A model generated the notes under the pieces. The model ran no database searches and had not been told where the DNA came from. It was given only the letters and a program-made list of their open reading frames with translations. Positions 1 to 64,000 of a DNA stretch of 64,000 nt are shown here, one piece after another. The stretch covers positions 97,748,249 through 97,812,248 of the forward strand of contig OX352762.1 in assembly GCA_947095585.1 (NCBI GenBank). Direction: 5' to 3'. Numbering within the stretch: the stretch's first letter is position 1; each line of letters starts with the position of its first letter. A program made the translations under genes and the position numbers. Origin of the DNA: Nephrocerus scutellatus. Taxonomy: Eukaryota; Arthropoda; Insecta; Diptera; Pipunculidae.

Positions 1-130
1 GACTATTAGGAACATTTAAAAAAAATGAGCCAAATCGGTCCAGCCGCTTAGCCGCGAAAAGGTAACAGCCATACAGAGTTACTTTTATAATATTAGTATG
101 AATATATATGAAATTATGAAATAAATAAAT
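1..130 (+). repeat. 3' tail of a dispersed non-LTR-like repeat (partial)
   Basis: The window opens inside a repeat. The segment at 27-46 (gagccaaatcggtccagccg) resembles the 3' portion of the repeat at 58539-59117, which has the related string aaatcggttcagccg near its end. An AT-rich tail with short TA runs follows, as in that copy. Insect RTE- and SINE-like repeats often end this way; assignment is by similarity only. The start lies outside the window. Confidence 0.4.
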
Positions 131-1429
131 AAACAAAGGATTGCTCATTGTTAATGTTCTGCCTAAGATGGAACAGAACTGTCGCCCAATTGGCTAGCTT
201 TTTTCTTGATTAAAACCAGTCACAAGATCATAATTACTATTTATGTTTACGAGACTGATTACAAAAGGTGACGGAAGATATTGGCGTATCATACAGACCT
301 GAACAAAAAAATGAACAGCTAATTTTTCATAAAGATACCTTTGCTTACTTTTACTTTTCCGTTTAAATAACAAATATATCAAATTTGTATATGTAGTTGT
401 TCTTTGTCTCTTTTCGAGTTAAGTGAACCGCTTCAATCACACACCAAAATAATTAAACGACAGCCGTAACTTAGTTTTGTTGGTAGTGATTGTTTTCATT
501 TGTTACTGTTACCATGTGTCATGTGGAAATTCTGTTTCCACCGTTGAACTAAACAACTAACGGGTGCGAGTGAGTTGGCGCAAGTGCAAATTCGAATTTC
601 AAAAGAAATTCCATGGGCCGAGAAAAATCCTGTTCCTGCGAATAACATGGGCCCCCATATATGCTATCCATATTGGCTTTACTCTTTGGTTTAATCACTT
701 GTACAGTAATGTCTGGTTTGTAGAAATTTTTTCATCGCAAACGAACGAGATTAGTAGCTCGTTGCAAAGCTGGGTGTGTATTTCTTCTCCAATGTAGGGT
801 CATGTAGCGAGCGGCCAAAGCAGTGAGACAACAAATCTGTATGGGGTAATAATAGTTCAGCTCAGTGGTGTGAGCAACGTCATTCATCAAGCTGTTCAAA
901 ACGATTTAATGCTTTGTGTTTGTCTTTTGTCATAACCTAAGTTTAAATCGCACAAGGTAATATCGGATTAAAATAATAGTTGTTGTTATTGTTACTTTAT
1001 TATATTTAGTTGCACTTTCTTTTTCGTTTTGCGACTGTCGTCTGCGGCAAAAGCTAAAGTCTTGTGGTATCAATTGTCATTTGTCATTTCAGCTATGTGG
1101 TATGATATCATATTGAGAGTGAAATTTTTAAAACAACTTCAAGTAAATTTTATTTAGTTGGATATTTTCATTAGCCACTTTCAATGGCTCTTAAATGAAC
1201 TTGAATATTAGATTTTTTAACGTTAAACCTATTGAATAATTGCGACTATGATCGGCACAGATTTTGTCGCTACAATTTTTCTCAGTTATGGGTTACAAGC
1301 GGCGGTTAGCATCAGCAGAATAGTGGGGAATAAAATGCAGGTACTGTATCTATTTTGACTGGTGGTAGTGATCACTTCGTGTGTCCGCCGGTAATTGTCC
1401 ATTTAAAAGGTTAAATAACGATCGGGCTT
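131..1429. other. AT-rich spacer, no gene recognised
   Basis: About 1.3 kb with no coding region, RNA gene or repeat boundary that I can support. A 77-codon open frame at 564-797 has no recognisable motif and is probably chance. Confidence 0.5.
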
Positions 1430-2135
1430 GTCCGTTCTAAATAAAACCTTAATCGTAAAAACAAATCATTATTACGGAAACTCAAATCAGCTTGTTACTC
1501 TGATCTACGAGTACGACCAACGTGCGCTCACTGTATAGAGCTCAAGCTGCTCAGCGGCTTTCCGTTAGCCTATCTCAATATAAAGCTGACATAACATCAT
1601 CTATGAGATGCGGTGATGCTTTCTTACCAAAATAAGAATGTGACATATATAACAGCTTTCATGCAAAACATTATATGCCTGAAGTGGGCTTCTAGTCAGC
1701 AAAAGAAATAAACCTACCGTTAACCGGCTTTGAAGCAGTATAATGAACGCCTATGGACCCTTCGCGTACGTGGCAAATTCAAGAACATAAACCTCATAAA
1801 AGTTCATACCCCAGACTATGAAAATAAAGAATTCCTTGAATCGAATGTCTTCATTATGATGTAAAAATCATCCTATATGAACGCAAAAATACATAGTTAA
1901 CATGAGAATACTAATGATAATGGACAACGAGTCATAGAGATGGCAGCAAGCAATAATTTATTAGTTGCGAGTACAAGATTTTCGCGTAAAAATATCCACA
2001 AAGGCAGATGGGAATCTCGTGAGAGAGTCACTCGCAATCAGTTATACCACGCATCCCAGCAGAACGTCAGCACAACACCAACAATTCATAAATTAATAGG
2101 GCAAGTATGGAACGAAGAAACGATTCCATAAGACT
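1430..2135 (+). pseudogene. RTE-like retrotransposon (family B), endonuclease fragment
   Basis: Collinear with the copy at 51110-52850: shared blocks include tagagctcaagctgctcag near 1536, the stretch ending ctgacataac near 1590, and atgaacgcctatggaccctt near 1742. In the 51-kb copy these encode an APE-type endonuclease of the RTE-like non-LTR type. Here the frame is broken many times. The last piece (1940-2131) reads KNIHKGRW followed by TRNQLYHA, where the 51-kb copy has TRNQIDYV, so the Asp of the NQID motif has become Tyr. Most of the reverse transcriptase is missing. It lies just upstream of CR1-like copy A in opposite orientation. Confidence 0.7.
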
Positions 2136-2193
2136 GAAGAAGAAGCATCATGTGTCCATACATAGAAATGATTATCACAACGTGTAACAAAGT

Positions 2194-3268
2194 ATTTTTT
2201 TTATAATGTACACACGCTAAAGGGGTTTACACCCTTATAATGCTTAGCACAGCGTGGGTGTTCGAAAATTAAGGAGAGGAAAAGGTGATATGTCTATGCG
2301 GAGTCGGGCAATTCATTCCACATAACTATTGTGCGGCTAAAGTACGAATCTCTGAATTGGTTGGAACGTCCGAAGATAGGTCTAATGGTGGACCCGTGAG
2401 CTCGAGTTGAGGCACGGGTATTTCGGTTTGGTTGGAGGATGGGCGGTATGCATAGATATTTCCTTTGAACACCGCTTATGGAAAAAGCGATAAAACAGTG
2501 ACAAGCATGAAACTTTCCTACGATGTTCAAGCGATTCGATTGTTTTCGTCACCAATAAGTTTTATCGCACGGTTCTGAATTATGTCGAGTAGATGCAATG
2601 TGGTCTTGGGAGCACCTGCCCAGACAATACAGTTGTATTCAAGTTTATGGCGAATATATGCCTTGTAAATAGTAGCCAGATCTATAGGAGTGAAGTACAT
2701 CTTGTAACGTTTAAGAAAACCTTAACATTTTGCAGCATTCTTAGCGATGGCGAATATGTGGTCTTCCAACGAAGATTGTTGTTGGCGCACATACCGAGTA
2801 TTGCAAGTTTTTCAGTTTCTTTGATCCAGGATACATTCATGGATAAAGGTTCGGGGTTTAAATTACGTTTAGAGGATAGAAGACAGCATTGGATTTTGGA
2901 AGCGTTAAGTTGAAATCTATTGCGTAGTCCCCACCTTGTTATTCTGTTAAGGTCAGAATTTAATGTGCTTAACATACGTTCTTGTTCAAGTTCCTCTTGT
3001 GATGAGGAGGGGCGTGGAGAGAGCTCGAACTTGTATGAAAAGCTTAGAGTGCTGTCGTCAGCGAAAGAATGAATCGGATTAGAACTAGCGAATAGGAGAT
3101 CATTAATGAAAATGAGAAAGAGTGTCGGAGATAAAACAGAGCCCTGTGGAACACCGGCGTTTATGCGTTGAACACTGGATTTGAAACCATCCAATACAAC
3201 CTAAATTGAACGGTTAGAAAGGTAGTTACTAGTCCAAACAAGCAGGGTCTTCTTAATTTCATAGGCAT
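2194..3268 (-). pseudogene. CR1-like non-LTR retrotransposon, copy A (RT 3' half)
   Basis: The minus strand encodes the RT core GVPQGSVLSPTLFLIFINDL with the catalytic box SFADDSTLSFSY (near 3060-3150), a thumb-like region, and a C-terminal block RPIFGRSNQFRDSYFSRTI near 2350. The 3' UTR ends at 2194 in a short TTATAAAAAA-type terminus shared with copies B, D, E, F and I. It is 5'-truncated at about 3268 and frameshifted after the ADD box. Clade assignment (CR1/L2 group of the Jockey superfamily) rests on the lack of RNase H, the RT motif style and the C-terminal block; RT phylogeny would settle it. Dead copy. Confidence 0.85.
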
Positions 3269-4030
3269 AGATAGGATTGATGAGACACAACATCGATGCA
3301 GGCCAAACATACGATAAAAGAATTTTTTGCTCCAATACCATAATTTCTATCTATTTTTTCTATCAAAATAATAAAGATGTCATATGTTTATTCTAATTTT
3401 AAGACTTTGAAGTGCTCATTGATAAATTGTTATAACCGATCATATTGTGTCGAACATCAACAGTTACCGACTAGTTTATAGGCATTTTTTTCAGACTTTC
3501 ATTCAGGCATTTAATGTGTGAATGAGAAGAGTTTATGTTAATTTAAAACATATTAGTAAAAAACTTAAACTAATCAAGTTTTTTAATTTTCGAGTTATAC
3601 ATGAATATTTACGATTTTCTATTACATAAATAACGCAATAAATTGACTTTCTTTGACATCAAAAATATGTGATTGGCATAAAAGATAAATGCTACGAAAA
3701 TTCGTAATTTATGACATAAAAAAAATAAATGATTTATTGATTTTTCCAAATTAACATAAAATTTGGTAGTCAGTTTCCGAACGTAAATGGCATTATGCCA
3801 GTTGTAAAATGAGGCACACTAATTCGCAAATAAAAATTGGGAAGCGTTTGAAAATCGTTTAAAAAGACTAATATCTTCGGATTTTAATTTCTCAAACATG
3901 ATTAACTACACAGACAGGATTTAAAGTAACCTTGACTTGTGATTTTAAACACAAACAGAGAAATAATATGTTTAAATAAGAAACTGCATAGCAATCCACC
4001 AAATAAACTTTCGAACTACAGACACATTGC

Positions 4031-5005
4031 TTTTTTTATAATTTGCGCACGCGTTAAGAAGTCGCACCCTTATAATGTTCGGCATATTTCGTGGGCGCCG
4101 TGGCTCAGTGGAAAAGCGCATCGCTACTGAACAGGAGGTTCGTGGTTCGAATCCCAGTAGCTCTCGCGAATGGGTGACAAACGTTCCGAGAGTAAAAACT
4201 TATCACGGAAAGCTTCTCAATTCGCCGTTCGGATCGGCCTTAAATTGTAGGTCCCTTTCATTTGTGTCCAAAAATATACATGCACAACACAAATGGTTGC
4301 GAGAAGCTAGGCCACAACGGTGTTTCGCGCTGAATACAATTATTATTTATATGCACATATCGGGAGGAGAAAATAGAAGATGTCTATTAGCGTGTGCTTT
4401 GAATGACTGTGAATCATAGTGATGTGAAAAGACAGATCTTGGCAGAGCATTCCACATAATTATTGTACGACCAAAGAACGAATCTCTGAACTTAACTATG
4501 CATACGATAAGGGCTTGATGGTAAGCTGATGAGCATTTGGAGCGCCAAAAAAATTGCCGTTGAATAAAGGGAGAGGTGGCATGTAACTAACTGTTTCTAT
4601 TGAGCACCGCTGGTGGAAGAAGCAATAAAACAGGGACAAGCAGGAAACTTTGCTGCTGTGTTCAAGCGAATCTATTGACTTCGCGACGTTTTCGTCATAG
4701 ATAAGTTTTATCGCACGGTTTTGTATTCTATCAAGCTGATGCAAGGTAGTTTAAGGCGCACCAGACCAGAAATTGACAATTATACTCAAGTTTTTGGCCT
4801 TGTAGATAGTAGCCAGATTAGAGGAAGTGAAATTATTCTTACACTGGATTAGAATAATAGATTTTGCAGCATTTTTGGCGACGTAAATATGTGCGCATTC
4901 CAACGAAGCTTGTCGTTAACGCACATACCGTGAATCGCGAGTTTTTCAATTTCTTCGATGCAAGTGTCATTCAAGAATAATAGCATTTGATTTAAAGTTC
5001 GCTTA
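4031..5005 (-). pseudogene. CR1-like non-LTR retrotransposon, copy B, interrupted by a SINE
   Basis: The 3' terminus at 4031 and UTR (4031-4090) match copy F at 41549. The element resumes at about 4360 with the same UTR (gatgtctattag, aatcatagtgatgtg) and continues through the C-terminal coding block HQLDRIQNRAIKLI near 4700 to about 5005, in the region upstream of the finger-thumb junction. A SINE occupies the gap, so the SINE inserted after this LINE copy. The ADD catalytic region is absent. The frame carries several stops. Confidence 0.8.
4093..4356 (+). mobile_element. tRNA-derived SINE, copy 1
   Basis: The head starts GGGCGCCG and contains an RNA polymerase III A box TGGCTCAGTGG (4101-4111) and B box GGTTCGAATCC (4144-4154), spaced as in tRNA genes. 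The non-tRNA body (gggtgacaaacgttccgaga, aattgtaggtccctttcat) is shared with three other copies at 18.8, 21.8 and 50.6 kb. The tail is the A/T-rich aattattatttat. It is nested in CR1-like copy B. It cannot fold as a functional tRNA because the acceptor 3' half is replaced by the SINE body. Confidence 0.85.
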
Positions 5006-5227
5006 AACTTTATTAATGATAGTCAAAAGAAGAATGGATCATTGTGCTCTCAACTCTGAAGTTCACAGAGCTAGTGTGTGTTCTAATTGTTAAGACTATT
5101 GACAATTTTGTTATTTTTTTCCTGGAAATTTGATTGTATTAATTTATAAAAGTATCTTTCCCTTGTAAAGTGAGCTTGAATTACCAAATCCATGTACTTG
5201 TCGGTGCCAACTTACCATGGCTATAAT
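5006..5227. other. Spacer between CR1-like copy B and the hAT element
   Basis: Short AT-rich spacer; nothing recognised. Confidence 0.5.
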
Positions 5228-5445
5228 CCCTAGGTCATCGTTTCTCAACTTATGGGTCACGACCCCCAGTGGTCCCCTCATTAGCCAAGGGGTCGCGTCG
5301 GTCCGAAAGTCAGATATTATAAAATGATTATATATGAATAAGAAAACTTTTATTCACGTTTTCAATTCACAAAAAATTACATATATAGAAGAATATACAA
5401 ACGTAAATCCATAATCAATGAGATCGTTTTGTTTGTTTTACATTT

Positions 5446-6890
5446 AAGAGACCTTTGAAACACATAAACGTGAATTGTTTTCGAGTGATAACAATCGATT
5501 TCTGTATTTGGTTTTTAATACTACCATGGAAGAGAAGCCTGTTTCACACAGATAAGAAGGTGCGAATGGGATTAATGTTTTCAATGCCTCTGTAACTAAG
5601 CTTTTATATTCGTTCCGCCGAGCAAACCAAACTTATTTTGAGATGAAAACTCTAGTTGTAAAATTTTATCGACCGATAATTCTTCAAGTTGGTTATGAGT
5701 CTCAATAGATAATTTAACAACTGCAACAATGTTATCATCAAATGGTTTAAGAACCCATATTTTTGAGAAGTTATCATTGTCATCTGAGATATAACCCTCT
5801 AACTGACTTTTCAACTCACGCAAATGTATTCTTAAAGTTTCTAATACATGATCAAGGATAAGACTTTTGGTATTTATATTTTTGTCAATATATTTAGCAG
5901 TCAAACCGAATACATCAACATTTTTTTCTTCAAGCCTAATAATTCAGATGCTAATTTTTTTGTCAGCCATTAGTAATATGTTATTTTCGCAGCCTTTGCA
6001 AACTTATATTTAAGTCATTCAAATGTAAAAAAATACACCTCTCAGGTAAGCTGTCATTGTTAACTTCTTCTTCTTTTCGAAAAAAAAAGTTAAAATGAGT
6101 TATTCCAATCTTTAAAAAAGATTTTCGCAATTTGAAAATCGGTGTCAAGTATGAAAAAGGAGTGACTTGTTCTTGGAGCCCATTTCTTTGCATAGTATGG
6201 AAAACAATCTATCTACACTGCAGTAGCCTTTGTTATAATATACCGTTTTTACAGCTTTAGACAGAACATTTTTTAAATTATCTGGCATATTTTTTGCGGC
6301 AAGCGCATATCTATGAATAAAACAGTGCGGCCATTCCATGTGTGGCATGATTTCTTTTAATTTCACTATAAAGCCACAGTTCTTGCCAGTTATTGCCTTT
6401 GCACCATACGAGTAAGAACAGACTAACATACATTAACTCAAATCCAATTTCTCATATCTTGCTGTCACAATAAATATTTCAAAAAGTCCTTGTCCAGTCG
6501 CATGACCTGGTATCGATTTGTAAAATAGCATATTTTCTTTAATTGACCCTTCGCATTCATATCGGACAAAACATAAAAATTGTGCCAAGTTTGTCAGGTC
6601 TGTTGTCTCGTCAAACTGAACAGCAAAAAATTCACTTGACTTCAGATTTTCGCCTATTTGTGATCATATTAATTGCAGCAGGTAGAATGAGATTGTCCGC
6701 AATCGTGTGGGGCTTTGACTCGCTGGCCACACTTAGTGCTACTAAATAGGATGCTTGAAGTATCGCTGTGTCTTTCTGGTTTGCTTTGAGGATACAAGTT
6801 TGTTGATTTTGCAAAAAAAGGGACTTACGCTCAAAAAATTCGATTGGCTTGTTAACTAAAGATGGGTGATTTGTTTCCAACTTTTATTTA
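5446..6890 (-). pseudogene. Broken hAT transposase (ZBED/SCAND3-like)
   Basis: In order on the minus strand: an N-terminal block with NHPSLVNKPIEFFERK and SKPHTIADNLILPAA (6880-6640); the first catalytic region FAVQFDETTDLTNLAQF near 6600; the central block GAKAITGKNCGFIVKLKEIM and WPHCFIHRYALAAKNMPD near 6400-6270; and a C-terminal dimerisation region EALKTLIPFAPSYLCETGFS near 5580-5520, ending at a stop near 5446. The usual TDGA or SDGA box reads SYGA, so the second catalytic Asp is replaced by Tyr. Several frameshifts separate the blocks. Inactive. Confidence 0.9.
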
Positions 6891-6909
6891 ACTTGACTTG
6901 AACCATTTT

Positions 6910-7370
6910 TGTCTGTATTTTCGACCACTTTGAGTTACTTTCTAACCACCTTCCACACGACGTAGAGAGCTGAAATTTTGTGATTGTCTAAATCCATAAT
7001 AGCATTTTTTATATTCCGAGTATGACGCGTGTCGCGTGTGTCGCGTGTGTCGTGTGCGATGGGTTGACTTTTTTTTCGACTTCTTTGAGGTCTTTTTTAA
7101 CCAACTTCCACGCGACCTACAGAGCTGAAGTTTTGTGTGTATTTAAGTCAAAAATAGCATTTTTTATATTCACGTGTAACGTTTCGCGTGTGGCACGTCT
7201 GATGGTTTAAAATCACGCCATTTCGTTTCGTTTTTTGAGGTTTTTTTTAAGAACCTCCGCACGACCTAGAGGGCTGAAGTTTTGTGAGCGGCTCAATGTC
7301 AAGGGACCATTTTGATATCCCGCTTTTGACGCGTGTCACGAGTCGCGAGTGGCACGTTGTAAGCGTGGAA
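6910..7370. repeat. Three tandem diverged ~150-bp units inside the hAT element
   Basis: The core cttccacacgacgtagagag recurs as cttccacgcgacctacagag and cctccgcacgacctagaggg, anchored near 6950, 7105 and 7254 (spacings about 155 and 150). Each is followed by gctgaagttttgtg and later by a GC-rich block of gcgtgt / cgcgtgtcgcg type. The units diverge from one another, so the duplication is old. No coding content recognised. Confidence 0.75.
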
Positions 7371-8117
7371 AAAAAACATTCTTTGAAATGGTTCCGACCT
7401 CAAAAACAGATACGTTGGCGATTATTACCAAATAATAAATGACTGTGTGGAGTGTTTCGATGTAACTACATAGATATAAAAGTTTGTACCCGAAAACTGA
7501 AGTTTTTTTTCATTTACTTGTTGCATCATAGGATTACTTTAGTAATAAAAATACTAGGTAATTATGTATAATTCATAATACAAGCAAAAATAATGAAACT
7601 AAAAATACCAGTTATCGCAACGATTTTTTCTTTTTTTAGTTTCAAGCTCAAAATCTGATAAAAAAAAATTGCAACCGGGGAAGTCCCTCTATAATACACA
7701 CGTGCTCGCTCAAAAATAAAATGGTTGGGATATGATACTTCATTTCTATTGGTGGAAGCATAGCTAAAAAACGAGATAATCCCTTACAAAACATGAATGC
7801 AAGGGCTCGTTCAAAAATTGAATGGCTGTCATGTTATTTTGAGGTTCTGTTCCAGAACTAGTTACGTTGCTGGAGGGCGAATTTCTGTCCGGGTTTTCTG
7901 TTTCTGTTTCAATTGCTAATGTATGGGATTCTGTTCATGTTTCTGTTCTTTGCGAAAAGTGGGCTTAAGTGATTAAATATTTTTAACTAGTAAAATAAAA
8001 CAGTTAACTAGGCTTGAACTTGTATTTATTGTAAGGGGAACGTGAGGTAACGGACTTATTTTTTTACCTATTCCGGGTGCTGCGACTTAAAAAAGGTTGA
8101 GAAACGATGGCCTAGAT

Positions 8118-9617
8118 AATACCGTGTAATTTTTATTTATTGTACAAACTGTATAAAGCCATATTTTTTGAAATAGCAAATATTAACGATGCTACCATCC
8201 GCTTAGAACTATTTCCTGGCTTATTTTAGATTTTAGACCATGCCGGCTTATCAGGTAAAAATTGTTAATTAAAAAAAATGTAAATAAATATTTATTTAAA
8301 TAAGATTTGTAGCATTAATTATTAAGCTAGTTTTGCGACAAAACAAAAACCACTTTTCTACTAACTGGTTATCGTGTCTAAAACAAATCTTTTTATACTA
8401 CATAGTATTAGCAAGAAATAGCACAGGACCATTTATATATGTATAAATTTGGCACAACAGGAAATAAAACTTATGAAAAAAATTCAAATTCTGGTCCAAT
8501 TTTTCTTCAAAAAAATATTTTGTTAAGACGTATCTTTGTATGGTATGATAGAAAAAAATATCCACAGAAAATCTCTTGCATTATTAAATCTACGTAATTG
8601 GAAATAATTTCACAAATCAATCTTGGTTTGTTACCAAGATCAAAAGTGTCATAAATCTGAAATGCAGAATTTATGTCTACTTAGTAAGCTTCGTTTCCTT
8701 CTCAAATGGGTGTTCCGATTTAAGTGTCAAGGTGTATGTATAATAGCACGAGAGTTATATGTGATGCTTAAAATCAATGGATAATATTTGATAAGTGGCT
8801 ATATTAAAAACATGAACTTTACTTTTTAACAAAAAAAACTATTTGGAAGTATCTTAATCAATAGACGTAGAAGAGAAAAAGAAAAATCAATAGCAGAGCA
8901 GAGCAAAAGTTAACCATTTTAAATCAGCAACGAATGAAGCAAAGGCAAAGTCGAATGATACTTTCACTGACTGAACTGATGTGAGCAGGTTTCTTTGAGT
9001 GATTGACATTGTTTATGTCTGCCTTTCCAGAGAAGATAGATAAAAATTCGACATTTAAGTTAAGCAAAATTGTGCTGGCGTTAAAAATTCACTATACTAG
9101 TATAAATTTTTTCGATATTGTTTTTTAAAATTTTTCATTCAAAATTCTTGAAAAACAATAAATTTTACAATATCGAAACAAAGCGAAGCCAACGTTTTAA
9201 GGAAAAAATATTATTTATTAGAGCATGATGGTAAGTAGGTAATTGGGTCTTTTATTACTTCAGAAATTTCTCCACTTAGATGCATTTCAATTATTCTTCT
9301 CTCAATTATCTTGAGTAGCAATAGCATTTATGGCCATAACTCTAGCAGAACAGTGGAATGCAGGCAAAATAAATGTCTATTATGGCACGGCACATGTATA
9401 CAGTTTTAATTCAAGTGGTTTCTTTTAATATACTTAATACTAATGATAGGGTTTTCAATAGGTGTTTGGTTGCTATTTTGTGGTAAAATCACTCTGAATG
9501 TATATCAACTATTTATAGTAACTTTTCTCATATGTTGCTTGCTTCTGAATTAAACCTCGATTAAAATGGGGTTTCTTATTGCTATTTTTGATAATTTACA
9601 TGTAATAAATAAATATA
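8118..9617. other. AT-rich spacer with a hairpin-forming inverted repeat
   Basis: No gene recognised. The only structure is an inverted repeat: tttcgatattgt at 9110-9121 and acaatatcgaaa at 9167-9178, a perfect 12-bp stem with a 45-base A/T-rich loop. Confidence 0.5.
9110..9178. repeat. 12-bp perfect inverted repeat, 45-bp loop
   Basis: Left arm tttcgatattgt (9110-9121), right arm acaatatcgaaa (9167-9178). The loop is AT-rich and itself partly self-complementary (tttttaaaattt). Could be a remnant of a small inverted-repeat element, but no TSD is evident. Confidence 0.6.
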
Positions 9618-10015
9618 AAGGGTGTCCAAATAAAAACTTCAGATTTAATAAAAAAAAACGGCTTAATATATATTTTCAAATTTATTTTTTTGTTTAAAAG
9701 TAAAATCCTCCTGGATATTTATGGAAAATGATTTAGTTCAAATGGGAGCCTTGGCCTTGACGTACTCCATTCGGTCGGTCCAATTTTTGAGCACATTTTG
9801 AATTGTGTGCGGCTCTATTTCGGCAATGGTTGCCCAATATTGGCTTTCAAATGCTCAATTGTTTGTGAATTGTCCGCATAACAGTTGTCCTTCAAAGCAC
9901 CCCACAAATAAAAATCCATAGGCGTCAAATTACAGCTCCTTGCCGGCCAATTCACGTCACCATTTCGACTTATAATGCAGCCATCGACGAGGCTTAACAA
10001 TTTAGACAAAGAAAA
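9618..10015 (-). pseudogene. Mariner-type transposon, 3' part (split element)
   Basis: Minus-strand coding 9815-10009 contains ISRNGDVNWPARSCNLTP followed by MDFYLWGALKDNCYAD, the C-terminal signature of a mariner/Tc1 transposase around the third catalytic Asp (in the LTPMDF block). The outer terminus begins aagggtgtccaaataa at 9618, preceded by TA. The matching inverted terminus is at 15612, at the far end of the N-terminal half. Upstream transposase sequence stops at about 10015, where unrelated DNA begins. Confidence 0.8.
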
Positions 10016-11288
10016 TCCTTTCTTTATTGTTCTCCTCTTTTCACTTCTTTAATTTTATAAACATCACGCTGTATTTAGTTATCACTTATTAGGGTGCAAA
10101 TCCCTTGACGTGTATTCATTTTTAAAAAAAAGGCGTTGCTTCTTGCAGAGTGCAACCTACTATAACAAAACCACTATTCAACCCGACACAATGATAAAAC
10201 AAAAAACTAATTATTATTTGAACGTCACGTACATCACCATTACCAGCATAACCACAACAACTATGGCAAAAACTGCGCTTAAATATCTGCAACAACATAA
10301 GTCTGCAATTGACCTCATGAGCTAATGAAAAGCCACAAAAAAAAATCGAACTTGCAATTTAGTAGTTGGTTTGTTACTTGCTCCACTGTATGGAAATTTA
10401 CTGATAAAACGGGAATTATCGTCTACATCACCACCGTAATTGATCACGCACTAGCAGAAGCAGTATAAAACATAAAATTGTCGCATTTTTGATTGTTGTT
10501 ATATCTGCAGTTCAAATGTCCAGTTGGCAGACGGTAATCAACCAGCAGTGCGCCTCCATCATCCAGCGGAATCATCAGTCTGGGTGGTACACGCTATGAT
10601 GAAAAGCGAAAATGACGAAACGAAAATATCGGAGCACCGACCGATCAACGTTTTGAATGCCACCTGATGTCTGATGGTGGCGGCTGAGGGAAAAATGCAA
10701 GTGCATGCACCAACATTGTGTGTTGTGTTCATCGCAAAAGTGAACCTTTTTCGAATGGCAAGACACCGGTCTTATTTATGGGAAAGTTAAAAGATACCGA
10801 CAGGAAGGTGCTGTGTAGGGGAAGTACAAATGGAGACAAAAACATATTTTACAACACTCACACGTGAAGGGCATGCGCGCGAGATTTGTGCGCCGCTTGG
10901 GCTTACCAAAACGGGGAGTAATAGCTAGTTAAATCTGTATGTTACCTATATTAGGTAATAAAAAATGTAACTTTCTGGAAAATTGGCATCAATGTGTTAT
11001 ATAACGCGCAATATACAGACGATGACTTGCGGTCAAGTATTATGACCACAATAATTGGTGTCACCTTTTAAAATATGCCACCCGTTAGGTCTGAAATAAA
11101 AACTGTACCTTTTCTAGTAGCAAAATTTTACCTGTATTCGTTGTAGTTTATTGCCTTCAAAATTCGAAAACATCATACCGTGACATCTAGGAAACAGTTT
11201 GCTAGGTAGACTAACTTGCATGAAGAACGTGGTTGGAAAATCATTTACGGTAGGGTTTAGTTTATTGGTTGGAAAAGCCTAAATAGAT
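10016..11288. other. Unassigned DNA between the mariner halves
   Basis: Inserted or duplicated sequence separating the two mariner halves. Open frames at 10110-10325 and 10575-10766 show no recognisable domain. A moderately GC-rich patch at 10500-10760 (tccatcatccagcggaatca) was not matched to anything else in the window. Confidence 0.45.
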
Positions 11289-11937
11289 GAAATCGGCGGT
11301 GCAGGGACATAAATCCCCGGGACATAAGTCCCAAAAAAAAAATTGGGACTTATGTTCCAAATCGAATCCCGATGGGGTGGGACATAAGTCCCAAAAATAT
11401 TTGTCGGAGATGGAAAGTCCCAAATTTTCGAAGAGATAATGATTGGAAAAAAATTTGTGGACTTTCATTACATACCTAAAATTGCTCCTTTTAAAAGGCG
11501 CAGGGACATAAGTTCCAACGCGTTTCGCATAAATCACCCTTTTAGCAGTTTGGCACATATGCCAACCCTTCCGATTTGTGCGTTACTGAGCCTTAGTGCA
11601 CTGCAGGCCTCCCTAATTTCAATGATCTCTGCCTAAAAGACTAGCTGAATCGGTTTGCTTGTATGACCTTGACAGATTAAGATCATCCGAGAAGATACCT
11701 GCACCGAATCCATCCTTCATCTTCGATCCGTCAGTGAATATTGTTGCATCAAATTGCTCCATTACCGCCCAATCCCTCCAGCTTCCTCTGATAGGAAACT
11801 CGACGGTGAATGAGGAGTTATGTCCCGATGGGGTGGGACATTAGTCCCTAATTCGACTTGGGACCTATGTCTCACTTAAGTAGGACATAAGTCCCAGTTT
11901 TTTCTTTTAGGACTTACGTCCCTGCGCCGAAATCGGC
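11289..11937. mobile_element. Palindrome-rich inverted-terminal element with 9-bp TSD
   Basis: Element 11298-11928 (631 bp) flanked by identical gaaatcggc at 11289-11297 and 11929-11937. Termini are inverted: left GGTGCAGGGACATAAATCC, right (reverse complement) GGCGCAGGGACGTAAGTCC. The arms contain repeated near-palindromes of the form GGGACATAAGTCCC at 11304, 11319, 11345, 11379, 11503, 11835, 11860, 11882 and about 11909. A 9-bp TSD fits MULE-like or foldback-type DNA transposons; no transposase is present, so it is non-autonomous. The centre carries an RNase H fragment of retrotransposon type. Confidence 0.85.
11537..11814 (-). pseudogene. RNase H fragment of a non-LTR retrotransposon, inside the palindromic element
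   Basis: The minus strand translates to ATIFTDGSKMKDGFGAGIFS and, after one frameshift, AEIIEIREACSALRLSNAQI. FTDGSK carries the first catalytic Asp of RNase H and the AEI block the catalytic Glu, as in I/LOA-type non-LTR elements. Only the first half of the domain is present; the SDS and GH..GN.. blocks are missing. It differs clearly from the RNase H at 28290-28720. Its central position between the palindromic arms suggests it was captured by, or inserted into, the DNA element. Confidence 0.8.
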
Positions 11938-13171
11938 TTGTTTGCACACCTTGTTTTACTTCCGAAACAAGCATAAGTTAAACCACGCCACCACACCGAT
12001 CGTACTCCCAAATGTACAAAATCAAAACGAGTTGTGTTGATTGCAAATTCATATTTTCTCGGCAATAAATTTTAATTGTGTTTGGTTTTTTGCAAATTAG
12101 CTGATCATTTATTCGTTTTGGGTGAAATTAAATGACTTTATTGCAAGTAATATGATTATTTTGTGTCGTTAAATTTATTTATTATGAGTTAATTTGTTAT
12201 TACGGTGATGATTATAATAATATAATTGATCGATCACGTACATACGAGTATATGCAACTGGCAATGAAATAACAAATTTTTTGATATCAATTGTACGTAT
12301 TTCAACAAAAACACATTGCAATATAGGTTTCTTTTATACCCAAGTCTTCTTATGTTATGCGAACTATTACGATCGATATTACCAATTTTAGATATGTTCT
12401 GTTTTTTCTTTTGTCTCTTGGGGTGGCAAATCGTCACATCCAAACCGCACACCGTCGCTGTGTAAAAGGAGCCGTGGAGGTGCGCGCGGATTATTAATTG
12501 TGTAATGAATGTTCGGTCTACCATGTTTCTTCTTTGAAAAAAAAGCAGGTACAGCCCCCAAAGGCAGTAACCTGCGATGCAACTAATTTGAAATATCATA
12601 CCCACTACTCGAACTACCGACATAGATACGCTTATGTTGGCAAACTTTAACAGAGACATAAATGAATTGAATTGAATTGGACCCAGTGTGGGAATTACAA
12701 ATATTCGTTACTAATACACAATTGCAAAATATTGTACAGTGTCGTATTGCAATACAGGAAAACTCGCGGATAAACATGTTTTTTTTCAAAATTCAGATAT
12801 CCGTGCATACGCTAAAAAGTGTTTTCGGATAAGGAATCGAACAATGGACACAAGCTAAATTATTTAAAATATTTTTAATGGAAGTAAGTTAGGCACGTAT
12901 ATATGCACAAACATACAAACAAATTCTCTGTTATATATATATATATATATATTTGGGTTGATTTATAAAAAATTTAGAAAGTATTTTAATATTTTACCCA
13001 AATGAATAATACTTTAAGCATGCCAATTTTATCAATATCGTCCATGCGCCTCACCTGCAAATTTTTTTCCGAAGTTACAAGTTAACTACATTATGTCAAT
13101 GCTTTTATATTAACTTGTCTATGTCTTTCTATCTTTCTGTCGGTTTATATGTCATTCTGTCACGCTTTTTT
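11938..13171. other. AT-rich spacer with (TA)n
   Basis: No gene recognised. A (TA)n run lies at about 12930-12951. The 141-codon frame at 12234-12659 (minus) is hydrophobic and cysteine-rich but matches no family I know; two other frames overlap it, so chance is likely. Confidence 0.45.
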
Positions 13172-14095
13172 CATTCTAATGCTGTGAGTTGACGGTCTAG
13201 TACGTTTTTGTGGAAGACTTTTCGGAGGCAGGTCTTGAGGAGTGTTCTTATGTGATCTTGAGGGGAGTGTTGTGGGGGTCAGGGAGTCTTGAGGTGGTCT
13301 TGAGTGGATCTTAAGGTGGTGTTAACACGGTCTTATATGTCATTCTAATGCTGTGAATTGATAGTCTTCTACGCGTTTTTGTGAAAGACTTTGCGGAAGC
13401 GGATCTTGACAAGTGTTCTTATGAGCAGTAATAACAGGGTCATAAGTATGATCTGGAGGGGGATTTAAGGCGGTTTTAAAGGCGTCTTGAGATAGCGGAG
13501 AAAAGGTATTGAGCGGGCTCTTGAGAGGAGTCTTGAGGGGGCTTTGAGAGGGTCTTGAGTGGGGTTTTGAGGATTTTGGCTGTGGTCTTCAGAGTGTCTT
13601 GTAGTGGTCTTGATGGAGTATTAAGGTGGTCCTGAGAGAGTTTTCAGGTGGTCTTGAGGGGGGTTCTAAGGAAGTTCTTTGAGGGGTCTTGAGAGTTTTC
13701 AGTGGGTCTTCAGAGGGGTATTGAGGCAGTCTTAAGATTGTATTTAGGTAGCATTTATGGAGCCTTAATATGGTCTTGAGGGGTTTTCAGGATTGGGTGT
13801 TGAGATGGTCTTAAGGGATGTCTTACAGGAATTTTGAGTTAGGTTTAAGAGGGGTCTTCAGGGGGTTTTGGGAGAGTTTTTGGTGGGATTTTGAGGGGGT
13901 ATTAACGTACTCTTGAGGGGGGTCTTCAGACGGGATATAAAGATAATCTCGAAGAGGTTTTGAGAGGGGTTTTGAGTAAGTTTTGAGAGGGTCGTCTTTA
14001 ATGGGGTCTTAAACTGGCATCGACGGAGTCTTAAGGTCTCTTGTGTGTCTTGAGATGGATTTTAGGAGTTATTTTTGGTGCCCTTTTGAGGTTTC
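13172..14095. repeat. G/T-rich degenerate minisatellite (GGTCTTGAGG-type)
   Basis: About 900 bp in which variants of ggtcttgaggggg recur dozens of times at irregular 12-35 bp spacing, giving strong strand asymmetry (G and T on the plus strand). Near its start are two copies of a longer block, cattctaatgctgtgagttg at 13172 and cattctaatgctgtgaattg at 13340, each followed by the same ~80-bp context. No open reading frame runs through it. It lies directly against CR1-like copy C. Confidence 0.8.
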
Positions 14096-14202
14096 CATAT
14101 TACCATCCCATCTTCATGTTACTGTATTAATATATACATATTTCATTAAAAACTGAAAAGTATAAAATAAAACAATACTAAAAAAACTTTATTATGTAGT
14201 GA

Positions 14203-15197
14203 TTAACATTGGTTGTTGTTCAAGTTCCACTTGCGACGAGGAGAAGCGTGCAGAAAGCGTGAAATAATATGAAAAGCTAAGAATGCTGTCGTCAGCAAAA
14301 GAATGGATTGTATTAGAAGTGGTGGATAGGAGATTTTTAATGAAAATCAGAAAGAGTGTCGGAGATAAAACAGAGCCTTGGGGAACACCGGCGTTTATGC
14401 GGTGAACATTGGATTGAAATTTGTCCAATACGACCTGGTTTGAATGGTCACAAAGGTAGTTACTAGTCCAATCGAACAGGGCCGTATTAATGATATATGC
14501 ATTCATTTTCGACAAAAGAGCTTGATGCCAGACTCTGTCGAATCCCTTGGAAATATCGAGTGCAAAAACTTTGCTTTCACCAAATATGTGAATAGACTGA
14601 TTCCACTTTTTAGTGAGATAAGCCATCAAGTCACCTGTAAAACGTTGCCTACGAAAACCGTACTGCTGGTCCCTAAGGATTTCACGTGATTCAAGGTATT
14701 GCATAAGCTAACGATTAATCAGCGTTTCCATGACCTTGGAAAGCATAGCTGTTAGCGCAATGGGTCGGTACAAGGAAAGAGATGACAGATTAGGAACAGA
14801 CTGGATAAAGGCTGTTTTCCAATTCCTTGTAACGACTCCAGAAGAATAAGAGATATGAAAAAGTCTGCGCAGTGGTAATGCCAACGTTGAAGAACACCTC
14901 TTCAAAACTATAGCGGGATTGGCATTAGGCCCAGAATGTTGAATCTGTTGAATGTTGAGATCATTTAATGATCTGGCCACTAGACGAGTACGAAAGTAAA
15001 TCTGTCCCATAGAGGATTCAACTCATGCGGCGACAACGCGCTATCTGGTAGTGTAGAGCTAGCTGCGAAATGTGAAGCAAGCAGATTGGCCTTGTCTACA
15101 GAGCTGACAGTTGGAATGTCATTGTGAATCAGCGTTGGAATTGAAGACGAGGCAGTATTTTTAATTCGTTTCACGAACGTCCCAAAGGAAGTAATTT
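14203..15197 (-). pseudogene. CR1-like non-LTR retrotransposon, copy C (linker plus RT)
   Basis: From 5' to 3' on the minus strand: linker with SSSIPTLIHNDIPTVSSVDK (near 15120), a finger region KTAFIQSVPNLSSLSLYRPI, then QQYGFRRQRFTGDLMAYLTK, LDISKGFDRVWHQALLSKM (motif A Asp present), GVPQGSVLSPTLFLIF and SFADDSILSFSY (catalytic ADD present). It stops near 14203 before the thumb, so both ends are truncated. The 5' edge at about 15197 joins mariner transposase sequence in the same strand and frame. Stops and frameshifts interrupt it. Confidence 0.88.
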
Positions 15198-15612
15198 TCC
15201 GGACCAATTGAACTTTATAGAGCCACAAACCAAGATCTTTACGCAGAATTCGTTGCATGGAACACTAGCTGATGTTCATTTCCGATGCACGATGACGAAT
15301 TGATGTTCTCGGTCGTTGGCGCACATTTTCGGCCACCGCAGCGGTATGTTCGGCTGACGTTGGATTATCGACTGGTAGCCCATATCACGCACTTTATGCA
15401 CAAACTTTTCTTGCGATCGATTTCGAACCAATTGTCTTTGTTGTGGAAGTAAATTTCCAACATTTCCCACTTTTGCTGAAGCATTAAGCGACTTATTTTG
15501 TCAACTAGAAGTAATATAGAAGTAATATTTCTGTCAAAGAAAGAATGACTTAGTGTTGCCAGAACCAAAATAACCGATATGTCAAATCTGAACCGCTTAT
15601 TGGGACACCCTA
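15198..15612 (-). pseudogene. Mariner-type transposon, 5' part (split element)
   Basis: Minus-strand coding from about 15500 down contains the helix-turn-helix region KWEMLEIYFHNKDNWFEIDR and, further on, QRILRKDLGLWLYKVQLV ending at about 15198. This is the N-terminal third of a mariner/Tc1 transposase with one or more frameshifts. The outer terminus (read inward from 15612) is TAGGGTGTCCCAATAAGC, matching the terminus at 9618 in inverted orientation and followed by TA. Together with 9618-10015 it forms one disrupted element lacking the middle of the transposase. Confidence 0.78.
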
Positions 15613-17389
15613 TAGATGTGGAAACACAGAAATTGGCAATAGCAGTTGTAACAATAGCGTATTTGTCTGCCTTACATGATTCTTTCCAGAGTAACCAGTT
15701 AAGTACATTACTTTGCCTGACTTAAGGACGTTTTGGTGCTAGCCATAATGTATTATACCAATCGATCATCCACTTTACGTTATAAACTTTAAGAATAAGT
15801 CAATACAAATAAAAAAATAACTTGCTTCATCTTCTTCTTGTTTAACCATCGTGCGCAGTTATAGCATCCCGAATCTGCTCCAGTGGGGCAGTATTTTTCT
15901 AGCCGTTGTTAAGTTATTACTGAATACGCTATACGTTATAGATCATACCGCAAAAGCAAAGCAAAAGCAAATGCGAGCAAGAAAAAAAACTCCTTTTGAA
16001 TGAATTATAGCATGACAAATATTTATTATTCAGACGTGCATTATATGCATGAACACAAGTAACAGTCATAATCCTAAACGTATCGTCATAAATTAAAGAT
16101 CATGTAACAAGATTATCTTAAATATTGTTCCTGAAATATTAGGTTATGTGCGTGACTTGCCAATTCAAAACGGGCTGTGTTTGTCGACACCGGCGCTGGC
16201 GGCATCGCATGCCATAGTCATGAATACTGGGACAAATTCAAGCCAACTTTATGTGTGTCAAATTTCATTAAAATATGTAGAGGTGCAAAGTATTTTCACT
16301 ATTATTCGGCCAATTAGAATCACAAATTGCAACAATATAATAACAAAAAAAAATTCATTCGAAAAAGATCACCTTTCGGAAATACAAGATATTATCCCCC
16401 TTATTACTTAAGCACTCTATGATTTAAGCTAAGCTTTTTTACTTTATCAAATACAAATGAAACAAATCAATCAATCTTTTCCCGGTATTCTTCCCGTTTG
16501 CTTTGGATTTGTTCAATCGGCAAAGCAAAAGGAAAACCAATTTTACATTTCTCTTTTACGAATATGAATTTAGGCACGAATGGTGATCGTATGATCGCAA
16601 CAAGCATTTGCTCCACATACATTTACCTATCGTACTTTTTGATCACGTACAAATATATGCGCACACATTACATAATAAATGAACGGAATACCGTTAATAC
16701 ATAAATGGTGGTGGGGAGAACCAAATGTAGTTCAGTAGTGCATACGGTATAGCTCGCCCAACTGTTAAGATATTCGACTCACCATATCTGCCTACTTTAC
16801 CGCCAGATTGGTATAAAGTCCTTAAATGGGATTTTTTTCTTCATCTAAAAATTCCTGCACTTTCAAAATCATCGAAAACAAAAATAGGTTCATTCAACTC
16901 AGACAACCCAGAGGCTATGGTCGCAATACCTCAAAGGAAAACTACACGACAGTACCAAGTATGTGCCAATAAAAGATATACCAACAAATAACTGTAAATC
17001 GCGCTGCATCAGATATTTTCACCAATTAATGGTCGTCGAAATAAGATGTCGTTCGGCAATTTCGGCATTAAATATATTTTTCTTGTTTGCTATTCAACTG
17101 ATTTGCCGACTATGGAACAGTAACATTTATTCATGAACCTATATACCTATATTTGAAAATCGGTACCACTGAAAACTACCAGCATTTTTTCCTGACTAAC
17201 CAACAATTCAACAACAGGAGTGATTCTGCATCAACTTGTTTTTTGTTTTTCGTGAATTGATATGCAATTTTCTGATGGTAAACCATTTTATTTAATTTAA
17301 ATTGTATTCGCTTGACTTTACGCTGTTGTCCCGCCGACAACAATTTTCAACTGCATTGCAAATGAAGTAGTAGATTGGTCGGGCGGTCA
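15613..17389. other. AT-rich spacer, no gene recognised
   Basis: Short open frames at 16148-16411 and 16498-16704 have no domain, no conserved partner in the window and AT-driven composition. Nothing else supported. Confidence 0.5.
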
Positions 17390-18140
17390 GTTGAAATGCG
17401 CTTGGTAAGTGTTGTAGAGTGGGACGCTCCAGTGCTGTTCTGCGAACGGGAGTTTTTCAACTTTTTTGCCTCTGGTTTTTTCTTTTGCTGTCATTCAGAG
17501 ATTTATATTTCATCTTGGTGGGGATTGTAGTTCGGTCAGCACTCCAATTCCAGTGAGTGCTCTAGTGAACTCTGCGATCAACGCCGATGAATGCTCCACT
17601 AACCATCGTATCAGACCAATGGACCTGCCGACTGACGACTTACACACTTTAAAATTTGACTCGACCAAAGAGCAGCCAACGATTACATCGATTCCAGTCA
17701 TGATTTGGACTTTTTCGAATGCTGAATCGATCGATTTTATCTTTTTCTGTACTTGCCTTGTACTTTTGGTATTTCTTGGTTTCTGCCTCTGTGTTGTTTG
17801 TCTGAGTATCCGCGCGTCCAACTTGCAGTCTCTTTCGTTTGCTTTTGCGATTACATAATGTGATAACGTTTGTTTTCATTCGCAGCGGCATGCACATGGT
17901 TGCCGTCTGCCGCACGCTCAATTCATATGACATTTCTTTTTCATGTCCATCTACTCTTTTGTATGCGTTTAGCTTAGAAGCTTTTGCAGACACGATAACT
18001 GTCAGAGCAAATTGTCCGTATATTTTAATTTATTACGACCAATTTCAGACAATTGATATCCAGAATTTTTGCATTTTCGCAATTAACATCACACAATCAT
18101 GCTTTGCAGTTTTTTGTGTTTTGTGTCATTCTCTATGACA
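17390..18140. other. Less AT-rich block with overlapping open frames on both strands
   Basis: Open frames of 99-130 codons overlap on both strands (17466-17858 plus, 17649-17993 minus, 17839-18138 plus). None shows a known domain or convincing splice signals. The block is less AT-rich than its flanks, so it could be an untranslated exon or an unrecognised repeat. I assign no function. Confidence 0.3.
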
Positions 18141-18379
18141 GGTTGCATAACAACTAAAAGCTAGAAATGGACAAGAGTATTAGGTAAAAAAGTGTTTCTG
18201 TAATCTATATTATCATATCTATTATCTAATAACATCATAATTATCTGTATATTTTTTGTTGAAAGTAAAGCCAAAGAAATGATTACAGTCATCAATAACT
18301 GGAATTTTATATATCAAGTATGTGTCCCAAGTCTTTTGTTTTTCAAATCCCTACAAATAAATTGATACTTTATTGAATA

Positions 18380-18730
18380 AGAACAAAAAAAAACAGCCCA
18401 TAAAAATTAATTTTTTTTGTAAATTCTCTAATCGGAGATGCGTATAAATTTGAAGAAAATCGGGTACTTTTTTTTAAAAAAAATTGTATGGGTGCCCCCG
18501 ACCCTGGGGCCCGATCACTACCAAATTTTAAAAAAACTGGTACATCGGGTACTTTTTTTATAATTTTTTTTTAAAAAATAACTTCTTTTTTAAATTTTTT
18601 TTTTTTTCAAAAATCGCGCCACAGTCGTCACAATTGTTTTAAAACTAATCCCATTAAATTCTGACTGGTAGAAACCGAGATATACTAGTTCTTACCAAAA
18701 ACTTTCCACTACTAATAGACACACGAGCTA
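18380..18730 (+). repeat. Dispersed repeat ('tatgggagccccc' family), copy 1
   Basis: Contains ttgtatgggtgcccccgacc (near 18485) and, downstream, gactggtagaaaccgagata (near 18662). The same two landmarks occur at 19130-19290 and, in part, at 34430-34745 and 54040-54870. Probably a short interspersed element with a poorly conserved centre; class not determinable here. Confidence 0.5.
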
Positions 18731-18774
18731 ATGTATTCTGTTATGCAGGTGACTACACACACCCGTGAATGTAT

Positions 18775-19075
18775 AATAATAATAATAATAATATTCGGCA
18801 CGACAGACCATTGCGGTCCAAGGCCTAGCTTCTAGCGACCATTTGTATTGCGCATGTATATTTTTGGACACAAATGGAAGGGACCTACAATTTAAGGCCG
18901 GATCCGAACGGCGAATTGAAAAGCTTTCCGTGACAAGTTATTACTCTCGAAACGTTTGTCACCCATTCGCGAGAGGTAGGACACCGTGAAAAATACTTTT
19001 GGTGTTACTGGTATTCGAACCACGAACCTCCTGCTCAGTAGCCACGCGCACTTCCACTGACCGACGGCGCCCAAA
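18775..19075 (-). mobile_element. tRNA-derived SINE, copy 2, with TSD
   Basis: Minus-strand SINE with the same body as the copy at 21775. The tail is (TAA)n on the plus strand at 18775-18792; the head ends at ggcgccc near 19072. The B box is recognisable as ggttcgaatacc; the A box is degraded. Flanks acccgtgaatgtat (18761-18774) and acccgtgtatgttt (19076-19089) form a 14-bp target-site duplication with two mismatches, showing LINE-type integration. Confidence 0.88.
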
Positions 19076-19089
19076 ACCCGTGTATGTTT

Positions 19090-19390
19090 ATTAAGTTGTA
19101 TACGCTATCGCAAGCCGAGCGCTAACCAATTGCTTTAAAATAAGTTCCGTCATATATTGACTGGTAGAAGCCGAGATATACGACAAGACAAACAAACGTA
19201 CACACGTACAAATGCACTCATGTTCGCTGACAAATCGGGTAAGTTTTGTAAAATATTTGTATGGGAGCCCCCAGACCCCTAAGCCCAAAGGGCCCCAAGT
19301 TTTAATAGACAGTGTTGTAATCGGAAATAAATATGTGAGCAAATCTAAATAAAATCGATCTTCAGAGAATTTAAAAACAGCAGTTCTAAT
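19090..19390 (+). repeat. Dispersed repeat ('tatgggagccccc' family), copy 2
   Basis: Same landmarks in the opposite order of spacing to copy 1: gactggtagaagccgagata near 19159 and ttgtatgggagcccccagac near 19257, followed by aataaaatcgatcttcagag. The SINE at 18775 lies between the two copies. Confidence 0.5.
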
Positions 19391-21761
19391 TTATATTCAA
19401 TGTTATTCCTGACGGATAAAGCTTAATTTCTACGGGGCATCAGTATCAGACTCCGAATGTAAAGCCAAATATGCTGTCAGACGAGTGGGAACGTCAAATA
19501 AACCCAGAAATTCTAAAATGGGCGTCTCAATTGTAAAACCTCTACATATTAATTAATGTAGACCAAAATCCAACGCATAGCAACTAGTGGCTGCTGCGTA
19601 TAAATTTTTTTCTTACGTGCGCCGACAATGGCATAAATTTTGTCTATGCCTGGGTTAGCTAAACACTGGCTTTATTTTTGGGGTTTTTTTACATTACTCG
19701 TTATGATTGGGTACTGAAATCAGATGATTCCTCGTCTGTCTTTACCCACAAAAGCGCCTATGATACGTGTGCAGTGGATTCATTCTTGTAAGTGCATACC
19801 GTAGAACCAGGCAATATGCTTGCCCTACGGCACTGAGCTATGCACCAATACACGTATGCCTCTGCTAAAGCTGCAAGCACACATGGGTGGCGAAATTCGT
19901 CTTGGCACGAGTGCGCCTAAAATTTCAGTTAAATAAAGTAGAAAATAAAGAACTAAAATTAAGTATCAGATAGTAAGAACTAAAGGTTCTTGATTAACTT
20001 GGTTAAACCTTTGTTTTTGAGTGGAACATATTCCTTGAGTTAATTTTCTCTAAAAGCCTTATTCGTATTGCCCATTGGAGCACGCGACAAATTTAGGTTT
20101 GCAAAGCTATCTTCGCATTAACCGTTCGTGGGTTTTGCATTGCTTCTCCTGCGGTGTATTCAGGATGCTTTAAATTTTCGTACGCCATCCCCATAAATAG
20201 CATTTAATTCCAAAATTGTGCTTCCCAATTACGATTCGAGAGAGCAACAAGAAGTTCCAGTTAATAACCTATAGATGTGGCGTCTATTCCGATGTATTCC
20301 TGGAGACCTGGAATCTACCCTGCTTTAACACTATCTGTGGCTGACCGGATCCGAGCTAAGATGAAGTGATTCTCACAGAAAACCATTCATCAGACTCTTA
20401 CGGGAAGGTTCCTAGGCATCTGCTTCGGTCGAGTGTGTTATACATATTTATTAAAAAAAATTGGTGTTCCCTAATCGTAGCTCCAGACCGGAGGCACGAA
20501 ATGTTCGGGTTAAGGGAAGTGCATCTTGAATTTTTTCTTTTTTTTTCTTCTCTTTATCTAGCAGGACCACTTCAGCGCTGGCGACGCGACGGTGGGACAC
20601 GTTATCTTTCTGGTAAGTCCTAATCTTTACACAAAGTTTTATACATTATTCCGCAAAAGTTTTATCTCGATCTTGATTTACCGGAATAATTGCCAGATAC
20701 CGTTTTTCGTGTCGGTTCTTTGGTTTTCCATAAATATGCAATTTAGTGCTTCTGACTAATATAATTACTTATTTTATCTTAAGAAAATGGGAACACCTAT
20801 TATTATAATTATTTTTAAAAAAAAAAGACCCGGGCTCTCCGTTTATATTATGACTTTTATGTCACCTTTTCGGATACTCTCTTGGTAGTCCTAACTACTT
20901 GATAATGTAACGTAATAATTGCCTTTAGAATTCCCCTTTATTTTTGTAAAGGTCTGCACCTTCAATTTGGTACTTTTGAGTAGCATAGTAAATATTAATT
21001 AGTAGGAGTAACTACTCTCTAATTCTTTGAGTAGCATATTTTCTGTATACATCTATTGATACCGGCTGGTTACCCTTATGGTAGCTAGTTCTAAGTAAAT
21101 ATAAATTTTTGTTGTAACTACATATATATAGTACCGACTACATTTTTATGCATCTTTAGCGTTTAGCACAGCAAGAATTTTTTTTTTTTGGAATTATCTT
21201 ACCTTGTTGTATTTAAAGATCCAATCTATGTTTGGAAATGGTTGTATTTTCTCTATTTTTTTATCCAGAACTTATTTTTAGCAGAAAATAATTAATGTAT
21301 TTTATGAAATGAAGCCATGGTGAGTAAGTTTTTCCTCCTTACAGCAATGATTATGTTTAAACGGTAGTGGGGTATAGAAACCTCTACGGGGTCCCAATGG
21401 CAACGAGATCCAAGGTTGGATGGGTAGAGACGGAGCTGCCCCGTTCCCAAAATCTGACCTCTGCTGGCCAAGATTCAACCCCTTAACCTGACAAGCAAAG
21501 CTGTTCCAGTACGTACAAAAGGGCTGACAGATACCTCCATGGTATGGTTACGCTTTGCAGATTTGAATCGCGACTAGAACCAATTCAAGGACACTCTTAC
21601 AACAGTGCATTTCCGTTCAACATTGCTTAAATATTTAATCCCTAGTGGGCAAAGAACCACTCCAAGTGTGCCTGCTCTGGGTGGATTTGTGGTAGAGGTG
21701 GAGCGAACGGACCATGCGGCACTTCAAACCTTTAGACCGGAAGAACATTACAGAACAACTG
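19391..21761. other. Spacer with unassigned moderately GC-rich patches
   Basis: No supported gene. Patches at 20270-20620 and 21370-21760 (for example cctctacggggtcccaatgg) are less AT-rich and look like eroded repeats, but share no block with identified elements in the window. A frame at 20366-20623 has no recognisable domain. Confidence 0.4.
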
Positions 21762-22079
21762 ACTAAGCAGGATAATAATAATATTTGGCGCGACAGACCA
21801 TTGGCGGTCCAAGGCCTAACTTCTCGCGACCATTTGTTCTGCACATGTTAATTTTTGGACACAAATGGAAGGGACCTACAATTTAAGGCTGGATCCGAAC
21901 GGCGAATTGAGAAGCTTTCCGTGACAAGGTATTAATTACTCTCGGAACGTTTGTCACCCATTCGCGAGAGGTGGGACACCGTGAAAAATACTTTTGGTGT
22001 TGCTGGGATTCGAACCTGAACCTCCTGCGCAGCAGCCATGTGCACTACCACTGAGCCAGGGCGCCCACTAAGCAGGATA
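21762..22079 (-). mobile_element. tRNA-derived SINE, copy 3, with perfect 13-bp TSD
   Basis: SINE body at 21775-22066 (292 bp), minus strand. Flanking actaagcaggata at 21762-21774 and 22067-22079 is identical, which defines the family's ends exactly: the 5' end is GGGCGCC and the 3' end is a short (ATT)n tail. The B box appears in reverse complement as ggattcgaacc; the A box region reads ccactgagccagg in plus orientation. This is the best copy for a consensus. Confidence 0.95.
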
Positions 22080-23879
22080 TTCAGGATAAAATAACACGGG
22101 AAATCTTTTAATTTTTTAATTTACTCTCTCTCTCTCTCTCTCCCCTCATATAAAAAAAACATGTTCATGTTATATAATAAAATCGCACAAGTATTATGTT
22201 TGACTTTTTTTCCTACTTTGACGTTACCAATGTATTTTTCTTTTTTATAGATTCTTAATTATAAGCTATTGAAACTAATATTTTGGGAAATACTTATTTT
22301 TTTAATTAATTTAAACAAAAATAGCAAAATTATTACGCAATCAAACTTTGCAAAGATATTTATGTGTCGAAAAGGTGACAAACATCTAAGCTTCCTTCCA
22401 AATTTTTAACATAATAATTTAATACTAATATGTTTGTATGTATTATATGCAGAGAAAAAAACCAGTTAAACAAAAAAAAACATATCACCGAAACATAAAA
22501 CACGTTTTTAAAAAAATTTGTTTAATCTTGCGTTCCATTAAAACGCAATTCTACAAGCGATTGATTAATCATTTAGCTAATTCTATTATATTATTTCTGC
22601 GTCGTTCACAATTTATGTTTTTTCATCGGTTTAAATTTTAATTTGTTTGTCTTTTTAACGGAAGCAGTTTTTAAAAAACCTAATTGTTTTTAAAAGCTAT
22701 ATTGAATTAAATTATTCATTTCCTATTTCGCAAATTATTTTACAAATATTTATTTTATTGACTGTAATAATATAGAATTGGTGAAATAAAAGATTAACAT
22801 TAATCTTCTAAGCATCTTTTTCTTACGTTAATTACTGGATCATTATTATACTCTTTGAGTAAATTATTAAAGAAGTAAGGCATAAGCGTCTGCAAAACGC
22901 ATTTTCAAACCTCGGCGTTTACAGAAACCATTACGATTTTCTTATTTTGCATGTTCCAGTGGACGTTTATAATTGATATATTTGTAGTACTCTTCAAGAA
23001 CTTTAAATTCGAAAAGTTGTTTAATACTTAGCATACCGAGTTCCTTGATAGCTTTTATTTCTTTAATATTTTTTCCAGTGCTTAGTCATCATTAAGATTT
23101 TTAAATATCCTGTTTTGTGTTCGCTGTGCCTTTATCAAATAACTGTTTCCTGCCCTTCCCGACGCTAATGTGCCATATCGCAGCTTAGATTCCACTAAAG
23201 AGAGAGTAGTTCATTTCTATAAGTATTTCAAAATTTGCACAATAGCATAATTGTAACGCATAATGATTTCCTCAGTTTCTTACAAATTTATGTAAAGTGC
23301 AAAATTCCTCACTTTAAACTGCATTGCATTAATTCAATGTGCTATAAGTTCTATTAACGTATCTGCACCAATCTATGCTGCACAAGATATGATAAGCTAT
23401 TGCAACTCTCTTTTCAAAGAAAAAGTTTAAAATAAGATGTATGCGTGATCACAATTATTATCATGCAGAAATGATTTCAATCAAACTAAACAGCAAAATT
23501 AATTCATCTTTTTTTTGCTTTGATATTTTTTATTTATTATTTTACAAGGCTAGAGTATTTATTTATTTACTTTATTTATTTTTAGTATTTGGTTTATTAA
23601 TTTTTTATTTGGATTTTTGTGTATTTTTTATTTGCGAATCCGTAGTATGGCTTATTTGCTTGTTCGTAGAGATCTTATTTTAGTTTTTTTACACAGTAAA
23701 AGAAAGTAAAGTAATCATAAAAATTTTCGAACTTGGGATTTTTGTAGATTTACCCTATCTCCTGAGTCAGAAAAAGTGAAAAAAAAATTAATATTAATTT
23801 ACTGAAGATTCCGGTCCCGTCCGTTTTTTTTTCTACCGTCGTTTCAAATCTGGTTAGCATCGGATTAGCTCAATGTCCT
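22080..23879. other. AT-rich spacer with (CT)n microsatellite
   Basis: No gene supported. A (CT)n run lies at about 22125-22143. The hydrophobic 80-codon frame at 23441-23683 is made of T-rich low-complexity sequence and is very likely chance. Confidence 0.5.
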
Positions 23880-24095
23880 CTATATTCTATTTGAAATTTA
23901 AGGCCTTCTTGGATTGTTGTTGCTTGCAAATTTGCTCGCCACTGAGCATTTGGCTCTTTTTCCTGTCGGGTTTGCATATATAGTTTGCATTTCTCACATC
24001 GCCACTTTGCCCTGTTAAGTGATACCATTCCTCGATATGTAATCGTACATTCCATGATTTGCGTGTAGGTATAACAAAGACCATTGGAGCAGCCT
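23880..24095 (-). pseudogene. PHD/zinc-finger-like ORF1 fragment, inverted next to CR1-like copy D
   Basis: Minus-strand reading shows EEWYHL in one frame and LNRAKWRCEKCKLYM in the next, with upstream cysteines (CSNGLCYTYTQIMEC). A CxxC..WYH..CxxC layout is the PHD-like finger found in ORF1 of many insect non-LTR elements. One frameshift breaks it. It abuts the plus-strand RT of copy D head to head, as a 5' inversion would. The domain call is tentative because the fragment is short. Confidence 0.45.
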
Positions 24096-24099
24096 TTAA

Positions 24100-25624
24100 G
24101 CAGACAGTTTACTTTCGTACTTGTCAAGTGTCTAAAGTATTACATGATCTCAACATTCATAAGTCAGCTCGGCCTGATGGTATTCCCGTTATAGTTTTGA
24201 AGAGGCCTTCTTCAACGTTGGCATTGCCACTGCCTAGGCTTTTCCATTTCTCTTATTCTTCTGCAGTCGTCACAAGGAATTTGAAAACAGCCTTTATCCA
24301 GCCTGTTTCTAAAAAAAGGCGAACGGTCATCTCTTTCCTCGTACCGACCAATTTCGCTAACATCCATACTTTCTAAGGACATGGAAACGCTGATCAATCG
24401 TAAGTTTATGCAATACCTTGAACCAAGTGAAATCCATAGCGACCGGCGTTAGCGGTGGAACCAGTCTATTCACCAATTTGGTAAAAGCAAAGTTGTTGCA
24501 CTCAATATTTTCAAGGCATTTGACAGAGGCTGGCATCAAGCTCTTTTGTCTAAAATGAATGCCTATGAAATTGATAACACCCTTGGACTAGTAACTACCT
24601 TTCTGGACGGTTTCAAACCCAATGTTCCCCGCATAAACGCCGTTGTTCCTTTGTTTTGTCTCCGACATTCTTTCTGATTTTCATTCATGATCTCTTATCC
24701 GCCACTTCTAATCCAATCCATTCTTTCGCTGACGACAGCACTCTTAGGTTTTCATATGATTTCACGCCTTCTGCACGCCCGTCTTCGTCGCAAGTGGAAT
24801 TTGAACAGCAACGTATGTTAAGCACGTTAAATTCTGACCTCTACAGCATAACAAGTAAGGGAATACATAATAAAGTTGAATTTAACGTTTCCAAAACTCA
24901 GTGCTGTCTTCTGTCATCCAAGCGTTATTTAAACCCCCAACCTTTATCCATGAATGGATCTTGCATCGAAGAAACTGAAAAACTCTCGGTAAATCTCGGT
25001 ATGTGAGTCAACAAAAAGCTTCGTTGGAACGACCACATATTTACCATCTCATGCTGCAAAATATTTAGGTTTCCTAAAACGCTGCAAGATGTACTTCACT
25101 CCTTCAGATTGGCTTCTATTTACAAGGCATTTATATTCGCCCTAAACTTGAATACAACTGTATTGTCTGGATAATTGCCCCAAAGACCACATTGTATCTT
25201 CTAGACAGAATTCAGAACCGCGCGATAAAACTTATTGTTGACGTTAATATCGCTAACACAATCGAGTCGCTTGAACATCGTAGGAATGTTTCCTGCTTGT
25301 CACTGTTTTATCGCTTTTTCCACAAGCGGTGTTCAGATGCATCCCGCCCATTGTTGAACCCATCCGTAATACCCGTGCCTCAACTCGAGCACACGATTAG
25401 GCCTATCTTCGGATGTAGTAACCAATTCAGAGATTCCTTCTTTAGCCGCACTATAGTTATGTGGAATGGATTGCCTGATTCGGTGTTTCCGCATTTGTAT
25501 GATCTGCAGTCATTTAAAACACGCGTGCATAGACATCTCATATTTTCCTCTCCCTAATTTCCTAATGCCCACGCTGTGCTTGACATAATAGGGGTGCCTT
25601 TAACGTTTACACATTATAAAAAAA
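24100..25624 (+). pseudogene. CR1-like non-LTR retrotransposon, copy D (RT through 3' end)
   Basis: Plus-strand RT beginning with QTVYFRTCQVSKVLHDLNIH and RPDGIPVIVLKR, then finger motifs, an eroded motif A (LNIFKAFDRGWHQAL), PTFFLIFIHDL and SFADDSTLRFSY at 24656-24760 (ADD intact), the thumb, and an uninterrupted 121-codon C-terminal segment at 25192-25557 ending RVHRHLIFSSP. The 3' UTR ends in ttataaaaaaa at 25624. The 5' end is truncated within the RT N-terminal region. Several stops separate the blocks, so it is inactive. It has the best preserved C-terminus of the family. Confidence 0.9.
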
Positions 25625-27489
25625 CAAAGGAAATGCCAAGTCAAAAACTTTAAAACCTAGGTCGTTTCTCCCTTTGCTGAAGTACCAAGGCTATGCACAG
25701 GAAAGATAGCGTAGATGCTAACTGATTGACCTCAAGAAAACCGATGCAGAGATTTTTTACAGATGCATAGTGGGGATGAAGCGAACTATTGTTGATTTTT
25801 CCAAACAGATTAAGTCCTTTCTGATGAAAAGCCAATTTTTCATATAATTATGCAAATACATATGTGCTTATGTCGGTCAATGTCGGACCGTGGAAAACCG
25901 TTTATCATAGCTTTTCCTAAAATTCAGCAGAGGTATTTGTTTGGTATTTAAAGAAAACATAAACTGTCACTTTTCACATTTAGCAAGGGGCTGTGCATGG
26001 GTGCATATTATATTCAATCATCCAAATTTGTTGTTTAGTAAGAATAGTAACTAAAACTTATGTTGATGTTTTCTGGAATCTATTAAAATGCTATGCATTT
26101 TAATGGCACATACCGCTTGCTCACTAGGCGTGCATACAGTCATATTGACAACTGCGGTATGCGGACTATTGTCTACACTTGATATATAATTTCCTCTTTT
26201 CCTATTGGTATGTTTTATATAAAACTATGTAAACAACTAAGCGCTAAGTACGTGTTTAATATAGACTCTCGCAGTTTCACTAATCCCTTTAATATGAACG
26301 TTAAGTACCAGTTAACTTTCTTGTTTGTATGCAGTTTTGAAATGGACGTTTTGTTTTTTTTAAATAGCTTAAACATTCGGTTATTAAAATTAAGTTGAAT
26401 TATGAAAAACATGCTATAATAATAAAAACATTCATTAATAACCAATTTTTTAGTTATTTGCTTAACTCAGCAATTGAACTTTTTTAATTACAATACAACT
26501 CATACAGAGATATACAATTTCAATTTCATGAAAGTCATGAATTGGACTACGGCAAGGCTTACTACCAAAATAACCACCTGCTATTATAAAACTAGTTGTT
26601 AAAAAAAACTATTTAATAAAAACTAAACTGAAACATATAGGCAGCTGCAAAGTTTATTGCACAAAAACTGTACCGGATCACAAACGATCGTAGAGTTAAG
26701 GAAAACTAAACAAATACAGAGGGAATTAGAGTGAGATCAAATTTTTTCCAACGAGACTTTAATTTAATCATTTTCAACATATAACAATTTAATTGATCAA
26801 CAAAGTTGATATCAAATGAATGTACGTTGTTCTATTGTCAAATTCTAGCACTGTTTGAGTTTAAGTAAATTGTTGCGATTATTATTATTAATAATATAAA
26901 ATTATAGATTGCATTCTTATATTTTACCATAGTAACCCGAACGCGATCGATGAAGCATACAAAAAGCCATTAATTTGTTTAGTGAACTTGGTGTACACTT
27001 GACTTAGTATATAATGCCGCTGGCTAATCGGCACATGGCCATTAATCTTTTGTGGTCTGAAAGGAAATTAAAATTAAACTAAACTTTTGTTATTGTTATT
27101 GTGAGCCGCTATGCACCCACTCACTTCAATGATTTTGTACAATTGTGGTTTTTCACAAGAAGACTGTATGCAAATCCATGTTTTTTCTATTCCCACGATA
27201 TGATTGAGTGTTTTTGTACGTGTCTGCTATACTTTTTTATATTACAAAAGGTGTTCAGTTCTAGTTTAAATCTTGGTGAATCTTTCTCTTACTTTAACGC
27301 ATAAAGAGAATGATTAAGATTACTTATAGAAACAGTAATTTGAGTTTATTTAACCATCATCCTTTTGGTAGTCTTTCAAGCTATTAAATCAAGCTCTGAA
27401 TGTACTAAATATATAATATAATTCCGTACTACATACGCAAGATGATTAATAAATGAAAGGGAAGAAATGAAATGAGTCTTTCAAACTTA
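25625..27489. other. AT-rich spacer, no gene recognised
   Basis: Frames at 26210-26445 occur on both strands over the same AT-rich stretch and look like chance. No repeat boundary identified. Confidence 0.5.
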
Positions 27490-29200
27490 CTATTAACTTA
27501 GCGTGTTGCTGATATGACTGAAAAGAGATACCTGCCGAGTGATTGCTTATGTAGATGAGTTTGCTATAACCGTCTGAGGGAAGCACCTCAATACCTTAAA
27601 GGAACTCTTACAGAATGCTCTTAACAAGCTTTTTTAGATAAGCCGATAGTTGTGGTATGGGTGTAAAGCCCCATAAAACACAACTTGTCCTATTCACAAG
27701 GAAATATAAAATTCCACATGTTGACCCACCCTATAAAGGGCATAAGCTTATTCTTCTCTGATGAAGTCAAATATCTGGGTCTTATTCTGGAAAAAAGCTA
27801 AGCTGGAAACATAGAAAGAGTTCGCAAAGCTTCAGTGGCATTCTTCTCCTGTGAAGAAGCCATTGGTAACCAATGGGGTATTCAAAACCATATCACTCAT
27901 TGGCTATATATATAAATCGGCAATAAGACCTTCACTTTTGTATAGTGTAGACGTCTGCTAGGTTACCTTAGACAAAGCAGTAAATCGCGATAATCTAAGC
28001 AAAGTCCAACGATCGGCTGTCTATGTATCAGCAGATCACTTCACATCATCCCGCTGCTCTGGACATTCAGTTCAATCTAACACCACTCGACATTTTCAGC
28101 AGATAGGTAGCTGCTATCGCGACCTATGTACAACCTCCCAGTGGACCAAAAATGAAATGAGAAACTCTTATGTTCTGATTTTATTCAGGATTCCACCAGA
28201 AAACAGACAACATCATTCCGCAACTACAGTTCAGCAATAACTTCCCAGTCACCATCCCCTTGAGATCATTCTGGGGGGAAATTGCTCTATTGGAATATGA
28301 ATCGATCTACGTTTACACTGACGGTTCAAAATCTGATATTGGGGTAGACGGAGGTGTTTCCTCCAAAAGGCTAAATATTAATCTTCCCAAACACTGCGGT
28401 GTTTTACAAGCTGAAATAATGTCGGTAAAGGAATTCCTATCTTGACTGAAGAGAAATGTTATATCCGCTAATGATATCCGAATATTCTCGGATAGCCAAA
28501 CTGTTCTGAAATCCATAGAATCAGTCTTTAAGAACTCTATTGTAGCCCTAGACTCCCGATGATTCTCAACGAGATGGCGGAGCAGTTCAAGATTCACTTG
28601 TGCTTGGTGACGGGGCATAGAGACATTCTGGGGAATTGTAGGGCTGATGAACTCACCAAAAATGGAACTACACTGCGCGTTTTACCTGAAAATGGTTCCT
28701 TAAGCATGCCAATCACTACATGCAAACTGCTGCATGCTATTAAGAAAACTAACATTCGGAAGTCAAACGGAACAACTTGCGTAGCGTAGGACAAAACAGA
28801 TTTGGCCTAAGCTGGATCCGAAACGCTCCAAGAACAAATAGGTGTCATTACTGGACACTGCCTTATAGGCAAGCCTGCCGCAACACTTGGTGTATTTTCC
28901 AATGACTTCTGCAGGAGCTGTATTAACGAGTAGGAGGAAGAGACTTATTTTTTATCTTCTATACACATGCGCAGCTCTTTTTCTAAAACGTAAGCTCCTT
29001 GAAGGAGCTTTCTTTTATAATGACCTAAATGATTTGTCAAGTACCCTTCATTAAAAGTCTTCTACGCTTCATTCGAAGCTCCAACTGCATCACCGAGTAG
29101 GGTAAAAAATCTACTCGATCCATGTGGTATCACAATGGATCACCATTGGTCTAACTGGATCGGTATCCTACCGACAGCCACCCCAACCTAACTTAAACTA
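27490..29200 (+). pseudogene. RNase-H-bearing non-LTR retrotransposon (I/LOA-like), 3' half
   Basis: RT palm remnants appear in changing frames: RVIAYVDEFAITV (27530-27580; the usual YADD box reads YVDE), LVLFTRKYKIP, and SDEVKYLGLILEK near 27760. An RNase H domain follows: YTDGSK (28314), LQAEI (28408), FSDSQTVLKSI (28487) and TGHRDILGNCRADELTKNGT (28612-28670), so all four catalytic blocks are recognisable. The 3' end lies near 29200 after cccaacctaacttaaac. Several stops and frameshifts make it non-functional. The RT-to-RNase H order fits I or LOA-type elements. Confidence 0.88.
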
Positions 29201-29990
29201 ACTTCGCGTGCCGTGTGTTGCGCCTGGTGTATCAAATTTTAATCAACTTTCTAGAGGACGATTTTATTCAAGCTTTCCGATCAGAGAATTTAAATGAAAA
29301 TTTTGAATTTTTCTGTTTTGTTTTTATCTTTTGCCTTATATTCCATAGTTAACGAACTAAATTATAAACACTAACATTAAGTTACTGAGCTTAAAGAGAA
29401 AGACACTTGCAAATATATGCGACAGAAGGCTACGTCTTTTGTTGTTATTATATTTTTGTTTGGATCTAAAAAAAATCCACCCGGAACGATATTTATCGTT
29501 GTTATTAAATTATAAAATAAAAATAAAATCACTAAGTAATTTTCTTGTTTTCAAATTTATCCGAATTACTGGACGAGATCTTTTATCAGTTTGTTCTTCA
29601 TGCAGTCTTGTAGAAATGCAAACGTACTGCATAAAATCAATAAGAGAAACGAAAAAAAATTATTTTCTGGTAAACATTGCAACAATTGTTATTTACTTGT
29701 CTACTAGGATGTTTTTCTTGGGATTTACCACCCACTGACATGGACAACTATTTTATCAGGAACGTCGAGATCGGCCCCTGTTATCACAGCTTAAAATGCT
29801 GATGATAATAAAGATACAAATTTCTGTCTTTAAACTTTACCACATATACATGCGTTCGATTTTTATCAGCGATGATATTGATTGAAAAAAATAGACAACA
29901 AACACTTCTTACAGTAAGACATACCACACTTTTTTAGACCAAAAACATTGGCCAACCAAAAAAAAAATATACAACTTAACTTAATCTCAC
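29201..29990. other. Spacer and presumed first intron of the host gene (start)
   Basis: A repeat-like tail (gtatcaaattttaatcaact near 29230) resembles the ends of the dispersed repeats at 34490 and 38090. The stretch immediately below 29990 would be intron of the minus-strand gene whose exon ends at 29991. No second exon is recognised. Confidence 0.4.
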
Positions 29991-30490
29991 CTTGTTCGCA
30001 AGTTTCCATTCCTTGTTGTGTTAAGCATTTTCACTCCGAGCTTGTTGCCCGTTCCATTATTCAATTGGCTAGCACTCGTCCGTGGCAGACGTGGCGATGG
30101 ATTACCAGTGCCGGGCCTTACCGCCCCGGTGCCGCATTGCACACCAAAATTTGTAAGTCCATATAGAATGCAGAATATCAGTAGGTAAATTGTGATCGGC
30201 GACGACGACGAAATCAACCTGTTCTTCGGTGGTGGCGACACCGCTGATTGCTGCTGCTTGTTGTTTTTGTCACTGCTGCCGCCGTAGTAGTTCTGCCGTA
30301 GTGGTGTCGAGAATTTACGTTGGGGGTTTCTGCTGAAAGTATTTGTGCTGCAGAAACTACGACTGCAAGTAGTGTTGGTGCCAATACATTTTACCACTCC
30401 CACTGCATCTAAAACTTCGTTGCGGCTGATTTTATGTTGTTGCTGTTGTTGATGTAGCTGACCGTTGTTGCTGGCCTTTAAGGCCGACAT
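29991..30490 (-). CDS. Host gene, first coding exon (membrane-anchored or secreted protein, unidentified)
   Basis: An open frame starts at ATG 30490 (context accataATG) and runs 166 codons to a consensus splice donor, ACAAG|gtgaga, at 29991/29990, leaving phase 2; the frame would stop one codon into the intron. The protein has a short Gln run (residues 14-18), a Ser/Asn/Gln-rich region to about residue 95, then a hydrophobic segment ITIYLLIFCILYGLTNFGV (about 99-117), followed by a Gly/Pro/Asn-rich stretch with possible N-glycosylation sites. That suggests a type II signal anchor or internal signal sequence. The base composition is clearly richer in GC than its flanks and no transposon motif is present. 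I cannot name the gene; downstream exons are not in view. Confidence 0.7.
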
Positions 30491-31489
30491 TATGGTGACT
30501 TGCCGTGTTGTTGTACGGTAAAAGCAGACCGAGCGGTCACAGGGAAAAAAAAGTTTAGAGTGTCGTAGTTAGCTACCCGAGTTAGCAATTTATTTGATAT
30601 ATTTCTTTTTCCACAGTAGATTTATAATCGAATTTATAAAAACAAAAAATTACATTTAGATCTTTTTTTGTTAGAAGTTTTGTGTACACTTCACTGCACT
30701 GAATGTAGCTCTTTTGAGTATAAATGCACTTTTTAAGCTATCGATAAGAACAATTTTGGAATTATTCCTTTTTTGATTATTTTTCTTTTCTGTTACTACT
30801 GCAATCAGGCATGATTTGGAATACGGCGATGGATGGAAAAAATTGGTTGCAAATTTAAGATAAAATTAAATTAAGTGATTTATGGCAAATCTGGTTTGTT
30901 GCCTATTGTTGTTGATTTTACTTGTTTTTGTGTTTACATTGCTTTTATATAACGAAGCTATATTCTAATTAATACTAAAGATATATATATAAAGATAAAG
31001 ATAAAGATATATATATAAGTATACACACTTAGTTTCCTTAGAAACAATGTAAAAAAAATTTATTCTTGCCCGATTGATATCAATTATCAATTAAAAAAAA
31101 CTATTTCTGAACAAAACATATATATTAGCTTTACATAATATCCACAGATATAAAAACTAATTTTTTATTCAATTAGGTTCACTAGGGCGTATGAGTAATA
31201 TTAAGATTTTTTTAATCATTTTTAAGCTCAAATACTTTTTGCTAGCTCTCTATGAATTAAAAAACATCTTAATAACAAAAGTGTATTTAAATTTAATAAA
31301 ATTACTTTTTTTTGTTTTATGTTAAAACAGCAAAATCAACAACGCAGCATCTGAACTTTCACATAAATCGCAAAGAAAAACAGAGTCGTTGTGAACACGT
31401 TACTTCTTCATAGAAAGTAAAAGTTATTTGCAAAATTAAACAAACGCCAATTGCGAAAAAAAACACAAATCAAAAAAAAATTCTTTGCT
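30491..31489. other. AT-rich region upstream of the host exon
   Basis: Probably 5' UTR, promoter or upstream intron of the minus-strand gene. Contains A/T-rich simple sequence with repeated gataaa near 30980-31020. No core promoter element can be assigned with confidence. Confidence 0.4.
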
Positions 31490-32008
31490 TTATGGCAACT
31501 GGTGGTTCTGTAGGTTATTGTCCTTTTTAAATAACGAATATTCAACCAACAAAAACGTGCTCCCGTCCAATCGGTGAACTGCCATTCGAATAACTATCAA
31601 TATTGCATATAATAAAAAACTGCAAACAGAAAAGGAGACCGAAGACGCCGAGTGTCTAAACAAATTCACGATAGTCGTCCTATGCAACCGTTTCTCTAAG
31701 CGGTCAATACTTTTCTGTTTGCCTATGCGTCTCGTATCTGCGGTATGGTATCTGATCTCTGACTGACAACGCATGCAGAAAAACATAAATCGCAGCAGCA
31801 TTGAGAAATAGCGCCACTCTAGGTGAACAAAGCAACATCTTAAATTCACCACGATCGGCGCACATTCGAGCATGAGGCAAAGGCATATCACCAGCTCGTT
31901 CGGCAGCATAACCAAAGCTATAAAGCTAAAGTACGAGTAGTATACACAGCTATGCTGCACGTTCTTTTTATCATAAGCGAAGAATTTTCTCTTAAGAAAG
32001 ATCCACAC
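31490..32008 (-). other. Open frame of 172 codons, unassigned
   Basis: A long minus-strand frame in a patch less AT-rich than its surroundings. The translation has hydrophobic, cysteine-containing stretches (residues about 22-60 and 125-145) and a charged centre (RRIGKQKSIDRLEKRL). I recognise no family. It lies about 1 kb upstream of the host exon on the same strand, so it might be an upstream exon or chance. A second frame overlaps at 31704-31886. Confidence 0.25.
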
Positions 32009-32555
32009 TTACTAATGACCGGAAAACCGGTCCAGATACTTCTCTTACATGTTGATGGTTTAAAATAATATCAGGCGAATTTCGATGGCTTGCGGCGAAT
32101 TAAACTGGAATTGTGAATGAATGAGTTTGTAACAGTTTTTTTACACATTTCGATAACGTGCAGTCCAGCTACGACGTGCGTAGTTTTATGTTATATACTT
32201 TTGGTACGGAGAGTGTCCCAAAAGCTTACAAAGCAGTGTATATATTATCTATCGTTACTAATATGTTAGTTAGTAATGTTAGTTTGTGTGTAGGAGGTGA
32301 TCTTCGGAGCTATTGGACCGATTTCAAAAATTCACCAACATTTAGTATGGACTTTCAGCGTGAACATATGCTATATATTATCCCATTTAAATAAAAGAGT
32401 ATTTCGTGACGACAAATTCTGTAACAAAACAACTAAAGCCTATGAAAAAACGGTCGCCCATCATACTGACTGTCTACTGTGTGCTGCACTGCTCGATGCG
32501 CTGCTTTCTGTGCTATATTTTGTACGAAAATCACGCCTATTGTAATGACTGCATG
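32009..32555. other. Eroded repeat-like sequence
   Basis: Contains ggagctattggaccgatttc near 32306 and atgactgcatgc near 32545, phrases common in dispersed repeats of this window (compare 34764 and 54618). Boundaries cannot be set. Confidence 0.35.
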
Positions 32556-34300
32556 CTATATATATATATATATATATATACGCTGGTGCGTATGTATGTC
32601 TAACTATCACGGTTGAACCACTGAAGCTTTCCAACTTATACTCACATCATATGTTCGTGTGGTGATCCGGATTGTTTTTGTTTGTGTTAGACCCCCCTAT
32701 GTGGCGCTGTTGACGCTTTTTTCGTAAATTCTTATTTATGAACCGATTTGCCTCAAATTCACACCTTATAATATTTAAATAAAAAGAAAATCGTTGGCAA
32801 AATTTGGATCCGATAGGTGGCGCTGGGGTGGAGAATGTAGTGTCCCCTGTATACTTTTTTTATAATGTACACACCCTCAAGGGATTTAAATCCTTATAAT
32901 GCTTAGCGCAGCGTGGGCGTTCGATACGTGTGTCTAAAATGACTGCAGATCAAACAAATGCGGAAACACAGAGTCGGGCAATTCATTCCACATATAGTTA
33001 TTGTGCGGCTAAAGAAGGAATCTCTGCATTGGATGGTCAGCCGAAGATAGGTCTAATCGTAGACCCGTAAGCTCGAGTTGAGGCACGGGTATTTCGGTTG
33101 GTTTGGAGGATGGGCGGGATGCATCTGGATATTTCTTTTGAGCACCGCTTATGGAAAAAGCGATAAAACAGTGACAGTGACAGTTTTCGCGATATTTACG
33201 CCACCAATAAGTTTTATCGCGCGGTTTAGAATTCTGTCAAGTAGATGCAATGTGGTCTTGGGAGCACCTTTCCAGACAATACAGTTGTATTCAAGTTTAG
33301 AGCGAAATAGTAGCCAAGTACGAGGGAGTGAAGTGCGTCTTGCACCGTTTCGCATCATTCTTAGCAATGGCGAATATGTGGTCGTTCCAACGAAGCTGTT
33401 GACGCACATACCGAGTATTGCGATCCATTCATGGATAAAGGTTGGCGGTTTAATTTACGCTTAGAACGACAGAAGACAGCATTAGGTTTTTAAAACGTTA
33501 AATTCAACTCTGTTGTGTAGTCCCCACCTTGTTATGCTCTTAAGGTCAGAGCTTAACGTGCTTAACATACGTTGTGATTCAAGTTCCACTTGGGATGTAG
33601 ATGGGCGTGGAGAGAGCGCAAACTCATATATGAAGCTAAGAGTGCTGTCGTCAGCAAAAGAATGAATCAGATTAGAAGTAGCGGATAGGAGATCTTTAAT
33701 GAAAATGAGAAAGATTGTCGAAGACAAAACAGAGCCTTGGGGAACACCGGCGTTTATGCGGTTGACATTGGATTTGAAACCGTCCAATATGACCCGGATT
33801 GAACGGTCAGAAAGGTAGTTACTAGTCCAAACAAGCAGGGTCTTATTAATTCCATAGGCATTAATTTTCGACAAAAGAGCTTGATGCCAGACTCTGTCAA
33901 ATGCCTTGGAAATATTGAGTGCAACAACTTTGCTTTTACCAAATTTGTGAATAGACTGGATCCACTTTTTATTGAGATAAGCCATCAGGTCACCTGTAGA
34001 ACGTTGCCTACGAAAACCGTACTGCTGGTCGCTAAGGATTTTACGTGATTCAAGTTATTGCATAAGCTTACGATTGATCAGCGCTTCCATAACCTTCGAT
34101 TCTATAGTTTTATGGGTTGGTGAGGTGGTCAGTTGGTGGGTTGGTTAGTTGGCGGGAGGTCATAGGGCGGGAGGTCTGTGGGTGAGTGTGGTTTGTAGGT
34201 CTGGCACCTCAGCTGTCGCGAGGTCATAGGGCAACAGGTCAGTGGTCAGTTAAGGCATCCGGGAAACGCCGGGTACTTCCACTAGTGTATATATATTACT
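32556..34300 (-). mobile_element. 'TAGCTGACCC' dispersed element, split by a CR1-like insertion
   Basis: Left part 32556-32853 and right part 34097-34300 align, in reverse complement, with the unbroken copy at 58539-59117: tggcgctggggtggag with cctgtata on the left, and cgattctatagtttt, ttggtgag and ccgggaaacgccg on the right. CR1-like copy E occupies 32854-34096. The right part carries extra G/T-rich sequence (about 34115-34250). It is therefore an older element interrupted by a retrotransposon. Confidence 0.75.
32854..34096 (-). pseudogene. CR1-like non-LTR retrotransposon, copy E
   Basis: The 3' terminus (ttttttataatgtacacacc, from 32854) matches copy A. The coding strand shows ALNISKAFDRVWHQALLSKI (motif A intact), NYLSDRSIRVILDGF, GVPQGSVLSSTIFLIF and SFADDSTLSFIY (ADD intact) in a 167-codon run at 33482-33985, then thumb and C-terminal remnants to about 33000. 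It is 5'-truncated at 34096. Frameshifts and a deletion in the thumb inactivate it. The RT core is the least damaged of the family here. Confidence 0.88.
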
Positions 34301-34429
34301 ACTACTCTTAGAAGATATGTTTTTCAAGATAATTTATAAACGAACTCTAAGACTTCTGTGTAATATACGAGCATCAATAACTTACTTTTGGAGCTTGCAT
34401 CTCAGTTTTAAGATACCTTTTCACCTATT

Positions 34430-35000
34430 TTCCAATATTTAAATTATCTATATTAACTACGCGCGCCCGTGGCTGACTGGCTAGCTGGTAGAATCTTGTG
34501 ATCAATTTTAAACCCACTTCCTAAAGCCCGATTTTATTTAAACATTGCAGACATGTGTATCTCCGATGACAACACTTTCTATTAAAATTTAAAGCTCCCA
34601 TACGAATATTTTACAAAATTTAACCGATTTTCTTCATATTTTTTACGCATGTGTATCTCCGATGGACAACACTTTTTGTAAAAATTTGCGATCGATCAAG
34701 CGGCGGGTTCGACGGGCTCCCATACAAATATTTTTTGCCATATAACGACATCAGATCATGTCATGCTATAATGACTGTATTCTTTGTGCGCTGGTGCGCT
34801 GTGAGCAGCGCAGCTTTGCTTTATTGATTGGTGTTTTTTTTTTGTTGTTGGATTGCAGTACTTCGCCTGTGTTTTTATCTTTCAGCATTTATAGTGGAAT
34901 TCAGTATACTTTTGGTTATTGGAGAATTTACATGAAATATTTGAATTTTTATGGATTGTTTTTTCATTTTAATATTTTTTGCATTCCTTCTTGATTTTGT
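34430..35000 (+). repeat. Dispersed repeat with a conserved short open frame, copy at 34.4 kb
   Basis: Aligns in inverted orientation with 54390-54870: cgtggctgactggctagctg, catgtgtatctccgatg, gggctcccatacaaatattt and atcagatcatgtcatgctat recur there. Both copies contain a small open frame starting MS(C/Y)YNDC(I/V)LCA, here at 34758-34994 (78 codons), with hydrophobic stretches and shared GIQY...YWRI. It may be a simple interspersed repeat whose frame is conserved only by common descent; no known domain. Confidence 0.6.
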
Positions 35001-35150
35001 ATATTCACTGTTTTCATGTAAAATAAGAGTCATGTAGGTTAAACTGCATCAACTTTTTCTTATTTTTCTTCTTCTACTTAGCAGACTCAAGAAAGTCTTT
35101 GTTGACTTTAAGCAACCAACCATACGCCTATTGGGTGCTAAAACTCACCC

Positions 35151-36364
35151 TACATAGGGTGCCGTAAATGTTTTTAGAAAATGGTAATACTAGTGTTTTT
35201 CAATGCAAATCTCTTTGTCAGTCGAAAGTTAGAAGTTATGTTTCTCAAAAGTAATCTGTCAGTTCACATTGTTTTTTATTTACTTGAAAAATTGAATTCC
35301 GTGAAAAAATTGTATTATCAACAACAGTGCTTCGAATCACTTCATTCGACTTTTGGCGTCGAAGCACCATCCTTGGCTAGTGTTTATAATGGGTACAATT
35401 AAACGCGAACGACGTTCATTCAAAGACGAGCCTCGTGAAGGTCGTCCAAAAACAGCTGTTGTGCCAGAAAACATCGATCCTGTGAGAAAACTGATTAAAG
35501 AGGATCGTCATGTAACTTATCGGGAAATCGAGGCATGCCTAGGCATTAGTAACACCAGCGTATATACGATCATACATGAACATTTAAAAGTGCGGAAGCT
35601 ATGTGTAGGTGTACGTTGGATTCCACATTTTTTGACAGACGCACAAAAAAAGGTTCGTGTCGATTCGTGCCGCCAAATGCTTGAAAAATTCGTTGAAGGT
35701 ACTTCCAAAAACGTATACAAGATCGTGACAGGTGACGAGTCATGGATATTTGCTTATGAGCCGAAAAGAAACGGGCAATCAACTGTTTGGGGGTTCCAAT
35801 TCGAAGAAAATTCAACAAAAGTTGTGCGAAATCGGAGCGTTGGGAAGCAAATGGGCGTATTTCTTCACGAAAACCAGTCATGTGGCTACTGTGGCTCTTT
35901 AAAATCCAAAGGCAGTAAATTCAGCTTGGTATACGACCATTTGTTTGGCTAAGGTTTTCTACAAAACGACGAATCATTTTGCATAACGATAATGCAAGCT
36001 CACACACATCACATCAAACAAGCGAGTATTTAAGCACTCAAACGATCGAATTGATGGGTCATCCTCCTTACAGCCCCGACTTGGCACCCAATGACTTCTT
36101 CCTGTTTACAACAATCAAAGATAAGATTCGTGGACAACGCTTTTTATCGCCTGAATAAGCGGTTGAATTGAAGCGTTCAAAAACCATGTTTTGGAGCTAT
36201 CAACCTCGGACTGGAAAAAGTGTTTCGATAAATGGTTTGAGCGTTAGCAAAAGTGTAAAGATCTTCAAGGCGAATATTTTGAAAAGCAACAAAGCCACTT
36301 TTGGTGAAAAATTTTAATTTTTTTTTTATTACTTTTACTTAAAACTTTTACGGCACCCTTCGTA
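35151..36364 (+). mobile_element. Full-length mariner transposon with TA TSD
   Basis: Element 35153-36362 (1210 bp) flanked by TA at 35151-35152 and 36363-36364. Termini are inverted: left catagggtgccgtaaatg; right, read inward, cgaagggtgccgtaaaag. The length is close to the usual 1.3 kb of mariners. It encodes a degenerate transposase described separately. It is nested in an RTE-like fragment. Confidence 0.93.
35265..36300 (+). pseudogene. Mariner transposase, broken
   Basis: N-terminal helix-turn-helix region with QQQCFESLHSTFGVEAPSLA (35320-35380), a short deletion/frameshift at about 35400, then a continuous 35353-35952 frame with RRSFKDEPREGRPKTAVVPE and the first catalytic Asp in IVTGDESWIFAYEPKR (near 35730). 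After another frameshift come HNDNASSHTSHQT (second Asp, near 35980) and PPYSPDLAPNDFFLF (third Asp, near 36090), spaced as DD34D. All three Asp residues persist, but at least two frameshifts and a stop near 36157 inactivate it. Confidence 0.93.
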
Positions 36365-36780
36365 TAAAGTTAAAGGTTTGCACTACTTCAAGGTTCCGCT
36401 CTATTATCTTAATTAAGAGTCCACTCTGTACTTTGTTTTGTTCTCAGTTATGCGCAAACCAAGATTTTGTACCGCCTGTTCTATCTGGATGAAATTTTTC
36501 TTTACAGCTCTTTGGTTTCTATCAATGATGGCAATATTGTCTGCGTAAACCAGTATCTAGATGGACATCCAGGATTGTTTCTCTCGTCGTTAGACCAGAG
36601 TCTTGGATCACTTTCTTCAGCAAAAGCTTGAAGAGGAAGCAGACCAGTCCATCCCCCTGTAGGACTTCGTTAAAGTTTTTATTGGGCTTGATAGTTATCC
36701 GGATATTTTTACTTGGCTAATAACATTGGTCATGGTCAGCCTACATAGTCATGTCAGTTTATTTCGGTTTGGATGTATAA

Positions 36781-38144
36781 AGTTTTTCTCTGGCTTTCCT
36801 ATCATGGGCGACTTTAAAACTCTGTTGGTGACGTGAGTTTTAGTAAAATTTAGTCTGTACAGCAGTGATACGAATTGCAAATTGATTTGACAAAAATAGT
36901 GTTAATTAATTGTAAATATAACTTGCATCACACCACCTTTCTATACGAATTATTTATTTTCCGCTCCACACCATCTGAACAGTGATTCGCAAGGCACACC
37001 GCAAACGCTTAACATTTATTCGAATGTGTTGTTTTTTGCAACAAAAAAAGTCTTTAATTACAAATCATTTCGTAAAATTAAAAATGAACTACTATTCATA
37101 TCTTCACAGCATTTCATAAACTCACAACCACACATTCCTAGATGCAACCGAACGTAGTGTGTATTGTAAATATATTTGCAACCACAGATGTAAAGCAAAA
37201 AGTTTGGTCTGCGGAAATGAAAAGCAAAGCTTAACAACAACCGTAACTACAAAAAGATATAGCGTATTGTGTAGGTGGTGGTAGCAACATATGTAAAATA
37301 TGGAGATAATGAGTGGACGTTGGTCAGTCAGACGATTAAAGCGCAAGTGCTCAATGCGCGCTTATGCTGTGCTAATCTATCGTTACAGTAACGAAGTAAA
37401 CTATGTTCAAATTGTTATATATTTTAGAAAGTGTTACGATTGAGCGCGGTCGATTGATGCAGGCATTGTACCGGCACTGACATGGCTTCGAAATGCTAAG
37501 GTGTAACTTTAAAGGCGTGCAATGCGTTGTATTAATCCAAGTAAGGATCAGAGTAATAAAGAAATTTTATTATTTTTATGTAAAGGGATTTCAAATTAAG
37601 TAGAAAATGCTTGAAATGCTCCACTTATAAGTTATTCACTTTCTACATTTTTGGAAAAGAAAAACTAAGTACGAGCTTTTGTGTATGTTGATCTGAATGC
37701 TTACCTGGTTATAAAGTTGAATATAGGCTATCCTACATTTTTGATGTAATTACCAATCAATTTTACAATTATTTCAGTCATTCTTTTCTTAATATATATC
37801 TACTTCAAATTATTGACTAATTTTTCAACGGACAAATTACTTACAATCAGAGCCAGACGACTGTAACTTAAATGAAATTTACCACCCAAAAATTAGATTT
37901 TGACTAATTCCCTTGCGAAGAAGCAGAGAAAATTTTATCGTACATCTTTCTAAATTCTAAAGATATTATGAAAAAACTTCTCTAAAAGAAAAAGAACCAC
38001 GAGGTGCATTATATTTTTTAAATTCTCTATGATAACTTTTCGTGTCCGTGTGTTTGTCGTTGGCTGGCTGGCAAGCCAAATCTTTTGATAAATTTTTAAT
38101 CGACTTCCTTAATTTGAAAGTAATCGGGCCCCAGTTACTAGGTC
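36781..38144. other. AT-rich spacer; repeat tail near 38000-38130
   Basis: No gene recognised. The 38020-38130 segment (ttaaattctctatgataact, cgtccgtgtg-like context) resembles the ends of the dispersed repeats at 29230 and 54840. Minus-strand frames at 37058-37346 have no domain. Confidence 0.4.
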
Positions 38145-40600
38145 TTCTTCTTTCTTTATGTCCTATATCCCCTTGTGGGTCTTAGGGCCTCTACTACGCC
38201 TACGCGCCATCGCGTGCGGGTTCTGACAATGAGCTTCAGCTCTCTCCAACTCTTCCCCAATTGCCGTGACTCCTCCTCAAGTGTTCTGCGCCATATATTT
38301 CTCGGATGACCCGTTCTTCCACCATCCTGAGACAACGGACTGCATTGCTTAGTTTGCTTTGGAACTGTCGCCTTTTCGGAGTGTATGACCAATCCACTGC
38401 CACTTCCGTCGTTGGATGGTTGTGCCTATTGGTTCCTGACCTGTTCTCTGGTAAATATGTTCGTTAGAGATACGGTTAGGCCAGAAAACCCTTAAGATGT
38501 TCCGTAGGCACCTCTTTACAAACATTTGTAATCTTTTTGTGATAGTAGCGGTCACTTTGCAAGTACTGCACCCATAAAACAGCACAGATTCAACATCTGA
38601 ACGGAACAGTGCAGCTGGGTGTTTAAGCTGATCGCATTGCTTCGCCATATTATGGACATCATTCCAAACCCTGATTTGGCTTTGCCGTTTTGGTTGACAA
38701 TGTCCTGTTCGGTTCCACCTTCGGTCGAGACAATACTTCCAAGATATTGGAAACTCTCTGCTTTCTCTACCGGTCGTCCAGCAAAGTTAACTTGACTTAC
38801 TGAGTTATTGCCAAAGTTGATGATAATGGTTTTGGCATTATTAATCTTCAAATCTGCAACATTTGCCTCCCTTTCTCCATTTGTTGTCATTTGGTGCAGC
38901 TCCATAATCCTGTGTGAGAGTAAACAAACATCGACAGCGTAGTCCAGATGTTTGAGTAGATATGTAAGTGTCCAACGAATTCCTCCGTTTCCAGTAGATA
39001 AAGCTGCGCGAAGCACATAGCTAATCACCAATAAAAAGAGTATCGGCGATAGAATGCAACCTTGTCGTACCCCACTTAGGATCACGAATTCCTCTTACAG
39101 TTTTCCTCTATGCAGCACATGACATTTAGATCCATCACAGGTTGCTTTAATAATAGCTATTAGTTTATCGGGTATACCTCTCCTGCGCAAGGTGAGCCAG
39201 ATAAACTCTCTGTTGACACTGTCAAACGCCTTCTCAAAATCGATGAACAGCGGGTGCAGTGGTGACCGGAATTCAACGCACTGTTCAATAATGATCCGCA
39301 GGGTGTTGATGTGGTCTACATAGGAGGATCCAGTGCATGGGCAGCATGGGGTGCATATCGTTGGCGAATATACGGTTAAGGACCGTAGGGAAATGCATCT
39401 GAAACGAGTACGGCACCATCTAGGCCTTTCACCGGATGCTGGCTAGAGCGGTGACCACCTCATCTCATTGGTGATTCTGTAAACGGTTCTGCTATCTCTT
39501 GCTAGCTGCTTCCTCTGCTTCTGAGGCCAGGTTGTTAATATAATTACGTTTGTCACGTCTTACACTTCGCTGCACTTCTCTCATTTTGCTTCAATACAGG
39601 GATTCTAGCTCGATCCTCGCTGTTGCTGGGGTATCTACAATTCGAGCTTTAAGTAGCTTACGCTCTTCAATACGCCTCCAGGTATCTTCGGTAAGCTACG
39701 TGCTGTGCCTTGCCTGGCTTCTTCCAACGATACTTTCCGCTTCAGATGTGAAAACATTTTTCACACCCTTCCAATGTTCTTGGATGATTGTCGGCAGTGA
39801 GCTGCTGATTGCATCCACTCCTTGCGATAAATGATCCCTTAGTTGTTGGCGGGGGGGGGGTGAGGGGATCTTTAGCCGGTCGATGTTATACCTAGGCATT
39901 CGGATGATATTGCGGATTCTTTGAACTGATGCAGTACGTAACTGGACAGTAGCTACAATAAGCTGATGACCATGTACCATACCCATGTCGGCTCCTCGTC
40001 TGCTCCTAAAACGTCGACTGATCGCCACAGGGTTGATTTGGTTGGATGATGATTGACTGTCAGTTGACACTGTGGCAGTCAACTGACCTCAAACATGGTG
40101 CCTACTATGACAAGGTGGTTGGTGTTGCAGAAAATAACATTTGTCATTTCGTTCGCCGAGGTCGTGCTTCTCAACTACATGTCTGAGTCCTTCGTTGTCG
40201 TTGCCTACCTTGGCATTCAAGTCCCCCATAACGATAACAATTGCTGTTCGGCGTTTGAATACAGCGCTTAGCTGATTGTAGAAGTTGTCCTTCTTTATCC
40301 TCAGTCGAGGGATTCGTTGGGGCCCACTCGAGATCCACGGGGACTGCCGGAGGGTTTGCCGGAGTAGAGTAGAACAGTGTTACACGTTTGGGATTGGTAC
40401 TCTCCAGCGTTGAACCATCTTACTTCACTCACTCCAAGTATGTCCAAATTATATCGAAGAAACTCACGTTCCAGTTGAAGAAATCTGGTATTTTGAGGTC
40501 CTTAACTCCTTAGTCTTAGATATTAGTCCGACAATAGCCAAAAGTCGTTATTATTCGATCATTACTTATCCGAGGCGTTGTGCCGGTTTCAGTAGGGTGC
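38145..40600 (-). pseudogene. RTE-like non-LTR retrotransposon (family A), nearly full length
   Basis: Minus strand, 5' to 3': endonuclease remnant with MGDLNAKVGNDNEG-type sequence near 40200; an EN C-terminal region where NQIN replaces NQID and the SDHH box is lost (39990-40040); a linker (39700-39990); RT motif A IDFEKAFDSVNREFIW near 39220; one in-frame stop near 39095; GVRQGCILSPILFLL (39075); catalytic box YAVD in place of YADD near 38940; and a C-terminal domain ending RKWQWIGHTLRKGD, GRTGHPRNIWRRTLEEES and RTRTRWRVGVVEALRPTRGY (38160-38480). The 3' end is near 38145. Damage is limited to a few stops, frameshifts and lost catalytic residues. Confidence 0.88.
39849..39858 (+). repeat. 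Poly-G run
   Basis: Ten consecutive G on the plus strand within the linker of the family-A element. It shifts the reading frame and may also be an assembly or sequencing weak point. Confidence 0.8.
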
Positions 40601-41548
40601 TAGCCCACGTTACCTAGACTAGAAACCCTAGACCGTTCGCACTTGCAATTTTAGCCTACATATATAAGGATTTATACACATAGTTGCCCGGGGACCACCA
40701 CTAGGAGGTAGAGCAAACACTACATCACGAACTTGATTGTTGCGCTACTGGCTCAAACCAAGTTTTAAGCAGTCAGTAGTTTCCAGATCAATCGCAATGC
40801 AGAGCAGATAGGAGTGCCTAGGTGCTCACACATGTGTATTTCTCATTAGAGAATTTACGTGAAAACGTTTAATATTTATGAGTTCAATTAACATAAATTT
40901 GTGAAAAAAGCTCAACAAAACATTCGTTCCCGGCTTATAACGGAAAACGCCCACCCGGCAACACCAAAGTTTATTTGAGTTCAATAATCTATTTAATACG
41001 GTTCATTATGCACTTCAAATAAACGTCGTTAATTTGGTAATTTAGGTTATACTTCCCAAAACAGCACGAAATGAAATTCGGCACTAAAATAGCAACTTCT
41101 TTTTTCATGGAGCTGTGAAACTTGTTGTTTTGATTATTATAAACAAATGTATCCCTATATAGATATATTCCTTTTTTTAACATTTTTATAGATGTTTGTA
41201 TGTACAAACATATGTACATAAATCGCAAATAGCGTAAACACTGGCCACAACCAACGCACTATAGCCAGTTATCTATTCCCATCTTCATCACAGACTTACG
41301 GTACATGCTACATGGCACCACACGTACCCTTACATGAAGAGGAACACATGTAAATAATTTTAATATTGCATTGACGCATATTGATTTGTCTGCAGTAAAA
41401 AAACTAAGAAAGACAAATATTTTATGTAATGATAACAGCATGTTAATGTAATCTAATTATTGGATCCCCATTTAATTATCACTAGCTCCGTTTTAGCTGC
41501 CAAAATAATGCCACCAGATCAGTAAACAAAACGGCGGAAATTGCCAAA
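40601..41548. other. AT-rich spacer, no gene recognised
   Basis: No coding region, RNA gene or repeat boundary supported. The small minus-strand frame at 40989-41228 has no recognisable motif. Confidence 0.5.
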
Positions 41549-43850
41549 TTTTTTTTTATAATTTGCGCACGCGAAAAGGGGTTCTCACCCTAATAATGCT
41601 CGGCTATATGCTTGGCACAGCGAGGGCGTTAAGGAAAAGGAGGAGAAAAGAGAGATGTCTATGAGCTAGTGTCTTGAATGAATCATAGTGATGTGGAAAG
41701 ACAGAGCTTGGCTAAGTATTCCACATACGTGTTGTACGGCTGAAGAACGAATCCCTGAACTTTACTGAACGCCCGAAGATGGGCTTAAGGGTAAACTGAT
41801 GAGCATTTAGAGCGCCACGAGTATTGCGGTTGAATTAAAGGAGAGGTGGCATGCAACTGGCTATTTCTCTTGAGCACCGCTGGTAGAAGAAACGATAAAA
41901 CAGTGAGAGGCAGGAAACGTTCCTGCGGTGTTCGAGCGAATCTTTGATTTCGCTATATTTGCGTCACCGATAAGTTTTATCACGCTGATGCAAAGTAGTT
42001 TTAGGCGCACCAGACCAGATATGGCAATTGTACTCAAGTTTAGGGGGAATAAAAGCCTTGTAGATAGTAGCCAGATCAGAGGGAGTGAAATATTTCTTGC
42101 ACCGGGTTAGAAAACCTAAACATTTCACAGCATTTTTGGCGACGGTAAAAAAAATCAACGAAGCTTGTCGTTAACGCACATACCGAGAATTGCGAGATTT
42201 TCAGTTTCTTTTATGCAAGTGACATTCATGGATAATGGCATGGGATTTAGGATTCGCTTAGACGACAGGAGACGGCATTGGGTCTTGGAAGCGTTAAATT
42301 CTACTCGATTCCTTTCTTCCCATTGTATTATGCTGTCTAGGTCAGAATTGAACGTGCTTAACATACGAAGTTGTTTGAGTTCTACATGCGAAATAGAGGG
42401 AAGATCCTCAAACTTATATGAGAAGCTGAGAGTGCTGTCGTCAGCGAAAGAGTGAATTGGATTAGAAGTCACAGATAAGAGATCATTTATAAAAATAAGA
42501 AATAGTGTCGGGGACAAAACAGAGATCTGGGAAAAGTAATGAACTTAAGACTTGAAACCGTCCAATAGAACTTGAATTGAGCGGTCCAAAAGATAGCTTC
42601 TAGTCCAATGAAGCAGTTTATCATCGACTCCATAAGCACGCATTTTGGACAAAAGAGCTTGATGCCAAACTCTGTCAAATGCCTTAGAAATATTGAGCAA
42701 ATACCTTGAATTCTTGAGCTGAAAATTTATCAGCGTTTCCATGACCTTGGAAAGAATGAATGTAAGTGCATTGGGTCGGTACGAAGAAGGAGACGACGGC
42801 TCGCCATTTTGGGTATGCGCTGGAAAAAGGCTTTTTTTTCAACTTCTCGGGAAGAGACCAGAAGAATAGGAAAGATGGAAAAGCTTACGCGATGGTAATG
42901 AACACCTCTTCAGAGCTAATGGTGAAATACCATATGGCCCAGCGGATTTGTGAATGTTGAGATCGTTTAAAACTCTAGCAACTGCACGAGTACGAATGAA
43001 TATCTGTCAAATAGAGTGTTCAATGTTCCGAGGTGCATACGGCAGCAATGCACAATCTGGACGCGTGGAGTTAGCTGCAAACTGCGCAGCAAACAGATTG
43101 GCCTTGTCTATAGAGCTGACAACTGGAATGTCATTATAAATGAGCGTTGGAATCGACGACGAGGCTGGATTTTTGATTTTGATGATATTTTTGATGACCA
43201 AAAATGTTTACTACCTTTGGGACATTGTAGTTTTTTTGCCTCAATTTTTGGTCGTAGGCGAATTTGACTTGCCGAAGATGGGCAATCATTTATGGCTCCT
43301 GGTTTATGTTAGTGAACGTATCAGAAATAACATCCACGCCACTTTTGGCATAAGGTGGCCAGATAATACTCCTAAGCAAAAAGTTGAGGACATCCAAGTC
43401 GGCTTTTACGTGCAGCCATACTTTTCTTTAAGGAGTTTTCTCTTAAACTGCGTGGTTCGACAACGAGAAATTAGCTGATACTACAAAATGGTTTGTAGAG
43501 CCTAGAGGTCATAAAACACTGACGGTGTTTTTGCTGGGAATAGTGATAGAAACAAGTCAAGTGTATAAGCGTTATGACTCACAATGTCTGGAATTCGAGT
43601 GAATGAGCCTTCACAAGCTGAGTGAGATTGTTTAACTCCGCAAATAACTAAACATCCATTCCTTGTGTGTTGTTAAGCCTGAATCGTGAAGCCGACTAGA
43701 ATTGTGTACATTAAAATCGCCCGCAATGACGATTTCAAAATGTGGATCATGTCATAAAATTCTATAAATAGAGTCAGACAGCGCATCTAACTCATTACAA
43801 GTTGAGTAACTAAGAAGAAGTCCCTGAATAATTATATTCAGAATTTTCCC
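41549..43850 (-). pseudogene. CR1-like non-LTR retrotransposon, copy F (longest; endonuclease remnant to 3' end)
   Basis: The 3' terminus at 41549 (tttttttataatttgcgcac) matches copy B. Minus-strand blocks: C-terminal region, thumb (LEYNCHIWSGAPKTTLHQRD near 42000), SFADDSTLSFSYKF near 42430, a motif A region LNISKAFDRVWHQALLSKM near 42650, finger region to 42900, linker ASSSIPTLIYNDIPVVSSID near 43130, and an endonuclease piece EIVIAGDFNVHNSSRL near 43700. The GDFN box marks an APE-type endonuclease. The copy is interrupted by deletions (for example around 42530-42700) and stops. It shows that the family has EN and RT and no RNase H. Confidence 0.88.
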
Positions 43851-44749
43851 TTTCATATACGTCACATATACATACGTTTGTAGATGTATATATTTTTACA
43901 AATAAAAATATGTACTCATATGTTTTGTAAATGTATTTTATCAGATTCGGGTAAAGCGAAATTCGGCTATAGCAACGAAACATTCTTTTTTCGTCCGTGG
44001 TCGTTTTAACCAAGTGTTACCGTGCGAGAAAATATTTGCAACTTTCCAACATTTATTTTCTGGTATTATGCCATTTATTTACGGCTGGTTTTTATAAGCA
44101 AGTTCATCTGTCTTGACCCTATGTGTTCAAAAATTAATTTCCCACAGTAAGCAAATGTTTACCTGAAGCTATCGACTATATAAAATTACATATAAGTATT
44201 TCTGCAGATATTGAATTCCAGTCTGCATACAATTAATATTATCAATTAATATTATACCACAAGAGCTGCAGTCATTAAGTGATAATTGTAAACGCACGCT
44301 ACATAAAGCTTGTAACATAAAAATTAACAAAATTAGACGAATAAAATGTATTTGAATGTACGCTTGTATAAAAAAAAACGAAACAAAACTAAAAAAAATA
44401 CAAACATTATTTTGTTGTAGCTGAGTACAATGACTTGTGACTCGTTTTTGCGAAATGTCTAATTAGCTTTCTCTTGTTTTATTGTAACACAAATTTATTT
44501 CATTATCTTTTTTTTTATTTTGGTTAAGAATTAAAATTATCAAATAAATTTTAAACAATTTTTTAAACCTGAAGATCTAATACAATTTTCTGGAATTTAT
44601 TCAGTTATAAACTAAACCAATACCCTTAAGATTAGCTATTAATATTACTTATATATAATACTAAAAAATAACTTCGTTAATGCTTCATACCTTAATCGAA
44701 ATCTCAAATATTTCCACCTACCAAGCTACAGGACAAGCTTTGAAAATTG
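43851..44749. other. AT-rich spacer, no gene recognised
   Basis: Strongly AT-rich with A and T runs; nothing recognised. Confidence 0.5.
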
Positions 44750-47700
44750 ACTTGAAAATAAAAACGCCCGCCAAACCGCAATACTGTTTACATAGTAGTA
44801 GTAGTAAACTGACTATTTATTTTCTTAAAAATATACATATAATTACCGCCGCCTACCAGATTGAGTCGAATATCTTTGAGAATTGGACAAATGGCAAGGA
44901 AATGGAATACATCTTCTCTTGTGTTCAGGTTGCACATGTTGCAGAGAATTGGTTAATCTTGGCGGTGTGGTATATAATTTAAGTCTACCAGCTCTCCTAT
45001 CATTTTAAATATTGTGCTTATTTTTTCGGTTTAGTTGCAGTTTAGAAAATAAGTACTTTCTCGAAAGTAATATCTTAATTTACTATAGTACATCCTGTAC
45101 TGGGATGATTGGTCTTCATTAGCATAGTTGAGTGTTAAATTTGCTTCTAATCAACGCAGGCTGCATATCTGATGTGATGTTCAATCGCATGCCACATTCG
45201 GATGCACGATTCTGCCATTCACTCACGTAATTATCTCTCTTTGTTAAAATTATGTATCAGCACAATTTTCGGCAACCTTTTTTCATCCACTGATATTACT
45301 TTGACAATATAGTCAACGTGTAATTTCAAGGTTTCTAAAAACATAGGTGGTGTCGCAGTTTCTAAATGCAACATGTAATTTGGCGTACTAGTCGGCAATC
45401 GAAATATTCGCTTCAGAAAATATCGGAGGAATTTCTCCACTGCTGATAAAGATTCGTATCCCCAAACTTGGGCTGTATATAAGAGTACTGATGTTGCAGT
45501 TGCGCGAAAAAGTTTTTGTTTTGAGATATCAGAGATAAATTTATTTGTAATGCAAGAGTCCCCAGACCGAAGACTCTGCTCGCTTAGCCTCAGATAGTTT
45601 CGACTCCAAGTGCATATTCATATATAAATTGCTTGAAATTTGAACTCCTATTTATTTGTATTTGCGTACATTTTCAATAGCCTCGCCGAGATATGTCCAT
45701 TCTATTGAGTCTATTCATCTCTAGTTGCATACCATTTACCGTATCCGCAAGAAAGACAATGTCATCCGCATTCATAAGTGCGGGGATTTTATTTTCGCAG
45801 ATATCTATTCCTCCCTTACTTCATCATTTATATCGTTTATAAACAGTATAAATAGTAGTGCACTCAGTATAAACCCTTGCTTCACCCCAATTGATGTTGT
45901 AAATTCCTCAGATATCGATATACCATCCCATACATACGCTCTATTATTTTCGTTATTCATCTCTAGTTGCATACAATTTACCGTATCCGCAAGAAAGACA
46001 ATGTCATCCGCATTCATAAGTGCGCGGATTTTCGTTTCGCAGATATCTATTCCTCCCTTACTTCATCATTTATATCGTTTATAAACAGTATAAATAGTAG
46101 TGCACTCAGTATAAACCCTTGCTTCACCCCAATTGATGTTGTAAATTCCTCAGATATCGATATACCATCCCATACATACGCTCTATTATTTTCGTTATTC
46201 ATCTCTAGTTGCATACCATTTACCGTATCCGCAAGAAAGACAATGTCATCCGCATTCATAAGTGCGCGGATTTTCGTTTCGCAGATATCTATTCCTCCCT
46301 TACTTCATCATTTATATCGTTTATAAACAGTATAAATAGTAGTGCACTCAGTATAAACCCTTGCTTCACCCCAATTGATGTTGTAAATTCCTCAGATATC
46401 GATATACCATCCCATACATACGCTCTATTATTTTCGTTATTCATCTCTAGTTGCATACAATTTACCGTATCCGCAAGAAAGACAATGTCATCCGCATTCA
46501 TAAGTGCGCGGATTTTCGTTTCGCAGATATCTATTCCTCCCTTACTTCATCATTTATATCGTTTATAAACAGTATAAATAGTAGTGCACTCAGTATAAAC
46601 CCTTGCTTCACCCCAATTGATGTTGTAAATTCCTCAGATATCGATATACCATCCCATACATACGCTCTATTATTTTCGTTATTCATCTCTAGTTGCATAC
46701 AATTTACCGTATCCGCAAGAAAGACAATGTCATCCGCATTCATAAGTGCGCGGATTTTCGTTTCGCAGATATCTATTCCTCCCTTACTTCATCATTTATA
46801 TCGTTTATAAACAGTATAAATAGTAGTGCACTCAGTATAAACCCTTGCTTCACCCCAATTGATGTTGTAAATTCCTCAGATATCGATATACCATCCCATA
46901 CATACGCTCTATTATTTTCGTTATTCATCTCTAGTTGCATACCATTTACCGTATCCGCAAGAAAGACAATGTCATCCGCATTCATAAGTGCGCGGATTTT
47001 CGTTTCGCAGATATCTATTCCTCCCTTACTTCATCATTTATATCGTTTATAAACAGTATAAATAGTAGTGCACTCAGTATAAACCCTTGTTTCACCCCAA
47101 TTGATGTTGTAAATTCCTCAGATATCGATATACCATCCCATACATACGCTCTATTATTTTCGTTATTCATCTCTAGTTGCATACCATTTACCGTATCCGC
47201 AAGAAAGACAATGTCATCCGCATTCATAAGTGCGCGGATTTTCGTTTCGCAGATATCTATTCCTCCCTTACTTCATCATTTATATCGTTTATAAACAGTA
47301 TAAATAGTAGTGCACTCAGTATAAACCCTTGCTTCACCCCAATTGATGTTGTAAATTCCTCAGATATCGATATACCATCCCATACATACGCTCTATTATT
47401 TTCGTTATTCATCTCTAGTTGCATACCATTTACCGTATCCGCAAGAAAGACAATGTCATCCGCATTCATAAGTGCGCGGATTTTCGTTTCGCAGATATCT
47501 ATTCCTCCCTTACTTCATCATTTATATCGTTTATAAACAGTATAAATAGTAGTGCACTCAGTATAAACCCTTGTTTCACCCCAATTGATGTTGTAAATTC
47601 CTCAGATATCGATATACCATCCCATACATACGCTCTATTATTTTCGTTATTCATCTCTAGTTGCATACCATTTACCGTATCCGCAAGAAAGACAATGTCA

Positions 47701-49620
47701 TCCGCATTCATAAGTGCGCGGATTTTCGTTTCGCAGATATCTATTCCTCCCTTACTTCATCATTTATATCGTTTATAAACAGTATAAATAGTAGTGCACT
47801 CAGTATAAACCCTTGCTTCACCCCAATTGATGTTGTAAATTCCTCAGATATCGATATACCATCCCATACATACGCTCTATTATTTTCGTTATTCATCTCT
47901 AGTTGCATACAATTTACCGTATCCGCAAGAAAGACAATGTCATCCGCATTCATAAGTGCGCGGATTTTCGTTTCGCAGATATCTATTCCTCCCTTACTTC
48001 ATCATTTATATCGTTTATAAACAGTATAAATAGTAGTGCACTCAGTATAAACCCTTTGCTTCACCCCAATTGATGTTGTAAATTCCTCAGATATCGATAT
48101 ACCATCCCATACATACGCTCTATTATTTTCGTTATTCATCTCTAGTTGCATACCATTTACCGTATCCGCAAGAAAGACAATGTCATCCGCATTCATAAGT
48201 GCGCGGATTTTCGTTTCGCAGATATCTATTCCTCCCTTACTTCATCATTTATATCGTTTATAAACAGTATAAATAGTAGTGCACTCAGTATAAACCCTTG
48301 CTTCACCCCAATTGATGTTGTAAATTCCTCAGATATCGATATACCATCCTATACATACGCTCTATTATTTTCGTTATTCATCTCTAGTTGCATACCATTT
48401 ACCGTATCCGCAAGAAAGACAATGTCATCCGCATTCATAAGTGCGGGGATTTTCGTTTCGCAGATATCTATTCCTCTCTTACTTCATCATTTATATCGTT
48501 TATAAACAGTATTAATAGTAGTGCACTCAGTATAAACCCTTGCTTCACCCCAATTGATCTTGTAAATTCCTCAGATATCGATATACCATCCCATTCATAC
48601 GCTCTATTATTTTCGATATCGTTAGTGGAATAGTTTTCTCTAAAAACTGCTTAAAATTCTAATAAATAAATTGAATTCTCGATTACTACCGCCGTACTTC
48701 TTGCGATGTAAATGGTGCGTCCAAAAACTCATTCGTAATAAACGGCGCTGCGTAATGAAATGAAAAATGAGAAGAGAAGAGCTAAGGGTTGTGTTTAAAA
48801 GGTTGCTAAAATGTTCTTTTAGTAGTGGAGCATTTAACATGCTGCCAATTGTGCTTGTTTGCCCGTTTATGTACTTCACTGCTCTCCAAAACTCTGCAGA
48901 TGATTTTGACTCGTTCACTACAGCAATCTTTTGTTGTTCATAAGCTACCTTTTTTGCATAGCAAAGACTTTTAGAATCTCTATATGCTTCTCCGTAGAGA
49001 GATTTGAGAATGTTGGTCTTATGTGCTCTAAATAACTTTAAAAAGCAAACGAGTTGGCTCTAGCCTTAACACATTCTTTGTCAAACCATTTTTGCTTGTA
49101 GGAACTTTTGATTATTGATGGGTTGTATGTCGGAACTCCATTTTTAATTACATTTCTTAGTGTATCAATATTTAACAGAGTATTTGCAACAAATAAACAC
49201 TCTAGATTAACATTCATGTTAGTCTGGAAGTTATTGCGCATTCTTTCGTTTCAAACCAATTTCGGTAATAATCCCAGTTGTGTGAAAGGGTCACCATTTG
49301 GCGAATGCTACAATGCATTTAATTACAAGAGGCATGTGATCCGAAAAATGCTCGGCACCTACACGAAAGTTGTTTCCAACTTCCAGAAATGAGGCAGTAG
49401 TCCATTACAGAAGAGGGTAACCCACGAATAAAAGTAAACTCGCCGGTAAAATCAACTACACAGCTTCCATTTAAAATATTACAATCGAATACATCCGCCA
49501 GCTCAAGGATCTTTATACCCTTGTTGTCACAAACCTCGTCTTTTGACTTGCGATTCATATGTACAACTGATGAATTACTTTCGCTTATCATTTCCGTTAG
49601 CCTGTCGTAGTCGTGTTGCC
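44750..49620 (-). pseudogene. Non-LTR retrotransposon hosting a tandem RT-core array
   Basis: Minus strand, 5' to 3': endonuclease C-terminus with FTFIRGLPSSVMDYCLISGS (49400-49440); linker KQKWFDKECVKARANSFA (49050-49090) and SSAEFWRAVKYINGQTSTIG (48840-48910); RT core replaced by a 12-unit array (45712-48615); then thumb and C-terminus with EKFLRYFLKRIFRLPTST (45390-45440), NYMLHLETATPP, EWQNRASECGMRLNIT (about 45200) and a terminal zinc-knuckle-like LCNMCNLNTREDVFHFLAIC (44880-44950; C-x2-C-x7-H-x4-C). It is 5'-truncated at about 49620. Clade uncertain; the sequence differs from the CR1-like and RTE-like families here. Without the array it would be about 2 kb. Confidence 0.85.
45712..48615 (-). 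repeat. 12-unit, 242-bp tandem array of a reverse-transcriptase core
   Basis: Units start at 45712 and every 242 bp to 47890, then 48133 and 48375 after a one-base insertion near 48054. Each unit encodes, on the minus strand, YVWDGISISEEFTTSIGVKQ, LLFILFINDINDEV and the catalytic NADDIVFLADTVN (RT motifs B to C). Units are nearly identical: internal ones differ at only a few sites. The period is not a multiple of three (242 = 3x80+2), so the frame changes at each unit and no continuous protein results; the open frames on either strand are by-products. The outermost units carry most private differences. Confidence 0.97.
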
Positions 49621-50578
49621 AGTGGCTGCCATAGAGATAAATAGGGACTATACATAACTAAGTAATACAGGAGAGCGCCACATCAGTATAATGGTGTTCA
49701 AGTAATAGCATCAATCAATACTTCTGCCACTACACTATAATGACACATCACAGGATAATTATCTTTTGTCTATCCAATAAGAAAACCCCAACCACTCTTA
49801 AGTTTACCTCTCTGGTTTTCAAACAGAGGCCTGCTTGTCCGCGAGGAGCAGCGTTGTGGTATCTAAGTTTCGATATTATTTGACATGATCAAAAATGTTT
49901 GACTACGCCATACCTACACATACTGCACAGTGTTCACGTCACTCATTAGAAATCACTTTAAATTGGCTTCTCAATAATCTACAGCTCATTACAAAGTCCA
50001 AGCGCCTCGATAAGATAAGCGAATGTGTAAAATATCTGTAAGACACTTCTTATCCCCAGAGAAGTGCACAATTGTTGCACCAGATAAACACAAGCACCTG
50101 CTGCTGATAATTATGATGATGGCAAACTGACCACGATCTGGATTGCTAGCGTAATTCCATTGAGATTTCGTTTTTAGCTTAGACGAACCGTTGGCGGTGG
50201 CAAATCATATGGTAACAGGACAGCCGAACAAACGAACCACATCGATCGTTGCAGTTTTTAACTTTGATTTGAATTGTTCACTAGCTTGCTGGCATACACT
50301 TGCAGAATAATTGTAAGGAGTTTAGATGTATTGGCAAAACCTGTTGATCATAAGTTTGATGCGATCATGTTTGAAAATCGCTTGCATCCGGTCGATGAAC
50401 ACGAAGCTCTAAATAGATAATAAGGCATCGCATAACACATGATTATGATGTCAGTTATAGGTAGCACACCTTGTAACGTCTTGTAGAAGGTTCATGAGTG
50501 TACAATTTGATGTACAATTTAATTTTAACGCCTGTGCTAATAATTATAGCGTACTTTAAACACTGATAATCGCTCCAC
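49621..50578. other. Spacer, no gene recognised
   Basis: About 1 kb with no coding region or repeat boundary that I can support. Confidence 0.5.
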
Positions 50579-50889
50579 TTATCAGCATACTGTGGGCGCC
50601 GTGGCTCTAGTGGTTAGTGCGTTGGATATCTGAGCAGGAGGTTTGAGGTTCGAATCCCAGAAACACCAAAAGTATTATTGAAAGTCCCACCTCTCACGAA
50701 TGTCTGACAAACGTCCAAGAGAAATAACTTGTGGACGAAAATTTCTCACTTTTCGGATACGGCAAATAATTGTAGGTCCCTTCCATTGGTGTGCAAAAAT
50801 ACAACACGCACAACACAAATGGGTGCAAGAAGCTAAGCATTGGAACGCAACGGTCTGTCGCGCCAATAATTATTATTATTATCAGTATA
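50579..50889 (+). mobile_element. tRNA-derived SINE, copy 4, with 11-bp TSD
   Basis: SINE at 50590-50878, plus strand: head gtgggcgccgtggctctag, B box GGTTCGAATCC near 50649, body with aattgtaggtcccttccat, and an (ATT)n tail. Flanks ttatcagcata (50579-50589) and ttatcagtata (50879-50889) form an 11-bp duplication with one mismatch. The A box carries one extra base compared with copy 1. Confidence 0.9.
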
Positions 50890-51109
50890 GAAGATGAGTG
50901 TATATGCCTACATAAAATCCCATAGTCAAACAGTATTTTTAAAAATAAAAGTTGATAATATTGTGTCAAGGCGGTCAGCCATCAAGAGAGTAGGGCGAAT
51001 AACACAGAATGCTTCAGAAATACATTTGGCTGAAACTATCTCTGACTGGGTGGAAGTGCGATCAAACCTCCACGTGGTAAATTTCCTCCAGTACAGGAAA
51101 AGCGAAATG

Positions 51110-52850
51110 ATCGGGCTAGTCCCTTCAAAGTAAGTTTGGCGCGAGGCCGTAACCTCGCCCATAAAAAAACCATATTACCGAACCCCAAATCAGCCTCGGA
51201 TACACTGATGAACGACGACGACCACGGCAACGAAAATGGCTAAACGATTTTTTCTCATGGAACATTTATAGAGCTCGAGCTGCGCAGCAGCTGGCCGATA
51301 CCCTGTCTAAATATAAGGCTGACATAAAAGCAATCCAGGAGATGTGGTGGACGAGGAATTGTGTCTTACAAAAATCAGAATATGACATATATTACATCTG
51401 TCATGCAAGATATCATGTGCTGTGGGTGGGGTTTCAAGTCAGCAAATAATGAAACCCACAGTTATCGGCTTTAATGCAGTAAATGAACGGCTATGCACCC
51501 TTCGCGTGAGGGACAAATATATAAATATAAGCCTGATAAACGCTCACGCACCTCGAATGGATTCTCCAGATGATGAAAAATAAGAATTCTATGAATCAGT
51601 CGAACGGAGACTCCATGCCTGTCCTTTAGTATGACCTAAAAATCGTTTTCGGGGATATGAATGACAAAATAGGTAGGGAGCCAGTATTCAGGCAGTACAT
51701 TTGCACGCAAAAATATCCACAAAGCCTCCTGGGATCTCCTGCTGGAGCCACTCGCAACCAGATAGACTACGTGTTGAAAGACCGCCGCCACAACCCGAAC
51801 CTGATGACGGTACGAACGTAACAAGGTGCCAACGTCGACTCGGACCACTATATTGTTGGTATGGTGCTCCGAGCGTGGATTGCATCATCAAGAAAGCATC
51901 CGAGAAACAGATTCGAGTCAACACGGCTGCCCTTCGTAACGAAGAGACCTGAAACAACTACGGTCAAGCGATAGGACTCGCCCTAAATGCAGGTAGAGTA
52001 AGTCCTTGGGCTAAGATGCCAGGTGTAGAAGAGAAATGGACACGACTTAAGAATACCGTCATTAGTACTTCAAACTCCATCTTAGGCAGCAGTCATAGAG
52101 ATCGGAACGACTTGTTCGATGACGAATGTAAGCTAGCGACTGAGCGTAAGAATGTTACGTACCGAGCAATGCAACAATCTCATAGAACGCGGGCACGCGA
52201 AGATAAATATAAAGAGCTCAGAAGATATGAAAAAAAAAGTTCACCAGCGTAGAAAAGCAGCCTGGGAGATGAATCTCGTTCGTGAACTAGAACAGTACAG
52301 AGAGCGAGGATCGCCCCAGGCGAGGTAGTTCTACCAGAGTCCGCGGTATGACGCAATATACACCGCGTTGCACATACTGCAAAGACAAAGAGGGTAATCT
52401 GATCGCCGATCTCAAGACATCTTAGAGCGATAGAAAGAGCACTTTCATGAGTTGCTTAATGGCCAGATAACTAAGGAATTGGAGGCTCCACCAATGACCG
52501 AAGACTACCAAGCATAGATGAAGTTGGCAGAGCGATAAATCGGCTTAAAAGTAATAAGACACCGGGATCTGATGGTATCCCAGCAGAACTGATTAAAACA
52601 GGAGGCCCCTCAATACACCAAGCAATTTATGATAACAGCATGGAACCAAAAATACGCGCATGGTTGCTTAAAGCCAACAAAGCCTACTATAGTCTGTGAA
52701 GACTCTTAAAATCCCGTTATTTAACCATAACATCCAAGCTGCTAGTATATAAGACAATAGTCATACCAGTACTTACATATGGATCCGAGACTTGGGTGCT
52801 TAGCAAAAAGCATTCTGACCTCTTGGTTTTAGCCCAAACTTCCAATTTAA
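51110..52850 (+). pseudogene. RTE-like non-LTR retrotransposon (family B), copy with intact endonuclease motifs
   Basis: The 5' UTR-like start (aagtaagtttggcgcgaggc) is shared with the copy ending at 56563. Endonuclease blocks: GDMNDKIGREPVF at 51652, TRNQIDYVLKDRR near 51750 and VDSDHYIVGMVLRA near 51836, so the metal- and phosphate-binding boxes survive, though frameshifts lie between them. Then the linker WTRLKNTVISTSNSILGSS (52030), the RT N-terminus SDGIPAELIKTGG (52567), and an abrupt jump near 52640 to a C-terminal region (RAWLLKANKAYYSL) ending near 52850. Most of the RT palm is deleted. Confidence 0.85.
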
Positions 52851-54039
52851 TTGGATTATGTATACCTAAATACAGTCTCTTTCATAAACCAATAACACCC
52901 GCATTTCAGACACCAACAATCTATTTTTTCTCAAGTTGGTGCTAAGCAACACCCAACAACATACATTAAAACATGTTGACTCAACCGCGTAATAATTCGA
53001 TCAGTTAAGTGCTCTTGGTTTTTAAAATCGCAAACAACATTCTGAATGTAAGTTAGGTACTAACAGATGAGAATTTACTTTTGAAATTAAAACTCCTAAG
53101 ACCACATCCACATCGATCTCTAAGTAGTTGTCAAACGTTTATATAAAAAAAAAGAGTACAAAGCAATTTCCTTTCGCTGCTGATGAAACGAAGGCACACT
53201 GTTTGCTTACACGTTTTCAGAGCAATAAATAATAGCACCAACTTAAAATCTACTACAGGCAAGTTAAAAAAATCATAAAAACCCATTGTGCCGCGCGCTT
53301 TATATGTTTAATTCTTATATAGTACGAGTAGCTTTACCATAGTTTCTTGGTTTTGTGCAATTGCATAGCGCACAGATTCGAATCTCATTTATTTATTTTT
53401 TAATTGATAGGTATCCTTTCAAATGTGTTAAGGAATTTTAAAATGTAAATTTATGAAAAAATAAACCTGTTAATAGCGAACGTACTCAAGTTTTTAAATC
53501 ACTGAGAATTATGTAGATTGGTATAAGTGCACTTTCTCTTTCGATAGTCATTATCTTGTTTGTCTCTACAATCAGCGTCCGGAAAAAATCTCTTCATAGG
53601 TCGTCGATGTCTCCTATTTTGGGACCCCTTAGCTTGAGGCGTTCTTGTCTTCCTCATCCATCCAGGGTATGCTTGGTCTGCTTCGCTGTCGTAATTTACA
53701 ATTCCTCCTGCAAATTGATATCAAATCCTTCCTGGATTTAAAGAGTCTTGACAGCATATAGTATGCTTTGTTGACTTTAAGCGATCTTGTCTGTGTTACT
53801 GGTACCATTCCTTTGTCGGCTGCTAAATTTCTATTACCGTTACATTATGGTCTCAATATAGTCATTTCTCCCAACCTATTGATCTTACGGGATCATACAT
53901 TTTATAAAAAAACATAGCTTGTGTCCATCTGTAATAATAAAGCTTTTTAACACCTAAAGAATTAAAGATAATAATCAGAGGACAGGAAATTTTTTCCAGC
54001 GTGCGTTTGCCACTTTGTACGTTTGAAAGTTTCTCAGTT
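52851..54039. other. Spacer with one small RTE-like remnant
   Basis: Mostly AT-rich sequence without genes. At about 53735-53835 (minus strand) LKVNKAYYMLSRLFKSR and AADKGM are remnants of RTE-like family B, corresponding to 61350-61440. A plus-strand frame at 53556-53741 overlaps this and is not a gene. Confidence 0.55.
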
Positions 54040-54870
54040 TTTCAAATTGTCAGTTGGTCCACTAGTATATCTCAGCTTCCAGATGAATTTGATGGGGCTT
54101 ATTTTAAAACAATTGGTTAGCGCTCGTCTTGCGATGGCGTAATTTTTTGTATGTTTGGATTGCTCTCATCGCCAACTTACTTAGTAAACAAAACCCTTAA
54201 TGTCGTTCGACGGCGGGTAGCAAATTTACAGTTTTGATTAAGACGGTTGGCAAATGTAACGCAAAATTACGCCAAAACTCTGGTAGGGTTTTGGAATGCG
54301 AAAACAAAACCAAGAAATTATAAACAATATGTATTTTTTAGCTATTCTAATGCGTCTCCAGTTTTCTAGTTTTGCAATATTTGAAATTTTCTAATATTGT
54401 GTTTCTTTTCGATATTTTTTTAACACAAGGAGATGAACACATGAATAAAAAAAATTGTTCATGTTAATTCTCCAATAACAAAGAGCATACTGAATTCCAA
54501 TACAAATGCTGAAAAATAAAAACACATTCGAAGCACTGCAACCCAACAACAAAACAACCCCAATTGTAAAGCAAGCAGCGCTGCTCACAGCGCACCACGC
54601 ACACAGAACACAGTCATTATAGTATGACATGATCTGATGCCGCTATATAGGAAAAAATTTTGTATGGGAGCCCCCCGACCCGCGGCCCCATCTCTCTCTT
54701 AATCTCTCTCTCTCTCTCTCTTTTAATAGAAAGTATTGTTACCGAAAATACACATGTGTGCAAAGTTTAAATAAAATCGAGATTTAGAAAGTGGGTTAAA
54801 AATTAATCACAGGATCTGACCAGCCAGCCACGGGCACGCGAAATTAATATAGAGAATTTAAAAAAAAAAA
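54040..54870 (-). repeat. Dispersed repeat with a conserved short open frame, copy at 54.4 kb
   Basis: Inverted relative to 34430-35000 and sharing its landmarks. The minus-strand frame at 54391-54630 begins MSYYNDCVLCA and continues FSICIGIQYALCYWRINM, aligning with the 34758 frame. A (CT)n tract at 54691-54721 sits at the position of ggggctcccatac..., next to a gcggcccc block. The segment 54040-54130 (tatatctcagcttccag) carries the other landmark of the family seen at 18662 and 19159. Confidence 0.6.
54691..54721 (+). repeat. (CT)n microsatellite
   Basis: Tandem ct dinucleotides interrupted once by aat, inside the dispersed repeat. Confidence 0.9.
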
Positions 54871-55289
54871 AAATTCTGTCAACGCTTTGGGCGGATGGCA
54901 GATAGACTGTTGGTAAGTACGGATTACACGGTGATGATTAGAAATCGTCCATTTTTTAAAATAAAAGTTAAACTCTTAAGAGTAATTGGTATTAATACAT
55001 TAATATTTTTGTCGTCCAATATTTTAATGGTAATGGTCAAAACAAATTCGATTTAAATCGGTAGGCATTTTGAAGTTATGAGCGTAATTGCTAAAATTCA
55101 CAAAAAATTTCATTAATGTTTTTACTTAAAATTGGAAAATCATGGCTTTTAAGTTCATTCTACATTCATACCTTTCATTTGACACCTCAATCGTAACTGT
55201 ACAACTTGTATGTCTCTGGGAAGTCGAAGGTGAGTGCTTCGGTTGGCAGGGGACGATAGGAGGGTTTGATCGGTGGAGGAAAAGCCAAC
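54871..55289. other. Spacer, nothing recognised
   Basis: AT-rich, ending in a moderately GC-rich stretch near 55215-55280 that is not matched elsewhere in the window. Confidence 0.45.
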
Positions 55290-56565
55290 TTCGACTTCAA
55301 TAACTAACTAACAATAACAATAACACGGCATTACGAAAACATTCGTAGATCTCATCGTTATTGAGTCTCCGGAATCCTCCTTTCTCACATACGGGGCTAA
55401 CAATTCTCCACAAGAATTTTCTCTGGAACGCAGCTAAGAATGCTTTTGCTAAGCACACAAGTCTCGGATCCATATGCAAGTACGAGTATGACCATTATCT
55501 TGTGAACCAGCAGCTTGGATGTTATGGTTAGATTCCTTGATTAGAAGAGTCTTGTTAATTTATTATGGATGCCGAATTCTCTCATAGCTTTATAAAGTTC
55601 TATTTTGGCTATGCTATCATAGGCGGTCTACGGGTGAAAATCTGAGCAGTTGTTGATTTGCCTGGGATAAAGCCACACTGGTACGGGCCAATGATGTCTT
55701 TAGATATCTCTTGAAGGATAGTGGAGAAAATCTTATATGCGGTACTCAACAACGTCATACCACGATAATTTATGAACGTTGTGATATCTCCCTTCTTATA
55801 TATGGGGCAGAGGATGTCTCTTCGCCAGTCTGCAGCCATCGCTCCTTCTTCCCATTCTTGCACTATTAGTCCATAAATTGTTTGGTAAAGTGCGGGACCT
55901 CCTGATTTAATCAGCTCCACTGGATACCAGCTTGTCCTTGCAGTATATGCAACGCGGTGTATGTGGCGTTATACCGCGTAGCCTTTAGTATAACTTCCGC
56001 GTCTGGTGCGATCATCGCTCTCTGTACTGTTTTAGTATACAGACAAGATTATTTTCCCATGCGGCTTTCTTTCGCCGGTGATTTGTTTTTTCTTCTGAGC
56101 TTTTTATATTATTTTTCACGTTCCCACTTTTTATGAGATTGTTGCAGTGCTCTGTACGGAACATTCTTACGTTCAGTCATCGAACCAGTCGTACCGAACT
56201 CTACGACTACTGCCTAGGATGGAGTGCAGTACTAATGACAGTATTTTTAAGGGGTGTTCATTTTTTTCTACACCCGACATCTTTTGCTAGAAAGCCAACC
56301 AAGAGCACATGATGTCTTGCATCATAGCCGTAATATATTCCTGGATTGCTGTTGGTTTATCATTATATTGGGACAGGGTATTGTCGTACTGCTGGTGTAG
56401 GTCGAGCTCTATACAGTTAGCGTACTTTCCATAAGAAAATTCGCAAATGGTTTAGCCGTTTTCGTCGTTCATCACTGTACCCGAGGCTGATTTGGGGTTC
56501 CGTAAAGTTTTTTTATACGGGCCCTCATTGGCCTCACACCAACCTTACTTAGTTTTAAAGAACGT
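55290..56565 (-). pseudogene. RTE-like non-LTR retrotransposon (family B), copy at 55-56.5 kb
   Basis: The 5' end at about 56563 matches 51110. Only scraps of endonuclease remain (56280-56540). Linker homologous to 52100-52320 lies at 55990-56280. The RT finger runs MELIKSGGPALYQTIYGLIV, GDITTFINYRGMTLLSTAYK and GPYQCGFIPGKSTTAQIF (55920-55620), uninterrupted for 103 codons. The palm with its catalytic box is deleted (near 55600), and the C-terminal part (55290-55560) follows. It complements the 51-kb copy, which lacks the RT finger and palm. Confidence 0.85.
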
Positions 56566-58135
56566 TATTCCTGTGAGTTATATTTTAGCGTAAGTGTATT
56601 TAATATTCAATTACCCACACAATGATAAATGGTAAACAAAAAGTTACACACAAATGAACGGCTTCTGAGTTCCGATTTGTAAATTATTGCTAGGGATGAC
56701 GAAAAGAGAGATAGAGAGAAAGAAAGGGAGCAATTAATTGAATTTATTTCCACATGTGTTTATGTGAAAGTGGTGTCTGCAAACATGAAGAAATCTTGAT
56801 GAGAACAAGATAAAAAAGAGTAATGCCATCACATTAATTTAAAACATGATAATCAGACAGTACCAACAGAAGAAGGAAATAAGATAAATAGTGACCCTTT
56901 ACAAACTAAATTCGATAAACATGTGCAACATGGCACTCCGATAAGCGATATTCGCCTGAACTTATCTTGGTATATTATAATTAACGCACTGCCAAATATG
57001 TTGTGACAGTGCAATCGCATTACACACAGGTAACATTGATAAATTAAACAATTAATGGCAATTAAATTGAATTGAGCAAATTGTTGAAAAGCGGCCATTG
57101 ATCAATCAGAACTGAGGCACAAGGAAAAGAAACAGCAGAAACGATTTCAAGCACAATAACATAAGCGTTTTCGATTTTTTCTGTGGACAACGTGATGGCG
57201 AAATACCATCCACTGCTCAGGTGGGGGACAATCACCGGACCCCCAATAATTGACGCTAAAATTGTATAATAATTGCAATTTCCTTACAGTCAGTGTGTTA
57301 CGTTCGGCCAGTGTCTCTATAATGCTTACTTTTGGTAGTTGACTGAGAGAAAGGTTGCAAAGCAAGGAAGTATACTTTTTTATTGCACACTCGTATATTT
57401 ATTTAAAAATTATTTATTAATTAATTATATAAAATATGCTAAGCTTCATATCTAAATATTACATCGTTATTTTCTAAGATATTATCAAATTTTTTGGGCA
57501 AAAAGACCGACTCAAATTATCAAATTAATTAATTTATTCATCTTACGAAATGTATTGTTTCTGATTACGACGTAGCATTGTGACAAAAAACAATGGTTGG
57601 CAAATTATTTTCGAAATATTATTTTGTATCGCATCTAGCAAACGATCCATATTCACAGCATTTATTGGCATCATTTGTACAATCTCTAAAAAGCCGAAAA
57701 TGTCTCAACTGTCTTACAAAAGAAAAATAACGAAACGAAGAAATAAGAAAAGAAAATTTGTTGCAAAAGCAGAGTGGTGTTTTGCCTTATCGACCGGAAA
57801 ACCAAAACGTTAGTTTCACCATAGATAAAGTATATCAAGCATCGTAATTTCCGTAATTGGCTTTTCAATATATGTTTACTATTTTCATTTTTCAAACAAA
57901 GTAATGAAATGATTTTTTTGATTTTCATCTCATGTGGAGCTGTGGTGATTGTAGGTGGAGTTCTCACGTCGGACTATATAAGCAACACAGATTGATTGAT
58001 TAAGGCAGTGTAATCATTATACAGGAAGTGAAATACATCTGAGCTTAAAACAAGTAAATGTAAAAAAACAAAAATTTTTTTGTGTACAAAATTTTATGTA
58101 TAAATCGCCACATGCCACACGAGCCAGACGCGCGC
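56566..58135. other. AT-rich spacer, no gene recognised
   Basis: Open frames at 56853-57098, 57147-57365 and 57580-57967 carry no known motif; the last overlaps on both strands. A GC-richer patch at 57195-57250 is not identified. Confidence 0.45.
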
Positions 58136-58192
58136 ACGTGGGCACGGGTATTACGGAAGGGTTAGAGAATGGGCGGGATACATCTGGATATT
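58136..58192 (-). pseudogene. CR1-like remnant, copy G (C-terminal scrap)
   Basis: The minus strand reads PDVSRPFSNPSVIPVPT, matching DASRPLLNPSVIPVPQ of copy D (25335-25385). Only about 57 bp remain. Confidence 0.65.
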
Positions 58193-58538
58193 TTTTTTTT
58201 ATAAAGAGACTCATTGCCAAGGGAGGACTCCTGAATGACTTGCGTCACGGCAATAAGTTGGGCTAAGCCCTTTATTAAATTCAAAATAAAATAAAAATCG
58301 AAGAAATGTGATTTACAACATATATCACATTTCTCACGTTTGTAGCCGGTTTCAATTTATTTTCTCAGAATTCTCTCTGATTCATTGAAAAAGCAATACG
58401 GAAAAACGAACACGAAAAACTAAAACGACGCGAGTCCAAATGCTTTCGTCAAGGAATCATGGTCAGGGAAAACTACAAAAAACCTTGACCAAGAAAATAT
58501 TACAAATTTTAAAATGTTTTTTTAATTATATATTTTAC
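58193..58538. other. AT-rich spacer
   Basis: Nothing recognised. Confidence 0.45.
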
Positions 58539-59117
58539 TAGCTGACCCGACAGACGTTGTCCGTCCCACTTTCAATAAATTTTTTTGTGATCTTTTGTGA
58601 ACTTGTGAAAAGCTATTTATTTTGCGATATCGCGTGACAGTATTAGTCACATCAGTATTAGCAGAAATACGCGGCGTTTCCCGGCTGTCCCATTCCACTG
58701 ACCCCCGCCCACTTACACCCCACTGCCTAACCAACTCACCAATCCAGAAAACTATAGAATCGACACTTATACAGGCAAAAAATGTACACTTGTTCGAATA
58801 TTCTTTATATGAAGATCATATACAGGGAAAACTACATTTTCCACCCCAGCGCCACCTATCGGGTCCAAATTTTGTCAACGATTTTCATTTTACTTAAATA
58901 TTATATGGTGTGAATTTGAGCCAAATCGTCCCATAAATGAGAATTCTCGGAAAAAATACGATACCAGCGCCGTCTGCCGGGCTGATTTGTGAATCTAAAT
59001 CTAAACCATCCAGGGCGTCACCCAAACGCATACAAAAAAATTCATTCAAATCGGTTCAGCCGTTTAGGAGGAGTTCAGTGACATACACACGTACAGTAGA
59101 ATTATATATATAAAGAT
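58539..59117 (+). repeat. 'TAGCTGACCC' dispersed element, unbroken copy
   Basis: Runs from tagctgacccgacagacgtt to the tail ttatatatataaagat. Internal landmarks gtttcccggctgtccc, ctatagaatcgacact, ccccagcgccacctatcggg and aaatcggttcagccgttta are shared with the split copy at 32556-34300 and partly with 1-130. The A/T-rich tail with a short TA run is typical of retrotransposed repeats, but no coding capacity or TSD is visible, so the class is open. Confidence 0.65.
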
Positions 59118-59154
59118 ATTCAATAAAAAGCTTATAAGCACTTCAACCTTCATC

Positions 59155-59985
59155 TTCGCCGCTTGTTAAAAAAGCGAAACAGGAAACATTCCTATGATGT
59201 TCAATCGATTCGATTGTTTTCGCGATATTTACGTCACCAATAAGTTTTATCGCGCGGTTCTGAACTCCGTCTAGTAGATGCAATGTGGTCTTTGGGGCAC
59301 CTGCCCAGACAATACAGTTATATTCAAGTTTAGAGCCTTGTAAATAGTTGCTAAATCGAAGGAGTTAATTAGATTTTGCACCGTTTTAGGAAACCTACAC
59401 ATTTCGCAGCATTCTTAGCGATGGCAAATATGTGGTCGTTGTTAACGCACATACCTAGAATTTCGAGTTTTTCAGTTTCTTCGATGCAAGATCCATTCAT
59501 GGATAAAGGTTGGGAGTTTAAATTACGCTTGGACGACTGAAGACAGCATTGCGTTAGTGAATAGACTGGTTCCACTTTTCAATGAGATAAGCCATCAGGT
59601 CACCTGTAGAACGTTGCCTGCGAAAACCGTACTGCTGGTCACTAAGGAATTCACGTGTTTCTAGGTATTACATAAGCTTACGATTGATTGGGATTTCCAT
59701 GACCTTGGAAAGTATGGATGTTAGCGCAATGGGTCGGTACGAGAAAAGAGATGACGTTTCGCCTTTTTTAGAAACAGGCTGGATAAAGGCTGTTTTCCAA
59801 TTCCTTGGGAAGACTCCAGAAGAATAAGAGAAATGGAAAAGTCTGCGCAGTGGTAATGCCAACGTTGAAGAACACCTCTTCAAAACTATAACGGGAATGC
59901 CATCAGGCCCAGCAGATTTATGAATGTTGCCACTTGACGAGTACGAAAGTAAATCTGTCCCATAGAGGATTTAACTCATGTACAG
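59155..59985 (-). pseudogene. CR1-like non-LTR retrotransposon, copy H (internally deleted)
   Basis: The C-terminal/thumb part (59155-59550, with LSMNGSCIEETEKLEILGMC) is joined near 59555 directly to the RT finger region (59556-59940, with STLALPLRRLFHFSYSSGVF and LFSYRPIALTSILSKVMEI). The palm with motif A and the ADD box is missing. The 3' UTR is also absent, so both ends are incomplete. Confidence 0.85.
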
Positions 59986-60369
59986 GCGTCGACAACGCGT
60001 TTGAAAGGACATCAAAAATAAAAAAACCAACAGACAAAGTCAAGTTAAATAAAAGTTTTTAATTAGATTTCGTCGAAATGTACTAGGCGGTAGCCAGTCG
60101 ACTGTGTACTTATCGATGTTGCTATATATTTTGTTGCAATAGAGACTTCTCTGTTTTAGAGTTGCAAAAAATCGAAAATCTGTCTAAGTAAACTCTCACT
60201 TTTTGCTGTCAGATTTCCGTAAAAATCATCTGGCTCCTCACAATTTATGTAAAAAGTTTAAATATGAATTTGCATCCCAATACGTTCAGCCGTTTGGGCT
60301 GTTGAGGGAACACAGACAGACACAAATACAAATACAGACGGACTGAGTCTTCTGACTTCTTCCCGAGAA
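59986..60369. repeat. Dispersed repeat tail
   Basis: The segment 60250-60360 (aatacgttcagccgtttggg, cacagacagacacaaatac) resembles the 3' ends of insect interspersed repeats such as 59056-59117. Extent uncertain. Confidence 0.4.
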
Positions 60370-62021
60370 GTTAGAAAACAGCCTTTGTCCAGCCTGTACC
60401 TAAAAAATACGAGCCGTCGTCGTTTTCTTCTTCGTACCGACCCATACAACCTACGTCAGTTCTTTCCAAAGTCATAAGCCGCTGATTAATCGAAAGCTTA
60501 TAAAATAGTTAGAAACACAAGAGCGGCACTACGGATTTCTTAGGCAACGTTCTACTGATGATTTGGCGACATAATTGAACCAGTCTATTAATCTTTTTTT
60601 CACACGCCCGTAGAAGAAAGTGACTGTTTCATACACTATAACCTAGCTTCTAAAGTAGCCGTTACAAACACTAGTGAGTTAACTTATAAAATACTTTTGT
60701 TATTTACTGAAGTCACAGCAAACATAGATTCTCAGAGTAATTTTGCATAACCGGTATTTCCAAGCGTTTTCCCATAATTTGGCATAATTATAGTGTCAAC
60801 GAAATCCTACTTATTTGAACAAGTAACTGGGTTTGGAACCGCTCAATTCAAGTTGTTTTTGACAGTTTCAAGTTTGAAAAATCCAGCCTAAATGCAGGCG
60901 TTACCCAGCAGTCATTTTGTCCCCTACACTCTTTCTAATCTTCATTATTGATCTCTTGGTTGATGCTTGAAATCCGATTCATTCTTTTGCTGAAGACAGT
61001 ACTATACCCTTCCCATACAAGTTTAAGGAACGTCACCCCTGAATTCTGACCGATACAGCGTAATAATATGCGTAGAACCAAACAGAGTAGAATTGAATGC
61101 TTCAAAAACGCAAAGCTATCTTCTTTCGTCCAAGCGAAAATGCTGCGAAATGTAAGGTTATCTAACACAGCGTAAAAAGTCTGATGTCCTGCACTCTGAA
61201 GGCTACTATTTATCAAGACTTTTCTCTCGAACGCGGCTAAGAGGTCAGAATGCTTTTTGCTAAGCACCCAAGTCTCGGATTCATATGTAAGTACTGTAAC
61301 TGTAAAGTAACCACCAGCTTGGATGTTATGGTTGAATTCCTGGATTTGAGGAGTCTTGACAGACTATAGTAGGCTTTGTTGGCTTTAAGCAACCATGCGC
61401 GTATTTCTGGTTCCATGCTGTTATCGGCTGCTACAGTTGACCCGAGATAGTTAAAGGATTGCACTTCAAATTCGCGCCTGCTCGATCTGGGTGAAAGCTC
61501 CCTGTACAGCTTTTCGGTTTCTAGCAACGATGTCAATATTTTCTGCGTAAGCCAGTATCTGAATGGACTAGAGGATTGTTCCTCTCGTAGTTACGTTAGA
61601 GTCTCGGATCACTTTCTTCAACGCCAGGTTGAAGAGGACGCAGGCCAGTCCATATCCCTGTCGGAGCCCGTTATTGATGTTGAATGGGCTTGATAGTGAT
61701 CCGGATATTTTTACTTGGCTTATAACATTGGTCATGGTGCGTATTATTGAGTGTGTACAGACTACCAATAATTTCATCCGCATTACTCGAGACTCTATAG
61801 ACTCTGTAGACTCTACAGGCATTCACCAGTCCACCAATAAACCTATCTTCGGACAACGTACAGTCTGTGGACTAATTTGTCGAGCTCTGTATTTCCGCAT
61901 CAATACGATCCGCATGAGTTCCAGACACGATCTCACAGACTATCCCACGCGGTGCCCGGCATATAGCCTAGCATTATAAGGGTGCAGGCCCCTTAATGCG
62001 TGTGCAAATTATATAAAAAAA
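60370..62021 (+). pseudogene. CR1-like non-LTR retrotransposon, copy I, interrupted by an RTE-like segment
   Basis: RT finger remnants at 60370-60600, motif region ctcttggttgatgcttgaaa and the ADD-box area (eroded to AED) at 60930-61010, and thumb to about 61220 (tgctgcgaaatgtaagg; compare 25052). It resumes at about 61838 with aacctatcttcggac and runs to the family's 3' end, gtgcaaattatataaaaaaa at 62021. The segment 60610-60830 is too eroded to align and may be another insertion. Between 61221 and 61838 lies a minus-strand RTE-like fragment. Confidence 0.72.
61221..61838 (-). pseudogene. RTE-like retrotransposon (family B), palm-thumb fragment
   Basis: The minus strand contains NGLRQGYGLACVLFNLALKK (61600-61680), then EVQSFNYLGSTVAADNSMEP and EIRAWLLKANKAYYSLSRLL (61350-61470). 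The catalytic YADD region between them is lost by frameshift. It is flanked on both sides by CR1-like copy I on the plus strand. Its 3' limit is internal to the family-B coding region, so it is not a simple full 3'-end insertion. Confidence 0.82.
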
Positions 62022-63559
62022 CGAGTATCTATATGGCTTACCACATATAATCAATTTCTACTCTACCTTTAAGTAACTTAGACTAACAAAAATTAACGTT
62101 TTTAAGTAAATACTTACTCCTTCTTATCAGTTCAGCATCAGATGCATACTATATTTGTACTTTCAACTAGAAACAGTTTAAATTATTAAACCTTTGAATA
62201 GACTTAAGACCATACAGCAATCGATTAAGGAAAATCATTATATCATAGAAAGAAAACGCGCATTGTGGGGGAAAATACAATTTCCCTGTTGGAGTATATT
62301 TTTTACAACTTCGCATTCCGACATTCTTTTGCCATAGAAGATCCGACCGCTACCGACCGAAATGTTATATATAGAAAAGTATCATTCCTTTTGTCAACCA
62401 TGCAATGAAACTATGAAATGAATGATTATGAAAAGCTACATGCAATGATTTAAAACAACAACTCCAACTATAGATACCTTAAATTATGCAATGCAAAAAA
62501 CCGACTGACCGACCGATCAACAGACAAACTGATGAGAGGAAAAGTGCAAGTAAATTGTAACATACGAAAGAGCCTAAGCTATTTAAGAAAATTCGCACAA
62601 TGAATGGTGCCGATATTAAAAAAAATGCAAAAAATTCTCTTGTATTTCAAGCGACCATTTTCTGCACAAAACGCAATGTAATTTTCTGCAACGAGTGCTT
62701 CGCTGCCGCACCATCAGTCCGTCAGCAGTTGTTCAAGGCGTTGTCTATATACCGCGCTTTAGTCGCTTTATACTCAAGCCAAAGCAGTACTTCTTTGCTC
62801 AAACTATTTATACGTTACGGTCTCGTCATTGTGGTGTCATTCATTGTCCACGAATTTTAGTTTCGCTTGTCCAATTAGCAACTAATTATGGTCAGTCAGC
62901 GTTGATGGCTGATCCCGCAACTGACGACTGCTTCTGCACTGCAGCTATCAACATAACTATTGCAGCTTCAGTACCGTATATTTATATAATGCAGAAAGAA
63001 AACAATATTCTCATATACAAGTTATACGAGTATGCGTTGTAAGGATTGTAAGCTTTTGCCATTTGTGTTACATGCAGGTACGTTCATGAGACCTTTTTAG
63101 TGATGACGGATTGAAATGTGGGACAGAAAATAACGTTTTGTTTTGAGCTGAATAGAAAAAAGCATGCGAACATATTGTTAATATGTACTGTTATATAAGT
63201 ATAGTTATCCTTTGCAAATACCGTGTAAGATTGTGCCGTCATTCGATTTTGGGGCAAGTACAAATTTTGATCTCTTAAATAGGGAGCTACGCACTGTTAC
63301 TGTCAGAATGTCAGTGAAAACATGTCGATTAACAGACAAGCGTACCCCCTTTCGATGATCTTTTCATTTTGTTTTTATAGTTTTCCATAGTTGTTCATAT
63401 TGCATGGCATACCAAATTAAAACAGTAGCAATGTTATACAATAACAATCTTATACAAAATAAGCTTCAGTTCTATCTTATTTGTAAAATTAAGTTTAATT
63501 CTTTTTTTTTTAATTTTAGCCAATTTACACTTAGTTTAATTGCATCGTAAATTTAAGTT
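62022..63559. other. AT-rich spacer with overlapping open frames, unassigned
   Basis: Frames at 62600-62860 and 62695-63042 (plus) overlap in a slightly GC-richer patch, with no known domain and no clear splice signals. The patch contains catcagtccgtcagc and ctatataccgcg, which loosely resemble initiator and TATA-like strings, but this is not enough to call a promoter. Confidence 0.35.
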
Positions 63560-64000
63560 AGTTATGTCCTATACCCCCTTGTGTGTTCTACCTCTGCGCC
63601 CTGCGCGATCGCGTGCGTTTCCTCGCAATCTGCTTCAGCTCTCCCCAACTCTTCCCCAATTGCCGTGACTACTCATCAACTGTTCTGCGCCATATATTTC
63701 TCGGACGACCCGTTCTTCTACCATCCTGAGATAACGGACTACATTGCATTGCGTAGTTTGCTATGGAACTGTCGCCTTTTCGTAGTATATGACAAATCCA
63801 CTGCCAGTTCCGTCGTTGGATGGTTGTGCCTATTGGTTCCTGACCCGTTCTCTGGTAAAGATGTTCGTTACAGATACGGTTAGGCCAGAAAACCCTTAAC
63901 ATGTTTCGTTGGCACCTTTTTACGAACGTTTGTAATCTTTTTGTAATAGTATCGGTCACCTTCCAAGTGCTGCACCCATACAACAGCACAGATTCAACAT
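63560..64000 (-). pseudogene. RTE-like retrotransposon (family A), second copy, runs off the window
   Basis: Closely matches 38145-38600: MLLYGCSTWKVTDTITKRLQ, RNMLRVFWPNRICNEHLYQ, GQEPIGTTIQRRNWQWICHI and GRRTGRPRNIWRRTVDE. The frame is open for 106 codons at 63669-63989, then breaks near the 3' end. The RT core lies beyond position 64000, so its state cannot be judged. Confidence 0.88.

Follow-up and report, generated by a model that had tools for sequence, protein, structure and literature searches.

How does a piece of the reverse transcriptase (RT) coding sequence of a LINE come to stand twelve times in a row within one copy of that element, and is such an array a satellite in the making? 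The question is raised by a locus in the fly Nephrocerus scutellatus, for which a first-pass annotation, made from the letters alone, had proposed a newborn satellite. The locus lies in a stretch of 64,000 nucleotides (C2:97748249-97812248; from here: the window) of an assembly of 613 Mb in 9 contigs, which was searched as a whole.

In the 64-kb window, Tandem Repeats Finder (TRF) returned positions 45712-48619 with a period of 242, 12.0 copies, 99% matches and a score of 5695, and the 13 other rows reached scores of at most 86. With unit 3 as the BLAST query, 12 matches of 97.9-100% identity were obtained head to tail, starting at 45712, 45954, 46196, 46438, 46680, 46922, 47164, 47406, 47648, 47890, 48133 and 48375. 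According to BLAST, ten units are 242 bp long, while unit 10 (47890) has 243 bp and unit 12 has 241 bp. Both programs agree on the twelve nearly identical units that had been annotated, and the array is far beyond chance.

45712..48615, minus strand: array of 12 head-to-tail units (TRF score 5695 and BLAST)

Small minisatellites built around GGTCTTGAGAGG, their units 11-23 bp long, were also detected by TRF at window positions 13263-13658.

The array is embedded in a 5′-truncated, fly-like LINE, and scars of three deletions were called in this host copy by BLAST against fetched sister copies.

About 44793..49652, minus strand: host LINE copy with the array and three deletions inside (BLAST to 18 sister copies)
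45702..45705: first scar, 96 bp lost (sister L013 1397-1492), at a distance of 6-10 bp from the left array edge
48615..48622: second scar, 182 bp lost (sister L013 1740-1921), bordering directly on the right edge of the array
48667..48675: scar of a third deletion of about 267 bp, about 45 bp beyond the right one (sister L013 1966-2232 absent)

The 3′ end of the host copy is found near 44793, with (TAG)n on the plus strand, and TAG repeats occur at the 3′ end in 9 of the 14 other copies compared; on the 5′ side the last similarity to the sisters is near 49652. BLAST identities of the host copy to its 18 closest sisters were 84.9-89.2% for the left flank, 90.0-90.8% for the unit and 72.9-93.1% for the best piece of the right flank, while sister L013 was 93.6-99.1% identical to the 17 others (aligned pieces of at least 142 bp). 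Both flanks continue the same LINE, and the unit corresponds to the stretch of its RVT_1 domain from motif B to motif C, encoded on the minus strand. The array therefore derives from the RT coding sequence of the element that surrounds it and lies within a copy of that element, as had been proposed. The further claim, that it occupies the exact place of the RT core, holds for the position of the unit, but 182 bp upstream of it and 96 bp just downstream are missing. In L013, the 182-bp piece encodes FVDFRAAFD, which we take to be RT motif A.

Further retroelement fragments are scattered over the window. A second type of LINE with the motif FADDS is represented by five fragments (2685-3200, 14195-14707, 33485-34054 and 42155-42544 on the minus strand, 24578-25003 on the plus strand), four of which match RVT_1, among them 42155-42544 below the cut-off. 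The RT fragments at 38552-39442 and 55609-55968, both on the minus strand, look like further LINE types; the RVT_1 cut-off was passed by 38552-39094, while 39095-39442 and 55609-55968 stayed below it. An open frame on the plus strand (35305-35949) gave a sub-threshold match to HTH_32 in Pfam and is presumably part of a mariner-type transposase.

What does the unit encode? One of its minus-strand frames reads ENNRAYVWDG...GVKQG...NDEVREE and another one GIDICETKIRALMNADDIVFLADT. Read on the minus strand, each unit does contain the two motifs annotated for it, GVKQG... and NADDIVFLADT. They fall into different frames, however, owing to the loss in 12 of 12 units of a single base that 18 of 18 close copies retain. 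When both frames were joined into one peptide, X marking the break, this peptide aligned to positions 111-164 of the 205 positions of Pfam RVT_1 with 29.5 bits and just missed the cut-off of 29.6. In the sister open frames RVT_1 spans positions 3-205 in three of the four scanned and 3-109 in the fourth. A protein search with one sister open frame yielded 409 proteins; among the best 120 of these, the named ones belong to Eupeodes corollae, Musca autumnalis and Haematobia irritans, and some combine RVT_1 with PF14529 or PF03372. The four sister frames matched RVT_1. On the plus strand, overlapping open frames of 119 aa recur with the units (window 45725-48505); they follow from the repeat, and no sign of function was seen in them.

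Maintenance of the repeats by selection, acting on a repeated protein, on an RNA structure or on a small-RNA function, would agree with the high identity of the interior units. We regard it as highly improbable, since every unit is frame-broken, the period is not divisible by three, the folding of the minus-strand RNA, examined for one unit, does not exceed that of shuffled sequences (z -0.13) and the window has no Rfam match at gathering scores. An RNA structure or Rfam family in the unit was dropped as a candidate on the same two results. The earlier judgement that selection for a repeated protein is unlikely gains from the frame break and from a Tyr-to-Asn exchange in YADD, in addition to the period on which it was based. 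The array most likely has no coding role.

Is the array a property of the LINE family or of this one copy? For each query of the assembly 40 candidates were scored, so that the counts are lower bounds and arrays in more diverged copies could be missed. The unit had at least 51 matches, 12 in the array and at least 39 elsewhere, the best outside match being 91% identical and none of the outside matches being in tandem (40 of 95 candidates scored); this search for other arrays had been suggested by the first-pass annotation. With the L013 segment as query there were likewise at least 51 matches, 12 in the array and at least 39 elsewhere, and among these 39 outside matches no tandem arrangement was found, none being less than 4 kb from another (40 of 113 candidates scored). 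A 120-bp query across the joint between two units gave at least 41 matches, 11 full-length and two half-length ones in the array, while all 28 of the 28 matches outside were one-sided, i.e. the joint was not found outside the array (40 of 99 candidates scored). This query added one copy, C4:30928926, which is absent from the unit and L013 listings.

We read 38 of the 39 copies outside the array in stretches of about 3.2-3.5 kb, leaving out C1:115784482 as well as C4:30928926, the copy added by the joint query. A single unit match is present in 37 of the 38, and in the remaining one, L050, the copy is split into two pieces that complement each other; none of the 38 holds an array of the unit. 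The array could in principle be a normal part of the LINE family that is spread by retrotransposition, comparable to the 3′UTR tandem repeats of Ogre elements, and its occurrence in every copy of the parent element had been named beforehand as the finding that would speak against a newborn satellite. With 0 of 38 copies holding it and the joint confined to this locus among the candidates scored, the probability of a family-wide array is practically negligible. The array is a single-locus tandem repeat outside the life cycle of the element, found at one genomic place among the candidates scored. We also looked for a second locus with an array and for any close relative of the host copy; no other match exceeded 91% identity to the unit (40 of 95 candidates scored). 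A search of viral contigs gave 106 pattern matches and no relative. Two pairs of copies, L025/L026 and L036/L037, have the same match values and lie 11 kb and 4.2 kb apart, respectively, which suggests local duplications of larger stretches.

The differences between the units and their sisters, and those among the units, allow the events to be put in order. All 12 units depart from the majority sequence of 18 sisters by the same 22 substitutions and one deletion. Seven of these 23 differences are private to the host copy and 16 occur in at least one other copy, in an alignment of 38 copies that is poor over part of the unit for some partial copies, L047 and L050 among them. The initial assumption that all 23 were private was dropped accordingly, and because 16 of them recur in other copies the host copy would come from an older branch of the family. 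Two of the private differences, the Tyr-to-Asn exchange and the frame break, occur in all 12 units but in none of the 38 other copies. As both are present in each unit, the source copy was evidently dead before it was multiplied.

Within the array, 11 positions vary if the last base, absent from unit 12, is left out of account.

45712..45953, minus strand: unit 1, edge unit with the ancestral G at 72 and adjacent private substitutions at 80-81 (unit comparison)
45954..48374, minus strand: ten interior units, 2-11, with the derived C at 72 (unit comparison)
48375..48615, minus strand: unit 12, edge unit with the ancestral G at 72 and four private substitutions (unit comparison)

At unit position 72, G is present in 18 of 18 sisters. 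Six of the eight changes private to one unit are in units 1 and 12, where 1.3 would be expected (binomial 0.0004; 0.002 if the adjacent pair is counted once). The array thus displays the pattern of concerted evolution known from satellites, with interior units alike and edges diverged, both at position 72 and in the private changes. From the comparison of the units, this pattern appears to be the trace of growth and exchange in the interior. The variant 22A in units 2, 4, 5 and 10 and the variant 169T in units 6 and 8 seem to reflect block-wise reshuffling.

The same variants bear on the quality of the assembly. Both the array and its copy number are read solely from the assembly, in which one or few units might have been inflated to 12. 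The variants of the units are patterned (22A, 72C or G, 169T, 218T and the changes at the edges), unlike a repeated consensus, and arrays collapse in assemblies more often than they inflate. We therefore consider a misassembly improbable and treat the array as real in the assembly.

How did the second unit arise? The sequence at the joints is informative here.

45948..45958: example of a joint between two units, TTTTCG-T-TATTC, which contains one filler base or, with one substitution tolerated, up to 3 bp of homology

The outer edges read GAGTC-TATTC on the left and TTTTCG-ATATCG on the right. Strictly, there is no homology at the joint and one base is added; if one substitution is allowed, the homology is 3 bp (TAT). 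Homology this short (0-3 bp) is compatible with end joining but not with an exchange between longer repeats. Similar duplications were found in sister copies. In L047 (C5:54475200-54478700), another copy of the LINE, TRF reported a 171-bp tandem dimer with 99% matches at 1246-1587. It belongs to the RT coding sequence and, in coding direction, closely follows the segment from which the unit of the window is made. In L022, a 31-bp tandem dimer with 100% matches is located at 2151-2214 inside the LINE copy. By eye, the homology at the joints is 0-1 bp in L047 and 2 bp in L022. These dimers look like the first step of the same process. Together, tandem duplications with units of at least 30 bp inside the element are present in at least 3 of the 39 copies read (38 plus the host), a count that includes L022 and L047 as the only sisters and omits the repeats of L038 and L041, which lie outside the element, as well as those of L030 (118 bp), L036 (122 bp) and L042 (109 bp), which lie at the element end or in unaligned stretches.

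Taken as a whole, the observations are in our view probably best explained by the in-place expansion of an RT piece within a decayed LINE. In a decayed, 5′-truncated copy, a 242-bp piece would have been duplicated in tandem by end joining, and the two head-to-tail copies would then have grown to 12 in place by unequal exchange or gene conversion between sister chromatids or homologues. The identity of the interior units would be due to recent exchange, whereas the first duplication is not brand new, given the two and four private substitutions in the edge units.

Simple end joining fails, however, to explain why there are scars about 10 bp from both array edges. The array stops at the 182-bp deletion on its right and 6-10 bp from the 96-bp deletion on its left, and the right scar at 48615..48622 contains 8 bases without counterpart at that place in L013. 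Because both edges are within about 10 bp of scars, the array and the two flanking deletions may have been made in one complex repair event, in which a 242-bp island was recopied by template switching or rolling-circle reinsertion and homogenised later. Random placements of a 242-bp segment put both edges within 10 bp of different scars in only 876 of 200000 cases, in a test that was designed post hoc, with the data already seen. The third scar about 45 bp further on marks the copy as rich in deletions, and the edge-interior pattern favours stepwise growth over a single burst. We therefore view such a repair event as a possible but rather unlikely origin, and as somewhat more doubtful still that the repair of a break in a dead retrotransposon gave rise here to a satellite seed in a single burst instead of by the slow two-step route. 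In-place expansion remains the reading that we prefer.

Is the array then a satellite? Satellites form long arrays of many kb to Mb, usually at many places or in heterochromatin, while here 12 units make up 2.9 kb at one place in the assembly, among the candidates scored. The term is too strong for one such array and should await long arrays or more places. Nor can the proposed newborn satellite be upheld as newborn, since the edge units have had time to gain their private substitutions and the interior has been reshuffled. The array is ordinary in kind and a well-preserved intermediate, from which a satellite could later grow.

Comparable repeats have been described in other genomes. A survey of the human genome assigned 7,276 of 31,472 minisatellites and satellites (23%) to transposable elements (TEs), reported 5,747 of 5,932 clusters of TE-derived tandem repeats as single-locus and 601 repeats as derived from L1 outside L1PA, and described local expansion of TE-derived repeats over time (Ahmed and Liang 2012, PMC3389668). 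In that survey, 6% were explained by slippage or by direct repeats in the flanks, and 6,817 of the 7,276 remained without assignment to any known mechanism (PMC3389668). The array resembles the human single-locus repeats in its duplication inside an individual TE copy, its single place and its local growth, and it resembles the 6,817 unassigned ones in that its edges show no direct repeat of 5-20 bp, bearing in mind that the filters of the survey (e.g. GC of at least 40%) define the human set and not this array (PMC3389668). It differs in that an insect-type LINE and 12 units are involved here, whereas most of the 6,817 consist of two units (PMC3389668).

Satellites related to LINE ORF2 are listed in a review that concludes that any part of a TE may be a satellite source (PMC9659126). 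Its examples include PROsat of Phodopus roborovskii, where L1 makes up a small region of the satellite, the L1 ORF2-derived Pvc20 of Phoca vitulina, and HinfI of chicken, which comprises the 3′UTR and part of ORF2 of CR1 (PMC9659126). As in these cases, coding sequence of LINE ORF2 provided the monomer or a part of it; they are satellites of their genomes, however, whereas we observed one 2.9-kb array within its source copy (PMC9659126). With ORF2-derived satellites and the human single-locus and L1 repeats on record (PMC9659126, PMC3389668), the earlier description of the array as unusual was overstated, and the array is another case of a known event. In Lathyrus sativus, tandem repeats in the 3′UTR of Ogre elements seed satellites (PMC7004042); a short array inside a retrotransposon as a precursor of satellite DNA is the shared feature, although there it is the 3′UTR of many elements and here the coding sequence of one dead copy (PMC7004042). 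Next to these systems, the array leaves current knowledge unchanged and is a useful example for the birth of satellites, as it presents a readable early stage in which the source copy, the joint, the edge units and the single-copy and dimer relatives are found together in one assembly.
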